From positions 15,795,869-15,859,868 of the forward strand of contig NC_088711.1 of assembly GCF_963576615.1 (NCBI RefSeq): a stretch of 64,000 nucleotides of DNA. The letters run 5' to 3'. The position numbers and the translations under genes were made by a program. Positions within the stretch are counted from its first letter, which is position 1. The number at the start of each line of letters is the position of its first letter. The notes under the pieces were generated by a model. It was not told where the DNA came from. It did not search any database and was given only the letters and a program-made list of their open reading frames with translations. This document shows positions 1 to 64,000 of the stretch, in pieces. Origin of the DNA: Watersipora subatra. Lineage: Eukaryota > Bryozoa > Gymnolaemata > Cheilostomatida > Watersiporidae.

Positions 1-712
1 ACGCAGTTTCGCTAGACGCAGTTGCGCTAGACAACTGTTTCGCTAGACGCAGTTACGCTAGACGCAGTTACGCTAGACGCAGTTACGCTAGACGCAGTTA
101 CGCTAGACGCAGTTACGCTAGACCCAGTTACGCTACGCGCAGTTACGCTACGCGCAGTTACGCTACGCGCAGTTACGCTACGCGCAGTTACGCTACGCGC
201 AGTTACGCTACGCGCAGTTACGCTACGCGCAGTTACGCTACGCGCAGTGACGCTACGCGCAGTTACGCTACGCGCAGTTACGCTACGCGCAGTTACGCTA
301 CGCGCAGTTACGCTACGCGCAGTTACGCTACGCGCAGTTACGCTACGCGCAGTTACGCTACGCGCAGTTACGCTACGCGCAGTTACGCTACGCGCAGTTA
401 CGCTACGCGCAGTTACGCTACGCGCAGTTACGTTACGCGCAGTTACGCTACGCGCAGTTACGCTACGCGCAGTTACGCTACGCGCAGTTACGCTACGCGC
501 AGTTACGCTACGCGCAGTTACGCTACGCGCAGTTACGCTAGACGCAGTTACGCTAGACGCAGTTACGTTAGACGCAGTTTCGCTAGACGCAGTTACGCTA
601 GACGCAGTTACGCTACACGCAGTTACGCTACACGCAGTTACGCTAGACACAGTTACGCTAAACACAGTTACGCTAGATACAGTTACGCTAGACACAGTTA
701 CGCTAGACACAT
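1..712. repeat. 15-bp CpG-rich minisatellite/satellite array
   Basis: About 47 head-to-tail copies of a 15-bp unit (core ACGCTACGCGCAGTT). The left and right ends carry diverged variants (ACGCTAGACGCAGTT, then ACGCTAAACACAGTT) and the centre is almost homogeneous. This is the usual pattern for an array homogenised by unequal exchange or replication slippage. It starts at the window edge, so its true length is unknown. Because 15 is divisible by 3, long open frames run through it on both strands; these are artefacts. The CpG density is unlike the surrounding AT-rich DNA. Confidence 0.97.
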
Positions 713-897
713 GGAGCTATAAACAATTTGGACTCGTAAAAACCTTCAGTTTATTATTTCTCGAGGCGAAGAATTGATGTCTGCGATTAGTAAGAATTGT
801 TATGTGTTAATAGAGGGTTAAATTGTAGGTTAACTAGTCTTTATTTCATCTCATGGTTTATGTCTCTGCATATATATTAGTAGTGTATATGTATATA
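713..897. other. Gene-free spacer before transposon copy A
   Basis: AT-rich sequence with no coding signal. It ends in a TA-rich stretch resembling the tandem repeat at 2020-2219. Confidence 0.5.
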
Positions 898-2019
898 CAG
901 TCAAACATGGATAACTCGTCCACGGATAGCTCGAACACATGGTTAATTCGAACATTTCCTTTGGTCCGTTCCCACGTAATGATAAATTGCTATAGATAAC
1001 TCGAACTCAACACGGTTAATTCGAACTGTTTTTTTGCCCAACAGCTACCGAAACGGTTGTTTTCGCTTTAGAAAATCACTTTATTCAAAGCCATAGAGGT
1101 AGACTTCATCTTTTCGTAATTCATAAGCGTCGTTATTACCACCATCGGCAAAATATTTTTGTCAACGACTTTTCTAAAAGTTTGGTGAAATTTGATTTAT
1201 ACTGCGATACGATGAATAGCACGGGCTAGCCGGGTCACGCGCGCAAGAATTTTCGCCACGCACATACAAAACAAAAATCGCATGTTGTTTTGCATGTGCG
1301 TGGCGAAAATCCTTGAGTGCGTGACTCGGCTAGCTCGTGATGAATAGTTTTCCGACGTTGATTCCGTGTTGAATCAACGTCGGAATGTTGAATGTTTAAA
1401 ACGTCTTAAAAAATGTTGTAATTAAACGTATACGTTGTCTGAGCTACAAAAAACTATTCATCGTTTGACCTAAACACAGAATACGTGTGTACATTCAATA
1501 AGTATCTATTAAAAAAGCGTGAGTGATATAGAATGTACCGTAAAACCTCGTAAAACTTCTAATTGAACTGCCTCGGAGTGTTGCTCTTAACGAATCCCAG
1601 GTAAAGTAAGGTAATCTGCATAAACTTCAAGAAAAAACGGCAAAATTGATCGTGGGTAAAACCCCAAAAGAAAAAAATGTCTTTTCTTTTGAGCATTTCA
1701 ACAATGATCAAGTTTTGCCAATGTCAATCTGAAAAACGTCCTGGCAAATAACATCACCTCAAACAACAAACCAATCTCAAGTGATAGAAAAATCTCTATA
1801 CTTTTTCATGAAAACGTTTTAAACTTTACATTAGAAGCATTTAATTTGAAACAAGCCATTTGTGCTTTTGATTTATATTATAGTTTGTATATGTACATGT
1901 ATCTACTAATAAATAAGTAAATATATGGACTTGTGACAGTGCTCTGATAACTTGAACGCTCTGATAATTCGAACACTTTCGCTCGGTCCCTTGAAGTTCG
2001 AGTTATCCATGTTTGACTG
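898..2019 (+). mobile_element. Tigger/pogo-like non-autonomous DNA transposon, copy A
   Basis: The element begins CAGTCAAACATGGATAAC and ends with the reverse complement (GTTATCCATGTTTGACTG), flanked by TA on both sides. CAGT termini with a TA target duplication are typical of the Tc1/mariner superfamily, pogo/Tigger branch. Sub-terminal DNA contains repeated AACTCGAAC-like words in both orientations. No transposase ORF is visible, so it is non-autonomous. Two relatives are in the window: 2220-2980 (inverted) and 56131-57164 (same orientation). This copy is longest because it holds an extra central block that includes the hairpins at 1210-1463. Superfamily assignment is inference from termini and TSD. 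Confidence 0.85.
1210..1463. repeat. Fold-back module inside transposon copy A
   Basis: The outer words CGATGAATAG and CTATTCATCG form a 10-bp inverted pair. Inside are two hairpins. Arms at about 1220-1266 and 1292-1338 pair over roughly 45 bases with a few mismatches. A perfect 15-bp stem with a 6-nt loop lies at 1350-1385. The block is absent from copy B, so it is either a nested insertion or a part deleted from other copies. Confidence 0.75.
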
Positions 2020-2219
2020 TATATAGCATGGTCTGATATATATATAGTAGTAGTATATATATAGCATGGTATGATGTATATATAGTAGTAGTGTGTATAT
2101 ATAGCATGGTCTGATGTATATATAGTAGTAGTGTATATATATAGCGTGGTATGATGTATATATAGTAGTAGTGTATATATATAGCATGGTATGATGTATA
2201 TATAGTTGTAGTGTATATA
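2020..2219. repeat. 41-bp TA-rich tandem repeat between transposon copies A and B
   Basis: About five units of roughly 41 bp, each containing TATAGCATGGTATGATG and TATATAGTAGTAGTG. The same words border the outer ends of copies A and B (TAGTAGTGTATA to the left of A, TATATAGCAT to the right of B). Both transposons therefore landed inside one pre-existing array. Confidence 0.9.
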
Positions 2220-2980
2220 CAGTCAAACATGGATAACTCGAACTTCACGGGACCGAGCGAAAGTATTCGAATTATCAGAGCGTTCAAGTTATCAGAGCAC
2301 TGTCACAAGTCCATGTATTTACTTATTTATTAGTAGATACATGTACATATACAAACTATAATATAAATCAAAAGCGCAAATGGCTTGTTTCAAATTAAAT
2401 GCTTCTAATGTAAAGTTTAAAACGTTTTTATCAAAAAGTATAGAGATTTTTCTATCACTTGAGATTGGTTTGTTGTTTGAGGTGATGTTATTGCCAGGAC
2501 GTTTTTTAGATTGACATTGGCAAAGCTTGATCATTGTTGAAATGCTCAAAAGAAAAGACATCTTTTTCTTTTGAGCGTTTTACCCACGATCAATTTTGCC
2601 GATTTTTCTTGAAGTTTATGCAAAGATTACCTCACATTACCTTGCTTCCGAAGGGCTATCGCTAAGCGGATGTTTGGTATAAATCAAATTTCACCAAACC
2701 CTTAGAAAAGTCGTTGACAAAAATATTTTGCCGATGGTGGTAATAACGACGCTTATGAATTACGAAAAGTTGAGGTTTACCTCTATGACTTGGAATAAAG
2801 TGATTTTCTAAAGCGATAACAACCGTTTCGGTAGCCGTTGAGAAAAAAACAGTTCGAGTTAACAGTGTTGAGTTCGAGTTATCTATAGCAATTTATCATT
2901 ACGTGGGAACGGACCAAAGAAACCGTTCGAGTTAACCATGTGTTCGAGCTATCCGTGGGCGAGTTATCCATGTTTGACTG
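2220..2980 (-). mobile_element. Tigger/pogo-like non-autonomous DNA transposon, copy B (inverted)
   Basis: Same termini and TA flanks as copy A, but in reverse orientation: its left end matches the right end of A, and its right end matches the left end of A. It is about 360 bp shorter because it lacks most of A's central block, including the hairpins. It retains the family's internal inverted segment around AAAAGAAAAAG and TTTTGCC. No transposase ORF. Confidence 0.85.
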
Positions 2981-3053
2981 TATATAGCATAATGATAGAC
3001 TGAAAAGTGGAACAATTAGTGAATAAAAGGCTTTTGGTGGCAGTTGTTTTCAG

Positions 3054-4212
3054 ATGCAGAAAAAGCGTTTACCCAAGTATTAAAGTTGGACAAGACATGT
3101 GAGGAGGCATCTAAGGAACTAAGCAGGGTGCGCACTCAGCAGCTCATAGACATGGGATTCTCTGCCAAGGATGCCGAAAGAGCGCTTTTAAACAAAAATA
3201 GCCTGCAGCAGGCTCTCGATACACTCTTATCTAATGTTTGTAAGTTGGTTAAGTTATGATAGTAACGGTGTGCAGTGTTTACTTACTGTTTCTACATTTT
3301 GTAGTTGCTTACCAGCAGCATCTCTATCTACCAAAAGAATTGCATCAGTCTTTTCAGTTACAACTTTACTCTCAGGCTAAGTTATTAAAAAAATGTTTAT
3401 TTTTGCTAACATATACTAAGTTCTAAAATTGGTAAAATTTTGTTGTACTGTTGGAGATGTGAACGTTGAATATTGAAGGAAAGTTAATTAATGAAATATT
3501 GTCATCATATAACATCTATAATAGTGGTGCGATCTTTCCATGTGCACCAAACCGTAAGGTTGTCAAATGCAAATGTTTTCAACTTTGGAGTTATCTTCTC
3601 AATTGTGTAACTTATTTCATGTACTTAACCTTGTTATGCCAGTGAGTGTCTATGATGCTTCAGCATTGCCTATGGCGCGTCTATAATTTTTGAGCAGCAA
3701 CAGACTTGACCATATCGGCCGACGATGTTTATATCTCGGATGCTGAGGATGAGACAGCGGACTCACCCGTGTTGGTGGCTGCCTCTGTCCAAAAAATACA
3801 GAACATGCTTAAGTCCAACCCTGTCAAAGCTTTGCATCATAATAACTCAGAGACTTTTATAGAAGAAAAAAAGATGGAGTAAGTGTCATAATGTTTGAGT
3901 AGCAGTCACTTTGGTAATTAAACTGTCATGGCATCTGCGGACAAGTTGGTGTATCCATGTCATTAATAATAATAGTTGCATGGCTCATTATTAAACTAAT
4001 TGGGATATATATGTAATATAAATATATATATATAATATATAAATTATATATAATGTATATATATATAGACTAAAACTTATCTGGAAAGTTGAATTTTTTT
4101 TACTACAAATCTGTTTTGAGGTATCGTTTGTTTGAAGCAAAGACAGCCAACGAGCGACACCACGAAACAGATTTGTTGTGAAGAAAATTTTGACTTTCCA
4201 GATGAGTTTTAG

Positions 4213-4253
<41 letters not shown>

Positions 4254-5461
4254 GCATTTATACAATGGGTGTAATATCAGATCGTGAAAACGCTCCATGG
4301 CTATATATATGTAAGGGCAAGTGGAACTTTGGAATGTGATCATGAACCTAACTATATCGAGGGGCTGTGTGGGTGAAGAAATGGTGTGTAGTGTAAGATT
4401 AGCAGGGTTTGTTTGTTAGTGCAAAACATGTGGGGTAAAAGCAAATCAAATATGAGTTAATTGATTCATCGGTTCATTCGTGCGTAGTTGATAGCTCAAT
4501 GATGAAACAATAACATGTAGATCATTTCTTTTCATAAATATTTGTTCTGTTTGGCAATTATCTGTTATCTCTCGTTGGCAGTCCTACAAATCCTGAGGGT
4601 TTGACAGCACTTTGGGTTGGCAATGTTTTACCTTCAGTCAGCGAAGTCGATCTACAAACCTTATTTAACAGGTACGCGTGATGAAGAGGTCGTTGTTAGC
4701 TATTGCTGGATGTACTATGTGATACCGTGTATCATCAAGAATGTAAAGCTTTAGCATGCTTCTCCTTCCCTTCTAGGTATGGTCATGTGTCAAGTGTTCG
4801 TTGTCTACCTGAGAGATTCTGCGCATTTGTTAATTTCAAATCGAAAGAAGCTGCTGGAAAGGCAATGAATGCTCTACAAGTATGCTCATATATCTTAATT
4901 AAGAGTTCTCCGTCTATCACAAGCTCAGCAACACTGATAGCCTGTGGTCTCTAGATCCACTCGCGTGTTTCATTTCATAGTCTTATTATCATTGGATGTT
5001 TATGATTATGTTCGTTGTCTGTGTAGAATTTTGTAGAAATTGTTGCTGCAAACTGGAATGTTGTATTTGATGTTAAATCTGCATTTGTGGTTGTTTCCTC
5101 TTTGCGTAGTTCTTTCATGAGAAAACAACTTCTGTTTGTGTAGGGATTTGAAGTTAGTGGTCAACATTTGCTTATAAAGTTTCCTGACAATCCGATAGCG
5201 CAAGCTCAAACAAAGTCAGTGAAAAGCTTGCCTGTTGGTGCTTACTCAGCAAAAGAAAAAAGGGAACGAGTACCACCCAGCTCGTAAGTGCTTGTTAGAA
5301 TCAGTTAGAAAACCGTAACTATTGCCGGTATACTTTAAAATTAGTTGTAATTCTCATTTTAGCTTATAAGTTTTAATTTTGTCCACTCTTTTAGTCAGAT
5401 GAAGTGTACTAGTTATGTGCTAGCTGCTAAATCTCCATACATCGCTTGCAAATGGACATAG
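3054..5461 (+). CDS. TPR / UBA-like / RRM multidomain protein, 3' part of gene
   Basis: Six exons join in phase: 3054-3239, 3704-3878, 4582-4671, 4777-4879, 5144-5283 and 5395-5461 (stop TAG 5459-5461). They give 252 codons plus stop. The 5' exons lie upstream, probably beyond the window. Exon 1 starts with a TPR-like helix pair (AEKAFTQVLKLDKTCEEA), then a UBA-like segment (LIDMGFSAKDAERALL). Exon 2 is acidic (DDVYISDAEDETAD). Exons 3-5 encode an RRM with RNP2 (LWVGNV) and RNP1 (FCAFVNF). The last exon adds a short Cys-containing tail. Likely a cytoplasmic RNA-binding adaptor with TPR and ubiquitin-binding contacts, but I do not recognise a named orthologue; a TTC31-like or other TPR-RRM family is possible. 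Domain calls are by eye. All introns are GT-AG. Confidence 0.8.
4005..4256. repeat. Small fold-back MITE (4067-4215) in a TA microsatellite
   Basis: About 50-bp arms starting AGACTAAAACT and ATCTGGAAAGT face each other with only a few mismatches. The spacer is about 45 bp, and (TA)n tracts lie on both sides. The element sits in the intron between exons 2 and 3 of the TPR/UBA/RRM gene. It has no coding capacity. The target duplication cannot be separated from the flanking TA repeat. Confidence 0.8.
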
Positions 5462-5564
5462 TTGGGAAAAGATTCCTGTTGTCTCTGCAACGAGACACAA
5501 GATCATCTTAAACTCTTTGCAAAAATATGTTAACTCTAAAAGAGTGTTTTTTTCAGTCGTTGTG

Positions 5565-5570
5565 AATAAA
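5565..5570 (+). promoter_or_regulatory. Polyadenylation signal AATAAA of the TPR/UBA/RRM gene
   Basis: Canonical AATAAA about 105 bp after the stop codon, followed by a T-rich stretch. This fits a short 3' UTR. Confidence 0.65.
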
Positions 5571-7830
5571 ATAGGTTTTTTATTTTACATGTTACATAAT
5601 AGTTTATAGAAGGCTCAATGCTACTTCAGACCATCCTAAAAGTTGTAAAGAAGCGTTATTACTAATCAATGTCACAACATTGTTGTTGGTTTTAAAATTG
5701 ACTCGCTCACATCAGGTCGATAATGCTCTTTATCGCTTGCATTCTGGCCGAGCCGATCAGATGGAATATTTTGACAAAACAGACACACGTTGGCGGGTTA
5801 CAGTTGAGGCGATCATTCTTATTATGTGCTTCTAGATTTTTTACATTTTCTATGCTTAGCTTTTTGATTGCATTTGTAACAAATTTGCAACTCTTTGCTT
5901 TTTATCATCATGGCTGAAAGTATTTTGGTTTTTCCGGTATAGCATCGTCATTATTGACGCAAACCATGCATATTCGAACCACATCACCACTGTTTCGCTT
6001 GCAGAGTACTAAATCCTTAAGGTTATAGGGCAGGTGATTTACTAACTCATCCTAAATTTTAGCGTTTAACTACATTTTTAAGAGTGGATTTAAGCTGCAA
6101 CAGTACGTATCGCAGTAAATATTAATTGTGGAAAATGTGAAAGCAAATGATATTCTCTCAAGATGCTGTATCACATGGAACACTCTTTGCATCATAACAT
6201 TCACTGTTTTCACTAAATGAGTTGGTTGTGTGATGGCACCTTGACTAATGCAAGGAATTGTCATTCACAAATGTTGATTGATAGAATCGAATTATAACCA
6301 AAGATCAATCACCTACCGGTTTTTAGTATTAGAGGGCATTGTAGAGATCGGTTTTTTCACTTGTGAACATCAATATGAAATTTATATATCCTTTTTTATA
6401 TTTTTCGTGGCATGTCTCATTTTTTCTTTCATTTTCTGAATGTGTGTTGAAAATTTAGAATGATTCGATTCTGAGCACAGAGTGCAGAATCAATTTATCG
6501 ATCAACCAAGTTTTCCAATCTTTCGTCGCCTCCTATAAAAGCCTTGAGATTGCATGCTTACAAAATTATATGTAGCTATTCGGAATTGCATAAAATTTCA
6601 CTGCCATTATGGCGAGAAGTTTTCACAATGATTGCTGCAAATGGTACTAACTGGTTTATCAGCTTTTTCTCAACTTCACGTTTTTTTCAGTCAGTTTTTA
6701 GTTTGCTGGGTCTGATCAGAGTTGTATATCTATCTGTGGTACATTTCATAAAATTAATGTACTGATTATACGATTGTCAAAGATTGATATTGCGGATTTT
6801 TGAATGAATGCTATCATGGTTTTAGGGCTACAAAGGTGAGCGGGCCTGTCAATGGTGATGAGTGTTATTATTGGAGAACAACCGGGTGTCAGTTCGGGAG
6901 TAAGTGCAGACATAAACACATACCTGAGAGTAGAGGCATCGACAGGAAACCGTGGCACAGAGTTAAATGATGCTAAATGCTGAGATTGGCAGGCGGTACA
7001 CCCTGTTTGCATTTATTGGTCTCTCTTTCACTCTCAACTGTCTTTTGTTGATTGATTCTCTAGCTGATGGTGAGAGTTTTCACCAAACAATGTTACTACA
7101 ATTTTCATAATGCTAGTTTATATGTAATTTAATACAGAAATAAATGGCTCTCTCTCGCTGGCATAACACACATTCCCATCTTTGGAGTTTATGCTCTGCA
7201 AGGTTTATCACCTTAGGTATATGTTGAATGGCAAAGCTATTTAAGCTATGTCGTGTAATCCATGTACGAACAAGTAGTCCCCACACAATTTTGTTAAAAC
7301 AGGCGCAGTTTTGCCGCAGTTAATTTTTTGTATACGATTAGTCTCGTGTCAAGGATCATCTTAACCTAAACAAAGAAACAGCATGGCCTGATGTATAATA
7401 AATTAATCCTCCGTTGAAGGAAAGAGAGGTAAAAATTTTCATCATTACATAGCACGTAACGTCGACTAAACAAATGTTATTGCGCTTGTAACTATTGACT
7501 TGCTTGTCTATTGAAATTTAGAGCATGTTTGAGGAGTAATATTTCTATTTTAAAACAAATATATGAACTTGATCATATCAGTAGAGTGTGAACACTTATG
7601 CAGCATACAATTTCAGTGTAAACATGGTTAAGCTTATTCATGCATGCAGTAGTGTTTGCCCTTGGTAAATCGTTTTTAGGTTGTGATGGTAAGGTATCGG
7701 TTTTAAATAAGCTGTGAATTTTTAAACCTTGTCCTCGAGTTGTACAGCGCGTATGGACAATTGATGAGTTTCCTGGTTTACATATTTCACTTTCTGAAGA
7801 CAAATACATTTCTGAGGAGGTATTTTCAGC
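5571..7830. other. Gene-free intergenic DNA
   Basis: Only short chance ORFs on either strand, without domain signatures or exon-like splice context. No tRNA-like boxes seen. Confidence 0.5.
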
Positions 7831-7833
7831 TAA

Positions 7834-8173
7834 AGCCAGGTTACCATATCGAATGCGAGACCCCGGCGGTAATCTCATGCAGCAAAACACTTGCGGTGCT
7901 AGGCTCGGCGGCTAATGTTCACATCAAGCTGCGTCGCTGGAGGTCGCGTAAAAATGGCCGCTAGCCATGCCGCCTCGAAAGTGCTGACCTTCACCTGTAC
8001 AGTGCATTTTGGGAAGGCTTTGCCTGCGGCTCTTCGCGAAAGTTGAATAGTGCTGAACTATTGCGTTTACCGCTGACAACTACCCGCGGTACTCTGCGTG
8101 TAGGTTCACATTTCACTGCTGATAGCCTTGCGGTGCTGTCGCCGGTGCATGCGGCGTATATGGGAACCAGGCT
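7834..8173. mobile_element. CpG-rich MITE with TAA flanks (PIF/Harbinger-like)
   Basis: The left end AGCCAGGTTACCATAT and the right end ATATGGGAACCAGGC are near-perfect inverted repeats. TAA occurs immediately outside both ends, matching the TWA target duplication of PIF/Harbinger elements. The interior is much richer in G, C and CpG than its surroundings and contains further inverted pairs. No transposase. Superfamily assignment is inference from the TSD. Confidence 0.7.
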
Positions 8174-11100
8174 AAAGGTTGCCAAGAAGACTATGCTCAG
8201 CTGTTGAAAAGCGTGTCTGCCGCTAAGAATATGTGATGTGCCTCAATGTACTTACAGTACTGGATTGTTCCCCCAGCCTTTCACGTTACATTTGCTGTCC
8301 ATCAGTCCAAAAGAACAACATTGAGGTTTGGCACTATTTGCTGGAAAGAATAATATTTGGTAGTTGCTGAGTATGTTGGCAGGACCTTGCAGTGTCACAT
8401 CGTTGCACCCTTCATCAGCTCTTGTAGAAATCTTGGGAAAATGTGACTGTTTATGCATACGCTTTGTTCAGCAGAATTATTTGGATTCTTCATGCTTCAA
8501 GTAGGGGCTCCGGTAGAAGGCCCAGCAGGCTAGAGTCATTTGTCATCTTCTATAAATGAATAAATTTGAATTCTCTGCCTCGTTTCTCTTGTCACTCGGC
8601 GGGGACCGCCGCTATAAATAAATAACCACGAGTGTAAAGTTACATAATAGGCACTAAGAAGGTGTATCATGCATCAACCCAGACCACACTTGTCATGTCA
8701 AACTGCTCATCTGCATACATCACAATCGTAATGCCAGTTCATGACAGCCCTTTATATTTCACAAGTCAGTGCAACGCTCACTGCATGCAATAAACACCAC
8801 TATCTTACAAGATTTTTTATATCTTTATCGTATAAACACAAACAAATTTGGAAACCTGCTTATAAATTAAATAACTAAATACAGATATTTGTATATGAGC
8901 AGTATTGTATACAGCTGAAAATAGCTTTATTTCGTTTGTAATAGTAACAAAATTAAAACACAAATTTCCTTTTCAAGGATCTGTCAAAATTGTTTACAAG
9001 TTTGAGCGATTGCGTCAGATTGCTTTGAGCTTGATAAAAGAGATCAACCATTGGCTTGTTATGTGCGTTATATTAGTGTAAGTTTTAGCTGCTAATTTAG
9101 TGTATATGTTTAGGTTATATTTGAATGGTGATCAGCGACAATAAGTGTTATCCTACTGAACATCTACCAGCCATTTGGAACTGGTACTTTATAATTCTTA
9201 TATGTGTGTAGGGCATTCGAATTCTATACATGTATTCCTCATAATTTATGAGAAATACAGTAGTTTTGGTTTTAATTGGGGTATAAGATAACCGAATTGA
9301 GTAGAGGTCATTGACATTGGAGGAGTGCATGTGTGGTGATGCATCAGCACAAGCCTCAGATCTTTACAAATATTTTAATGTTATTAGGCTATGACAGCCA
9401 AATGCCTGTCTTGTAGCATGTTAAAAATACTTCACTGCATTCATTGGCTTTATGTCAAACCACTTATTTTATTTTATTGGCTCATTGTTGCCCTTTTTTC
9501 TCTTTTTTTTATTCTTGTATGGCATAATTTGTAAAAAATTCTGTTTGGATTGAATGGATTGCCAATAATGTAATGTATATTTGTGTCTTCAATTAGAGAA
9601 GTTACCATGTCAATCGAATATTGCTGAAAGCGGCACGCGGAAGATAACTTCAAATTAATGGACATGTGTAGGAGTAAAGCAATGCTTATAAAGTACTTCG
9701 TTCTAGGGTACATGTTTTTTTTTGACATTTCATCATGCATGTCCATCTAGGCTAAGCCTAGGGAATCTTGCAGTACCTATGGTCTCAGATTTTTTTCCAC
9801 GTACATTCAGTCCACATTCTTTGCAAAACACACAAACATGTACCGATCCTATCAACATTTATCCGAATGCTATCAAGATGACTTTGCAATGACACAGATT
9901 GCACCGCATGGGAAGGCTGAGTGCATTAGTCCTCGGCAAATCATCCATTATACGGCCTGCATGATTTCTGATTGATATGCCCTCTTATTCAAACGGGTGA
10001 GTGAAGCACTTTGAATGCATGCCAATGCAATGCTGTGTCTAATATATTTGACGTGCAGAGTTCATAGATTTTAGCCGGCCAGGTGCTAACTTGTAAACAA
10101 TGCTGTTTACTGCGTTTATTCTCACTCCTTTACTGAAGGTCTTACAAAAAGAAGTCAACTTTGTTACAAATTGACAGCAAGACAGTATGGAGGAATTGAA
10201 GGGATTAGTCCTTGAAAATAAATAATAGAAAGTTAATTTGCGTTGATAGGATTACATTACTTTGAGTTGTTGTACGATTAATTATTTTATCTAAAATATA
10301 TTTTATGAAAACTTGAAACATACTAAAGAGTTAAAAGAAAAAGGCTTTAAGAAAATACCTTATAGCAAAAGTTGTGGACTCGTTGGTTCAGTTTTTAAGA
10401 CCAATTGCAACTAGTATATCCTATGCTGATTGAATTTTTTACAAATAATAAGTTATAGTCTTAAATCTTGATATTTTTTAGAAAAATTTTAGAAAATTTT
10501 GGCTATTTCCTTTCCTATGCATTGCTCTTAATCTTTATTAAAGAAAAGCTAGCGTAGGCCTACAAATTAGGTAAAAGTTTTGACCTTGCGGAAGACGACT
10601 TCAACAGACTATCATGGCAATCATACTATAGTACGAAACAATCTTTGTCCTTTTTTATTGGCAAAAGATATCTGCAATGGTGAGGTAATTCCTCTCCTCA
10701 CCCGAATACAACCATGAGATTAGTTAGTAGGACTGATTTACTTTCAGGTGAGACCACAACTGTAGTTGAAATAAACTTGTGGCTCCCTCAAAGAAGGAAT
10801 GTTGAGTGCTGCATAGCTCGCTGGAGGCAAATGTCGAGACGTAACGAGTGCTCTTAGGTATGCTCTTACTAGCTCTAGCACGGGTCTCCTAATTGCTAGA
10901 ACGAGCAAACTCTAGAGGGAATAGGTTCAAAGCTGTAGAAGTTAGGGAGTAGCAGAAGAGACTTGGCGGCTCTCCGCTCGAGGCATTGTTTAGCTATCAT
11001 TGTTTTATTAGCTGAACCCATGCTTATCAATTTTAAAATCTTATTTAGTCGCCATGAAACAATGGGCTAACATATTCATGGTTTTTATCCGATGAGCTGC

Positions 11101-13463
11101 CCAGTCTCTAGATCAAGCAGTTTTTTGCTTTATCTATCGAAACTCTCTCTTCTTTCTTTGTCATTTTTTCGCCTTGGGATTGGGATGTCACTGACTTATT
11201 TTTCAGGAAATTATCAACTCAAATATTCATGCGTAGAAATGTTTCAAGCCTTAAATATAACAATCATATTTGTTCTTAAACAGTATTGACACCTGAATAG
11301 GACCGGCTTCAAGTCATGCTTTATGCATTAAGCAAAGACAATCCTATTCACGTTGGCGGCAATACCGTGATACTTTGTGCCGTTATATCACCCGCATGAA
11401 TGACATGGCTCAGATTTCAATGTCTTTTAAATTGGTAAGTTAAAAATTAGTGCGTACATTTGATTGCTTGATTCACTCAAAAACGAAGGGTGGCTCTCGA
11501 CCTAAGCTAACTAGGATCCTTCTAGAACCTAATGACTCGGCGGGTTGCCAGGCACACTCACGTTCTATAGTTTGAGTAAATAGATAGGATGTAAATAAAG
11601 TTTGTGAGAAGCTTTTGATATTATATTCACGTGCGTATATAAAGTGATTGGCTCAACTGTCACCTATGGCATTGATTGGTTTATTGTTTGCTAGATTTGC
11701 TGTCGTGATGGGTAGACCAAGTGCTCGGTGCTGCTATGATTAACAGATAAATCGTACTCTGTATTACATGCTCCAGCTAGCGATTATATCACTTCATTTG
11801 TGTTTTTAATTTGTTTTTTTGTTGATTAATTATCGTATGATTTGGTATCGAATTATTCTTCTTTGATTTTTTGCTGCGATTTGTTGTGTATTAGTTATAA
11901 TTATTCAACTCTTTTATGTTTCTGGGTTTTGCACCGCTACAGACATGTGACCTTAGAAATGATAAAACACTGGTTGCTGTCATATTGATTTGTATATATG
12001 CAAGTCTCTCGCAATGTTCTCGCTGGCTCCAATCCACCCTCGCATCTCTTTTTCTAACAATGACTTCAATGGCCGGCTTGTAAAAGAGCCAATTATCAAC
12101 TCTATCAATCAATATCGCGGGCTATCCAGGCAAACAAAAATAATTTATTGTGTACACGTGTTGTGTATTACGAAGCTCCTCAAGTGCGTTATACGGTTTA
12201 ATAAGAAATGCTATCTCGGCCCTTGTGATTCATCGTTTGCGCAGAAACTAAAATTTGAAGAGATTATTTTGCCTCTGATAGCTGAAGATTCCATTATGCT
12301 TTCGCAATATTTAATTTGAATCTGGTCTTATTTTCTTTTTTAAATTAGCATAAACTGTTTCCTCTCATGATATTAAAATAATAACGGAAAAAAATTACAA
12401 AAAAGCACAAGGTAACAAAGTGTTAGCAATCCTGTAGTTTTTCAGGAAGTCAAGGAAAAAACAATATCAAAGTAAACTGTCACATAAGACCTCAACTTAC
12501 ATACTTCAAAAAAGTAACTTACCTTAAAAGTTTGTAATTTTACATGATTTTGTTTTAAGCAAATGAAAAAGCGCACATGTATATTCCACATTGTCTGCGC
12601 AACAAGATAGACAACAAAGGATGCAACTTGGCAGAATAGTAACATTCTGGTGCAGCCATCCAAGAACCACAGCTGGCTGTCTCATTGTTTTGGCACCATT
12701 TTGGAACTTTTATAAAAAATGGTTATAAATTTATGCCATCGACAGAAACGCTGACAAAACTTTAAGCGTCATTTGTGACCCAAAATATCTTAAATTTTAT
12801 GACTTTTTATGACATTCATAAGAGGAGATTATTGAGTTTTTGTATCCAACTTGTTTATTGCACGAAACTATCTGGAGGATATGTAAGTTATGGAGCAAAA
12901 AGGCTTAAAATATTGCGGCTACCAATCTACAATATTTTAAAATACTTGTTAGCTTAAGGTATTACTACGAGGTACGGTTATCATGAATTAAACCACTACA
13001 AATAATCTTTTGGTGACGATGAGCCGCAGTTTTTCTCGATGGTGGTCACTGTCAATCACATAAAAGCAGTTGCTCAGCCCCACCCCCTCCTCACTCTGAC
13101 ATGTGATTTTATTACACGCAAGGAATCAAGTCTTGAGCTCGTCTAAAGATTAATGGACATTTAGCTAATTTTGTTTTCTCTGGTTTCAATTGACACTCAG
13201 TAGAATAATATTATATATAATCAATTAATTCGTACCTGAAGCAAAGCTTATAGGCGCGCAAAGATTGACCAATAGGAACGGGCCATTGAAAGGTTCATAA
13301 ACTTCAGCCTGCCGTTTGTTATCTTTATTTTAACAAAGTGATTGGCTGTGAGCTACTTGAAGTGATCAGGGATGACAGATAAGGGCAACTTCTAGCTATC
13401 TCAACTTCAAACAGTCACTAGTTATACCTGAGTGTACATCTGGCTCCTCTCTCCATTCTCTCA
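8174..13463. other. Gene-free intergenic DNA
   Basis: No recognisable exon on either strand. A stretch near 8580-8630 (GGGGACCGCCGC followed by TAAATAAATAA) looks like the 3' tail of an old retroposon, but I cannot assign it to a family. The rest is AT-rich and unremarkable. Confidence 0.4.
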
Positions 13464-13507
13464 TATATATACTCGCACTCTACAGGATAAGGTATCTGTA
13501 GACCAAG
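13464..13507 (+). promoter_or_regulatory. Possible promoter and 5' UTR exon of the P450 gene
   Basis: TATATAT at 13464-13470, then about 37 bases ending in a good donor (CCAAG|GTATGC at 13508). A matching acceptor (TTTTCGTCTCAG) ends at 15713, upstream of the P450 start codon. Together they would make a leader exon. This is inference from sequence spacing only; transcript data would be needed. Confidence 0.25.
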
Positions 13508-15876
13508 GTATGCTATTCACCTTTACATATACTGCTTAGTTCTAGCTTTGCATTTAATTCTGTCTCTCGTGATTCTGAATATTAAGGAGGTGAGCGTGAT
13601 GACCGTTTGTAGCTATATACTTGCTGGCGTGGAGAGGCAGCACTGACCTTTGGCTGCATCTGTTACTTCCCATCGCGTATTGTACTTTATAACAGGCGCA
13701 AATAGTTCAAGTATTAAAAACGTACCTATAAACAGCGATATGTAAGAGCTTCTAACCTCTCACCAGCTGATACATGAAATTACGTTGTTCTTGGAGTAGT
13801 TTATAAGTGGAAGCATGTGGGTAGCTTAAACTCGACCTGACCTGGCATGGAACAGCAAAAGCTTATAACCAATAATACAAACACACTCCACAAACAATCT
13901 ATTTGACAGCAAACAAGCTAAAACAACAGCTTGTCAACGCTTTTTGACACAATAGATGACTAAATATAGAACGCATCATTAATTGTTCTCAGCGGCGAGT
14001 TGGGGGCTGATGATTTAGCTGGCTTTTAGGCCTTTCGATGGAGGTATGAAGGCTCTTGTCTACTCGCAAATGTTCTCTCGTGCATCCATTGGCTGGAGTT
14101 TACGACATCAAACATGCCATTAGCTCACCTCATGAATGGCAAATCAAAGAGATGTGGTCAGACTCACTGGTTTATATACTTCAGTTATTCGTCGGTCTTG
14201 GTAACTCATTCCTTTCGCTCGAACCACGCAGTGCGTTTTTCATGTTGGCTGTAATCCAAATTTCTATCCAGGTTTACTGCATTGCTTTATTATTATTTTC
14301 GCTGCTTTGTGCTAACTGTGTGCCCTTTACTATGGTCGCATTGACTTGTGCAAATAGAATTTGAAAGCATTTGAAAAGAAGCTGGTAGCTGATGCGGGTC
14401 ATGGAGTGGGTGAAGCAGTGAAGCTGTTAAGTACTGCCTAGTGCAATAGAATTCTATCCCGGTTGTACTTGCTCGCTCACAATATTGTTATAGACCAGGC
14501 CAGTGCTCTATCTATGCCTTTTTGTTTACTTACTCATTAGACAATGAGATAAATTAATTCTTTGGGTGCATTCTCTCTCACTCTTGCACTCGCGTGCAGT
14601 GCGCAAGTGCAGTTTATGCTTAGAGCCGGGCACCAACATTTTATATTGGCAAGATAATTAAATTAAATGCTTGCACACCTAATTGCCAGACCAGGTCACC
14701 TACCATTCTTCGTGCAAGATGATCTACTTACTATTCTGGACTAAAAATCTTACAAATATTTTATCATTTGATCTGGTAAAACTTGCCTTTCTGTAGGCAA
14801 AACACAAGAAAACATTTTTAATTTAACGGAATTTCTTTTATTGCAATAACGATTATTTATCTATAAATAGATTGGTTATTATCGGCAGCTGAGGCTCCCT
14901 GTGGTTAACCTTCGTCTCTTCCCAGTCACTTTCTTAGACCCTCCCTTTCTCCCCAGCTAATAAGCATTTCATAACAAATGCCAACGTTCACTTCATCCGG
15001 CCAACCTTTGCATGCCTTCTCTCCTTTGCTCATTTTCTCCAACATGATCACGGAGTGGACTAGTAAAGATTCCCTTGCATTTCGGCAGCGGTGTTTATTT
15101 TAAACATTTGATTGCTGCTGTGGATAGGAGAAGCAGCTGCTGATGGCAGAAGGTGTCATTCTTTCGTATTAAGTTTGGTTTGTATAATTTTATAATTGGC
15201 ATGTTACGGTCAACGGAGTGGGTTGTTCGCTGCCATTGCTGCCTTCGCTACGATTTGCTCTAATTCATCTCTAACTTGGTCTAACTAGCCTCTGACATTC
15301 ATTGTTAGACAGTAATTGACATTAAATTAGTCTGTTGTTATTGCAAATTTATTTGCTGCTGCCATTTGTCGTAGGCATTTACTACGCACATAATTTTGGT
15401 ATGAGATGAGTGCAAATTCATTGAGGTCTTTCAAAACTTTCACTGTACTTAATGAACCCAAGATGAGCGTGCCAATAGTTGTTACAACGCAGAGAGGTGA
15501 AATTTCCTTGTTTTGATGAAGTATAGCTGATGAATAGGTACTCATCATGCCAGACCTGAAGTGCCTCTACATGAGAGGCTAACGGTTATGACAACAATAT
15601 GAGGGAACAATGCTTGTAGAGACAAGACTTTCGACTTGATCTCTCCAATCATTGAACAGTATTTTAAAGGCCAGTTTAAGCTTATGTATGTAACCAGTTC
15701 ATTTTCGTCTCAGGAGCTGACTGAGCATAACCTACAAAAGAAACCTACGGAGAAGAGAACCTACAGAAAAGAGAACCTACATACAACCAGAACCTACAAC
15801 TGAGAAAACGTCTATTGAAAGTAACCTAAGCGAAGAGAAATTTCACGTCTGCCTATACTACACAGAAGCAACCAAG

Positions 15877-18800
15877 ATGTTGGTTACAGTTGTTCTGCTG
15901 CTGATTGCGGTTGTTCTTATTTACTTCCTTGCCAGGTATGTACACCGCCATGTCTGTTAATGCAATCATCATCCCTTTAATCAGAAAGTGTTTCATTTTT
16001 TGTGGCTGCATTCACTGCTGGTTGTGGGCAAACTGGGTTCAATCTTATGTAAGCAGTTTTTCGTTTGCAATGCTGAATCAGAGCCGGGGTCAAATGGAGG
16101 ACTGTACAGCAGTGGGTACACGCAGTCCAATTACTACAGGCACACACCGGCTTAATCATCTTCATTGAGAACAACTCATGTACGGGTTTCTTTTAGTTGA
16201 TTTGAGCCAACAATGATTTGGTGTTTAATATCTAGCAACAGCACACAAGCCAATAAGAAGGCATTGGAAGAAATGCACTTGTTGCTCCAAATGCTGCATT
16301 ATATCTACATCACATTTATACCGGGATTCATAAAGGGACAGTCTGGAGCCAAATCACAACTTTGTTCTTTCAATTGCTTTAAGGGCTGAACTCTGGGTTG
16401 AGTTCACATGTGAGCAGAGGAAATTGTATTACTGAGAATACATTGATGTGCAAAGACTGCCGTCGTGATTGAAGAATAATGCTATGCCTTATACTCAATA
16501 CCATCGTTCGGATGAGCGGAAAATGGGCGCACGCATCGTTTCATTCTCGGCGCCAGTAATTTGTTGCCCATCTTCAAAGGGTCCCATGAGTTTAATCGAT
16601 TGTTTGGAATGATCTTATCATTTTGCAGATCACGCCAAAGAAAGCTCCTCTTTTTCAAACAACTTGATATTCCAGGACCTGCACCAAATCTCTTATTCGG
16701 GAACCTTCACGCAATGGCCGGAAAAGTAAGTACAACTTGATCTACGACCTTTTCTAATTTATTTGCTCAACGTATCTAAAAAGCGCACATCACAAATGAA
16801 TGTCTACTATTTTAGAAATATGTTGATACACTGAGTGATTGGACCAAGGAATACGGCAAGCTGTATGGGTAAGTTGAATGTATGTAGTTATCGCACTAAA
16901 TCTTTGAGTATTCACTGTTTACCACTGTTGTCCGCCGTAGCTCCCTTCCTTTGCACTCGGCTCTAAACGCTCCATATTTTGACCTGCTCTGAGTGTAAAG
17001 GTTAGAGTTGCAACAATAATATATATATATTAAGAAACAATGCGATATTTTCATAGAGTGAGTAAAACAAATGATACTAGGATGAGTTATCTAATCTCGG
17101 AAAGGTTATTGAATAACGGATAAGGGATACGGAGCAGTTGGCTTAACCAAACACTGACAAGCGAGTGCACCTGGCGCTCCTCTGCCCGTATCAGATTTTG
17201 GTGCATTTGAAGATGGGAGTATCTCCCTTGTACGAAACTATATCCTCAAACATTTGGGAGCAATTTTGACGAAAATTAGGGATTTATTAATAAAACAACT
17301 AAGATCGCGAGTTCACCTCCTTTTCTGACGAGTATTATCAGCTGCTCAAAGTTTTTTTGACTAGCCTTGCCCATGTTTAGTATTCATATCCTGTACCCTC
17401 GGAATATGTCATGTCATTCCATTCGCTGTTGGTGATATTGTTGGGTATAATAATAATTATTAAAATATTCCAGTTGACTAAGTTATCCGTAATGCACTAG
17501 AGAAATCCCATCCATCATTTTAACGGGACTCTCAGTATTTTATATAAAAACTCCTCCATTTATCGATCAATCAAATTAAATTAAATTTACGACCGAATAA
17601 GTTGTGATAGCTGCCTGCCATATTCAATAAATTATTAGATGTGTCACTGATAAATATTAAGATATTCATAAGAGCAGTCTTCCTCCAATCTAATACACTA
17701 TTTTATGACAATGTTCAAACATTCTTTTCCTCGTGATAATGTCAACTTACTGTCAATTATTCTTTAGCCTTAGTTCGTGTGAGGATGTACTAAGGGAGTC
17801 TCTTTACGCGTTTCGCTTTTGTTCAAGTACAATCTCAGTTCAATTCACTTTTGCTTGTCATCATCTACATTCCTCGGTCATTCTTTACTCGTGACGAATA
17901 GGAAGGTCTAGGCAAGGCATCTCTGCTAGCCTCTCCCTTCATGCCATGCAACTTCTTTTTGAATGAGTGTCAACTATTAGCCATTCCCACAGTTCCATTG
18001 ACAATATTTTTTTTAATAACAAGCAACTGTAATCAATCAGATCAATTTGTCAATTGAAGGCAAATTAATGGAAAAAATTTAAAGAATAACATCTTCAGAT
18101 GTCTCAGTTTGGTTATTATGAAGATTGATTCCTGAGTTGCAAAAATACAGTCGTTCAGCGTGATTAGAGTTCGGCGCCGCACTAGCATAAATTATGCCAG
18201 TGTCAAATGCACCAATAATTTGTCGACGGGCGGCAACATAGGATTATAAATGTCTATTTCTTCTGATTAATTTATGTAAATGCTTATAATATTTTGTACT
18301 CAGGTACTACGAAGGTTCTCTGCCTGTTGTCGTCACATCAGATCCGGAAATCATCAAGGAGGTCTTTATCAAACAGTTCCATAACTTCTACGGACGCAGA
18401 GTAAGTTCCTTATAAATTATTAAAATGTTCGAACTATCCTTTTTTGGTTTGAGAGAAATTGACTCCAAGGCGTTGCGCTGTAGTCATGGGATTTGACTAC
18501 TATGGTAGCCTTTGTAGTTGCTGAGACTAGGCAGTCTGGTTAAACACTTATGTAAATTTAATGGCTTTTTGACCAAATATAATCTTAAACACGTATCTAT
18601 GGATAGTTATCCACCTATTCGTGGTGGCCCGGTGGCTGTAAACGGTCAAAGCAAGTCTACTCGGCATGCTTAGTGAAAGTTGTTCTATACAAGTCAACGG
18701 ATGGCCTGGGAAGACGCAGATGAATTCATTTACTAGCTGCTACTGCACTCTGCAACCATAACACGGATCAAGCAACAATTGATGGCTTTACATAGATGCT

Positions 18801-21800
18801 CTGAGCGGAGCGCATGTCTAGTGCAAGACTTTTGTTATCATGTGTCACTCACTCACTTAGCAAACACACGTGGCTCGTGAAACAAAACATTGGATTTTAA
18901 GTTAGAACAAATATTTGCCTTTTCAAACTAGCTTAACAGCTAGTCTATTTTACCAATTTATTCAAGTGTGCCTCTATTGGCTCTTTAGCACTCTAGATAG
19001 ACAGTTGGTCAGAGGGCACAAGGCATTCGGTGCGATCGGGTAGATAACCTTGTAATAGTGGTCGGTGTTTGTTTGCAGACAAGAGCATCTATCTCATAAA
19101 TCTGAGCTGTCTAGGGCGAAGTTCAACGCTTTTACCCACAGACTGATTTCAAACTAGCGCTGAATATTATTAACAGGTTCATTAGAACAGCGTTCTGATC
19201 ATATCTAGTGTTGACCGGCATCGGTGATTGCTTATGCTCCCTGCAATAAATATTTACAATATTGTTATGTAATCAACATGCCAGTTCTATTACCCAATAA
19301 GCCTTGTTGTTGTTTTGGTCAGTCTGTAAAATTTTGTTTCACTTTCAGCTCCTTCCAGTGCAGCCGGAGCCTGACACAGGTGCTGACAAGGATGTCCACA
19401 TACTTTTCTCAAGAGGCCACAGATGGAAACGACTTCGCACAACGATTAGCCCTAGTTTTAGCGCTACTAAAATGAAAAAGGTTTGTTAGACTCTTTTACT
19501 CCTTATACTGATTGCCCTTCCGGCCGCTGTCGCCTGCTCAACATTATAGTCTATTAAATGCCCTGGCATTATGCAAAAAACTTTACATTTGGCTCTATTT
19601 ATAGTAACACTAACATTTATAAACTTTATTTCCTTATGGGTAATTTTAGATGCTTCCTCTGATCAAAGGATGTATAGGTGAGACGATGACAATCCTTGAG
19701 AAAAAGTCTATGGAAGGACAAGCTTTCGACATTCACAGGTAGCTGATACTGTTCAAACATCTTCACTCACTCTAGTTTTCCACAAATCTTTTCACCTGTC
19801 ACATGTGACTCAAACGACTCAACGTGAGAGTGATTCAGATTTGATAGCCAAAATAAGCTGTCAATCTCTAGTTATATAATTTGACAGCGTGCGTGCGTAA
19901 ATGGCTCAACTGGTTCTGATTACTTTAAATATCTGTGGGAAAACAGTGAGAAATTTTGGGCTGTAGGTCAAGTTTGTTTACTTGACTCAGCACTAAAACT
20001 ACTCTCAGAATCTTTTGTAAGTAGCTGAAGTAATTTACTAAGGCCTCTGGAAACGGTATCGAGGTTTGCTTATTCATTGTGTCATTTCTTATATGTTGTT
20101 GACAGAGTTCTGCAAGGCCTTACTATAGATGTGATTGGCACATGCGCCTTCGGACTCCAGCCACAGTTTCAAAAGAACAGAGATGAGGATCCTTTCATCA
20201 AACGGTGCCAAAGACTTTTTACAGATTTTGCCAAGCGACCATTCATCGTAGTACTCGGAGGTAAAGAACGTTATTCATACCATTTTAACTGACAACCAGC
20301 TGTTGGCCTTTTGGTGAGCCATACTAGAGCAACCTTGTCATATTCTTCTGACAACCAGAAGACAAGTTAAACAGTAACTAACACAAATAGTTGTGCCGTG
20401 GCATGAAAAAATTGCGTATCTTCTGTAAATACTTAATCTTTGTCTTGTTTGCAGCTATATTTCCCGAGCTTTCGAGATTCTGGTGGCGGCTCTGCAAGTT
20501 CGTTTCTGCTTACACCTATGATGACATGGACTGGTTGTTCACCAACCTTGGATCTGTGATAGACAAAAGAAAATCGATGAATGTTGAAGCGAGCAATGCA
20601 GGTACGCTGGATAAACGCAACAAACCAGTCGATCTGCTGCAGATACTCCTTGACGCCGAAGTTGGTAGCGGTTCATCGCGGGGAAACTCTGTATCACATT
20701 TGACAATGCATCGTTCAGAGGAAGACTTCAATAGTAATTACGAAGTTGATACAAGTGGTAATTTTTCGCCAGAACTCAGCAGCATTTCTGCTCGTAACTA
20801 CCTCACATCTAAACTGGAAAGTCAGCAGAGTAAAGTAGAGTCTATCGGTCACCAAAATCAGGACAAGTGGTCGTGCCCAGCAAAGGCTTCATGCGAAAAA
20901 CCAAAGACACGTCTTTCTCTTGATGTAAGTACCATTGCGGCAACCTTTTTCTCAGCTTAAGCGCTTTGAAATTCTTTTGAATTAGAATATTTCTTTTGCA
21001 CTCAGAGATTCTGCAGCACTTGTTCAGAGAGAAAAGGCCATCATTTTTCAAATATTCTTCCTATAGTGTGAGTTCATTTGAATATATATGCATGTTTGAA
21101 GATTCTAGGGTGTGAAAAGGCTGTTTGGAGCACTCTAGAAATCTATACATTATTCATGCACACACCTATAATGTACCGCTGTCTTTTAGGAAGTGAAAGC
21201 GTCCAGCGTCGTATTCTTAATTGGTGGTTACGAAACTCTCAGCAACCTGCTAGCCTATGTCGCCTATGAACTGGCAGTCAATCCTCAATGCCAGCAGACT
21301 TTACAAGAAGAGCTTGACAGCGTATTTGATGAAGAGGTAATAAATAATATTTGACATATATGAGTTTAGTAAACAGCCTTGGCAGGCCTGGGTCTAGATG
21401 ACATCTCATCGAGTTGTAATTCTCTCTATTTTACTACTAACCACCATAGATGGCTTCTAAAAAAGATTGTTATGTTTGGTCGTGTCACTGGGGTTTTTGA
21501 GCTTGAGGGCTCAGAGGTGATACGCGGCTAAAACAATAGTTGACAATGTAGCGAGCTAGATAAATATTAAATGTGGCCAGTTTTACAAAGCTTCGAGAGA
21601 TTCTAATTAACATTTCCTAGAAATCTATTGTCTCCTCGTTGCTTTTTCTTCAAGTCTGCGTAGTCAAGTTGGCTGGTCGTGTTTTATTCATAGATATAAC
21701 AACTCCTTCCTTTTTCCCTTTTTATTCGCTCAGTTGGTTCAAGTGACTTCACAAGTTTTGAGCCATATAATCTACCTGCCTTCTGCTATCTTTAACTCCA

Positions 21801-23603
21801 ATGTTATGTTTTGCAGGCAGAGCTGACTTATGATAAGCTTTCCTGTCTCAAATATCTAGACATGATTATAAGCGAAACATTAAGGAAATACCCAATAGCG
21901 TCCATGTAAGTTGCTCACCCTTGCCTTATTCCTTTACACCAGGAATGACTGCTATAATCAAACACAATTGCGATGAATTTTTCATTTTTCAAATGCGAGT
22001 TTATAGATTCAGTTATGTTGTGTCTACCCTTGTATCACCACATCCAGCTTGTTAAACACTATAAATGATCTCACAGGTTGGTGTTGATCTGACCAGACTG
22101 GTCTGAGCAATGGCATTAATAAGGTTTCCATCTTTCTTGCAGACTGGCAGGCCGTCTCTGCATGAACAGCACAACCGTAAAAGGTATATCTATACCGCAG
22201 GGAACTACAGTACAACCAGATATTTGGAGTTTACATTATGACCCTGAACATTGGGGCCCGACAGACCCACGCCAATTTGAACCAGAAAGGTAAGAGTTTG
22301 GACATAGACAAGCCTATTTATGGTTTCATCGTGTCATATAATCTCTTCATAATTTATATTGCATAATTGTCGTCTTACCGAGCCAAGTAGGTTTATGGTA
22401 ATTCCTCAGACAGACCAGAAATTACCCAATAATCTCAAAACAACGAACAATTTTTACAATCCATTGAGAGTGTAGAAAACAAGTTGGAACTAAAAATTTA
22501 TGCGGATCTAGAAGGAGGATCTAGAAGGAGTCATCGCTAGTGCATGATGCTCAAATCATGATAACAAGCATTGAATAACTTTATGAATGCCCTGGGTAAC
22601 TTTATGAATGCCCACCGCTTCCTTACAATATCCTTATCAAGTCTAAGTACAATATTCTGGAATTCGAAATATCTATACCTCTTTCCTCTTTCATTCTTTT
22701 GATGGATGTCACAATGACAAGAGTTTATGTCCTAGCATTTCAGCCCGGTGCAGCTAGAGATTAGTGTACAAATTAGTTGGCTCTCACTTCTTATTGTCTC
22801 CGGTTAGCCAGCTCAGTTGCGGTTGCACTGGCACATAAATTAATTTGCCAAGTGAATGCTTCTAGCCATTAATGTTTAGAATGATTGATAGAAATACCTC
22901 GACAGCAGTCCATTGTGAGTTGCTGATTTATTGTCGCTACTCTCAAATGTTTCAAATCTCCGAATCCTTTGGTGAGGCATTTGATCTTTAAGCAGCACTC
23001 GATCATGTCATAATAGAACAGGATTGTTTCCGTTGATCAGCTTATCCAAACTTACCTATCATTTCTCGCCATCTCTGTTTGCCTAATAGAGTGCACTGAC
23101 ATTTTTACTTTACGCTTTTTGATGTTCATCAGCCGGGCCTACCACTGTTGCTTCCAGCCACATCATTCGGTGGCTGTTGGCAGTTGTTAAGTGCACCCAA
23201 TTAATAGGCTTGTTTTTATATGGCTGAGCCATTAGCCCTACCTTCCAATGACCTGATAAACAAGGGCTGGCTCAGCGAGTCTAAGTGCACCCAGCTTAGT
23301 TGTCTAATCTATCTTCGAGTCATGTTTTTTATAATTAATACTTTCTTTTGTATTTATAGGTTCACACCAGAAAATGTTGCGAAAAGGCATCCTATGGTTT
23401 ATTTACCATTTGGAGCTGGACCGAAAAACTGTATCGGAATGCGATTTGCTATGACCGAATGCAAAGTGACGCTCGCAACGCTTTTCAAAAGATTCAATAT
23501 CGAGACTAGCCAGGAAACACAGATTCCCTGTGAACTCGTAGAAACCGCCTCTCTTAGTCCTAAAGATGGAGTCTATGTAAAGCTTGTACCTAGAAATGTA
23601 TAA
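15877..23603 (+). CDS. Cytochrome P450, CYP3 clan (CYP3A / thromboxane-synthase-like)
   Basis: Microsomal haem-thiolate monooxygenase, anchored in the ER by an N-terminal hydrophobic segment (residues 1-19). Twelve exons join in phase: 15877-15935, 16629-16725, 16816-16868, 18304-18400, 19349-19480, 19650-19738, 20106-20260, 20455-20924, 21190-21336, 21817-21905, 22143-22289, 23360-23603, giving 592 codons plus stop. Landmarks: proline hinge PGPAPN; helix C WKRLR (about 128); helix I GGYET (about 396); ExxR as ETLR (453-456); PERF (about 510-513); haem loop FGAGPKNCIG with Cys536. Similarity to CYP3A runs the whole length. Exon 8 carries about 85 residues more than usual in the helix H-I region, rich in Ser, Asn and Gln. 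The haem loop has Lys where Arg is usual. The substrate cannot be told from sequence. All introns are GT-AG and the frame is intact, so the gene is probably functional. Confidence 0.93.
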
Positions 23604-24188
23604 CCCAAAAAGCATTCTGTAGCCCGCTAACTAGTCATCAGAGCTATGGAGGAGGGGGAGGTGACACACTCCGAATACTCAGCAATGCATGCTTACTCTT
23701 TAGCAATCAAGTTTTAACTAGTCACTATATAGCATAAAATAATTACTAGCAATTTCTGTATAGCTGCAATTTTAAAAGTGTTGCAGAAATATATCGTTTT
23801 ATTTCTGTAAATAATATTTTGTTTAATCTTGGCATGTTGAGTTGTTGCCGTTTATCTTATATTGTGAAGAGTAGAGAGATATTTTTGTAATAAGTTATTT
23901 AGTGCCAAGGCTAACGTGCAGAAATAGCCTCGGGTAAGCCATGGCGTTAACACTACCTCTTACAGTAGAGTCGAGAGTTGTGTGATGGTATAACATTTCC
24001 ACTGTTTATTTTGTGTTGTACTTCTACCTTCAGTGGTATGTATTCATGTGAAATACAATATTTATTAGAAAGTTGTATCTCAGAACGTTCCAATCTATAG
24101 CCCTCACTAAATATTCACCATTAGGTCGACATACTGTATAATTATGTTTAAGTAATCAGCTTGTTTTAAATGGAAGTAAAAATGATGA

Positions 24189-24194
24189 AATAAA
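24189..24194 (+). promoter_or_regulatory. Candidate polyadenylation signal of the P450 gene
   Basis: AATAAA about 590 bp after the P450 stop. Another AATAAA-like site follows near 24353. Which one is used is unknown. Confidence 0.35.
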
Positions 24195-25542
24195 CTACAA
24201 ATAAAAAATATATAATTGTTAAATTTCTTTGGACAAATTCAAGAGAAAAGTCTGTTACAATTTTTAGCTTTAATTGTGTTTAATTTGAAATTCAGGCAAT
24301 GATAAAAATACACTAATGAGTTTTCTTGGAGTTGTCTTTTCACAAATATTATGAATAAACAACTCCTTTAATGAGTTCAGTCGAGGACACATCACAGACA
24401 TTAAGAGGTAGGTATGTGGGAAAAAATTGCAAGTTCTGATATCTGGAATCTAACAACAAAACGGTGTTGTCTTGCGCGTGTCGACTCAACAAATTTTAAT
24501 CAATATTTGCTAACAGAAGCCCTGAAATCAGTGAAAACAAGCCTTGAAGGCTACAGAAGATATACCTTGAGCATACATATCCTTTTACAAGATCATGCTA
24601 GCAAATGTTTTGAGCCATGCTAAAGCCAAAAGTAAATAAATCCTTGCAAAGTTTATGTGATTAGTCACACGTTTTGTTTGCCTTTTCACATGTCACAGTA
24701 TATCAAAGGGAATCCCACTCGGTCAATAAAATCACTTATGTAATCATTGCTGAACATTGACTTTGTAATCTTTGTAGTTTTTATAAATCTATACATCACA
24801 TCACAACCCTTCAGGTTAAATGATCTGATCTCGGCAGACTGCTGATAAATGCAGGAGACACGTTTGAAAATAAAAAGATGGCTGCTATCACCGCCTGATA
24901 TAGCAACCTCAAATCAATAACTATAGCCCAGGCAAAAGGAATGTCGATATTAAAATAGCTGGTGTATCCAGCTACCTTTCTAACTTTTAAATAATCCTCA
25001 TAATTATTATAACCTAAATAGTAAATAAAAAAGGTTTTCCACTCGCTAGTCGATCCTTGCTACGTAAGCAATGGCCTGTAAGAATTCTATATTCACGCAC
25101 CTTAAAGACTACTAAGTGCAATGATATCTATTGGCTATCGATGAACAGCATCTTTGTTTCTTAATGAGAGTGTTTTAGGAAAATCAAGCTGTTGTAGTTA
25201 ATGCAGTGAGAATGTTCAATTAGGCCTCCACTGAACAATCAATTATGTTTAGTCATGTTGCTAAACAACACAAGCTTGAATACATCGCGCTTGCAGCGCC
25301 TCTGCGCCTTTAAATGTCACACAATAGTTTTGTGTCTTTTGTGTTATACGCCCGAGATACGCGGCATGGAGAGGCAGCAGTGCTGATCATAACTAGGCTT
25401 TTACAACGTGATTTGAATGTAGTAGCAAAAATCAAAATATGTTCTAGTCTGAGGGTTTACGATTGTTGCATGGCTAAAGTATGCCATCCCAGGCGCCTCC
25501 TTCCCTGGAAGGTAAGGTGTCTGTCTACTAACATCAACTCGC
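24195..25542. other. Gene-free intergenic DNA
   Basis: No recognisable coding exon between the P450 3' UTR and the 56-bp satellite. Only chance ORFs shorter than 100 codons. Confidence 0.5.
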
Positions 25543-26064
25543 AGAGTTTATTTGTAGTATATACTCTGACTCACACTCATATATATCATCTATATCTTAG
25601 AGTTTATTCGTAGTATATACTCTGACTCACACTCATATATATCATCTATATCTTAGAGTTTATTCGTAGTATATACTCTGACTCACACTCATATGTATCA
25701 TATATATCTTAGAGTTTATTTGTAGTATACACTCTGACTCACACTCATATATATCATATATATCTTAGAGTTTATTTGTAGTATATACTCTGACTCACAC
25801 TCATATATATCATCTATATCTTAGAGTTTATTCGTAGTATATACTTTGACTCACACTCATATATATCATCTATATCTTAGTTTATTCGTAGTATATACTC
25901 TGACTCACACTCATATATATCATCTATATCTTAGAGTTTATTCGTAGTATATACTCTGACTCACACTCATAAATGTCATCTATATCTTAGAGTTTATTCG
26001 TAGTATATACTCTGACTCACGCTCATATATATATATATATATATCATCTATACCTTAGTTTTAT
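25543..26064. repeat. 56-bp tandem repeat, about 9 copies
   Basis: Units of 56 bp beginning AGAGTTTATTCGTAGTATAT and containing ACTCTGACTCACACTCATAT. Copies are more than 90 percent alike by eye. One copy lacks two bases and the last carries an expanded (AT)n run. The array ends about 270 bp before the first exon of the ankyrin gene, so it may lie in that gene's promoter or 5' intron. Confidence 0.95.
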
Positions 26065-26363
26065 TCAGCAGCACTAGATCAGGTCTTATGTGATATTATA
26101 CCAGATATAAGGGTTCACACACTTCTGAATTCATCGATAATCTTTAAAAAAATGAAAACCTCACATTTATGAGTCAAGGCTTTTGCACAATGGATTAGCT
26201 ATTTAGATTAACTATGCCTTATGGTCAGCGATCCCAGTCGACACTTGCCACAACAGCACTAAGAGGAACTGACTAGTTCAAACTTTGAAACCATCTGATC
26301 GAAATGGGTACACTTATATATGTCTTTTTAGAACAACCTACACCAGATGCTCAAACTGGCGCA

Positions 26364-29300
26364 ATGAAAGGAGCTGAGATGAACACAAATATGAGCAATG
26401 GTACAGCTGTAATGCCTACATCTAGCTACAGTAAGTAGAGACAACATGCGTATTCTCAGTATCCCCTCTACTTAACACCCACTCTTCTGAGAATACGTTT
26501 CTGATTGAGTATTAATGCAGTTCGGGAACAGATTCATCAGAATCCAGCTTAGCATTCTTCTGACCAGCTACAGTTTGTAAAGAAAAAGGGATTTTTATTG
26601 GTTTAGCCAGAGAATTATAGAATATATAGATGGAGGAGAACATAGCGCCACCGTTTCACATCAGAACATGTCTTTTAGTTTTAGTATAATCTCAAAATGA
26701 AAGTGTACTTCAACAATCTCTAGCTACGAAATATTCTGGTATGAATTGCTAAAGATATTATCATGTTGTTGAAACTGATTTTACATCTATGCAAATGGAA
26801 AGGGCAGATAAGATGTGCAAATGCGATATTGTCCATTGCCAAGAGGCTCTCAGGGGATGTCAATGCCTCTTGGCTAATAGCTTTGATACAATCTGGAATC
26901 AATAGCTCTGAGAGTGTCGCATTGACCTTTATGAACTCGGACACTCTAGTAGGTTATAATTACTGCCAATGACTATCTATAACATTATAGATTTTTTGAT
27001 GAAAACCAATATCTTACGTAATAAATATAGGACATTGAGCTTAAAAGTACCAATTCATCCGATGAGTTTAGTCGCTTAGAATTCTTTTCCCAAGACATCA
27101 GCAGTCACTGTGTCAGAAAAGTCATTGCTTGCACCGAGGCACTAGTAAATGTATCCCGATTCTGATACAGATAATTTCTTCACTCCGACTTTAGGAAGGA
27201 AATGATGAAAGGTATTCCATTTAGTTACTTTTATCAGTATTTATTACGGCTTTCCTTATTAGCTAATCTGGCTATTTGCCAAAGATCCAACTTAGAAAAG
27301 TTTCTGATGTACTTCCAATTTCCTCTTTGTTGCTGCAGACTTTGATTCCGGAACTCTCATGCACGCGGTGGTTCACGGCAAACTGTCAACTGTAAAAGAG
27401 TTGTGCGAATCTGGACATTCGATAAACCAACAAGATTCAGAGGGACGAACCCCTCTAGCAATCGCCTGCTATCAGGTGAGCCATTTTGACATGCTTGTGG
27501 CTGTCAGAAACAACTGGCAGCATCTGTCAATCACTATGTTTTCATGACGTACATGAGTCACAACTTTGAGCTAATCTGCAACGTAACCACGTCATGGAAA
27601 CGGCATAAATCCGCAAGCTAAGAAAGTTTTGTGCTGCACCAAACTTTATCAAATCCATCAAGCACAGTACTTGCGAATGATGCGCATTAAAATACCGCAC
27701 CAGTTATTCAATTTTTGAAAATTTCAATACTTCTGTCGTTCTTTCTTGATCCAGTTTTACTGGATGATGCGACACTAACTGCGCCGCTAATTATTAACTT
27801 ATGGCGTACAATTCCTTATCTTATTTCAACAAGGCGCCAGAGTCAATCCGCGTCATGCGAATATCCATAGAAACACTTAATTTGCAAGGTAAAGCAACTA
27901 TCACACAACTCCAAATCTACATGACGCGCATGATGCAAGTCATGGAAACATAGTGACTAATTTCCAGATGAGTCGGTGTCTCAGGTTATTGTGTGGGTCA
28001 TGCTTGTGTGGCATTGGGTCAGCCACATTGTGAGCTTTGAAGGCTGGTTCACACTATATCGCGGTATGTAATCCCCAGATATATCGGTAATCGTCTGTAA
28101 CAACATTGTGCACACTATCACAAACCCTTCCGCGATGTATCGGTGAGCAATCCGTGACATACTGTTCTCACTACACGATGCAGTAGGTAGCTGAAACGAT
28201 GAAATGCTAGTCCCGCAGCAACTATCATGAAGGAAACTATAGATCAAACAATCCTAACAGCTAATCACCATTGCTGAAATGGTGTACATTGCATTGACTG
28301 TCATAAATGCTCGTCGAAATATCTAAAAACTTGGGCAGTTGGAATGTTCTCGACATATCCGTCTTGCCTCAGCAATGTCAATGGCTTAAGGCACGCTTAG
28401 TCGACGAACAATGGCCAGAAGGACAACACCTACATACCGCGATACAGCGTGAACTAGCCTAAGGCAGATACAAAATATTTTTCTGATGTGCACTGTAGAT
28501 AAAAAACAAGTTTGCCGTTTTCGAGTTCTTCAAAATTAGTTTTTTTTGTTCAATTTGGTAATAGATAAAATCAGAAAGACATCAAAAATTTATTGAACAG
28601 TTTCAATTCAAAGGACCTTTGCAGGCTGTTGGAACATTGATCTGTCTCCACTGATCTGTCTCCACTGATCCGGCACAGTTTCAGCAGGTTTAGCAGAGTT
28701 ACACCACTCTTGCTTATCGTAATGCCGAACTGTCCTCCATCCACTAATAACCTTCTTACAAATACAGTATTTTTTACATAGCACAAGTGCACACTTACTC
28801 AACTCATGTACTTCCGAGAAAAATCATTTGTTACTATAACTAATGCGTGGCAATAGTGTTCGGAGACATATATTACAGTAATGAGTGATGACAATCCTTG
28901 CTATCAAGGCTATCTTTAGCTCACCCTTTCTCGGAGCCGCCAGTCAAACAACACCGTAGGATCTATATTGTGACCTACACTTTTTCTCCTACCATGTGCC
29001 GTCATAGCAGAAAGTTTTATGCAAATATTTTAGTATAAGTATTGCAAAGAACCATTAATCATCTGTATCCATTTTTTTTGTTCTAAAATAAAATTGGCAT
29101 GACTATCTAAAGCGGGCATATTTCCAATCTGCCAGGAGATAACAAGAGAGTAGAAACATTTCATCTTGATACTCTGATAAATTATGAAAGGGGTGTCTTG
29201 GTGCAAACATTCCATTAATGGCCACCTAACAGATTGCGACACATGAAATAATATCAAGGATTATTTTACTTTTTATGGTATATAAATAATTAAGAGATTC

Positions 29301-32300
29301 GCACTGAGTGTTTATCCATACTGTTAGGTAAGACCGTTGCGTGAACCATTCTGTCTGTAAGCGAGACACAGATAGATTTAATTGATGTAATCTTTTAATT
29401 ATGCAGTTATTTTGTCATCTTGTCTTTGCATTAATAAAACATTACTATCCACTTAAGATGAATAATTTATATTCTTTTACTAATTAACAGAGTAAGTCAT
29501 CCGGTTTGTAAGCTGAAACAATAACAGAGTCATATGAATCATTAAATGGTAAGATTATAGTAAACAAAACATTTACTAGCCTGGATAAGTGCAAATTAAT
29601 ATATTATGTTTAGCACAAGGCTGGCACCGCAGGTGTGACAAAATGTTTTTACTTGAACAGTACGATTTATGGGGACTGCCTGTGGCCACGCCACGACGGT
29701 AAGTACACCATGGCGACACTCGCAACGCCATAAGACCCTAAGTTATGCCGGTATTCAATTACCATATAGATTTTTGGTTAATTATTATTATTATTGAGAA
29801 TGAGTTGAAAGGTCATTTGGTGGAAAAGGAAAGTGAGATGACCTGTGATTAACCAGTGCAGGTTTTAATTGGTGTTGGCGTGCCACTGAGATATTTTACA
29901 TGAATCTGCTATTGTAGGGCTGGTATGAGGGAACGCTTTACCTCATCTCCAATGGAGCTGACCAGATGATCGCGGATAACAAGAATCGTCTACCCCTACA
30001 CGCAGCCACATATGATTCGAAGATACGATGCCTCGCGCTGCTTGTACAGAACATGACTCCTAGTGAGCTCAACTTTCCTGATTGCGAAGTTAGTTGGTTC
30101 GTGTTTGTTGGCTTAAAAACTACAATAAACAAAGTAATGTTTTAATCAGACCACTAAAACAGACAAAAGTAAGAGAGTAAAAGCGTATAACACAGGAACC
30201 AATACTACGAATTAAGGAAACCTACGCTATCATAGATGTTAATACCAAAAGTTTTGAAGCTTTGACCGATAGTCTTGTTTAATTGAGGATGAAATATGAC
30301 TAGTTTTAGCTATAGCTCTATAGATATTATTCTAATCTAACTTGGGGTCACATTACGCTGTAACCTCAAAACAGTATGGAACCTGAGGCTATTGAAAGTT
30401 GTAGGCTCTATAGTTATAGTTCTTACAACCAAAAACCTTTTTAGAAATATTTAAATTTATGATTACCCATTGGTTTGAAGTGACACTTTAGTAAATGATA
30501 AACATAAAGACATTCAAACACTATCGATGGTTCAAATTTTTTATTGATGTATACAATTTCCTAAAAGGATTTATCTTTAAACTATTACTAAGGCCACCCT
30601 TATAGTCAAGGCTGGTTGTCAAGGAAATCGGCTAACATTCCACAAACTTCTAATTTCACACCGAGGAAGCTGGTCAATCATTTTTTCCAAAGGCTGCAGT
30701 TCTGATCGATCTCTTCCAATCTTTATTACAAACTCACCGTGGTTACCCTATCAGCAATGTTGAGTGTTTGTGTTTTCTCATAACTATCTTCATAGAGAAA
30801 AAGTTTATCTCCGTTGTGATCTTCTTTTATGTAAAAACAGTCTTAAGTCAGCCCAATGGAGGGTTTTTCAGATGCTACATAAAATTAATATCAGAAGTGT
30901 TTTATTCTTTGAAATTCATCCTGATTGGCTTGTGCCATTCCCAAATAATATCATGTTTTTGTTGCCATCTGAGCATTTATATCATATTTCTAAATTCTGA
31001 CTTTCTCATGGCTATCCTACATATTGTATCTATTTTAAACTTCAATTGTCATCATGATCATTCAACAAATTATATCCATCAACGATATTTCGACCTTTTG
31101 AACATTATCTCCACTTGCTTATTGTAGAAAAGTACTGCAGGTGATGACTCACTTGCATTGCAAATTTTTATAAACTTGAGTGACTTGGGGGCTTATTAGC
31201 AATGAAGGTTTGAAGAACTGTTGTAAAAACACTTTTTGCTGGCTAGTTGATAGTTCTCCAACCTTACTTGTTTGCCATGTCAATGATTGATTTCACTCTG
31301 AACAAAAAACTGAATGTTATTTCGTAGTTGTTGAAGAGCTGTACTGAATACGAGCAGCGTGATAGCTTTCTGTTGAGTGACAGATCTGGAAGCAGCACTA
31401 TTTCATGATTAGCGTTTGGAGGGTTTCCAAAGGAAATCAGCTGTAACTTGTTAAGGAAATGGTTGCTTGAGAGAATTTCAACAGTCGATGAAAAGAAGAT
31501 AATCACTATTTCAATTACACGCGAATAATTAGAAAATGTTACGCAAAGTTTCCACACTCCTTGTCTTACCTTCGACAGTAACCTGGAAGACATTTAAATG
31601 TTCATGTCCTCAACGCATGTCGCCAAAGATTTGCATTGATTGCTGATAAGGCCATTGCACAAGTTTGTGTGGGGCGAGTGCAAAGCGCTAAACAGGCATA
31701 GAGAGAACTAATTGATCTCTTGTCTTTATTGGGTAGTCATCATCTCAAATCGGCTGGGCTGCCTTCCTAGCAGTACATATCAATTATAAATGTCTGGGTA
31801 TTTGCCAAATGCGCCGATCTCTACATGCAGACTACTAATGTCCGCGTGATATAAACATGCTAAGAGAAACATTATTGACAATAAAAGCTACTTTCACTTT
31901 CCTACTGAAGTGCAGGAGGAAAAGAGAATGTTGCCACCATTTACGGCAGCTGTCGTCGGGTTTTGTGTAATATTCATTGAGTAGATTGATGAGATGGTGA
32001 CAGCAAAACTTCGAGATATGAATAATCAAAAATAGCATTATAAAAATGCTCGTTCACAATTGACACAGACAGAAAAACTGAAATAGAATTTAAATTTATT
32101 TTATGAATACAGAAACATGAAAATTCATTCTTAGTTATAGTTTGATTTCCATTTTGAAAGGTTCGTGTTAATTTACAGAGTGAAAATATGGAACTAATTT
32201 TTTAGTTCTGAGCTAGTTTTCATATTTCTCGCAAACACAGCGTGTCTTTTGCTGTCATTTACTGACCGTAGTTACTTATAGATACAATTAGTTTTGTTTT

Positions 32301-35300
32301 TAATTACACTGGTACATCACTTCTACACGATAATGGAAAATCTTTAAAATTAGTCTTGACTCGAGCAGAAGAATATGTTGCTTTTCAGGTTTTGACTTCT
32401 ATTGGTGTTTGTCAACACCTTCGCTAAATGCATAGCAAGCCAGTATGGAATTTGCGTACAAAGGTAATCGTAAACTCATTGCATAAAACACAAACTTGCA
32501 GCATCATTTTTGTTTATCGTGCAATTAAAAACAATCATTTAAACAAAATAAAAATGAAACTTTAAATCATAAACTACTCTGACCATGAATAAACATGTCT
32601 ACTCTCCGAAATGAGTCAGGGTGTCAGGATTTTGTGAGGCGTTCTTTTTAACTGCATTGAATTCTCAGCTAGACACATGATGCTTTCTTTTATAGTGTAT
32701 GTTGGCACTACACTGGGCTGCATACCATGACAGACCAGAGCATGTCCAGCTCTTAGTATCCAAGAAAGCCAACATGTTAGCAACTGATTGCGATGGTAAA
32801 ACTGCCTTACATTGGGCGAGCCAGGTGAGCCCTCAGCGCTGTTCTTGCCTCTTGACTCCAACTGTCATTTGTGAGACAACTCTGTCTCTCTCTCAAGTGC
32901 ATGGGGTTGGGTGTACTTTAGGAAATGTGTGTGTGTCATGATATCAACCAATTTTCATAAAAGGACTTGCTTTTGTTTAAAATATTTAGAAAGGTCACTA
33001 CAGCTGTGTGGAAATCCTACTGCGAGAAGCAAGAGGTACAAATCTAGTCAACATGAAAGATAGAAGCGGAAAGGGCGCCATTCACTACGCAGCGGCAGCA
33101 GGTCACTACAAGGTCATGGAGTGTTTAAGCAAGATTAGGAGTTGCAATATCCATCTGCTTGACCTCCAAGATAGGTATGCTGCCTCAGGGAATACCTTTA
33201 TGATACGTCTAAGATCTATATGAAAATAGGTGGGGTAAAGCAAAAAATACTTTTATGACACCTTTACAGAGTGCATAGAGATAAGTAGGCTATACTCAAA
33301 ATAGTTCTATGGCACCTTTATAATGTACATAGAGTTAAGTAGGTTACACTCAAAATAGCTCTATGACACATCTTGGCTATACATGAAAATCCTATCATAT
33401 AAGTCAACTTTACATACAGTATGAGCTTTTTGCAAAACATTAAAGGTTCGCGCAATTTTTTTAAAAAACTTGCTGATACCTGCTGACACCTTCTTCAGTT
33501 ACGGTCTCCAACTTAACATATCGAGCTATGGATACTTTATTGAAATTTGGGAATGTAGAAAATCTTTCGTTTATCTGTAAGTTGCTGCCAATTGAAATCA
33601 GGCCTTGTATAGACAATAAGAGCTACTTTCCTACAGCAGTGCAAGACAGACAGTAGAACTATTTATTACTTGTGGTTCTTGTAACAACTGAGTAAGCTTG
33701 CTTTACCCTAGCCAGCCCAACTCTAGCCAGCCCAACCCCACCCAGCCCAGCCTTTACCCTACCCAGCCCAACCCTCTCTTTAATCAGCCTAACCTTACCT
33801 AGCCCAACCCCACCTAACTCGCCCAACCCCACCCTACTCGCTCAACGCCATCCAACTCGCCCGACCCACTTTACCCAGCCCAACCCTCACTCTAACCAGC
33901 CTAACCTTGCCCAACCCTAGCCAACTCTACACTCACCCTCCCCGCCCAACCGTCACTTTAGCCAGCCCATCCCACTCTAACCAGCCCAACCCCCTAACTC
34001 TCCCCGCCCGACCCCACCTCAATCCTCCCAACCCCACTCCCCCACTCTAGCATGTCTCTGACTCTGTATTATGTAAATACGTAGTATACAGACTTTGAAA
34101 GCCTCCCACTAGCCAGTGTGTCGCCACAAAATGTCGTGTGAAATACAGCAGCGTTGTTTGTACTAATAATGCTTTTCATTTTATGTCATCATTATATTGA
34201 TCGTAGTTTAATCTCAAAGGACCTCCTACATGTCTCTATAGACCGGCGCAGTTGCATTGCAAACTACACTACCAATCAATTTGTTGCATCACACACTAAT
34301 TATCATGCTGTGGAAAGCTGAGTGCAAATGGAGATTTATCACTATCAAAGTTTGTGCACAAGTCACCTGTAGCTTGATGTGCATGAATAAAGCTAAAGCC
34401 TTAGAGCCTCTAGGTTCGCAAGCCAATCAAGCAAAACAATTAACTCTAAATACATTCCACAAGGCCTAAACTAAACACCTAGTGACCAGCTGAATAGAGA
34501 TTAAGCGATATGATTGAGGAGGCTGCAAGACATTGCGAGTAACAAATTCAAGAATGTTGTATGATATCAGACATTTGATCTGCTGTAGACAACCTTTACA
34601 CTGGGCTGCCGCCATGGGGAGAGACGCGTGTGTAGAACTTTTATTGAAGCTCGGTGCTGACCCCAACATTCATGATGTTGACACAAAGAATGCACTTTAC
34701 TACGCCAAACGAAGTGGTTACGCAGGCAAGTAGACAGCTAGGCTTTGAGAGCTACACGGTGCAAATAATCTATTTAGAGTTGTCTACTCTATCCAGTTGA
34801 GCCTTAAAACGTTTTTTTAAAGTCGATGAATAAATAATCGACTAAAAATAATCGACTAATAAATAAATCGATCCATTGGATCATTTTAAACTTCATCTTT
34901 AATTTTTAATTATTTATGTTTAGATACAAGAAAAAACTATTTTGGCTAAAAACCTAATGAGCACTCCAAGAAGAAATGTCAACCAGTCTTGTTTTAACTA
35001 ACATTCGAACACCAGTAATATGTAAAATTAAAAAAAATATCAGGTATTTGCACAGCTTAATTACTATCGTAATGTATCTATAGTCCCAGTTTATGGTTAA
35101 AATGATAAGACAATAATCACAGGGAAAGTTTCTTTTTAAAGCCAGGCACTGTTCTAGCTTTCCATGTTCCAATAACAGCATAACCTGTTGTGTTTAATAA
35201 TAACTGATGACATTCTCAAGCAGTCACGGAATAGTTACCATTAAAACTTAAAATTACTCTGTCCTATTTATAAATCAGTATTACATAAACCTGGAAGGAT

Positions 35301-36957
35301 ATACAAAGGAGCTACATGTATATACATAATACTACTTTCAATGTGTTTCAAAACTTAACATAACAAACTACTTGCCTTTTACTAAAGTGTTTTGTAAGTA
35401 ATTAAAAACGTTTTGTTGTTTCCTAATGACAAGCTCATGTACACACAAATCAAACGTCCACACAGCTGCTAAATATGACTGAGCTGTCATGCTGGCACAC
35501 TTGCTCATTAGTGTCACAATTATCAAGTTGTTTTAAAATATGCCACCTCAAGTATTTGGAATGCCTTTATGTGTGCTGCTGCTGCAATATTCATCTTTGT
35601 ATGGTAGAACTGCCTTTGATAAACACTGCTCTTCAGTGGCTATTCCAGTTCTCCACCTGCTCATTAATGTCAGCGGTACATTCAAAAAATCTTTTTGAAG
35701 TTGCACAGTTGCACTTATCCGCTTTCACTTCTTTGCCATACATCTGTTTTGATTGTTGTCAAGTAACAAGTAATTTATGCTTGTCTAAGAAGGGCCCAAC
35801 TTCGGTCTCAAGTTAAGATGATTAGCTCAAAACTACTCGTACAATCATGATATATGCTATTTTTAGAATGCGTTAGTATTCTCACATCAACCATGAAACA
35901 ATTACGTATTGCAAAAAGAGAAGAACTCAAGGCTGTTGAAGAGACGGCTCAGACTCACAGACAAATTGTATGTATAACAATAGCGTATTAGGGCAATGTT
36001 ATAAGATTAAGGAACCATAATAATATCTTATCCCTGATTGATCAACAGGTTTCACCGATCAGTTAAGCATTAATAAAGCTCTGAAAAGCAACTGTGTCTA
36101 AACCATAGCTCCTTACAACTATTGCATTATCTGCCTAATCGCTGCAAAGAAGTGATAGAATGTCACAGGGGATGATTGCGTGTTGCAACAGTTTTTCACC
36201 TTTAGAGAAGAGGCCAAAGGAAATAATTTGGCTGCAAATTTACCATAATTTCTGAAAAGAATGAGTGAATGATTTAGTGAAGTCACTAATTCTTTGTTAA
36301 CTCGGTTAAGTAGAAGGTGCAGAGCAGAGAAGAAGGAAGCTGTGACATCACTGGTACTAGTCAAACAGTGAGTAGCAGCAGTACAAGCATCTCCTCAGCC
36401 AATGTCAAGCTGCCGCCCATAAGAGGTATAACTGGACTAACGCAGTCGACTGAAGATACAAATGGTGAGCTGGTTAATAAAACTGAACAAATTGTCTGTC
36501 TATCAGGATCTTAATACCACAGACTAACAAGGTAGAGAACTCTTTTGCAGATTCTCCTGACAAACCCAAAAGCAATGCAAAACCCATTGAATTAAGATCT
36601 GAAGGCGAATCAACCAATAGATGCAAGTAAGCTAGTACTCTGAATTCGATTCAATATAATATGCCGCCGAATTTTGATTCTGAAAGAAACATCTTTGTTT
36701 AATTCATTATAATAAACCGCTGAATTTCTGACACTGAACTCCTGGTGCAACTCATAATATGCTACTGAATTTCTGATTTTGAAACAGACACCTCTCCTTT
36801 CAATTCATTATAAGATGTTGATTTTCTAAATTCGAAAGATACATGATTAAACAAATTTTTGCGTTGTTACAGAGATGAACGCCCGGTAAACAAAGCAATG
36901 AAGTTCTCACCAACTAAAAGACTATATTCAGAGACAACAGAAGAAAGCCAACACTAA
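26364..36957 (+). CDS. ANKRD55: Ankyrin-repeat protein, ANKRD55-like
   Basis: Ten coding exons join in phase: 26364-26430 (exon opens at 26332), 27339-27475, 29918-30088, 32696-32824, 32990-33174, 34589-34725, 35867-35967, 36323-36464, 36551-36626, 36873-36957, giving 409 codons plus stop. Residues about 27-285 form about eight ankyrin repeats with the usual TALHWA and PLHWAAA motifs. The order and spacing (GWYEG, LPLHAAT, then a PLHWAAA repeat, then ECVSIL) resemble vertebrate ANKRD55. The tail is Ser-rich and holds LPPIRG, as in ANKRD55. Probable scaffold protein; vertebrate ANKRD55 is linked to intraflagellar transport (family knowledge). The intron after 34725 begins GC, not GT. An optional exon at 26854-26952 would keep the frame and could supply part of an additional N-terminal repeat. 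Another ankyrin family such as inversin is possible. Confidence 0.8.
28041..28460. mobile_element. 420-bp MITE in intron of the ankyrin gene
   Basis: Terminal inverted repeats of about 30 bp: left AGGCTGGTTCACACTATA, right the near reverse complement ending GTGAACTAGCCT. Both arms contain CGCGGTATGTA. Secondary copies of the words GTAATC and CGCGATGTATCGG occur inside. No ORF of note. The target duplication is unclear. It lies between ankyrin exons 27339-27475 and 29918-30088. Confidence 0.75.
33252..33370. repeat. Two-copy tandem repeat, about 54 bp
   Basis: Direct repeat around CTATGGCACCTTTA and AAGTAGG with ACTCAAAATAG, then a short third start. Intronic in the ankyrin gene. Confidence 0.7.
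33708..34045. repeat. Degenerate CCCAACCC / AGCCCA low-complexity array
   Basis: About 340 bp dominated by CCAGCCCAACCC-type words with irregular spacing. The minus strand is therefore runs of GGGTTGGGCTGG and could form G-quadruplexes. It lies in the intron between ankyrin exons ending 33174 and starting 34589, so the C-rich strand is the one seen in the transcript. Confidence 0.9.
36645..36845. repeat. Diverged tandem repeat, about 3 units near 60 bp
   Basis: Repeated words AATTCATTATAA, GCTGAATTTCTGA and GAAACA recur with a period near 60 bp. Located in the last intron of the ankyrin gene. Confidence 0.55.
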
Positions 36958-37045
36958 CTCATACTTCTGGCTTAGAAATTCGTGGACAAGAACATTAATC
37001 TTATATTGTAAATTTATATCACGTTTGGAGGTGCAAGCTAAGAGA

Positions 37046-37051
37046 TTTATT
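37046..37051 (-). promoter_or_regulatory. Candidate polyadenylation signal of PIG-C
   Basis: TTTATT on the plus strand reads AATAAA on the minus strand, about 80 bp after the PIG-C stop codon. Confidence 0.5.
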
Positions 37052-37129
37052 CATTACTTCTTGTTATTGTGAATATTTTTGATAAGACAATGTATTCTTT
37101 ATAAATACAAACATTTTCAAATCAGAACT

Positions 37130-37981
37130 TTATGACTCTACCACAACTGCCTCATCCCATGGGCCATGCAGGTTATTCTTGAGTGGTTGAAGACGCACAA
37201 GCAGATGCGGGCATATAAACATAATAAAGAAAAATCCACAGAACAACAAGATGGCCACTGTAAAACTTTTAGAACAAACTAAAGCTAACGCACATACAAA
37301 ATGGACCACAGTCATAATTATGTCCAAGTATGGAAAAAAATGAGAGCGTAACTCTCGGCGCATATTCGGCAGCATGCCAAACACAAATGCTGACAGAATG
37401 ATTAATGAATACCCTAGTAGTAAATTAGGAAGACGCGAAGCTAAACACACAGTAGCGAAGATGCCAGCATTGAATGAGATGACACCATCGGTAGAAGCGT
37501 GCAGTTCATAGTCGTAGGAGATGAGATGGGCAAGCAACATGATGGCTGTCATTGCATATATAGTATCCGTAGAAATTGTTTCGGTGAGTGACATTAGTAC
37601 CGGTGATAAGACAAAGGCTGCCGTGCAGAATATGATCAAAGCTTTAATATCGCAGGCTGAACAATTAGTCAAGACTGTAAATGCATAACCTAAGAGCAGG
37701 AGAACTGCTGAGATGGAGTTGAGAAGGTAGCTAGTAAGAAGCTTCTCTTGTAGATATATAAAACACATGACAAATATTATGACAGTGTTTATTTGCTGGG
37801 TGATACAGCCAGTGCTGAGCACCACAGACCAGTAGTTATAACTCCTAACAAATAGGTTCTTCTGCATCTCTCTTAGAAATGAGCTGTCGACATAGTTGTC
37901 TGGTACGCCTTGATCTTCATAAAGCACCTTGCGCCATAGCTGGCGAGACCTGCCCTGATGCTCACCTCTATAATAAAACAT
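37130..37981 (-). CDS. PIGC: Phosphatidylinositol N-acetylglucosaminyltransferase subunit C (PIG-C)
   Basis: PIG-C is a multi-pass ER membrane subunit of the GPI-GlcNAc transferase, which catalyses the first step of GPI-anchor synthesis (transfer of GlcNAc from UDP-GlcNAc to phosphatidylinositol). Single coding exon of 283 codons; the human protein is about 297. Family hallmarks read in order: WRKVLYEDQGVPDNYVD near the N-terminus, SPVLMSLTETISTDTIYAM in the middle, FATVCLASRLP, and the C-terminal HGPWDEA. About eight hydrophobic segments. The first ATG is at 37981. An acceptor-like TTTTATTATAG just inside it leaves open a start in an upstream exon. The frame is intact. The gene converges on the ankyrin gene, stop to stop about 170 bp. 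Confidence 0.95.
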   Translation of the reverse strand: MFYYRGEHQGRSRQLWRKVLYEDQGVPDNYVDSSFLREMQKNLFVRSYNYWSVVLSTGCITQQINTVIIFVMCFIYLQEKLLTSYLLNSISAVLLLLGYAFTVLTNCSACDIKALIIFCTAAFVLSPVLMSLTETISTDTIYAMTAIMLLAHLISYDYELHASTDGVISFNAGIFATVCLASRLPNLLLGYSLIILSAFVFGMLPNMRRELRSHFFPYLDIIMTVVHFVCALALVCSKSFTVAILLFCGFFFIMFICPHLLVRLQPLKNNLHGPWDEAVVVES

Positions 37982-38058
37982 GCTTAATAAATAATTACAA
38001 AAAAAATTAGTTTTTATCTTTTCAACAGTACATGTAGTAAAAGATTAATAATCAAAAG

Positions 38059-38325
38059 ATAAGTTGTCTTCTCCTCATCAAGAGAAGATTAATCTAAAGT
38101 TTAGCATAACTCGACCTCCACAAGATCTCTAATGGTGATCATGCTGCACTATCAGTTGAAGGAATTGAGAGATGATTGTCAAAAATTAATAATTATAATT
38201 AGTTGTCTTCTCTTAGTCAAGAGGAGATTAATCTAAAGCTTAGCATAACTCGACCCCACAGGATTTCCAATGGCGACAACCTTGTGCTATTATTAATTAG
38301 TGTTCAGTTGAAGGCATTGAGAGTT
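38059..38325. repeat. Two-copy direct repeat, about 115-125 bp each
   Basis: Segments 38059-38172 and 38198-38325 share GTTGTCTTCTC, AGATTAATCTAAAG, TTAGCATAACTCGACC and GTTGAAGGNATTGAGAG. They look like an imperfect tandem duplication between PIG-C and the next minus-strand exon. Confidence 0.75.
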
Positions 38326-38469
38326 GAAACACTGTTGAAAAGTTTCTTGTTTTGAAGAAGAGCAGAAAGCGACTTTAGCAGCAGACACAGGAAAAAAATC
38401 TGCAAAATTACACATGTTATGAAAGAAACGTTTCCAACATACATTACACTAGTGTATTCCTCAAACATT

Positions 38470-38614
38470 TTATGTCGAGTTGGACTTGGATGCTTGTTCA
38501 GCTCGCTGCCGTCTTTTCTCTTCCAGTCTAACATTCAATTCCTTTCTACGAACACCGTTGACCTGTGATCGTGCTAATCCAAATGTTGCAATTCCAGTAG
38601 TTATTGCAAAAAAC
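38470..38614 (-). CDS. Terminal exon of a small single-pass membrane protein
   Basis: On the minus strand an acceptor (TTCCCACAG) is followed by 47 in-frame codons and TAA. The peptide starts with a short hydrophobic stretch (FFAITTGIATFGLA) and continues as a strongly charged helix (VRRKELNVRLEEKRRQRAEQ) and a Ser-rich end. This is the layout of small mitochondrial or ER inner-membrane proteins. The upstream exon with the start codon was not found. An overlapping ORF in another frame (38304-38534) is the less likely reading, because it lacks an upstream splice context and runs through the repeat. I do not recognise the family. Confidence 0.4.
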
Positions 38615-38809
38615 CTGTGGGAACAGTTTACACTATACATGTACATGTAACAGTTGGTTCATTTGATGAAACAATGTAGAAATAAAAAGTTATATTATGC
38701 TGGCATAGACTCATGGTTGTTACTGCCTGTACCAACAATCGTATTTAAACTTTGCAGCAGGCAAGTGTAACGTTTATTGTGTGTCAAATAGAATCATCAA
38801 AACTTGTTG

Positions 38810-39247
38810 TTAAAATCCTATTCTATTTATTGGCAAATAATCGCTCCGTTTCCATGCTTCAAACGGGTTTAAAGTTGCTTCCACTTCTAATCCTCCACTT
38901 CCAATCCTAAAAATGGTAAAATTTGAATGCGTTCGATGCCATTTGGCTGCGCTATTATTTGTGTCAAGGCATTCGCTGTGAGAGTACGTCAAAAAATAGA
39001 AATGCACACCGCTGATGAATCCAAATCGATAATATTCGGCTACTCTCTCCCCAATAGGGGTAAATAATTTCAGCGCACAACCAAGCGGATCTCTATTACG
39101 CTGACCCATTACTGTTTCTGCTTGACTTTTTGCCTTTAAATTAACATTTAGATGCCAATGATGGGATGCTAGTACGAGGATGATGAAATAATTACTTTTT
39201 AGTGTAACTAGTTGACTACACATGAATTGAAAAGTGGCCGTGACCAA
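38810..39247 (-). CDS. Hypothetical 145-codon ORF
   Basis: Longest non-repeat ORF in this intergenic stretch that is not assigned to a known gene. Composition is ordinary (hydrophobic start, mixed middle), with no motif I recognise. It lies upstream of the small membrane-protein exon on the same strand. It could be an exon, a decayed transposon fragment or chance; at this AT content a frame of 145 codons is uncommon but not rare over 64 kb. Confidence 0.15.
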   Translation of the reverse strand: MVTATFQFMCSQLVTLKSNYFIILVLASHHWHLNVNLKAKSQAETVMGQRNRDPLGCALKLFTPIGERVAEYYRFGFISGVHFYFLTYSHSECLDTNNSAAKWHRTHSNFTIFRIGSGGLEVEATLNPFEAWKRSDYLPINRIGF

Positions 39248-42200
39248 AAAGCCAGTCTAATTTCAGAAGTTTTGTTTTGAGTTATCCATCGAGAACCTTG
39301 GAAAGTGTAACTCCAAAACATTGAAACGGTAGAGCGCTAATTTGTCGGCAGCAGGCAACTTTGAACCAATTCAAAGCATGGAAACTGATTCTGGCAGCGT
39401 CAGAGATAAGTTTCAATAAATCAAATGCCAATTTTTTATCCGTATCAATTTTTCATCCCACTGCATTTATTCAGTAGATAGTACTACTGTAACTTTGTAC
39501 CTACCACCCAATGTTAACCTTGGCGAGAGGTGACAGCCTTCTCAATCTATCCAACATCTCTACACAGTGACACCATCAATCTTCAAATAAATGCGTAAGT
39601 TCAAACATACCCTGACAATTAAATCCTTAACTAAGTGTTTGTGCTAAGAATAAACTAAAACAAGTTCATTGTAAGCTCTACCTCTTGTCACGACAGGCAT
39701 GTTGATCAATGAAAGATGCGGTACAATTACTAAAAAATCAGGGTTGGCATTTCGTAAGGCAAAGCACTTTTTTCTAAAACTGCAGAAAAATCTGAGAACA
39801 ATATTGGAAAAAATATAGGAAAAACTAAACGAAAGCGGTAAAAAGACCATGAAATAATTTTTGTTGATTTGTATAAATGAACATGTATCGTAAATTTCGG
39901 CGTATAAGCCGAAAATTTGACACCACATTTCAAGCTTAAGCCATACTCGACATACACGGTGGTCATGTTTTTCATAATACAAATTCTAGTGAAATTCAAC
40001 TTCACAAAACCATAGCAAATCAAAATTACATGATATGATATATAAGGATTTCTTTATGAAGTAGTAGTAATCCTACTCAACATGAGATATACCAAACGCA
40101 AAGTCCCATTCTTCACCATTCAAATTGTCATCGCTAGAACTCTTTTGAAATAATATGTTTTTTTCTAAATTGAGCTTTTTTGTAATATCTGCCTACAAAC
40201 ACTCGCTTTAGTAATCCATTTGACTCATCCACCATTGCCCATCCGCCCTTTTTATTATACATGAACCACGATTCCTGACAGAAATTTGTCCTGCGACAAT
40301 GATTTTTTGATAAAAATTCACATTATCAAAGGCGGCAGCTTCATTCTATTAGCGAGGCGGGCCAGTACGATGAAGTATTATTTTTCGTGCCTTATGATCT
40401 TCACTAGAACTGTGGTCTTTCATGCTTTTGTTAATTGTTGTACATGTTGCCTATGGCACAAAAACATGGGCGATTTTGCTGATGGCTTTTTTGAATGCCA
40501 TTACTTTAGCTACACATCGCCCACCTATCATACCGACTGAACTAGTAGTGATAATCAATTTGAACCAGACGAGGTCGACTTATACGACAAGTACACGTCA
40601 AACCCAGCATTTTCAAACCAAACTTTAGACCTCGACTAATATGCCAGGCCGGCTCAGACACCAGAATTTACATTACCTATTTTTGATGTTTGCCAACATT
40701 TTGAATCAGACACAACTTATTGGTGCAAAAAATGAGTGATTGTTAAAGATACATGACTGGGCACCTTGCTTGCTAATCAGCTGTATCCTGAATACTTAAG
40801 GAAATCAGGCCATTACAGATGAAAAATATAAATTCCACCTCTTGCGCGGCTCAAAGAATTCTAACAGCTGGTATAAATATTTTGGTGACGCTAAACAATT
40901 TCATAATATTTTCAAGTTATGATACTTGAGCTTTACAGCGTTTTAAATCGCATGCCAACTAAATTGGGTTTTTAGCAATTTTGGTATCGCCTGAGTGATA
41001 AGTCCAACATACATTTATGAGAAACTATAGAATACTGTTTGTATATGCATAATCAACATACATTTATGAGAGACTATAGAATACTGTTTGTATATGCATA
41101 ATCAACATAAATGCAAATACAATTGTTTTTGTCTTTCTGGCAGAACACTTTTCATTGAGTTAGTTTAATATTGCACGTTGTTTAAATATTTACCTGTAAT
41201 TTAAGAACTAATGCTTCACAGTGTTTATCCATTTTATGCTATACGTCTTATAACAATTGTGCATTATTACTAGAAGTCAAGTTATAAAATTGTTTTATGA
41301 ATCAACAAATTTTTAATATACTAGAAATTCCCCTGTCATACAGCCCACGACCAGTGATATTGGAAAAAAGAAAGGGTACTGATGGTTGAGAAATGCAATA
41401 TTAGCAGTCAAATGGCACTGCAGTGCAATAGGAGAACTGCAGTGGTAGCTGTAATGTACTGGGTGTTATTATGCACAACAAACAGCAATAATGAAAGGAA
41501 AAGATTATATGTTTTTATCTCTCCCCCGCAATGGGAGAAATGCAATATTAGAAGTAAAATGCACTGATATTATTAGAATAACCAATATTATTAATATAGT
41601 AATACAGTAATAACAAAAAACCAATGCACAATTTTGTTTCCATTTCAAAATGTCATAGCTAACAATATCAAGAAGTTGCGATATTTATATAGATTTTTAG
41701 AAAATCTATTTAACAAAACTATTTAGAAAATATAATAACAGTAACATATTGCCCAACACTGGTCACTGTATACTTCGATCTTGTGAATTCGAATGCTTAT
41801 TCTTATAATTAAATCTTATAAAATCGAATAATTATTCTTATAATTAAATATTGTAATAATCTCATAAGAATCGTCAGAAAAATATCTTCGTCATTTCCTT
41901 TACTTTCACTGCTTTGAACATCAGTTGGAATACCAAAGTACTCATAAGTGTCCGAAATGTCAGTTACTTTGATATCAGCAAAAAAGAAACAATTACTTTT
42001 CAGTACTTCTATGTTAATTACATAAACCTTCGGTAATTGGACAATGCCATAGACTGGTGAAATGTGCACATTTTTTTTCGTGAAATGCGCACGACTTAAT
42101 GGTTGTATTCTCTGTTGCTCGGCGTTTCATTTGCCAGTCTTAATTTTGATAAAAATAAGGCTTGTCAAGTTTTAATAACGATTTTAGGCCGAATTAATCT

Positions 42201-44231
42201 GTCTATTTATGTATAATCCGATCAGATGGGTGAGGTTTAGGAAATTTTCTACAAATAATAAAGACTTGGTAACATATTTAAATAGGTTTATATGTGTTTT
42301 GTATCGTTATTATACTTAAACGACTCCATTGAAAAATGGTTAAACTTGTTGACGAGATTTCGATACAAGGGTTTGCGACGACCATTGATGAATAATTTTC
42401 ATGAGTTGTGTGCACATATGCATTTATCATAAATCTCCCAAACAATCGCTTCGCTTGAGTTTGGTCATGGTATTAAATTTAGCGCAATCTTTTTTATTGC
42501 AACAGTGAGTATTCATACTTTTTTCGCTTTGCCTTACTCGGTTTTACTAAACTCCTCTAGGTTAATAAATACTCGCAAATATCATAAACATATTGTGTCA
42601 ACCCTGTAATAAGCATGCATTAAAAATTAAATACTAGAAACATCACATGGAATTGAAATTTTGGATTTTCGTTTTTCCTTTTTAAAGAATCAGGTAGCCT
42701 TTTGTAACAGTTCCTTGAGTGAGCTGACTCCAAAAGAAAACTACACAACAACAATGCTCCTGATCTTCAAAGCATGTGTGAAAATATTATGTCACAAATG
42801 CGGCATAAATCTAGAATATATAATACAAAAACAGTTATTGAACTAAAGACAAGGAAGTTGACCTAAAGAATAATACAGCTAGTTTTAACTTATCAACAGG
42901 CTTATTTAACAATGACTCAGAGTCATGATGGCGCGTTAAAAATCTGTAAAAATTGTCAAAAATACACTTAAGCTAAATGAAATTAATACAGCAATATATT
43001 TCTTGAAAACCATTAAATTAACCATGATTGTATACACATTATGTATGCTAGCCATTATTTTTAGGCACGTACAGTATTAGGTATTAGGCTAATATCTGCC
43101 ATTTGGGCACATACGGTACTAAGTGTTCGGCTAATATCTGCCACAACTGAAACATTATAAAAAACACCCATAGTACATACAAAACTGAGATGCCAAAGTA
43201 CACAAAGAAAAGGTAAAATATATAACATCTACCACAATGTACTCTATGGTAGCCTAATGTTTGTTCACATGCTCATGCACAAACGAAAGCTAGATGAAAA
43301 AAGTTAAAACTTATTGTACTTGTTAAAATTTTACACTTATAAGTAAAGAAGCCAGTAGACAAAGAGAAAAGGTAAATAAGTACAATACAGCGTAGATTGC
43401 TCTTTATTTTGCAACTTAGGTTTGAAGGAGCGTGGTTCGTTTAATGACGGATGTTCTCATGTCCGCAAAATTTGTCGTGAAGTGAGAACTACCTGTAATC
43501 AGTGAATTGTTACTAAATTTCTGATTATAAAACCGATCTAAAACTAACCGAATGATTGCTCAAACCTTCTATTGTCCTAAACAGCCATGATAACATAAAT
43601 ACATTAGAGGTTTGTGTTTTGAAGGAACTAAATAAAATGTTCACTTTATAAAGCTTACTCTGGTTATTAAATACTGTTTTTTTCTATAATTGATGACTGT
43701 GCAGAGGACTTAGAAAACAAAAATTTATTAAATTTTGCAAAAGGTACACAATGTGTCAGTTGATATTTTACTAAAATTAGGTTGTCTTGTTGAGTAAAAG
43801 CAATGATATAAAACCCCTACTTTTATATCATTTTCTTTTTTTCATTGGTTTTATATCTTTGGTAAAAGATAATCAAATTTTTTAGCGAAAAAAGCAGGAG
43901 AGTTTAAAGATTGCACCTAAAAAAATTTAACACCCATTAGTTTCATGACAGAGCTACAATCTTACTAATTACATGCTGATTACCATTTTTAATGTTACTT
44001 TCGCTCTGAGCCTTATTGTTTTAGAATTGTGTTAGTAGCGTATTTTAATTGTTTGACTAATTAAATAAGAAGGATCTTTTACTGGTAAATAACTAGCTAA
44101 GGTAATAATAGCTCAAAGTCTTCATTGGCACCTGAACCAGTAGGTGAACAAATACTAATACCTGAACCAGTACCTGAATCTAATAATCAGTTTAGTTCCC
44201 ACAAGCTAAGCAAGCGTGCACAAATAGAACA
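39248..44231. other. Gene-free AT-rich intergenic DNA with minor repeats
   Basis: No exon recognised. It contains short direct repeats: a 49-bp unit twice at 41006-41103, GAGAAATGCAATATTAG at about 41388 and again at about 41534, TTATTCTTATAATTAAAT twice near 41797-41850, and GGCTAATATCTGCCA twice near 43087-43145. Confidence 0.5.
41006..41103. repeat. 49-bp tandem duplication
   Basis: Two adjacent 49-bp units starting AACATACATTTATGAGA that differ at one position, followed by the beginning of a third. Confidence 0.9.
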
Positions 44232-44448
44232 TGTAATGGACTGAACAAAATAGTTATACTTAGTTGTGTTACCAATATTGGAGTTGTGTGTTTTTGTTTT
44301 TAGTTTTTAACTTGACCGGAAGTGATGTGGTCACTTGGCTATTGAGCACGGACGTTTTTTCTAGCACGTGCTGACATTAGTGTTTCGACTGTAATTAGTT
44401 TACCAATTAAATAAACATCTTGAAGTCAATCAACTACTGACTTTATTA
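44232..44448 (+). repeat. 5' LTR of element 1
   Basis: 217 bp, begins TGTAATGGACTG and ends CTGACTTTATTA. Contains AATTAAATAAACATC near its 3' end, a candidate poly(A) signal (AATAAA). Preceded by target duplication GAACA. Confidence 0.95.
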
Positions 44449-44466
44449 TGGCGTCGTAGGCAGGAT
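44449..44466 (+). other. Primer binding site of element 1
   Basis: TGGCGTCGTAGGCAGGAT follows the LTR without a gap. TGG complements the CCA end of a tRNA. The stretch resembles the 3' end of a serine tRNA, but this is from memory and not a search result. Confidence 0.6.
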
Positions 44467-44628
44467 CTAATGTCAATGACATTAGATTGTATAATATACT
44501 ATTGGACAATCCTGTAGTTAATTTGGTTCCTATCGCTACTATTGGAAGCTGCCGGTGCACAGTGATCGATTGAAGTGTTGAGATTTGCATTCAAACAATC
44601 TCCAGACAAATTACTTCCAGACTACAAG

Positions 44629-47600
44629 ATGCCAGGTGGACTTGAAATACCGAAGGGACTAGATTTTTCAAATACACAAAAGGCCTGGCCTGAGTACAAG
44701 CGCAGGTTCTTACGATATCGTAGTGCTTCAGGTTTATCAGAAAAGCCTGCACAGCAACAAGTTGACATGCTAATATATTGTATGGGTGAGGAGGCTGAGT
44801 CTATCATTCCACACCTACAAGTTCGACCTCCACAGGAAGCAGATGAAGACAACAATATACCTGCGGAGGATGCCGATGAAACCCTATTTGATCGAACTGT
44901 GGAAGCTTTTGATACATATTTCAATCCTAGAGATAATCATCTGCATTATGCAGTGCTTTTTGGCTCTCGTATGCAAGCTCCAGAGGAGTCAAATGATCAG
45001 TTTATTCGTAGCCTACATGAAATGGCAGCAAAATGCACTGGCTGGGACCAAAATCACAGAGATGATATGATACGGACTCGCATTTTAGCAGGCATGAGAG
45101 ACAAAGACCTGAGTCGTGAATTGCAACTGAATGCAAATATCACACTCCAACAGATACAGCAGCAACTAAGAACAAAGGAGATAATATTAGCCAATCAGAA
45201 AGCGGAGCAGGACGACCACATGGTGATGGCAGTACGCAGCACTAGGCCAAAGACATCACCACCAGCTAAGTATCAGCATCAATCAAAATCAGTAGAAACT
45301 AGGACAAGTGGTCGAAAGTCTGGTCAAATGATTGATAGTTGTCGATATTGTGGGAGCAGTCATGTGCGTGGTCGTTGCCCTGCCTATGGTAAGCGTTGCA
45401 AAAACTGCCGCAGGATGGGTCATTTTGAAAGAGTATGTGAATCAGGTCATGCTAAATCGGATAGAGGCTATAACCAGTGTAGCATTTCTCTTGAACATGA
45501 CCAGGCCTCTAATTCTGGAGATGATGATTATTTCCATGTTCAGGCAGTCAGCAACACCACTTGTCTAAATGATAGGTATGTCATTCCAATTACTATACAA
45601 GGTAAAACTATTAATGCAAGAATAGATACAGCTGCAGCTGTTAGTACTATGTCTAAGCCTACTTTCCTTAGCATTGGATGTACTCGTGTGACTCGTACTA
45701 AGGCTAAACTGACAGGGTATGGTGGGAGCCATATATCTGTCATAGGAAGGGTAAAGCTACCCGTGGTAGATCCAAGTGGGAAAGAAAGCGTGGTAAAATT
45801 TTATGTAACAGATGATGATAATGAAACTCTGATTGGGGCCCCTGCAATTGATGAGTTACAATTGATCAGAGTAAAAGGCAGCAAAGTAAATCAGGTTACA
45901 TCAAATAGTCTTGAGATGCCAGCAGAGCTGTCGCAACTTATAGCTGAGTATGATATAGTTTTTTCAGGACTTGGTAGGTTTGGAAAGCCAGTAGAGTTAG
46001 AGCTCAAATCTACTGCTGAGCCAAAAACTGTACCATCCAGGTTAGTACCGCATAAATTGAGGAAACCCCTGAAGCGGGAGCTGGATAAGTTGGTTAAGCT
46101 TGGTGTGATAGTAAGAGACACAAACCCCTCACAGTGGATGTCTCCTCTAGTAATAGTTAACAAACCCAACGGTGATGTCCGCTTGTGCCTAGACCCCCAC
46201 AATTTGAACCAAAATCTTATTCGTGCTCAGTGTGCAATACCTACCACTACTGAGATATTTTCCAAAGTGTCTGGCTCTAAGTATTTCACCACCCTCGATG
46301 CAAATCAATCTTTCCACCAAATTCCCTTGACAGAGACGTCAAGCATGCTTACTAGCTTCCTCACACCGTATGGTAAGTTTCGTTATAAACGATTACCAAT
46401 GGGCATATGTAATGCCCCTGAGATTTTTCATCAGAGGATGGCTGATGCAGTTGAAGATCTTCAAGGTGTTGAGGTGTACATTGATGATGTTTTAATTCAT
46501 GCTGCCACTCGTGAAGAACATGATATTCGTCTTAGGAAAGTGTTGGATCGTTTCAAACAGGTTGGTCTTACTCTAAATCCAGCCAAAGTGGTGTTTGCGA
46601 AACAATCAGTTGGTTACCTAGGACATGAGCTTTCGGGTAAAGGCATTGCCCCGTGCCACTCAAAAGTAGAAGCCATACAGCATATGGTTCAACCTCAGGA
46701 CAAGAAGGCAGTTCAGCGGTTCCTGGGATTTGTGACATATCTAGCTAAATTTATTCCCAACCTCGCCGACCACACACTACCTCTGCGAGAAGTAATGAAG
46801 AAAAATGTTCAATTCTATTGGGGACCTGCTCAATCTGAGGCTTTTGAAACCATTCGTAACCTGATAGTAGAAGCCCCAACTCTTAAGCTATATGATCCTG
46901 AAAAACCTGTCTATCTTTCAGCGGACAGCTCTAAGAGTAGTCTCGGAGCTGTCATTCTTCAAGACGGCCGCCCTATAGAATTCGCAGCCAAAGCGCTGAC
47001 AGATTGTCAGAGCCGCTATAGTCAAATAGAGAAGGAGTTGTTAGCATCTCTCTTTGCTTGCAAGCGCTTCAAATATTATTGTCTTGGGCAAAAAACTATT
47101 GAGGTGGAGACAGACCATCTTCCACTTCTAGGCTTGATGAACAAACCGATTAATGAACTGTCTCCTCGACTTGCAGCTATGAGACTTGAGTTGCTGCCGT
47201 ATCCAATTGCACTCAAATACTGTCCAGGTTCAGAGATGGTGTTAGCAGATACCCTCTCACGATCCTGTCCAGCAAAAATGAGCCAAGAGGATGACCTGGG
47301 GTCAGATCCTCTGTTGTCAGTTTGTTCAGTAGTCATCCGTAGCGCTGATGTCATGACCAAATATCAGAAAGCTACATTAGCTGATGAAGAGCTTCAGGTA
47401 GTCATGAGATATATTCAGGAGGGATGGCCTAGTCATAAGAAATCATGTGCATCGAGAGCTCTCCGATATTTCAATTTACGACATAGCCTAAGTATTGTGA
47501 ATGATGTAGTATTTTATGGTAGACGACTAGTTGTACCAGTGTCCTTACAAAGTGAAGTTGTTGATACATTACATTGTGCCCACCAAGGGGTGACTAAGAC

Positions 47601-48726
47601 TCTCCAACGTGCCTCAAATTCAGTTTTTTGGCCTGGCCTTCGTCATCGGCTGGAAGAGAAATGTCGTTCTTGTGAACCATGCATGTCTGTTGAGAGAAAT
47701 GAAAGAAAGGAACCATTGATTCCGTTTGCTATTCCTGCTTATCCATTTCAGACATTAGGAGTTGACTTGTTTGCAATAGGAGGGAAATCGTATCTCATGA
47801 TGGTCGATTATCTTACAAAATGGCCTGTGGTGAAACAGCTAGGCTCTGGTACTGGTAGTGCTGTGGTGATTGAGTGTTTACGTGAAGTGTTCTCTGATTT
47901 TGGCCAGCCTGAGTCAATAGTGTCGGACAATGGTCCTCAGTTTTCTTCGCAAGAGTTCAAGCGGTTCTGTTCTTTGCTTGGTATAGTACATAATACAAGT
48001 TCACCACTCCACCCTTCGGGGAATGGTCAGGTGGAGCGGGCCATTGGGACAGTGAAAGGTATGATGAAGAAATGTATAGAAGATGGATCAAGCTGGCTAA
48101 CCGGCTTGACCACTCTACGAAATACCCCTATAGCCAGTAGTCTACCCTCCCCGGCTGAGCTTTTGCAGGGCAGATATATAAGAGACAGTCTCCCGGTATG
48201 TAGAGACCGATATCAAGTTACTGGTTATTCTTTGGAACACATAAGAGAAAAGTTAGGTGCTATAAAAAGTTCCAACAAACATTACCATGACTCGCATGCC
48301 GGCCCACTGAAGACAGTGCTCAAACCAGGCCAACAGGTCTATTACAAGGCTGCCCAAGGGAGGTGGAGACCAGGGGTGATTGCCAAAATCCTGGGTGAAA
48401 GGTCTTATGAGATTGATGCTGGGGCATTTAAGTTAAGACGTAATCGCAAAGATCTGCGTGAGTCACAGGTGAAAGACAAACCTACTAGATCTATCATAGG
48501 GTTAGGAGTGAGAGACAGTATCACTGATACACCTTCAAACTCTAGTGACAATCCCAATGACTTACTCACAAATATTGAACCAGAAGATACTTCAGCCATG
48601 AACTGTAATATTGAGCAAGCGGCTCCAACTGTACCTGCCATGCCTGCAGGCGAGTCACATGAGGCTAAACCAATGCGAGTTCATAAGAAACCAATCTGGC
48701 ATAAGGATTATGATTTTAGATGGTGA
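44629..48726 (+). CDS. Gag-Pol polyprotein of element 1 (Ty3/gypsy)
   Basis: One frame of 1365 codons from the first ATG (44629); the frame is open a further 18 codons upstream. Order by residue: Gag (1-235), two zinc knuckles (about 237-272, second is CKNCRRMGHFERVC), aspartic protease with IDTAA (about 329), reverse transcriptase with YIDD (about 616), RNase H with the LSADSS aspartate (about 764) and TDHLPL, integrase with an HHCC zinc finger (about 980-1020) and D, D, E residues in GVDLF, SDNGPQF and QVERA, then a GPY/F-like basic tail. All catalytic motifs are present and no stop interrupts them, so the element may still be mobile. Gag and Pol are fused without a frameshift, so Gag excess would need another mechanism. 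Confidence 0.96.
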   Translation: MPGGLEIPKGLDFSNTQKAWPEYKRRFLRYRSASGLSEKPAQQQVDMLIYCMGEEAESIIPHLQVRPPQEADEDNNIPAEDADETLFDRTVEAFDTYFNPRDNHLHYAVLFGSRMQAPEESNDQFIRSLHEMAAKCTGWDQNHRDDMIRTRILAGMRDKDLSRELQLNANITLQQIQQQLRTKEIILANQKAEQDDHMVMAVRSTRPKTSPPAKYQHQSKSVETRTSGRKSGQMIDSCRYCGSSHVRGRCPAYGKRCKNCRRMGHFERVCESGHAKSDRGYNQCSISLEHDQASNSGDDDYFHVQAVSNTTCLNDRYVIPITIQGKTINARIDTAAAVSTMSKPTFLSIGCTRVTRTKAKLTGYGGSHISVIGRVKLPVVDPSGKESVVKFYVTDDDNETLIGAPAIDELQLIRVKGSKVNQVTSNSLEMPAELSQLIAEYDIVFSGLGRFGKPVELELKSTAEPKTVPSRLVPHKLRKPLKRELDKLVKLGVIVRDTNPSQWMSPLVIVNKPNGDVRLCLDPHNLNQNLIRAQCAIPTTTEIFSKVSGSKYFTTLDANQSFHQIPLTETSSMLTSFLTPYGKFRYKRLPMGICNAPEIFHQRMADAVEDLQGVEVYIDDVLIHAATREEHDIRLRKVLDRFKQVGLTLNPAKVVFAKQSVGYLGHELSGKGIAPCHSKVEAIQHMVQPQDKKAVQRFLGFVTYLAKFIPNLADHTLPLREVMKKNVQFYWGPAQSEAFETIRNLIVEAPTLKLYDPEKPVYLSADSSKSSLGAVILQDGRPIEFAAKALTDCQSRYSQIEKELLASLFACKRFKYYCLGQKTIEVETDHLPLLGLMNKPINELSPRLAAMRLELLPYPIALKYCPGSEMVLADTLSRSCPAKMSQEDDLGSDPLLSVCSVVIRSADVMTKYQKATLADEELQVVMRYIQEGWPSHKKSCASRALRYFNLRHSLSIVNDVVFYGRRLVVPVSLQSEVVDTLHCAHQGVTKTLQRASNSVFWPGLRHRLEEKCRSCEPCMSVERNERKEPLIPFAIPAYPFQTLGVDLFAIGGKSYLMMVDYLTKWPVVKQLGSGTGSAVVIECLREVFSDFGQPESIVSDNGPQFSSQEFKRFCSLLGIVHNTSSPLHPSGNGQVERAIGTVKGMMKKCIEDGSSWLTGLTTLRNTPIASSLPSPAELLQGRYIRDSLPVCRDRYQVTGYSLEHIREKLGAIKSSNKHYHDSHAGPLKTVLKPGQQVYYKAAQGRWRPGVIAKILGERSYEIDAGAFKLRRNRKDLRESQVKDKPTRSIIGLGVRDSITDTPSNSSDNPNDLLTNIEPEDTSAMNCNIEQAAPTVPAMPAGESHEAKPMRVHKKPIWHKDYDFRW

Positions 48727-48750
48727 CGAGCTGGAGAGAAGAATAGATCA

Positions 48751-48767
48751 CAAAGAGAAAAGGGAGA
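48751..48767 (+). other. Polypurine tract of element 1
   Basis: AAAGAGAAAAGGGAGA-type purine run ends directly at the 3' LTR; it is the plus-strand primer for reverse transcription. Confidence 0.85.
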
Positions 48768-48984
48768 TGTAATGGACTGAACAAAATAGTTATACTTAGT
48801 TGTGTTACCAATATTGGAGTTGTGTGTTTTTGTTTTTAGTTTTTAACTTGACCGGAAGTGATGTGGTCACTTGGCTATTGAGCACGGACGTTTTTTCTAG
48901 CACGTGCTGACATTAGTGTTTCGACTGTAATTAGTTTACCAATTAAATAAACATCTTGAAGTCAATCAACTACTGACTTTATTA
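48768..48984 (+). repeat. 3' LTR of element 1
   Basis: 217 bp, identical to the 5' LTR. Followed by target duplication GAACA. Confidence 0.95.
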
Positions 48985-50662
48985 GAACATAGTTAAAATA
49001 AAATGATAAGCAAATTTAACAGTGATATTGGTGTGAATTCAGATTAATTGTGTATAACATAATTTCTTCCTGAACACACATGACAGCTTTTCCAATTTTT
49101 TGAAACAAACTGATAAAAAAACTAGAAGTTTCTAAACTGCGAAAAACACAAAATTTGAGATATAATGTACATATTGCACTGTATATAATCTTCCAATATT
49201 TTTCTCATGAGCAAACTGTTTTATGATAAAAAAAGTATACGTAGAAGTCCTCTTAAAAATGTCTCAACTTTGTCAGTTATTCAAGTAGGCCTACTGTTTG
49301 CAATTATTGGAAAAAATAATCAACGCCTGTTTGGTTTACTCCGTGGGCGATAATTTTGGAAATACAATCGGGAATTGGTTTATTCATAACGTCCGCATTA
49401 ACTGATTGTAAACCTAACTCAGAGGAGTCACAATAATGTTTGGCAGTACCTACTGATACAGCCGGGAAACTGAGTAACGGGCAAAAACAGGAAACAGGAC
49501 AAAGCATACCAGGCTCGCCTAAAATTAGCGATAGGTTTTCAAGAAAGAACGCCTAAATCGACGCATCTGAAAAGACATTGGGTAAATAAAATTTAATTAT
49601 TGCATATTTATTTTGAACTTTACTGTTTGAAATTATTTTTGCAAGCAAGCAAACAAAATAATACATAAATATACATTATGAACACGCATTATTTTTTTCG
49701 TTGGTCAAAAACTTGAAATGAGCCAAATTAAATTGATATGGCCGAACCAAATTGAAGGCGAGTTAACACATGAATTATGTTTTGAGAGACGTAACGTATA
49801 CGAGTCTCGGTCACGCTAACATTTTTTTAGTTGTTTTCCAAACCATACAACTTAGCTTGGGATTTTAACATGATACTCAAACGACCGATAATGACAAATA
49901 CGTCTATGAAGCAAATTCAAGACCACGATTATTTTACATAATTATCATTGACGCCAGTATCTCGTCGGTTATACGCATACAAAGCCAGTTAGCATAAGCG
50001 ATCCATTAGGTTTCGTTACGTTTCTTTGCACATGTCTTCTGGGCGATATTTAGTGGAAAACTGCATTGTAGTTGCGTTTTCGATTCACTCGACGGCCATT
50101 ACATTTTCCATCAAAAGCTGAAAGACTCGTCACGTCACATAACATTTTTAAGTAGATTACGTTGATTAGTAGAAGTGTAGGTTGACGAATACAATTACAA
50201 ACTGTTCATGTCTCTTCATTAGAAACATTCAAAGCGAGAAAGGTTATACTTTTTAAGAAACTTATTTGTGTTTGCACTTTGGGTATTATTTTTAAAGCTG
50301 CAAAATAAATTGTGTAAAAGCTAAGAACTAGCTTAAATATTTTATAGCTAAACGACGTAGTGTAAGAATCCGAAATCTGTTCTACTATACTACCATCGTA
50401 TCATCTCTAAAAGGTTTCTTAGTGAGTGTCTCATGGCATAACTGGCTTACCAACAAAAAGCCTAATATTGTAAATTTATGAATCATTACCAAATTTTTGT
50501 TGTTGTTATTTTGCGAAGGGTGGCGACTCTTCATATTTTATTACAAAATATTTTCTTACACCTTAATCGCAACAGCTGTTTGTATCACAGTTGAAATTCT
50601 GAACTTATCTGATACCTGACCAAAAATGCGCTCAATTGGGTCATTCATTTTAATTTTAACTG
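48985..50662. other. Gene-free AT-rich DNA between retrotransposons
   Basis: No coding signal on either strand and no clear repeat. Confidence 0.5.
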
Positions 50663-50838
50663 TTTTATGTACAGCACTATATATGTTAATTGTTATTTTC
50701 TAGATTCACTGGATGAATTATATTGTTCTAGATTTCGCATTTTATTGCTAACAGGAAGAGCATTACACACAGGTAACATGAGCGCATGCATGCATCACTA
50801 GACAGGAAACAATGACAGGAAAGAATGCAAACACAACA
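50663..50838 (-). repeat. 3' LTR of element 3
   Basis: On the minus strand it starts TGTTGTGTTTGCATTC. It aligns along its length with 59809-59972 (shared CTAACAGGAA and CATTACACACAGGTAAC), with many substitutions and short indels; this copy has a 13-base extra CATGAGCGCATGC-like stretch. The purine-rich word CCTGGTGGGA precedes it on the minus strand. Confidence 0.85.
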
Positions 50839-51103
50839 TCCCACCAGGACTAGTTCTAAAAGATATTAACAAACACCACAGTATAAAAAATAAAGTGTGA
50901 AGCCAAATAAAATAATAGTAAGCAATACAAACACAGAGTATGCAAAACTTGAGTACCTATTGAGCCTTCTATATTATGCAATAAGAGGAGCTGATTAAAA
51001 ACAAATTAGCACAATAAATCAACTAGACTACTGTACAAATACCAATAGCAAAATACCCAGAATGAATGCATTAAATTCTTCAATTCATCACAAAGTCTTT
51101 AAA
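50839..51103 (-). other. 3' untranslated stretch of element 3
   Basis: Non-coding DNA between the Pol stop codon and the 3' LTR of element 3. Confidence 0.6.
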
Positions 51104-51229
51104 TCAAACTGGTAATTGACGTTCACAGGAACCAGGACTACAACTGGGATTACAATTAGGGCTAGCACTGCAATCAGAGTGAAACTCTCCAGACTTCTCA
51201 AAACCAAGGTTCAACTTCTTAGCTACTGA
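51104..51229 (-). pseudogene. C-terminal end of element 3 Pol, cut off by element 2
   Basis: Forty-one codons ending in TGA; includes a Cys/Pro/Asn-rich tail (CSASPNCNPSCSPGSC). They continue in frame from the integrase fragment at 55339-54995. The shared 5 bp ACTGA at 51225-51229 and 54990-54994 is the target duplication of element 2. Confidence 0.85.
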
Positions 51230-51237
51230 TGTGGTAG

Positions 51238-53764
51238 ACCACATCAGTACACCACGACAGATTGGTGTGCACCTTGTATTGTTGTACCAAAAAAGAACGG
51301 AAAGATCAGGGTATGCATCGATTTCACCCGATTGAATGAGGCAGTAAAATGGGAGCTTCACCCATTACCCAAAACAGAGGAGACGCTGAGTGAGCTTGGG
51401 TCAGCAGTAAAATTTTCAAAGTTGGATGCAAACTGTGGATACTGGCAAATGAAGCTCAGCCCAGAGAGTCAAAAGCTTACCACCTTTATAACGCCATTCG
51501 GCAGATACAAATGCAAACGCTTACCGTTTGGGATTAGTTCTGCACCAGAGATCTTCCAGCGGGAAATACAGAAAGCATTAGTGGACAGCGAAGGCGTAAT
51601 CTGTCAAATGGATGATATTCTGGTTTATGGTGCTAGCCAACAAGAGCATGACAAAAGAGTAGAAGCCGTCCTGCAGAAGCTGAAATTAGCTGGAATTACC
51701 TTAAACAGTGACAAATGCCAATTTAACACACCAGAGGTGGTCTTTCTGGGCCATGTTATTTCTAAAGAGGGCATTAAAGCAGACCCGGAGAAAACTGAAG
51801 CAGTGCGAAGTTTTAAGGCACCTACCAACAAAAGAGAGTTAAGGCGGTTTTTCGGAGTCCTAAATTACCTCGGAAAATTTTTTCCTACATTGTCTCGAGG
51901 AACGCACAATCTACGGCAATTGCTACAAAAAGACAAGGAATGGGTCTGGGAAAGTGCGCAAGCTAATGAGTTTGATCAGTTGAGACAGACGATCTCCAAG
52001 GCACCCACGTTAACACCTTTCTGTTTGGAGGCACCAACAAGACTGAGTACAGATGCTTCTTCATATGGGCTTGGAGCCGCTGTCCTACAGCTGGTCAATG
52101 GGAAGTGGCGACCGGTGGCATATGCATCGCGCAGTCTCACTGCAGCAGAGCAAAAATATGCTCAAATAGAGAAGGAAGCACTCGCAATCTGTTGGGGATG
52201 TGAGAAGTTTCATTACTATTTGGCGGGTCGTGAGTTTGAGGTAGAAACAGATCACAAGCCACTCATATCAATCCTCGGAGACAAGGAACTATCCAAGCTG
52301 CCATTACGTGTTCAGAGGTTTAGACTCCGAATGATGGCTTACAGCTACAAAATTATGTATACACCAGGGGCAAAGCTAGTTTTGGCAGATGCCTTGTCTA
52401 GGTCTCCATTGAGTGTAACGGAAGTTGAGGGGGACGCAGATTTGGTCGAATCTCTTGTTGTGTGTGAGTTGGTTGACTCACTGGCTATATCTCCTAATCG
52501 ACTTGAAAGGATCAAGGCATCTCTTCTGGAGGATGCTGCGGGAATGAGGTTGTTGAAATACATTGCAGAAGGCTGGCCGCAATACAAGGATGTAGACCCG
52601 ACTGTGCGCAGCTTTTACACTTTCAAGGATTTCCTTTCAGTAGTACAGGGGAATGTGTTTTACAACAGCAGGGTGTTCATCCCGGAGCTGGAAAGACAGT
52701 CAGTACTAGCATCAGTGCACAAGGGCCATCAGGGGGAAACGAAGTGTATACGTCGGGCTGTGGAACTAGTCTGGTGGCCAGGAATGACCACTGAGATCCG
52801 GGAACTGGTCAAAACGTGTCCTGAGTGTGCCGAGTTCCGTAGACGGCCCAGAGAACCGCTGATGCGCGCAGAACTGCCTGAGAGACCATGGTGGAGGTTG
52901 GCTGTGGACATAATGGAGAAAGAGTCTTGGTCATACTTGGTAGTAGTGGACTACTTCAGCAGATTTATTACAGTGCATGAGTTGGTTGACTCAACCTCGT
53001 CAGAAGTCATCGTTAAAATTCTCCAAAAGTTGTTCTGTCTGATCGGAGTACCAAATTCGGTTATGAGTGACAATGGTCCACAGTTTAGTTCTGAAAGTTT
53101 CAAAAAGTTCATGAGAAAGTGGGACATACAGCATGTCACAAGTTCACCTAGGTACCCTCAAAGTAACAGTGAGGCTGAGCGGGCGGTACAAACTGTAAAA
53201 GCTCTGATGAACAAGAATGTCAGTCTTGATGCGGCACTCTGTTCATATCGAGACACACCATTAGCCAATGGCTACTCCCCTGCACAACTGTTGTTCGGAA
53301 GAGGGCTAAATTCGATGAGATTTTTGAATGGCCGCAAGATCGACTATGTGAGGCTACTGGAGACAGAGAAGTTGCAACGGAACTACCAAATATATCAGTA
53401 TAATCGAAGGTACAGGACTAAGGCACAAGAATCAGTCCCGATTGGACAAGATGTAGCCATACAAGACCCAGGTAAAGAGCCAGTGAGGGCAAGAGTTGTG
53501 GCGGCACAGGGGCATGAGGTTGTAGCCATAGGACAATCACAAAGGCTGTGGAGGCGAAATCGGCACTTAACCAGACCTTGTAGGGATTCAGAAGCATCGG
53601 TTCCAGGTGTGGTAGCACCTCGTGGTGAAACCTCAAGTCCACAGTCAGAGTCAGGTGTGGTTGCACCAGCGGTTCAAGCTGAGTTCGGCACAGGGGTGGA
53701 TGTAGAGGTACCAGCGGTACCCGACTCTAGACAGGTGCCGACATTGCTGAACCGGAGCCATTGA
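51238..53764 (+). pseudogene. Truncated Pol of element 2 (RT, RNase H, integrase)
   Basis: Open from the deletion junction to TGA at 53762-53764 with no start codon of its own. RT begins inside the palm (CIVVPKKNGKIRVCIDF) and keeps the catalytic QMDD. RNase H has STDASSYGLGA and TDHKPL. Integrase has the HHCC finger (HKGHQGE to CPEC) and D, D, E residues in AVDIME, SDNGPQF and SEAERA. After about 53735 the frame changes: the expected charged C-terminal tail (TTRSGRVS) lies in another frame and ends at TAA 53922-53924. This indicates one late frameshift. The rest of the coding sequence is clean, so the element is younger than element 3. Confidence 0.9.
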
Positions 53765-53945
53765 CGGGTCATGACAGTGGTACAACGGAGAGATGGTCAG
53801 AAGAGAGTCAACGAAGATTGGAGGTTCAACCCTGTGACCCTCGTGCCTCACCAACAGTGACCAGGAGGGTGACAACCAGAAGTGGCCGGGTAAGTAGGGC
53901 ACCTGAGAGGCTAAATATATAACTTTTGTGTGGTATTTTTTTAGC

Positions 53946-54593
53946 ATGAGAAATTTCCTAATTGGCAACTCAATCGTCAGAGACGTTGTCAGCTCACAAT
54001 GGGAGACCATTTGCTTGCCGGGGGTAGGTTGGCAGGAAGTCATTGACTATGTTCTTGATAGAAGGGAACATTTCCAGAGGTCTTTCATATACATTCATGT
54101 AGGACCAGTCCGATTCTCTAGGTTTCATAGGACTCAGAATAGACGGGAGGCTCAACTTATGACAACCTACCTGGGTACGGTGTGGAGCATTTTTGAAAGA
54201 TGGGATCATAGGCTAGGTAGTCTTAAAATCTTCCCTATATTGTGTACAATTTACCCAATGGACTTTAGGGTGTACAATGATCATCTGGCGGCCAGTGTTC
54301 CTGGAGGTCATGGTCGTCAGATTTTAACAGTGGATTATGCTGAAAATTCTCGCGTAATAAGGGGCATGGTGGTGGAAGAAAATAAACATATCACAGCTTT
54401 TAATGATTCCAATGGATTGTGCACACCATTCTTGCACCATACCATTTTTAAGAGAAATAGAGGTTATTATCGCTTTCGGCTTAGGTTTTTGAAGGATGGC
54501 CTTCACCCAACCCGAGAAATCGTGAGGCAGTGGGTGAGGGAGCTTAGGGAAGTCGTGATGCTGAATAATGCTAAATGGAGTGGTCTCCATTAG
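53946..54593 (+). CDS. SGNH/GDSL-like ORF in env position of element 2
   Basis: An intact 215-codon frame between pol and the 3' LTR, where retroviral-type elements carry env. The N-terminus FLIGNSIVRDV resembles SGNH block I (GDS with Asn for Asp, Ser9). PGVGWQEVIDYV resembles block II. IYIHVGPVRFSR sits where block III (GxND) is expected but lacks its Asn. DGLHPT near the C-terminus matches block V (Asp184, His187). No signal peptide or transmembrane segment, so it is not an envelope glycoprotein. A pyrimidine-rich splice acceptor (GGTATTTTTTTAG) ends one base before the ATG, so expression from a spliced mRNA is plausible. Family membership is inferred by eye. Related esterase domains are known in ORF1 of some CR1-type LINEs. 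Confidence 0.6.
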   Translation: MRNFLIGNSIVRDVVSSQWETICLPGVGWQEVIDYVLDRREHFQRSFIYIHVGPVRFSRFHRTQNRREAQLMTTYLGTVWSIFERWDHRLGSLKIFPILCTIYPMDFRVYNDHLAASVPGGHGRQILTVDYAENSRVIRGMVVEENKHITAFNDSNGLCTPFLHHTIFKRNRGYYRFRLRFLKDGLHPTREIVRQWVRELREVVMLNNAKWSGLH

Positions 54594-54810
54594 ATTTTAA
54601 TTATATCGCTGATAGGACAGCTAACCAGTTAAGTGTACCAGGAAAGACCTTTCGTTTTTCCTTCAATTTCTTGAGAGGGACAGTTCATAAATGATGAAAA
54701 AAAAATACATGTATACTAATAATGTAACTCCATGCACTACTCAACTCGTGATACTGCACCCGTGTTTGGATTGTCGGTTTTAGGTGTGGTTGCACCTTCA
54801 CTAACACTGG

Positions 54811-54835
54811 ATTGGAGGAGAGCTTAAGAAGGAGG
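54811..54835 (+). other. Polypurine tract of element 2
   Basis: GGAGGAGAGCTTAAGAAGGA-type purine-rich run directly before TGTGGTAG of the 3' LTR. Confidence 0.75.
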
Positions 54836-54989
54836 TGTGGTAGTCCCGGAAGTGTGACGCAGCGCGGGAGACGATTCAAGACGCTCCAGCTCGCTCTCTC
54901 TGATCTGCTAGCGACCGAGAAGGACGTGCCTTGACCGACGCTCTGGCTACATTCCAGCTATACTGCTACGCACTACCAGGTATAGTACA
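54836..54989 (+). repeat. 3' LTR of element 2
   Basis: 154 bp, TGTGGTAG to TAGTACA, followed by target duplication ACTGA (54990-54994). It is clearly more GC-rich than its surroundings. Confidence 0.85.
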
Positions 54990-54994
54990 ACTGA

Positions 54995-56128
54995 CACATG
55001 ACGTCTCAACACCTTACCAGAAGGACTAGCACATACCACGTCTGATCCTTGAACATCCAATACATGGAATGGCTCTGGACTACAAGCAGTGTCCAGCTTG
55101 CCTCTATTCTTCTGCCTCACAAGTACCGTATCACCCTGGGATATGGAGTGATCTCTCGCACCTCTATCTGCAGACTCTTTCATATTGTACTTATACAGAG
55201 CATCGGAGTCAGATACCTCTTCATCCGTGCTCTTTACGCAGTCGGACGCCATAGGAGGTTTGGTCTTCATCTCCTGACTAAACATCATATAATAGGGAGT
55301 TCTACCTGTCCCCATATGTGGTGTAGCCTTATAAGCCATAGAAAACTATCATAGCCCTTTCCAAGTCTTTTCCTTCTGACTTTACTACCCTAAGAACCTT
55401 CAGAATAGTGCGGTTCACTCTCTCCACCTCACCATTTGCTTGAGGCCAGATGGGTGTGGTAGAAATCCACTTAATACGGCACTGAGCAAGGAAAGAGTCA
55501 AATTCCTGAGAGATAAATTGTGGTCCATTATCAGTCCTTAACATCTATTGGTAGCCATATATTACAAACATTCTATCAAGAAAGGATATAACTTACAGAC
55601 TTGGTGCTTTTCAGAAAACAAACTTCAAATAGCTTACTATAATAATCAATTATCAACAGTACAGATCTACCACCAGACAAAGGACCCAAAAGATCTATGC
55701 TGCAGAGCTTCTAAGGACCCTTAGGCAATTTGGTTGGGGTAATAGGAGTAGGAGGATCACTATTACTAACTATCTGACATGAAAAACATTTGCGACACAA
55801 AACTTCAGCTTCCTTGTCAATTTTAGGCCATCAAACCTTCAGACGTAGTCTCTTCTTGGTTTTGACTCTGCCCTGATGTCCCTCATGGGCTAAACCCAAA
55901 ACCCTCTCTCTAAGGTTATCAGGAACAAAAATACGATCTCCTCGTATTACGACACCATCACAGCTACTAAGCTCATTCCACAGAGACTTAACTACAGCAG
56001 AGCACAAGCTCCAATCTCCCGACTTCAGAGCCAGATGTATCATCTGCTCTCCTGAGAAAAGTTTGCCGCTTCCTGAATGTCAGACCAATTCATAGCATAC
56101 GGAGTAGCAGCCTCAGTCACAGACCAGA
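54995..56128 (-). pseudogene. Integrase region of element 3
   Basis: Minus-strand fragments 56043-55831 (zinc finger start HEGHQGR), 55830-55545 (CRKCFSCQ, then the IDLLGP core, with stops), 55544-55329 (TDNGPQF and GEVERVN, the second Asp and the Glu of the DDE triad) and 55339-54995 (C-terminal domain ending RRHVS). Several frameshifts and stops separate them. The fragment ends exactly at the element 2 target duplication. Confidence 0.88.
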
Positions 56129-56130
56129 TA

Positions 56131-57164
56131 CAGTCAAACATGGATAACTCGGCCACGGATATTTCGAACACATTGTTAACTTGAACGGATTCTTTGGTCC
56201 ATTCCTACGAAATGATAAATTGCTATAGATAACTCGAACTTAACACGGTTAACTCAAACAGTTTTTTTGCCGAAGGAACAAACTTAAAACAAACTTTGGT
56301 TTGTTTTAATCCGAAGGAATTTACATTAATCGCGGAGCTACGACTACTCTGCCTTCCTAGCGAGTAAAGTGCTCCCTATAGGTATATAGTGTACATATAT
56401 TTCCCCCATACCGTATAATGGAACCGATTAGGAGACCGTATAAAACCTGATTAATGGGGTCGCTAACACGTCAGCTAAGTTACGGCCAAACTAAAAACGT
56501 TAAAAAGTATTAGTGATAAAAATTTAATAAAGATCGACACAACATGCAAAATGCATATTGTAAGAGTGATTATATGTGGATATATAAGGATAACACACCT
56601 TTTCACAGACTACACTAGATAGGTTTTTTAAATGAAACAACTACTCAGATGTGAAGCATGCGTTTTTGGATTGGTCGTAAATGTTTACTCGTGTGAAGTT
56701 TTAAAAATTATCCGAAAATTTAGATATTTTTCTGTCAGCTAAGATTTGTTTGTAGTTTTAGGTGATGTGACTGCCAAGATGTTTTAAGATTAAAATTGGC
56801 AAAATTGATTCCTGTTAAAACGCTTAAAAGAAAAAGGATTTTTTCTGAGTGTTTCGACGACGATCAAATTTTGCCAATTTTAATCTGAAAACCTCATGGC
56901 AGTACATCACCTAAAACAACAAAAAAATCTCAAGTAATAGAAAAACATCTTTACTTCCTGATAAATACTTTTGAAACTTTACATGAGGAGCCCTATAACT
57001 TGTAACAAGCAATCTATGATTTTGCTTTATACATAGTTTGTATATGTACATGTATCTTCTGTTAAATGCATGCACTTGTGACAGTGCTCTGATAACTTGA
57101 ACGCTCTGATAACTCAAACAATTTCGCTCGGTCCCGTGAAGTTTGAGTTATCCTTGTTTGACTG
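56131..57164 (+). mobile_element. Tigger/pogo-like non-autonomous DNA transposon, copy C
   Basis: Starts CAGTCAAACATGGATAAC and ends GTTTGACTG, TA on both sides, same orientation as copy A. It splits element 3 between RNase H and integrase; removing it with one TA restores an uninterrupted reading of element 3 there, which confirms the boundaries. The centre differs from copies A and B and holds a long imperfect inverted segment (about 56751-56930; GTAGTTTTAGGTGATG pairs with CATCACCTAAAAC). No transposase. Confidence 0.9.
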
Positions 57165-57750
57165 TATATGAATCATACAGACACTCAACTACCTCATCCT
57201 TAAATACATTTAGACGTGAAAAGGAATTGGCAATATTATTGCAGCCTGGTCTGTATTCAAGTACAAAGTCAAAAGCTTGCAATCTCAAACTCCAACGCTC
57301 TAATCTAGGAGTTGGTTTTGAGTTAGGATTACCAAAATTACTAACTAGAGGTTTGTGATCTGTGACTAAGTGAAACGTAATACCAAGCAAGTACATCTTA
57401 AAGTGTTCACAAGCCCACATGACGCTCAAAGCCTCACGCTCTATTTGAGAGTATCTAGGCTTTACACCTGACAGGCGTCTGTGTCCATAGGCAACAACTC
57501 TAGACACTCCATTTTGAATCTGATATAGCACACAACATAGCCCGACAGGACTAGCATTTACTACAACTACCGTTGCATCTTTATTATAATATGCAAGAGT
57601 GGGAGAAGCACCCATAAGCTTTCTGACATTATCAAGTGCCTCCTGATGTACTTTCAACCACCTAAATGTTGCAGACTTCTTAGTCAGCTCCCAGAAAGGA
57701 GCCGCAACTGTAGCAAGGTCACAAACGTATCGGCCTACAAATTGAACCAA
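57165..57750 (-). pseudogene. RNase H region of element 3
   Basis: One open stretch with FxWxxxHQEAL, RYSQIEREAL and TDHKPL landmarks. The first catalytic Asp is replaced (VNASPVGL where VDASPVGL is usual). The end is cut by copy C. Confidence 0.85.
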
Positions 57751-58718
57751 ACCTAAAAAACCTCGACTCGGTCACCATTTCTGGCCTTCTAGTAGCCTGA
57801 ATCGACTTTATCTTAGATGGGTTCGGGGAAACACCAGCCTTAGACAAGACGTGACCTACAAAATTTATAGAACTCAAACCAAAGCCACATTTAGGACCAT
57901 TCAATGTTAGACCACATTCCGATAAACGTGCCATGACTTGCAACAAATGCTCTCTATGCTGATCATAGTCCTTACCAAAAACAACTTTATTGTCTGCCAT
58001 GTTCAAAACGTCACTAAGCTCATTGAGAATCTTTTGAATTGTGTATTGAAAGACCTCTGGGGCAACTGAGACACCCATTCCAAGTCTTTTCACGCCGAAC
58101 AAACCTGTATGACTTACAAGTGTTGTAATGTCCCGTGATCTTGGCTCAAGCTCACATTGAAAGAAACCTTGCCTCAAATCAAGTTTGGAAAACACCTGAG
58201 CACCATTCAGTTCAGCCAACATCTCCTATGTTGTTGGGACCAGATAACGCTCCGTAACTATAGCTGTATTAGCCGTTTGCCTATCAATGCAAAGAAGAAC
58301 TTCACCATCCTCTGGGAAAAACTACGAACAGACTAACCCAAGTCGACGCTACACTTTGAACTGGCTCTATGATATCCTCATCAATCCACTTGGACAAAGC
58401 ATTCTCTACTTTATCTCTGTAACTAAAGGGCAAACGACGGACTGGTTGGGCTGCAGACTCACAATTAGGGTCTATATGAAGCTTTACCTCAACATTTTTC
58501 AGCTCACCAATACCAATAAAGCATTCTGGGTACTTAGCCTTTACAAAAGTTTCTAAATCAAAATTGTTAGTCTTCAAACTCCAAACATCAAGACCTACAT
58601 TCAAAACATGAAGTTTTCTAGCCGTATCAGCACTTAATAAGTTGCAAGCATTACCATCAAAAACAGAACGTAGCAGTAGTAGTGTTACTATTAACAGTAA
58701 TTGAGGTATCAAATTCAC
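57719..58718 (-). pseudogene. Reverse transcriptase region of element 3
   Basis: Two open pieces: 58718-58302 (protease-RT linker through DIIEPVQS) and 58222-57719 (FSKLDLRQGFFQ to GHVLSKAG), separated by a frameshift near 58300 and a stop near 58228. The catalytic motif reads MADN where xxDD is required, so this copy cannot encode active RT. Confidence 0.88.
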
Positions 58719-58900
58719 CTAATGAAGCGAATGGAATAGATTGACCAAATGCATATAATCTCTTAGTAGCAGGTTTCAATTGAGTGTCCTTGCCGAGCTC
58801 ATGGCAAGTACGTATATCAATGACATTATCCACTGCTCTTGAATCAATTAGAAATGATATGATCTTACCTCTGACAATACCATTACACTTAGGAGTCTTA
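58719..58900 (-). pseudogene. Protease remnant of element 3
   Basis: A minus-strand reading gives FLIDSRAVDNVI, matching the retropepsin active-site region with DSR in place of DSG. Flanks are out of frame with RT. Confidence 0.6.
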
Positions 58901-58930
58901 GTACCACCCAGTTCGTTACTGGGTGGTACT
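58900..58930. repeat. Perfect hairpin with flanking short repeats
   Basis: A 12-bp stem AGTACCACCCAG, 7-nt loop, perfect complement. The word TTCGCTACTG recurs twice just downstream. It lies inside the decayed gag-protease region of element 3. Confidence 0.8.
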
Positions 58931-59039
58931 TCGCTACTGTAGTACTAGTAGTTCGCTACTGCGAACTGATGTCCCAAATAATTTTTAACAGCATAAGTAG
59001 AATCTTGAGTAATAGCATCAGTATCAACAGCTTCCTCAT

Positions 59040-59297
59040 TTATAGCATTAGTTGTTGTCGCTGGCTTTTTCCGACAGTACTTGGCTCCAGCAAAATGTCC
59101 TTCCTACTGATATGTCCGGCATGTTTTCCCACATGCAGGGCAGCTTTCATAATGGCCTTGTGCCCAGGCCTAGAACATCTAAAGCAGATCATCCTACTAT
59201 CTCTACTGTTACCACGGTCGGCATTCGGTGAGGAATAGATGGGTTTAGAATGACTCGCTCTAGCAATAACACCAGTAGTTGCAGTAGCACCAGGCAT
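59040..59297 (-). pseudogene. Gag zinc-knuckle region of element 3
   Basis: A minus-strand open stretch contains CFRCSRPGH, the start of a CCHC knuckle; the final Cys spacing is disrupted. It is out of frame with the N-terminal Gag part. Confidence 0.7.
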
Positions 59298-59485
59298 ATT
59301 GTACGAAGCTTCTCCATCACTTGCGTTACACTTGCACTAACTTGCGTGTTAGAGCTGGGTAATTAACTCCAGAAATAAACCGTTCTAATAAATTGTCTTC
59401 TAGTTCTAGCAAAATTACAGTATCTGGCTGCTTTCTTAATACGAACATACAAAATCAGCTGTAGACTCTTTATCCTTTCTGGTAA

Positions 59486-59764
59486 TCATACGGAACTGCG
59501 TTCTCCATCCACTTGGTTTCTCGGTTTGCCGTAGTGACTGGTCAAGCGTGCCTCTAGGTCATCAAATGCAACTTCCCTGGGCACTTTAGGTGGAACCAAA
59601 TCTCTTAGAGTTTGATATTGCGCAGCCCTAATGCCCATAAGCAGTACAGGCACCTTCTTACCGTCTTCAGTACCCGCAACAGCAAAGTAACAATCAAGCC
59701 TTTCCAAATAAGATTCAACTTCTGTTTCCTTTTCAAAATTTGGTATTACAAGTCCAGCAGCCAT
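59486..59764 (-). pseudogene. Gag N-terminus of element 3
   Basis: The start ATG lies 26 bases after the primer site. The reading begins MAAGLVIPNFEK and continues YLERLDCYF, typical of gypsy Gag. A frameshift leads to an early stop after about 92 codons. Confidence 0.8.
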
Positions 59765-59789
59765 TACTGCCACATAAGAAACGCAGGTA

Positions 59790-59807
59790 ACGACCTCCTC
59801 GTTGCCA
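59790..59807 (-). other. Primer binding site of element 3
   Basis: On the minus strand TGGCAACGAGGAGGTCGT follows the 5' LTR after one base. The tRNA was not identified. Confidence 0.6.
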
Positions 59808-59808
59808 A

Positions 59809-59972
59809 TTTTATGTACTGCACTATTATAGATGTTAGTTGTTATTCACTAGATCCACCAGTATTCACTGGATGAGTTATAATGTTCTAGGCTTCACATT
59901 TTATTACTAACAGGAAAAGCATTACACACAGGTAACACGACAGGAAACAAAGTATAGAATGTAAACAGAACA
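59809..59972 (-). repeat. 5' LTR of element 3
   Basis: On the minus strand it starts TGTTCTGTTTACATTC and ends next to the primer site. It is clearly diverged from the partner at 50663-50838. Target duplication AACTG at 59973-59977. Confidence 0.85.
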
Positions 59973-59977
59973 AACTG

Positions 59978-62027
59978 CTACTTTGATGAAGCTATTTTTA
60001 ATAAATTACTGTGTTTTCCGACTGACAATAATACAATTGTGTAAAAATATCAATCAGCAACTTAGTGTATTAGTGTATTAGCGCCTTAACAATGTTTTCT
60101 TTTAATTCATGAAATAATTCAGGTCATGTTGAAATGCAATTTAGGTACACTACAATGACACCATGTGGCACAGTGAGCAGCCAGCTTATTCACTACAATA
60201 ATAATTAGTGTCTTTAGAAGCTCGTACTAGGTAGCATTGCTATTTATTACTAGCGTTCACTCTTGATTACTGCTTAGGTTCTGCCACTGATTCTAACAGC
60301 TTAGGTTTTGCCACTAAGATAAGAAAAAATTATTTACCAACTGTTCAAATTGAGTTAAGTAGCTATTTTATGTGCATTTGAACATCTAAACATCATCCTA
60401 TTAGCAGAACGATAAAGGGCACTTAATTTTGAGTATTGCTTGAGGGTATGACATCAATCACATATAGAATTGTTTCTGTGTGATGACCAGCGTCAGAAAT
60501 ATCAAACGAAAGGAAGTTTAAAGATTAGATACCGAACAGTCAACACTGAATATATAACTAAGAGTTGTAAATCATGCTAACGCCAGAGTATCAAACCCAG
60601 AATTGAAAAAAGTATGGACGCGATTGCTAAAATGATCTAAAGCAAAATGTTTGCTTAAAACTTTGAATAAACCTCTCGTGTATTGATTTTTAGGTATGTT
60701 CAAACCACAAGCGCCACACTTTTTATAAGGCTTGTTTTTATGTTAAATGTTTTTATCACTAGGTATGACAAGCAAAAACTGGTAGCGGAAATGAAGATTT
60801 CGAAATGAAGTAGAAAAGCTGAAAGTAGAAACTGAAACTGTAAAGTAGCGAGCATCTATATTTGATACAGGGTCTTCGGTAAAACCCGAAGTGTTTGTCA
60901 TAAACTAGTGCTACAATAAGTTTTATATTGAGCTTTTTATTGGCCTTTCAATTCACGTGAGAACATCACTTGACAAGACAATAACCAAGTTTCATGGCTA
61001 CGTCATCGAAATAAAGAGATACCAATCTACGACGGCTTTTCGTTTTGGAGCTTTTAAGAGCTTGTAATCACATTTCCACATATTTGGCACCTACAACGCA
61101 ACAAAGGCATGGTGAATCTTTTGTTGCCAAAAACTGTAATGTGAATTTTATTGCAAGTCAACCTTTAAAGGTGATCGGTATATCGTACTGAGCCATCGAT
61201 CGAGGAAACGTTTTCCTTGTATTTATTTATGTAGCATATTTTAGTTGTAACTAAGCTAAACATTTAATTTATTACAACATGGAAACAAATCGATCTAGAC
61301 TGATGTTATTCAAGATAGTCTTCAAGTTCATTTGTGCTGGTATAAATTAACTGCCATTTTGGGCTGAGATTAATAGATGTATAACAAGTGCTTTGCGCTT
61401 AGCTAATTTATTATTATTGATATTTTTGTTTTAGTTTGATGTAATTTATTACAAAATGCTTGAGCCCTTTGTTGGCATACATGTGAATTAACAGTTGTAT
61501 CCCATTTTTCACTCATGCTATTAGAGGCTCATAGTTTTGGGTACTGAATGAAAGCTGATCAAAGTCACAGGCTTGTTACCAATCTGAATTTCATTAGGTT
61601 TTTATTGCTTAATTCGGTGTATTGTGCCCTTTGTTCTCCATGGTTGCAACCCGTTTTATTCTGCAATTGCAAATCACGGTCTGACTGACTACCTGGCTGC
61701 CAATTACTTTTTATGAAAAATGTTGGTATATGTCAACAACAAAATTTATTTCCCAACTTTAGTTGATCTAACAGTTTGTCAATTGCCTGGTTTAAGCTTT
61801 TCAGTTAAAATGAATTATTCTGAAGCTGATTGCAAAATGGGTAGTTTGGAAGAGGCTGAACATTTCGTTCCACAAACCGAAGAAATGTTGAGTGTTGTCA
61901 AACCAAGAAAGTGTGACTTAGAATTTTAGCATTTACCAGACGATAATAAAAGTTATTCGTAATATTTGAAAAAAAGTCTAATGTAATGCTGTAAAGGTAG
62001 AAAAACAAATCGTATTTTGATTTTTAG
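59978..62027. other. Gene-free DNA upstream of DCAF1
   Basis: No recognisable exon. A 40-codon reading at about 61810-61929 has acidic composition but no splice-compatible link to DCAF1. The DCAF1 promoter is probably in this interval; no TATA box stands out. Confidence 0.45.
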
Positions 62028-62107
62028 GTATTATCTCTAAAGCTTGAACTGCTACTGCTAATTTACCTGATTTACCTAAAGACCTGTTGGAACTCTGGAA
62101 CAGAAAA

Positions 62108-63469
62108 ATGTCTGGAGTTCCTGGACAAGTAGATGCATTAGCATCTGTTTCAAGTCTAATGGAACGCTGGAATAAGGAATGCTTCCAAGGCTCCGCATCA
62201 CCCATTGAGATACTTCGATCATTATGCGAGGTTTGTAATTTTTTGCATATTAACAATTTGTAGGAAGTTACGCAGTTGCGAAACTAGACCTTGTTGGTCT
62301 TTTGATGCTAGTATGTAGGCAACATACATGTAGATATTTCTTCTCAAATTGCATTGCATGGATAATAGCAAATAAGGCCTTGCGTAAAACCCCAGCAATC
62401 CCAATATTAAAATCTGCCCTCATTTATGTAAACATCCAATGATATCTTGAAATCAATTTAGCTGCTTATTTTTTTTATTCCACTCAGATGTATCATTCTG
62501 TGACAGAATCTATTTCATCTGCGTTAGTTTCTCAGCAGTAAATACATATTAGACTATCTCAAATATAAGTCGACCCTTAAAAAACTGCCCAAAAAATAAG
62601 GAATTTCGTAAAAACTTTCATTTAAGCCAGCTATAAATTATCATGGTCTGCTGTTGGGGCTACTAACTACAAAGTATTAATGCACTGCACCAACCAGGTT
62701 TCCTATCAAATCTTGGCCATGTTTTTCTGAATCACACTATGATGACTAACGTAATGAAACTGTGAAACTCCACGTCTCTTATGTGGACGCTGTCACTCGA
62801 TGATCTGATGATTGAAAAATCCAAATGGCGATGACTAGAATAAATGTGATGTACTTAAGTAGAAAATACAGAAGACAGAAGTATACTTATTTAGGATATA
62901 AAGTTTGTATCGTTACTAGATGGTAACAATACTTATGTGTATAGATAGTTGAGCAGCAGACGGAAGTATATTTCAAGACAGACCCAGATCCCTTTGATGA
63001 CAGACATCCCGGCCGGGCTGACCCTAACTGCACGTTGGGCCATGTGCTCAAAATCATGCTCAAGCATGATGATTTCATACAGACTGTAAGTTTCATTGAG
63101 TCATCTAATGACAATTTAGTTTTTATCGACTCGAGACAGTAAATATAGCAGGCAGTCAGCATATCCCGCACTATGTGACTCCCGGCCTCAATGCACTTTA
63201 CTAGATCTACCTCATGCTCAAACCATGAATTGGCTCATGAATGCAACGCAAATGATTAAACTTTGGAGAGGCTTTTATAAGTTTAAAAAAAGCTCTTGTG
63301 GTTACTTTTCACACCAACACATTCCCCAACCCTAATGCATTTCACTTGAAACTTGCAGCTCGCACACACTTATCTTACAAGAGATCAGAGCGACCTGAAT
63401 GCTGTCACTTGCAGGGCTCTGCTTAATGTAATGCCTGGTCTTGAGGCATTCGCTGTCTTTAAGGAACAC
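62108..63469 (+). CDS. DCAF1: DCAF1 (VprBP), first three coding exons; continues past the window
   Basis: Substrate receptor of the CUL4-DDB1 ubiquitin ligase; the full protein is about 1500 residues with Armadillo-like, LisH and WD40 parts. Only the N-terminus is here: exons 62108-62230, 62945-63085, 63359-63469, all phase 0 (125 codons). The start ATG was chosen because it aligns with the human start and an in-frame TGA lies upstream (about 62045). An acceptor ends at 62027, so the first part of this exon is 5' UTR. Diagnostic stretch: DPDPFDDRHPGRADPNC, almost identical to the human protein, then LGHVLKIMLKHDDF and LLNVMPGLEAFAVF. Introns are GT-AG. Exon 4 is not in the window. Confidence 0.95.
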
Positions 63470-64000
63470 GTAAGTTCAATTAATTCATTCCCATGCCTAT
63501 GCAACAAGCTTTTGCATCAGATGTCTAGGATTGGTGGGGGTTGTATGTTCGGGCAGAAAGGAACCTCAACATTTGAAATTCAGTTTTGATTATACTTGTG
63601 ACATGTTCTTGCCTCAGATAGCAGTTGCACAGAAAATTGTCTTAATAATACAGGGGTTGCCGTCACATCTCGTGGATATCACAAACAGTGGCGTGGAAAT
63701 TGTTGTCTCATCACAAATCAATTAACCAAACGGTTTTCTGGTTAGATTGGCATTTTGTAGCAAATTTTCTGCTGATTGTGTATAGCAAGTAGAGCTGTCA
63801 ATGATATTATATTTTCCTCCATTTTTTTGAATTTTTGTTACACACCAACTGGAAGACCTACTTGTTAGTGTAGATACTAATCAGGTGGATGTACACTGTA
63901 GGAGAGCAGCGTTAATAAGCTCTTTAAGTGGGCGGGAGGCACAGAAGAACCCCTGAGGTCATATTCTATCGGCATTTTAGCCTATGTTATGGAGAGTCAA
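63470..64000 (+). other. DCAF1 intron 3, running off the window
   Basis: Starts with donor GTAAGT. No DCAF1 exon 4 sequence could be found before the right edge. Confidence 0.6.

What the first reader, a model, noticed from the sequence alone, without database searches (positions are those of the whole stretch)
53946..54593. SGNH/GDSL-like protein encoded in the env position of a gypsy element
Seen: an intact 215-codon frame between pol and the polypurine tract/3' LTR of element 2, with GNS near the N-terminus and DGLHPT near the C-terminus, in the order of SGNH hydrolase blocks I and V. It is not Env: no signal peptide or membrane segment. A strong splice acceptor sits one base before its ATG. 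Known: esterase/SGNH domains occur in ORF1 of some CR1-type LINEs. Inference: an LTR element has acquired or shares such an ORF and expresses it from a spliced mRNA. Block I Asp is Asn and the GxND motif is not conserved, so it may bind without being an esterase.
Basis: partly seen in the sequence, partly recalled or inferred. Interest (0 to 1): 0.75.

Follow-up and report, generated by a model that had tools for sequence, protein, structure and literature searches.

The report
SGNH-fold third gene in gypsy retrotransposons
A family of retrovirus-like jumping genes in a bryozoan carries, where a virus would keep its envelope gene, a conserved gene for an esterase-fold protein whose active site is partly rebuilt, a new variant of a rarely described kind of accessory gene.

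The parts
51257..53770 (+). pol remnant of element 2 (RT, RNase H, integrase; Ty3/gypsy order), 5'-truncated, tail out of frame
   Evidence: Pfam RVT_1, RT_RNaseH, Integrase_H2C2, rve; 98.8% to copy L009, with break points at 53743-53772
53920..53922 (+). TAA that ends pol in L009 (RLNI, then stop); out of the pol frame in this copy
   Evidence: sequence compared with L009
53943..53944 (+). AG of the splice-acceptor-like site, T-rich tract before it
   Evidence: the corresponding AG of copy L009 scores best of 482 by ad hoc weights
53946..54593 (+). ORF3: 215-residue SGNH-fold protein
53964..53972 (+). Block I: GNS (Ser9)
   Evidence: S9 in 48 of 49, N8 in 47 of 49 rows with a residue there
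54018..54023 (+). Block II: PG (Gly26)
   Evidence: G26 in 49 of 51 rows
54102..54116 (+). Block III position: GPVRF in place of GxND
   Evidence: G53 54/55, P54 54/55, V55 52/55, R56 50/55, F57 52/55
54495..54506 (+). Block V: DGLH (Asp184, His187)
   Evidence: each 52 of 53 rows
54826..54835 (+). polypurine tract
   Evidence: sequence; AAGAGGGAGG, or one base off it, at the same place in the 9 same-family copies with LTR pairs
54836..54989 (+). 3' LTR (TG...CA, 154 bp)
   Evidence: 99.4% to the LTR of L009

Best explanation
ORF3 is the lineage-specific third gene of a Ty3/gypsy retrotransposon clade. SHOWN: it encodes a compact, basic protein predicted to have an SGNH-hydrolase fold, with no hydropathy-predicted membrane segment in the window copy; it lies between pol and the 3' LTR in copies of five families; it is under purifying selection; a splice-acceptor-like AG sits directly before its ATG in every copy read. 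INFERRED: it is made from a spliced subgenomic mRNA, as env is in retroviruses, and works inside the cell as an accessory protein. The most likely role is holding the element's RNP or Gag particles to membrane lipids, as proposed for the ZfL2-1 LINE esterase. The Ser-Asp-His triad is probably still used for acyl chemistry, with an oxyanion hole built without the Block III Asn.
Against: No RNA data: splicing is not shown, and two of five families have no good leader donor. In four families pol ends 22-170 nt before the ATG, so reinitiation is possible. Block III Asn is absent in 55 of 55 rows. Same-family copies show only mild constraint (pN/pS 0.535). 69 of 150 listed ORF3 hits have no listed pol hit upstream (many are fragments). 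Membrane or RNA binding rests on analogy and charge alone. The model's active-site geometry could not be inspected (no coordinates).
Confidence: 0.5

Rival explanations
1. ORF3 is a dead SGNH fold that binds RNA, as the OSK domain of Oskar does, and helps package or localise the element's RNA.
Against: Oskar's domain has lost Ser and His of the triad (PMC2848206, passage); here both, and the Asp, are near-invariant, which a pure binder does not need. OSK ranks below many acylhydrolases. The ZfL2-1 esterase did not bind oligo-(A) RNA (PMC3905857, abstract passage).
Confidence: 0.27
2. ORF3 acts in entry or exit in place of Env, for example by modifying host membrane lipids or surface glycans.
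For: Env position and acceptor-like site; SGNH folds occur in viral haemagglutinin-esterases (PMC9487903, passage).
Against: No membrane segment by hydropathy in P0001 (6 of 54 members exceed the 1.6 threshold); the conserved Met lies directly before the first strand of the fold (residues 2-7), leaving no room for a signal peptide unless an upstream start is used.
Confidence: 0.1
3. A host SGNH gene fragment was picked up by chance and has no function in the element.
For: Many own-genome ORF3 copies are broken or partial; same-family constraint is mild.
Against: Present in 70 of 76 listed same-lineage pol hits; saturated synonymous sites but 71% identical protein in L025/L026; ORF3 and integrase distances correlate (Mantel r 0.72, p 5e-5, ten elements; 0.52, p 1.5e-4 after dropping L025).
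Confidence: 0.03

Closest known systems
GDSL ORF3 of bdelloid rotifer Vesta1 LTR retrotransposons (Rodriguez et al. 2017, PMC5408684; abstract and passages)
   Same: LTR retrotransposon; third ORF after pol; GDSL/SGNH domain instead of Env; reported without TM or coiled coil
   Different: Vesta residues S, G, N, H are reported intact; here Block III Asn and the GDS Asp are lost. Vesta, Juno and TelKA carry a dUTPase between protease and RT; no dUTPase domain is listed for any of the 49 nearest pol proteins here. Different host phylum. Sequence kinship of the ORFs was not tested
GDSL derivatives of Athena-L Penelope-like elements (same paper, passage)
   Same: Retroelement GDSL-type domain that lacks catalytic residues, so a degenerate SGNH in a retroelement is not new as such
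   Different: Penelope-like, no LTR or integrase; grouped by the authors with PC-esterases
Esterase domain of CR1/L2-type LINE ORF1 (zebrafish ZfL2-1, PDB 4c1b; PMC3905857, passages)
   Same: Only PDB chain matched by the profile (E 0.051); G[DN]SIVR, PGA, HVG and DGLHP in common; acidic-phospholipid binding by a basic face is an attractive parallel
   Different: LINE, upstream of the RT, with coiled coil and Asn195 in the oxyanion hole; here stand-alone, 3' of pol
SGNH ORF of Ngaro-like (DIRS order) elements of amphibians (PMC9210276, passages)
   Same: Extra SGNH ORF in a retroelement, after the other genes
   Different: Tyrosine-recombinase element, not LTR/integrase
SGNH proteins without the Block III Asn: SASA family, BcPatB1, PC-esterase XOAT1 (review PMC9487903, passages)
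   Same: SGNH fold and catalytic Ser with an alternative oxyanion hole; XOAT1 has hydrophobic residues at Block III
   Different: Cellular enzymes acting on carbohydrates; the GPVRF signature is not mentioned in the passages seen
OSK domain of Drosophila Oskar (5a4a)
   Same: Non-canonical SGNH fold, RNP context
   Different: Ser and His lost in Oskar, kept here

Membership tests
SGNH/GDSL hydrolase superfamily | alpha/beta/alpha SGNH fold | tested here: met
SGNH/GDSL hydrolase superfamily | Block I Ser | tested here: met
   S9 in 48 of 49; motif is GNS, not GDS
SGNH/GDSL hydrolase superfamily | Block II Gly | tested here: met
   G26 in 49 of 51
SGNH/GDSL hydrolase superfamily | Block III Asn | tested here: not met
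   GPVRF at that place; V55 in 52 of 55, no Asn at positions 53-57 in any of 55 rows
SGNH/GDSL hydrolase superfamily | Block V DxxH | tested here: met
   D184 and H187 each 52 of 53
SGNH/GDSL hydrolase superfamily | match to a curated family model (Pfam) | tested here: not met
   P0001: no Pfam family at E<=10; none of the 11 members of A2 matched a GDSL model
SGNH/GDSL hydrolase superfamily | esterase or acyltransferase activity | not testable with these tools
   needs bench work
Ty3/gypsy LTR retrotransposon (the carrier) | RT-RNase H-integrase order, LTR pair, PBS, PPT, 5-bp target-site duplication | tested here: met
   Pfam order in the window; LTR pairs in 9 of 12 same-family copies; PBS and PPT in these 9, 5-bp duplications in 8 of the 9, L014 and L015 being one duplicated insertion
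Retroviral/errantiviral Env | transmembrane segment | tested here: not met
   best 19-residue hydropathy mean 0.89 for P0001; 6 of 54 members exceed 1.6
Retroviral/errantiviral Env | signal peptide | tested here: inconclusive
   no signal-peptide program run; Met directly precedes the first strand of the fold
Vesta-type GDSL ORF3 element | ORF 3' of pol with GDSL/SGNH domain | tested here: met
   position and fold
Vesta-type GDSL ORF3 element | intact S, G, N, H (as reported) | tested here: not met
   Asn absent
Vesta-type GDSL ORF3 element | dUTPase between protease and RT (as reported) | tested here: not met
   precomputed Pfam domains of P0063-P0111 list no dUTPase (the accession PF00692 for dUTPase is recalled)
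Vesta-type GDSL ORF3 element | sequence homology to Vesta1 ORF3 | not tested
   no Vesta sequence at hand
CR1/L2 ORF1 esterase | sequence kinship | tested here: inconclusive
   profile hit E 0.051 to 4c1b
CR1/L2 ORF1 esterase | position 5' of the RT in a LINE | tested here: not met
   lies 3' of integrase in an LTR element
CR1/L2 ORF1 esterase | coiled coil | not tested
   no coiled-coil program run
Oskar OSK-type dead SGNH | loss of Ser and His | tested here: not met
   both kept

The most novel reading that the evidence does not exclude
ORF3p is an active serine acylhydrolase or acyltransferase with a rebuilt oxyanion hole (Block III replaced by the near-invariant GPVRF signature; invariant Asn111 and near-invariant Asn146/Asn153 as candidates to supply the missing donor). 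An integrase-bearing LTR retrotransposon lineage has kept it as its only env-position gene and makes it from a spliced mRNA to control membrane association of its particles.
Probability: 0.3. Interest if true: 0.72.

Novelty: new variant of a known kind. Interest (0 to 1): 0.52.

Why it matters
Retroelements of several unrelated kinds are in print as carrying SGNH proteins (CR1/RTEX LINEs, Penelope-like, Ngaro/DIRS, bdelloid LTR elements; PMC3905857, PMC5408684, PMC9210276), and what the proteins do for the element is unproven. Here the gene is a long-kept, lineage-defining part of a gypsy clade with young copies in a sequenced animal, small enough to study as a purified protein, and with an altered active site that could separate catalysis from binding. 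That makes the question 'enzyme, membrane tether or RNA tether?' directly testable. It also extends non-envelope genes in the env position of LTR elements beyond rotifers.

Tried and rejected
Led nowhere or went against the reading: no Pfam match at E<=10; no relative in viral contigs (50 pattern stretches, none confirmed) or genome contigs (33, none), so the hosts of the database relatives remain unknown. At least one, P0032, is probably Watersipora itself (2% from L025). VIA-align listed no LINE esterase in its 50 rows; that is no evidence against kinship.

Considered and rejected: chance ORF (59 relatives); host gene next to the element; Env (hydropathy). A domesticated gene array was suspected from 13 listed plus-strand hits (27-36%) at C4:66.02-66.93 Mb. 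The one stretch fetched there (L029, one of the 13) holds a broken ORF3 (two stops) behind a broken integrase tail, so an old decayed element; the other 12 were not read.

Exceptions to linkage: 6 of 76 listed pol hits >=52% lack a listed ORF3 hit. One of these (L032, C8:20722953) was read and has no ORF3-like frame of 60 aa or more; the other five were not read. Of the 26 hits at 45-51% without ORF3, two were read (L030, L031; both 46%): no frame >=100 aa downstream except one of 100 aa 2.7 kb away in L030.

Weak points of my tests: splice weights were ad hoc (recalled consensus). Acceptor ranks for one copy per family were 1/482, 4/523, 20/505, 28/476 and 12/438, so only the first two are outstanding; other copies scored 4/529, 7/257, 4/421, 10/301. 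The L021 leader donor lies inside the LTR. Fisher's test takes the families as independent. The first Mantel run used a short L028 piece and a near-duplicate pair; one search replaced it. Rows dropped: P0012, P0056-P0059, P0061 and P0062 from A3 (fragments or too distant); from the tree P0105, pols under 740 aa (except P0111), L028 (too short) and three of four distant pols. In that tree (70 tips) all 10 ORF3-linked pols fall in one 24-tip clade (14 of its tips of unknown ORF3 state) within a 51-tip clade (support 0.949); the 24-tip node's support was lost on rerooting.

Papers that came up in the novelty searches with one or two mentions of SGNH or GDSL were opened at those passages: PMC9025612 and PMC7599744 (a reference on a platyfish SGNH gene in a Helitron), PMC9063065 (a mussel gene under selection) and PMC5718144 (repeats the rotifer finding); none describes this gene.

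Unanswered because the server was busy: own-genome search for P0062- and P0061-like SGNH genes as a possible source.

Full report
What the window is. The window is G000:C4:15795869-15859868. The assembly has 783.72 Mb in 239 contigs with a longest contig, C1, of 79,350,317 bases. That equals the longest scaffold given for Watersipora subatra tzWatSuba1.1 (783.70 Mb, 11 chromosomes; PMC12902671, abstract in the listing, passages). A database protein named as W. subatra is 87% identical to part of the window's pol (P0127).

The observation. The frame 53946-54593 is intact, 215 codons. It follows a gypsy pol (RVT_1, RNase H, zinc-binding domain, rve) and precedes a purine tract and a 154-bp 3' LTR at 54836-54989, 99.4% identical to the LTR of copy L009. 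The window copy is a 5'-truncated remnant: the leader, gag and protease part of L009 has no match in the window, and its pol frame ends early with alignment breaks in the tail. ORF3 itself is unharmed.

It is a real protein family. One search with the window protein gave 11 relatives. A profile of 11 sequences gave 61 proteins at E<=1, 59 of them at E<=1.4e-10. In the 55-sequence alignment A3 the following residues hold: Ser9 48 of 49, Gly26 49 of 51, Gly53 and Pro54 54 of 55 each, Asn111 55 of 55, Asp184 and His187 52 of 53 each. Block I reads GNS (Asn8 47 of 49), and no row has Asn at the Block III positions 53-57.

It belongs to the element. Of the ORF3 hits in the own genome (153, 150 listed) 20 were fetched with long flanks; 12 are of the window's family. 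Nine of these 12 have an LTR pair (92-100% identical), and 7 of the 8 from other families do too (L023 and L024 have the pair but a shortened inside). In the nine, ends are TG...CA, the PBS is TGGTGTCAGA, the PPT is AAGAGGGAGG or one base off, and 5-bp target-site duplications can be read in 8 (L014 and L015 share flanks and are one insertion copied with its surroundings). With an integrase piece of the same length as ORF3 as query (150 best of 6089 candidates scored), ORF3 lies within 3 kb downstream on the same strand in 24 of 26 hits at >=84% identity, 46 of 50 at 52-83%, 6 of 32 at 45-51% and 0 of 42 at <=44%; upstream or opposite-strand control 0 of 150. In the other direction 81 of 150 listed ORF3 hits have a listed pol hit upstream. 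ORF3 and integrase distances agree among ten elements (Mantel r 0.72, p 5e-5; r 0.52, p 1.5e-4 without L025).

Selection. Among copies of the L021 family (L021 or L022 against L023, L024, L027, and these against each other) omega is 0.25-0.39. L025 and L026 are 71% identical in protein with saturated synonymous sites (pS 0.87, pN 0.19). Among same-family copies of the window's family the pooled pN/pS is 0.535, as expected when functional history is mixed with decay after insertion. Of its 13 full-length copies at >=91%, 11 have no stop.

Expression. In L009-L012 pol ends 22-25 nt before the ORF3 ATG; in three other families 30 (L025), 36 (L026) and 62-170 nt (L022, L021), with one broken case at 353 (L028). 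In all 20 fetched copies and the window an AG lies 0-2 nt before the ATG although the surrounding DNA differs between families. With ad hoc weights it ranks 1 of 482, 4 of 523, 20 of 505, 28 of 476 and 12 of 438 among the AGs of one copy per family, Fisher p 1e-5; an AG at 0-2 nt occurs before 141 of 573 ATGs of these copies, so all five by chance is about 9e-4. A good donor upstream of gag exists in L009, L021 (inside the LTR) and L028 but not clearly in L025 and L026. Splicing is the better reading but is not shown; termination-reinitiation is the alternative.

How it most likely works. The protein is basic (+10; +6 to +22 in the 54 members counted) and without a hydropathy-predicted membrane segment in the window copy. 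The ZfL2-1 esterase hydrolyses esters and binds acidic phospholipids and liposomes, the latter also with active-site mutations (PMC3905857, passages). Oskar's dead SGNH domain has an RNA-binding function (PMC11321996, PMC2848206, passages). Here the triad is retained, unlike in Oskar, and several SGNH enzymes are active without the Block III Asn, XOAT1 with hydrophobic residues there (PMC9487903, passages). I therefore favour a cytosolic, membrane- or RNP-associated accessory protein with residual acyl chemistry; this last step is inference.

What is known. GDSL ORF3s in LTR retrotransposons were reported from bdelloid rotifers in 2017, with the SGNH residues intact and a dUTPase in the pol of Vesta, Juno and TelKA (PMC5408684, abstract and passages). 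The 49 nearest pol proteins here list no dUTPase domain, so this is not the Vesta lineage by that mark. The same paper mentions GDSL derivatives without catalytic residues in Athena-L, so a degenerate SGNH in a retroelement is not new in itself. SGNH ORFs are also described in Ngaro elements (PMC9210276, passages) and in CR1, RTEX and Penelope-like elements (PMC3905857, PMC5408684). Full-text searches for SGNH+retrotransposon+gypsy, GDSL+LTR retrotransposon+ORF3, SGNH+transposable element+LTR and bryozoa+retrotransposon+gypsy showed no report of this gene or of a Block-III-less SGNH in an integrase-bearing LTR element; most hits were seen as listings, four more were opened at the word. Subscription journals and Repbase reports are not in that library. 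Hence: a new variant of a known kind, of specialist interest, ordinary in its broad outline.

Noticed in passing
L009:4257-4265 and the same place in L010, L011, L013-L015, L017-L022, L025, L026, L028: gag and pol of this lineage are in one frame, separated by a stop that reads TGA CTA in 15 of the 16 copies looked at, across five families (not in L024; L020, L025 and L026 have further stops after it, as decayed copies do). TGA-CTA is, from memory, a known leaky-stop context, so gag-pol is probably made by stop-codon readthrough. One literature search (listing only) showed no title on this in gypsy elements.
   Followed up: partly
G000:C4:66017185-66929438: 13 listed weak ORF3 hits (27-36%), all on the plus strand, within 0.9 Mb near the chromosome end. 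The one read (L029) is a decayed copy with a decayed integrase tail; why all have one orientation is unexplained.
   Followed up: partly
window 44222-48984: Element 1: gypsy element with 227-bp LTRs, 98% identical, and a single open 1386-codon gag-pol frame that ends 31 bases before the 3' LTR, so no third ORF.
   Followed up: partly
window 54947-56079 (minus strand): Frames that read like another gypsy pol lie on the other strand directly behind, and slightly into, the 3' LTR of element 2: probably a nested or broken-up insertion (not searched).
   Followed up: no
window 37130-37981 (minus strand): Intact 283-residue frame matching Pfam GPI2 at E 4.8e-74: an intronless host gene or retrocopy.
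   Followed up: no
P0061 and P0060 (database proteins): Two more distant relatives with GIPDI at Block III; P0061 (350 aa) adds a long charged tail and lies on a 5.7-kb contig: possibly further subtypes of the same third gene.
   Followed up: no
G000:C6:13931769-13935413 and C6:15150147-15153791 (L007/L014, L008/L015): Two copies of the same insertion with the same flanks, so a segmental duplication about 1.2 Mb apart.
   Followed up: no
window 1-711: Tandem array with a 15-base period and open frames on both strands.
   Followed up: no
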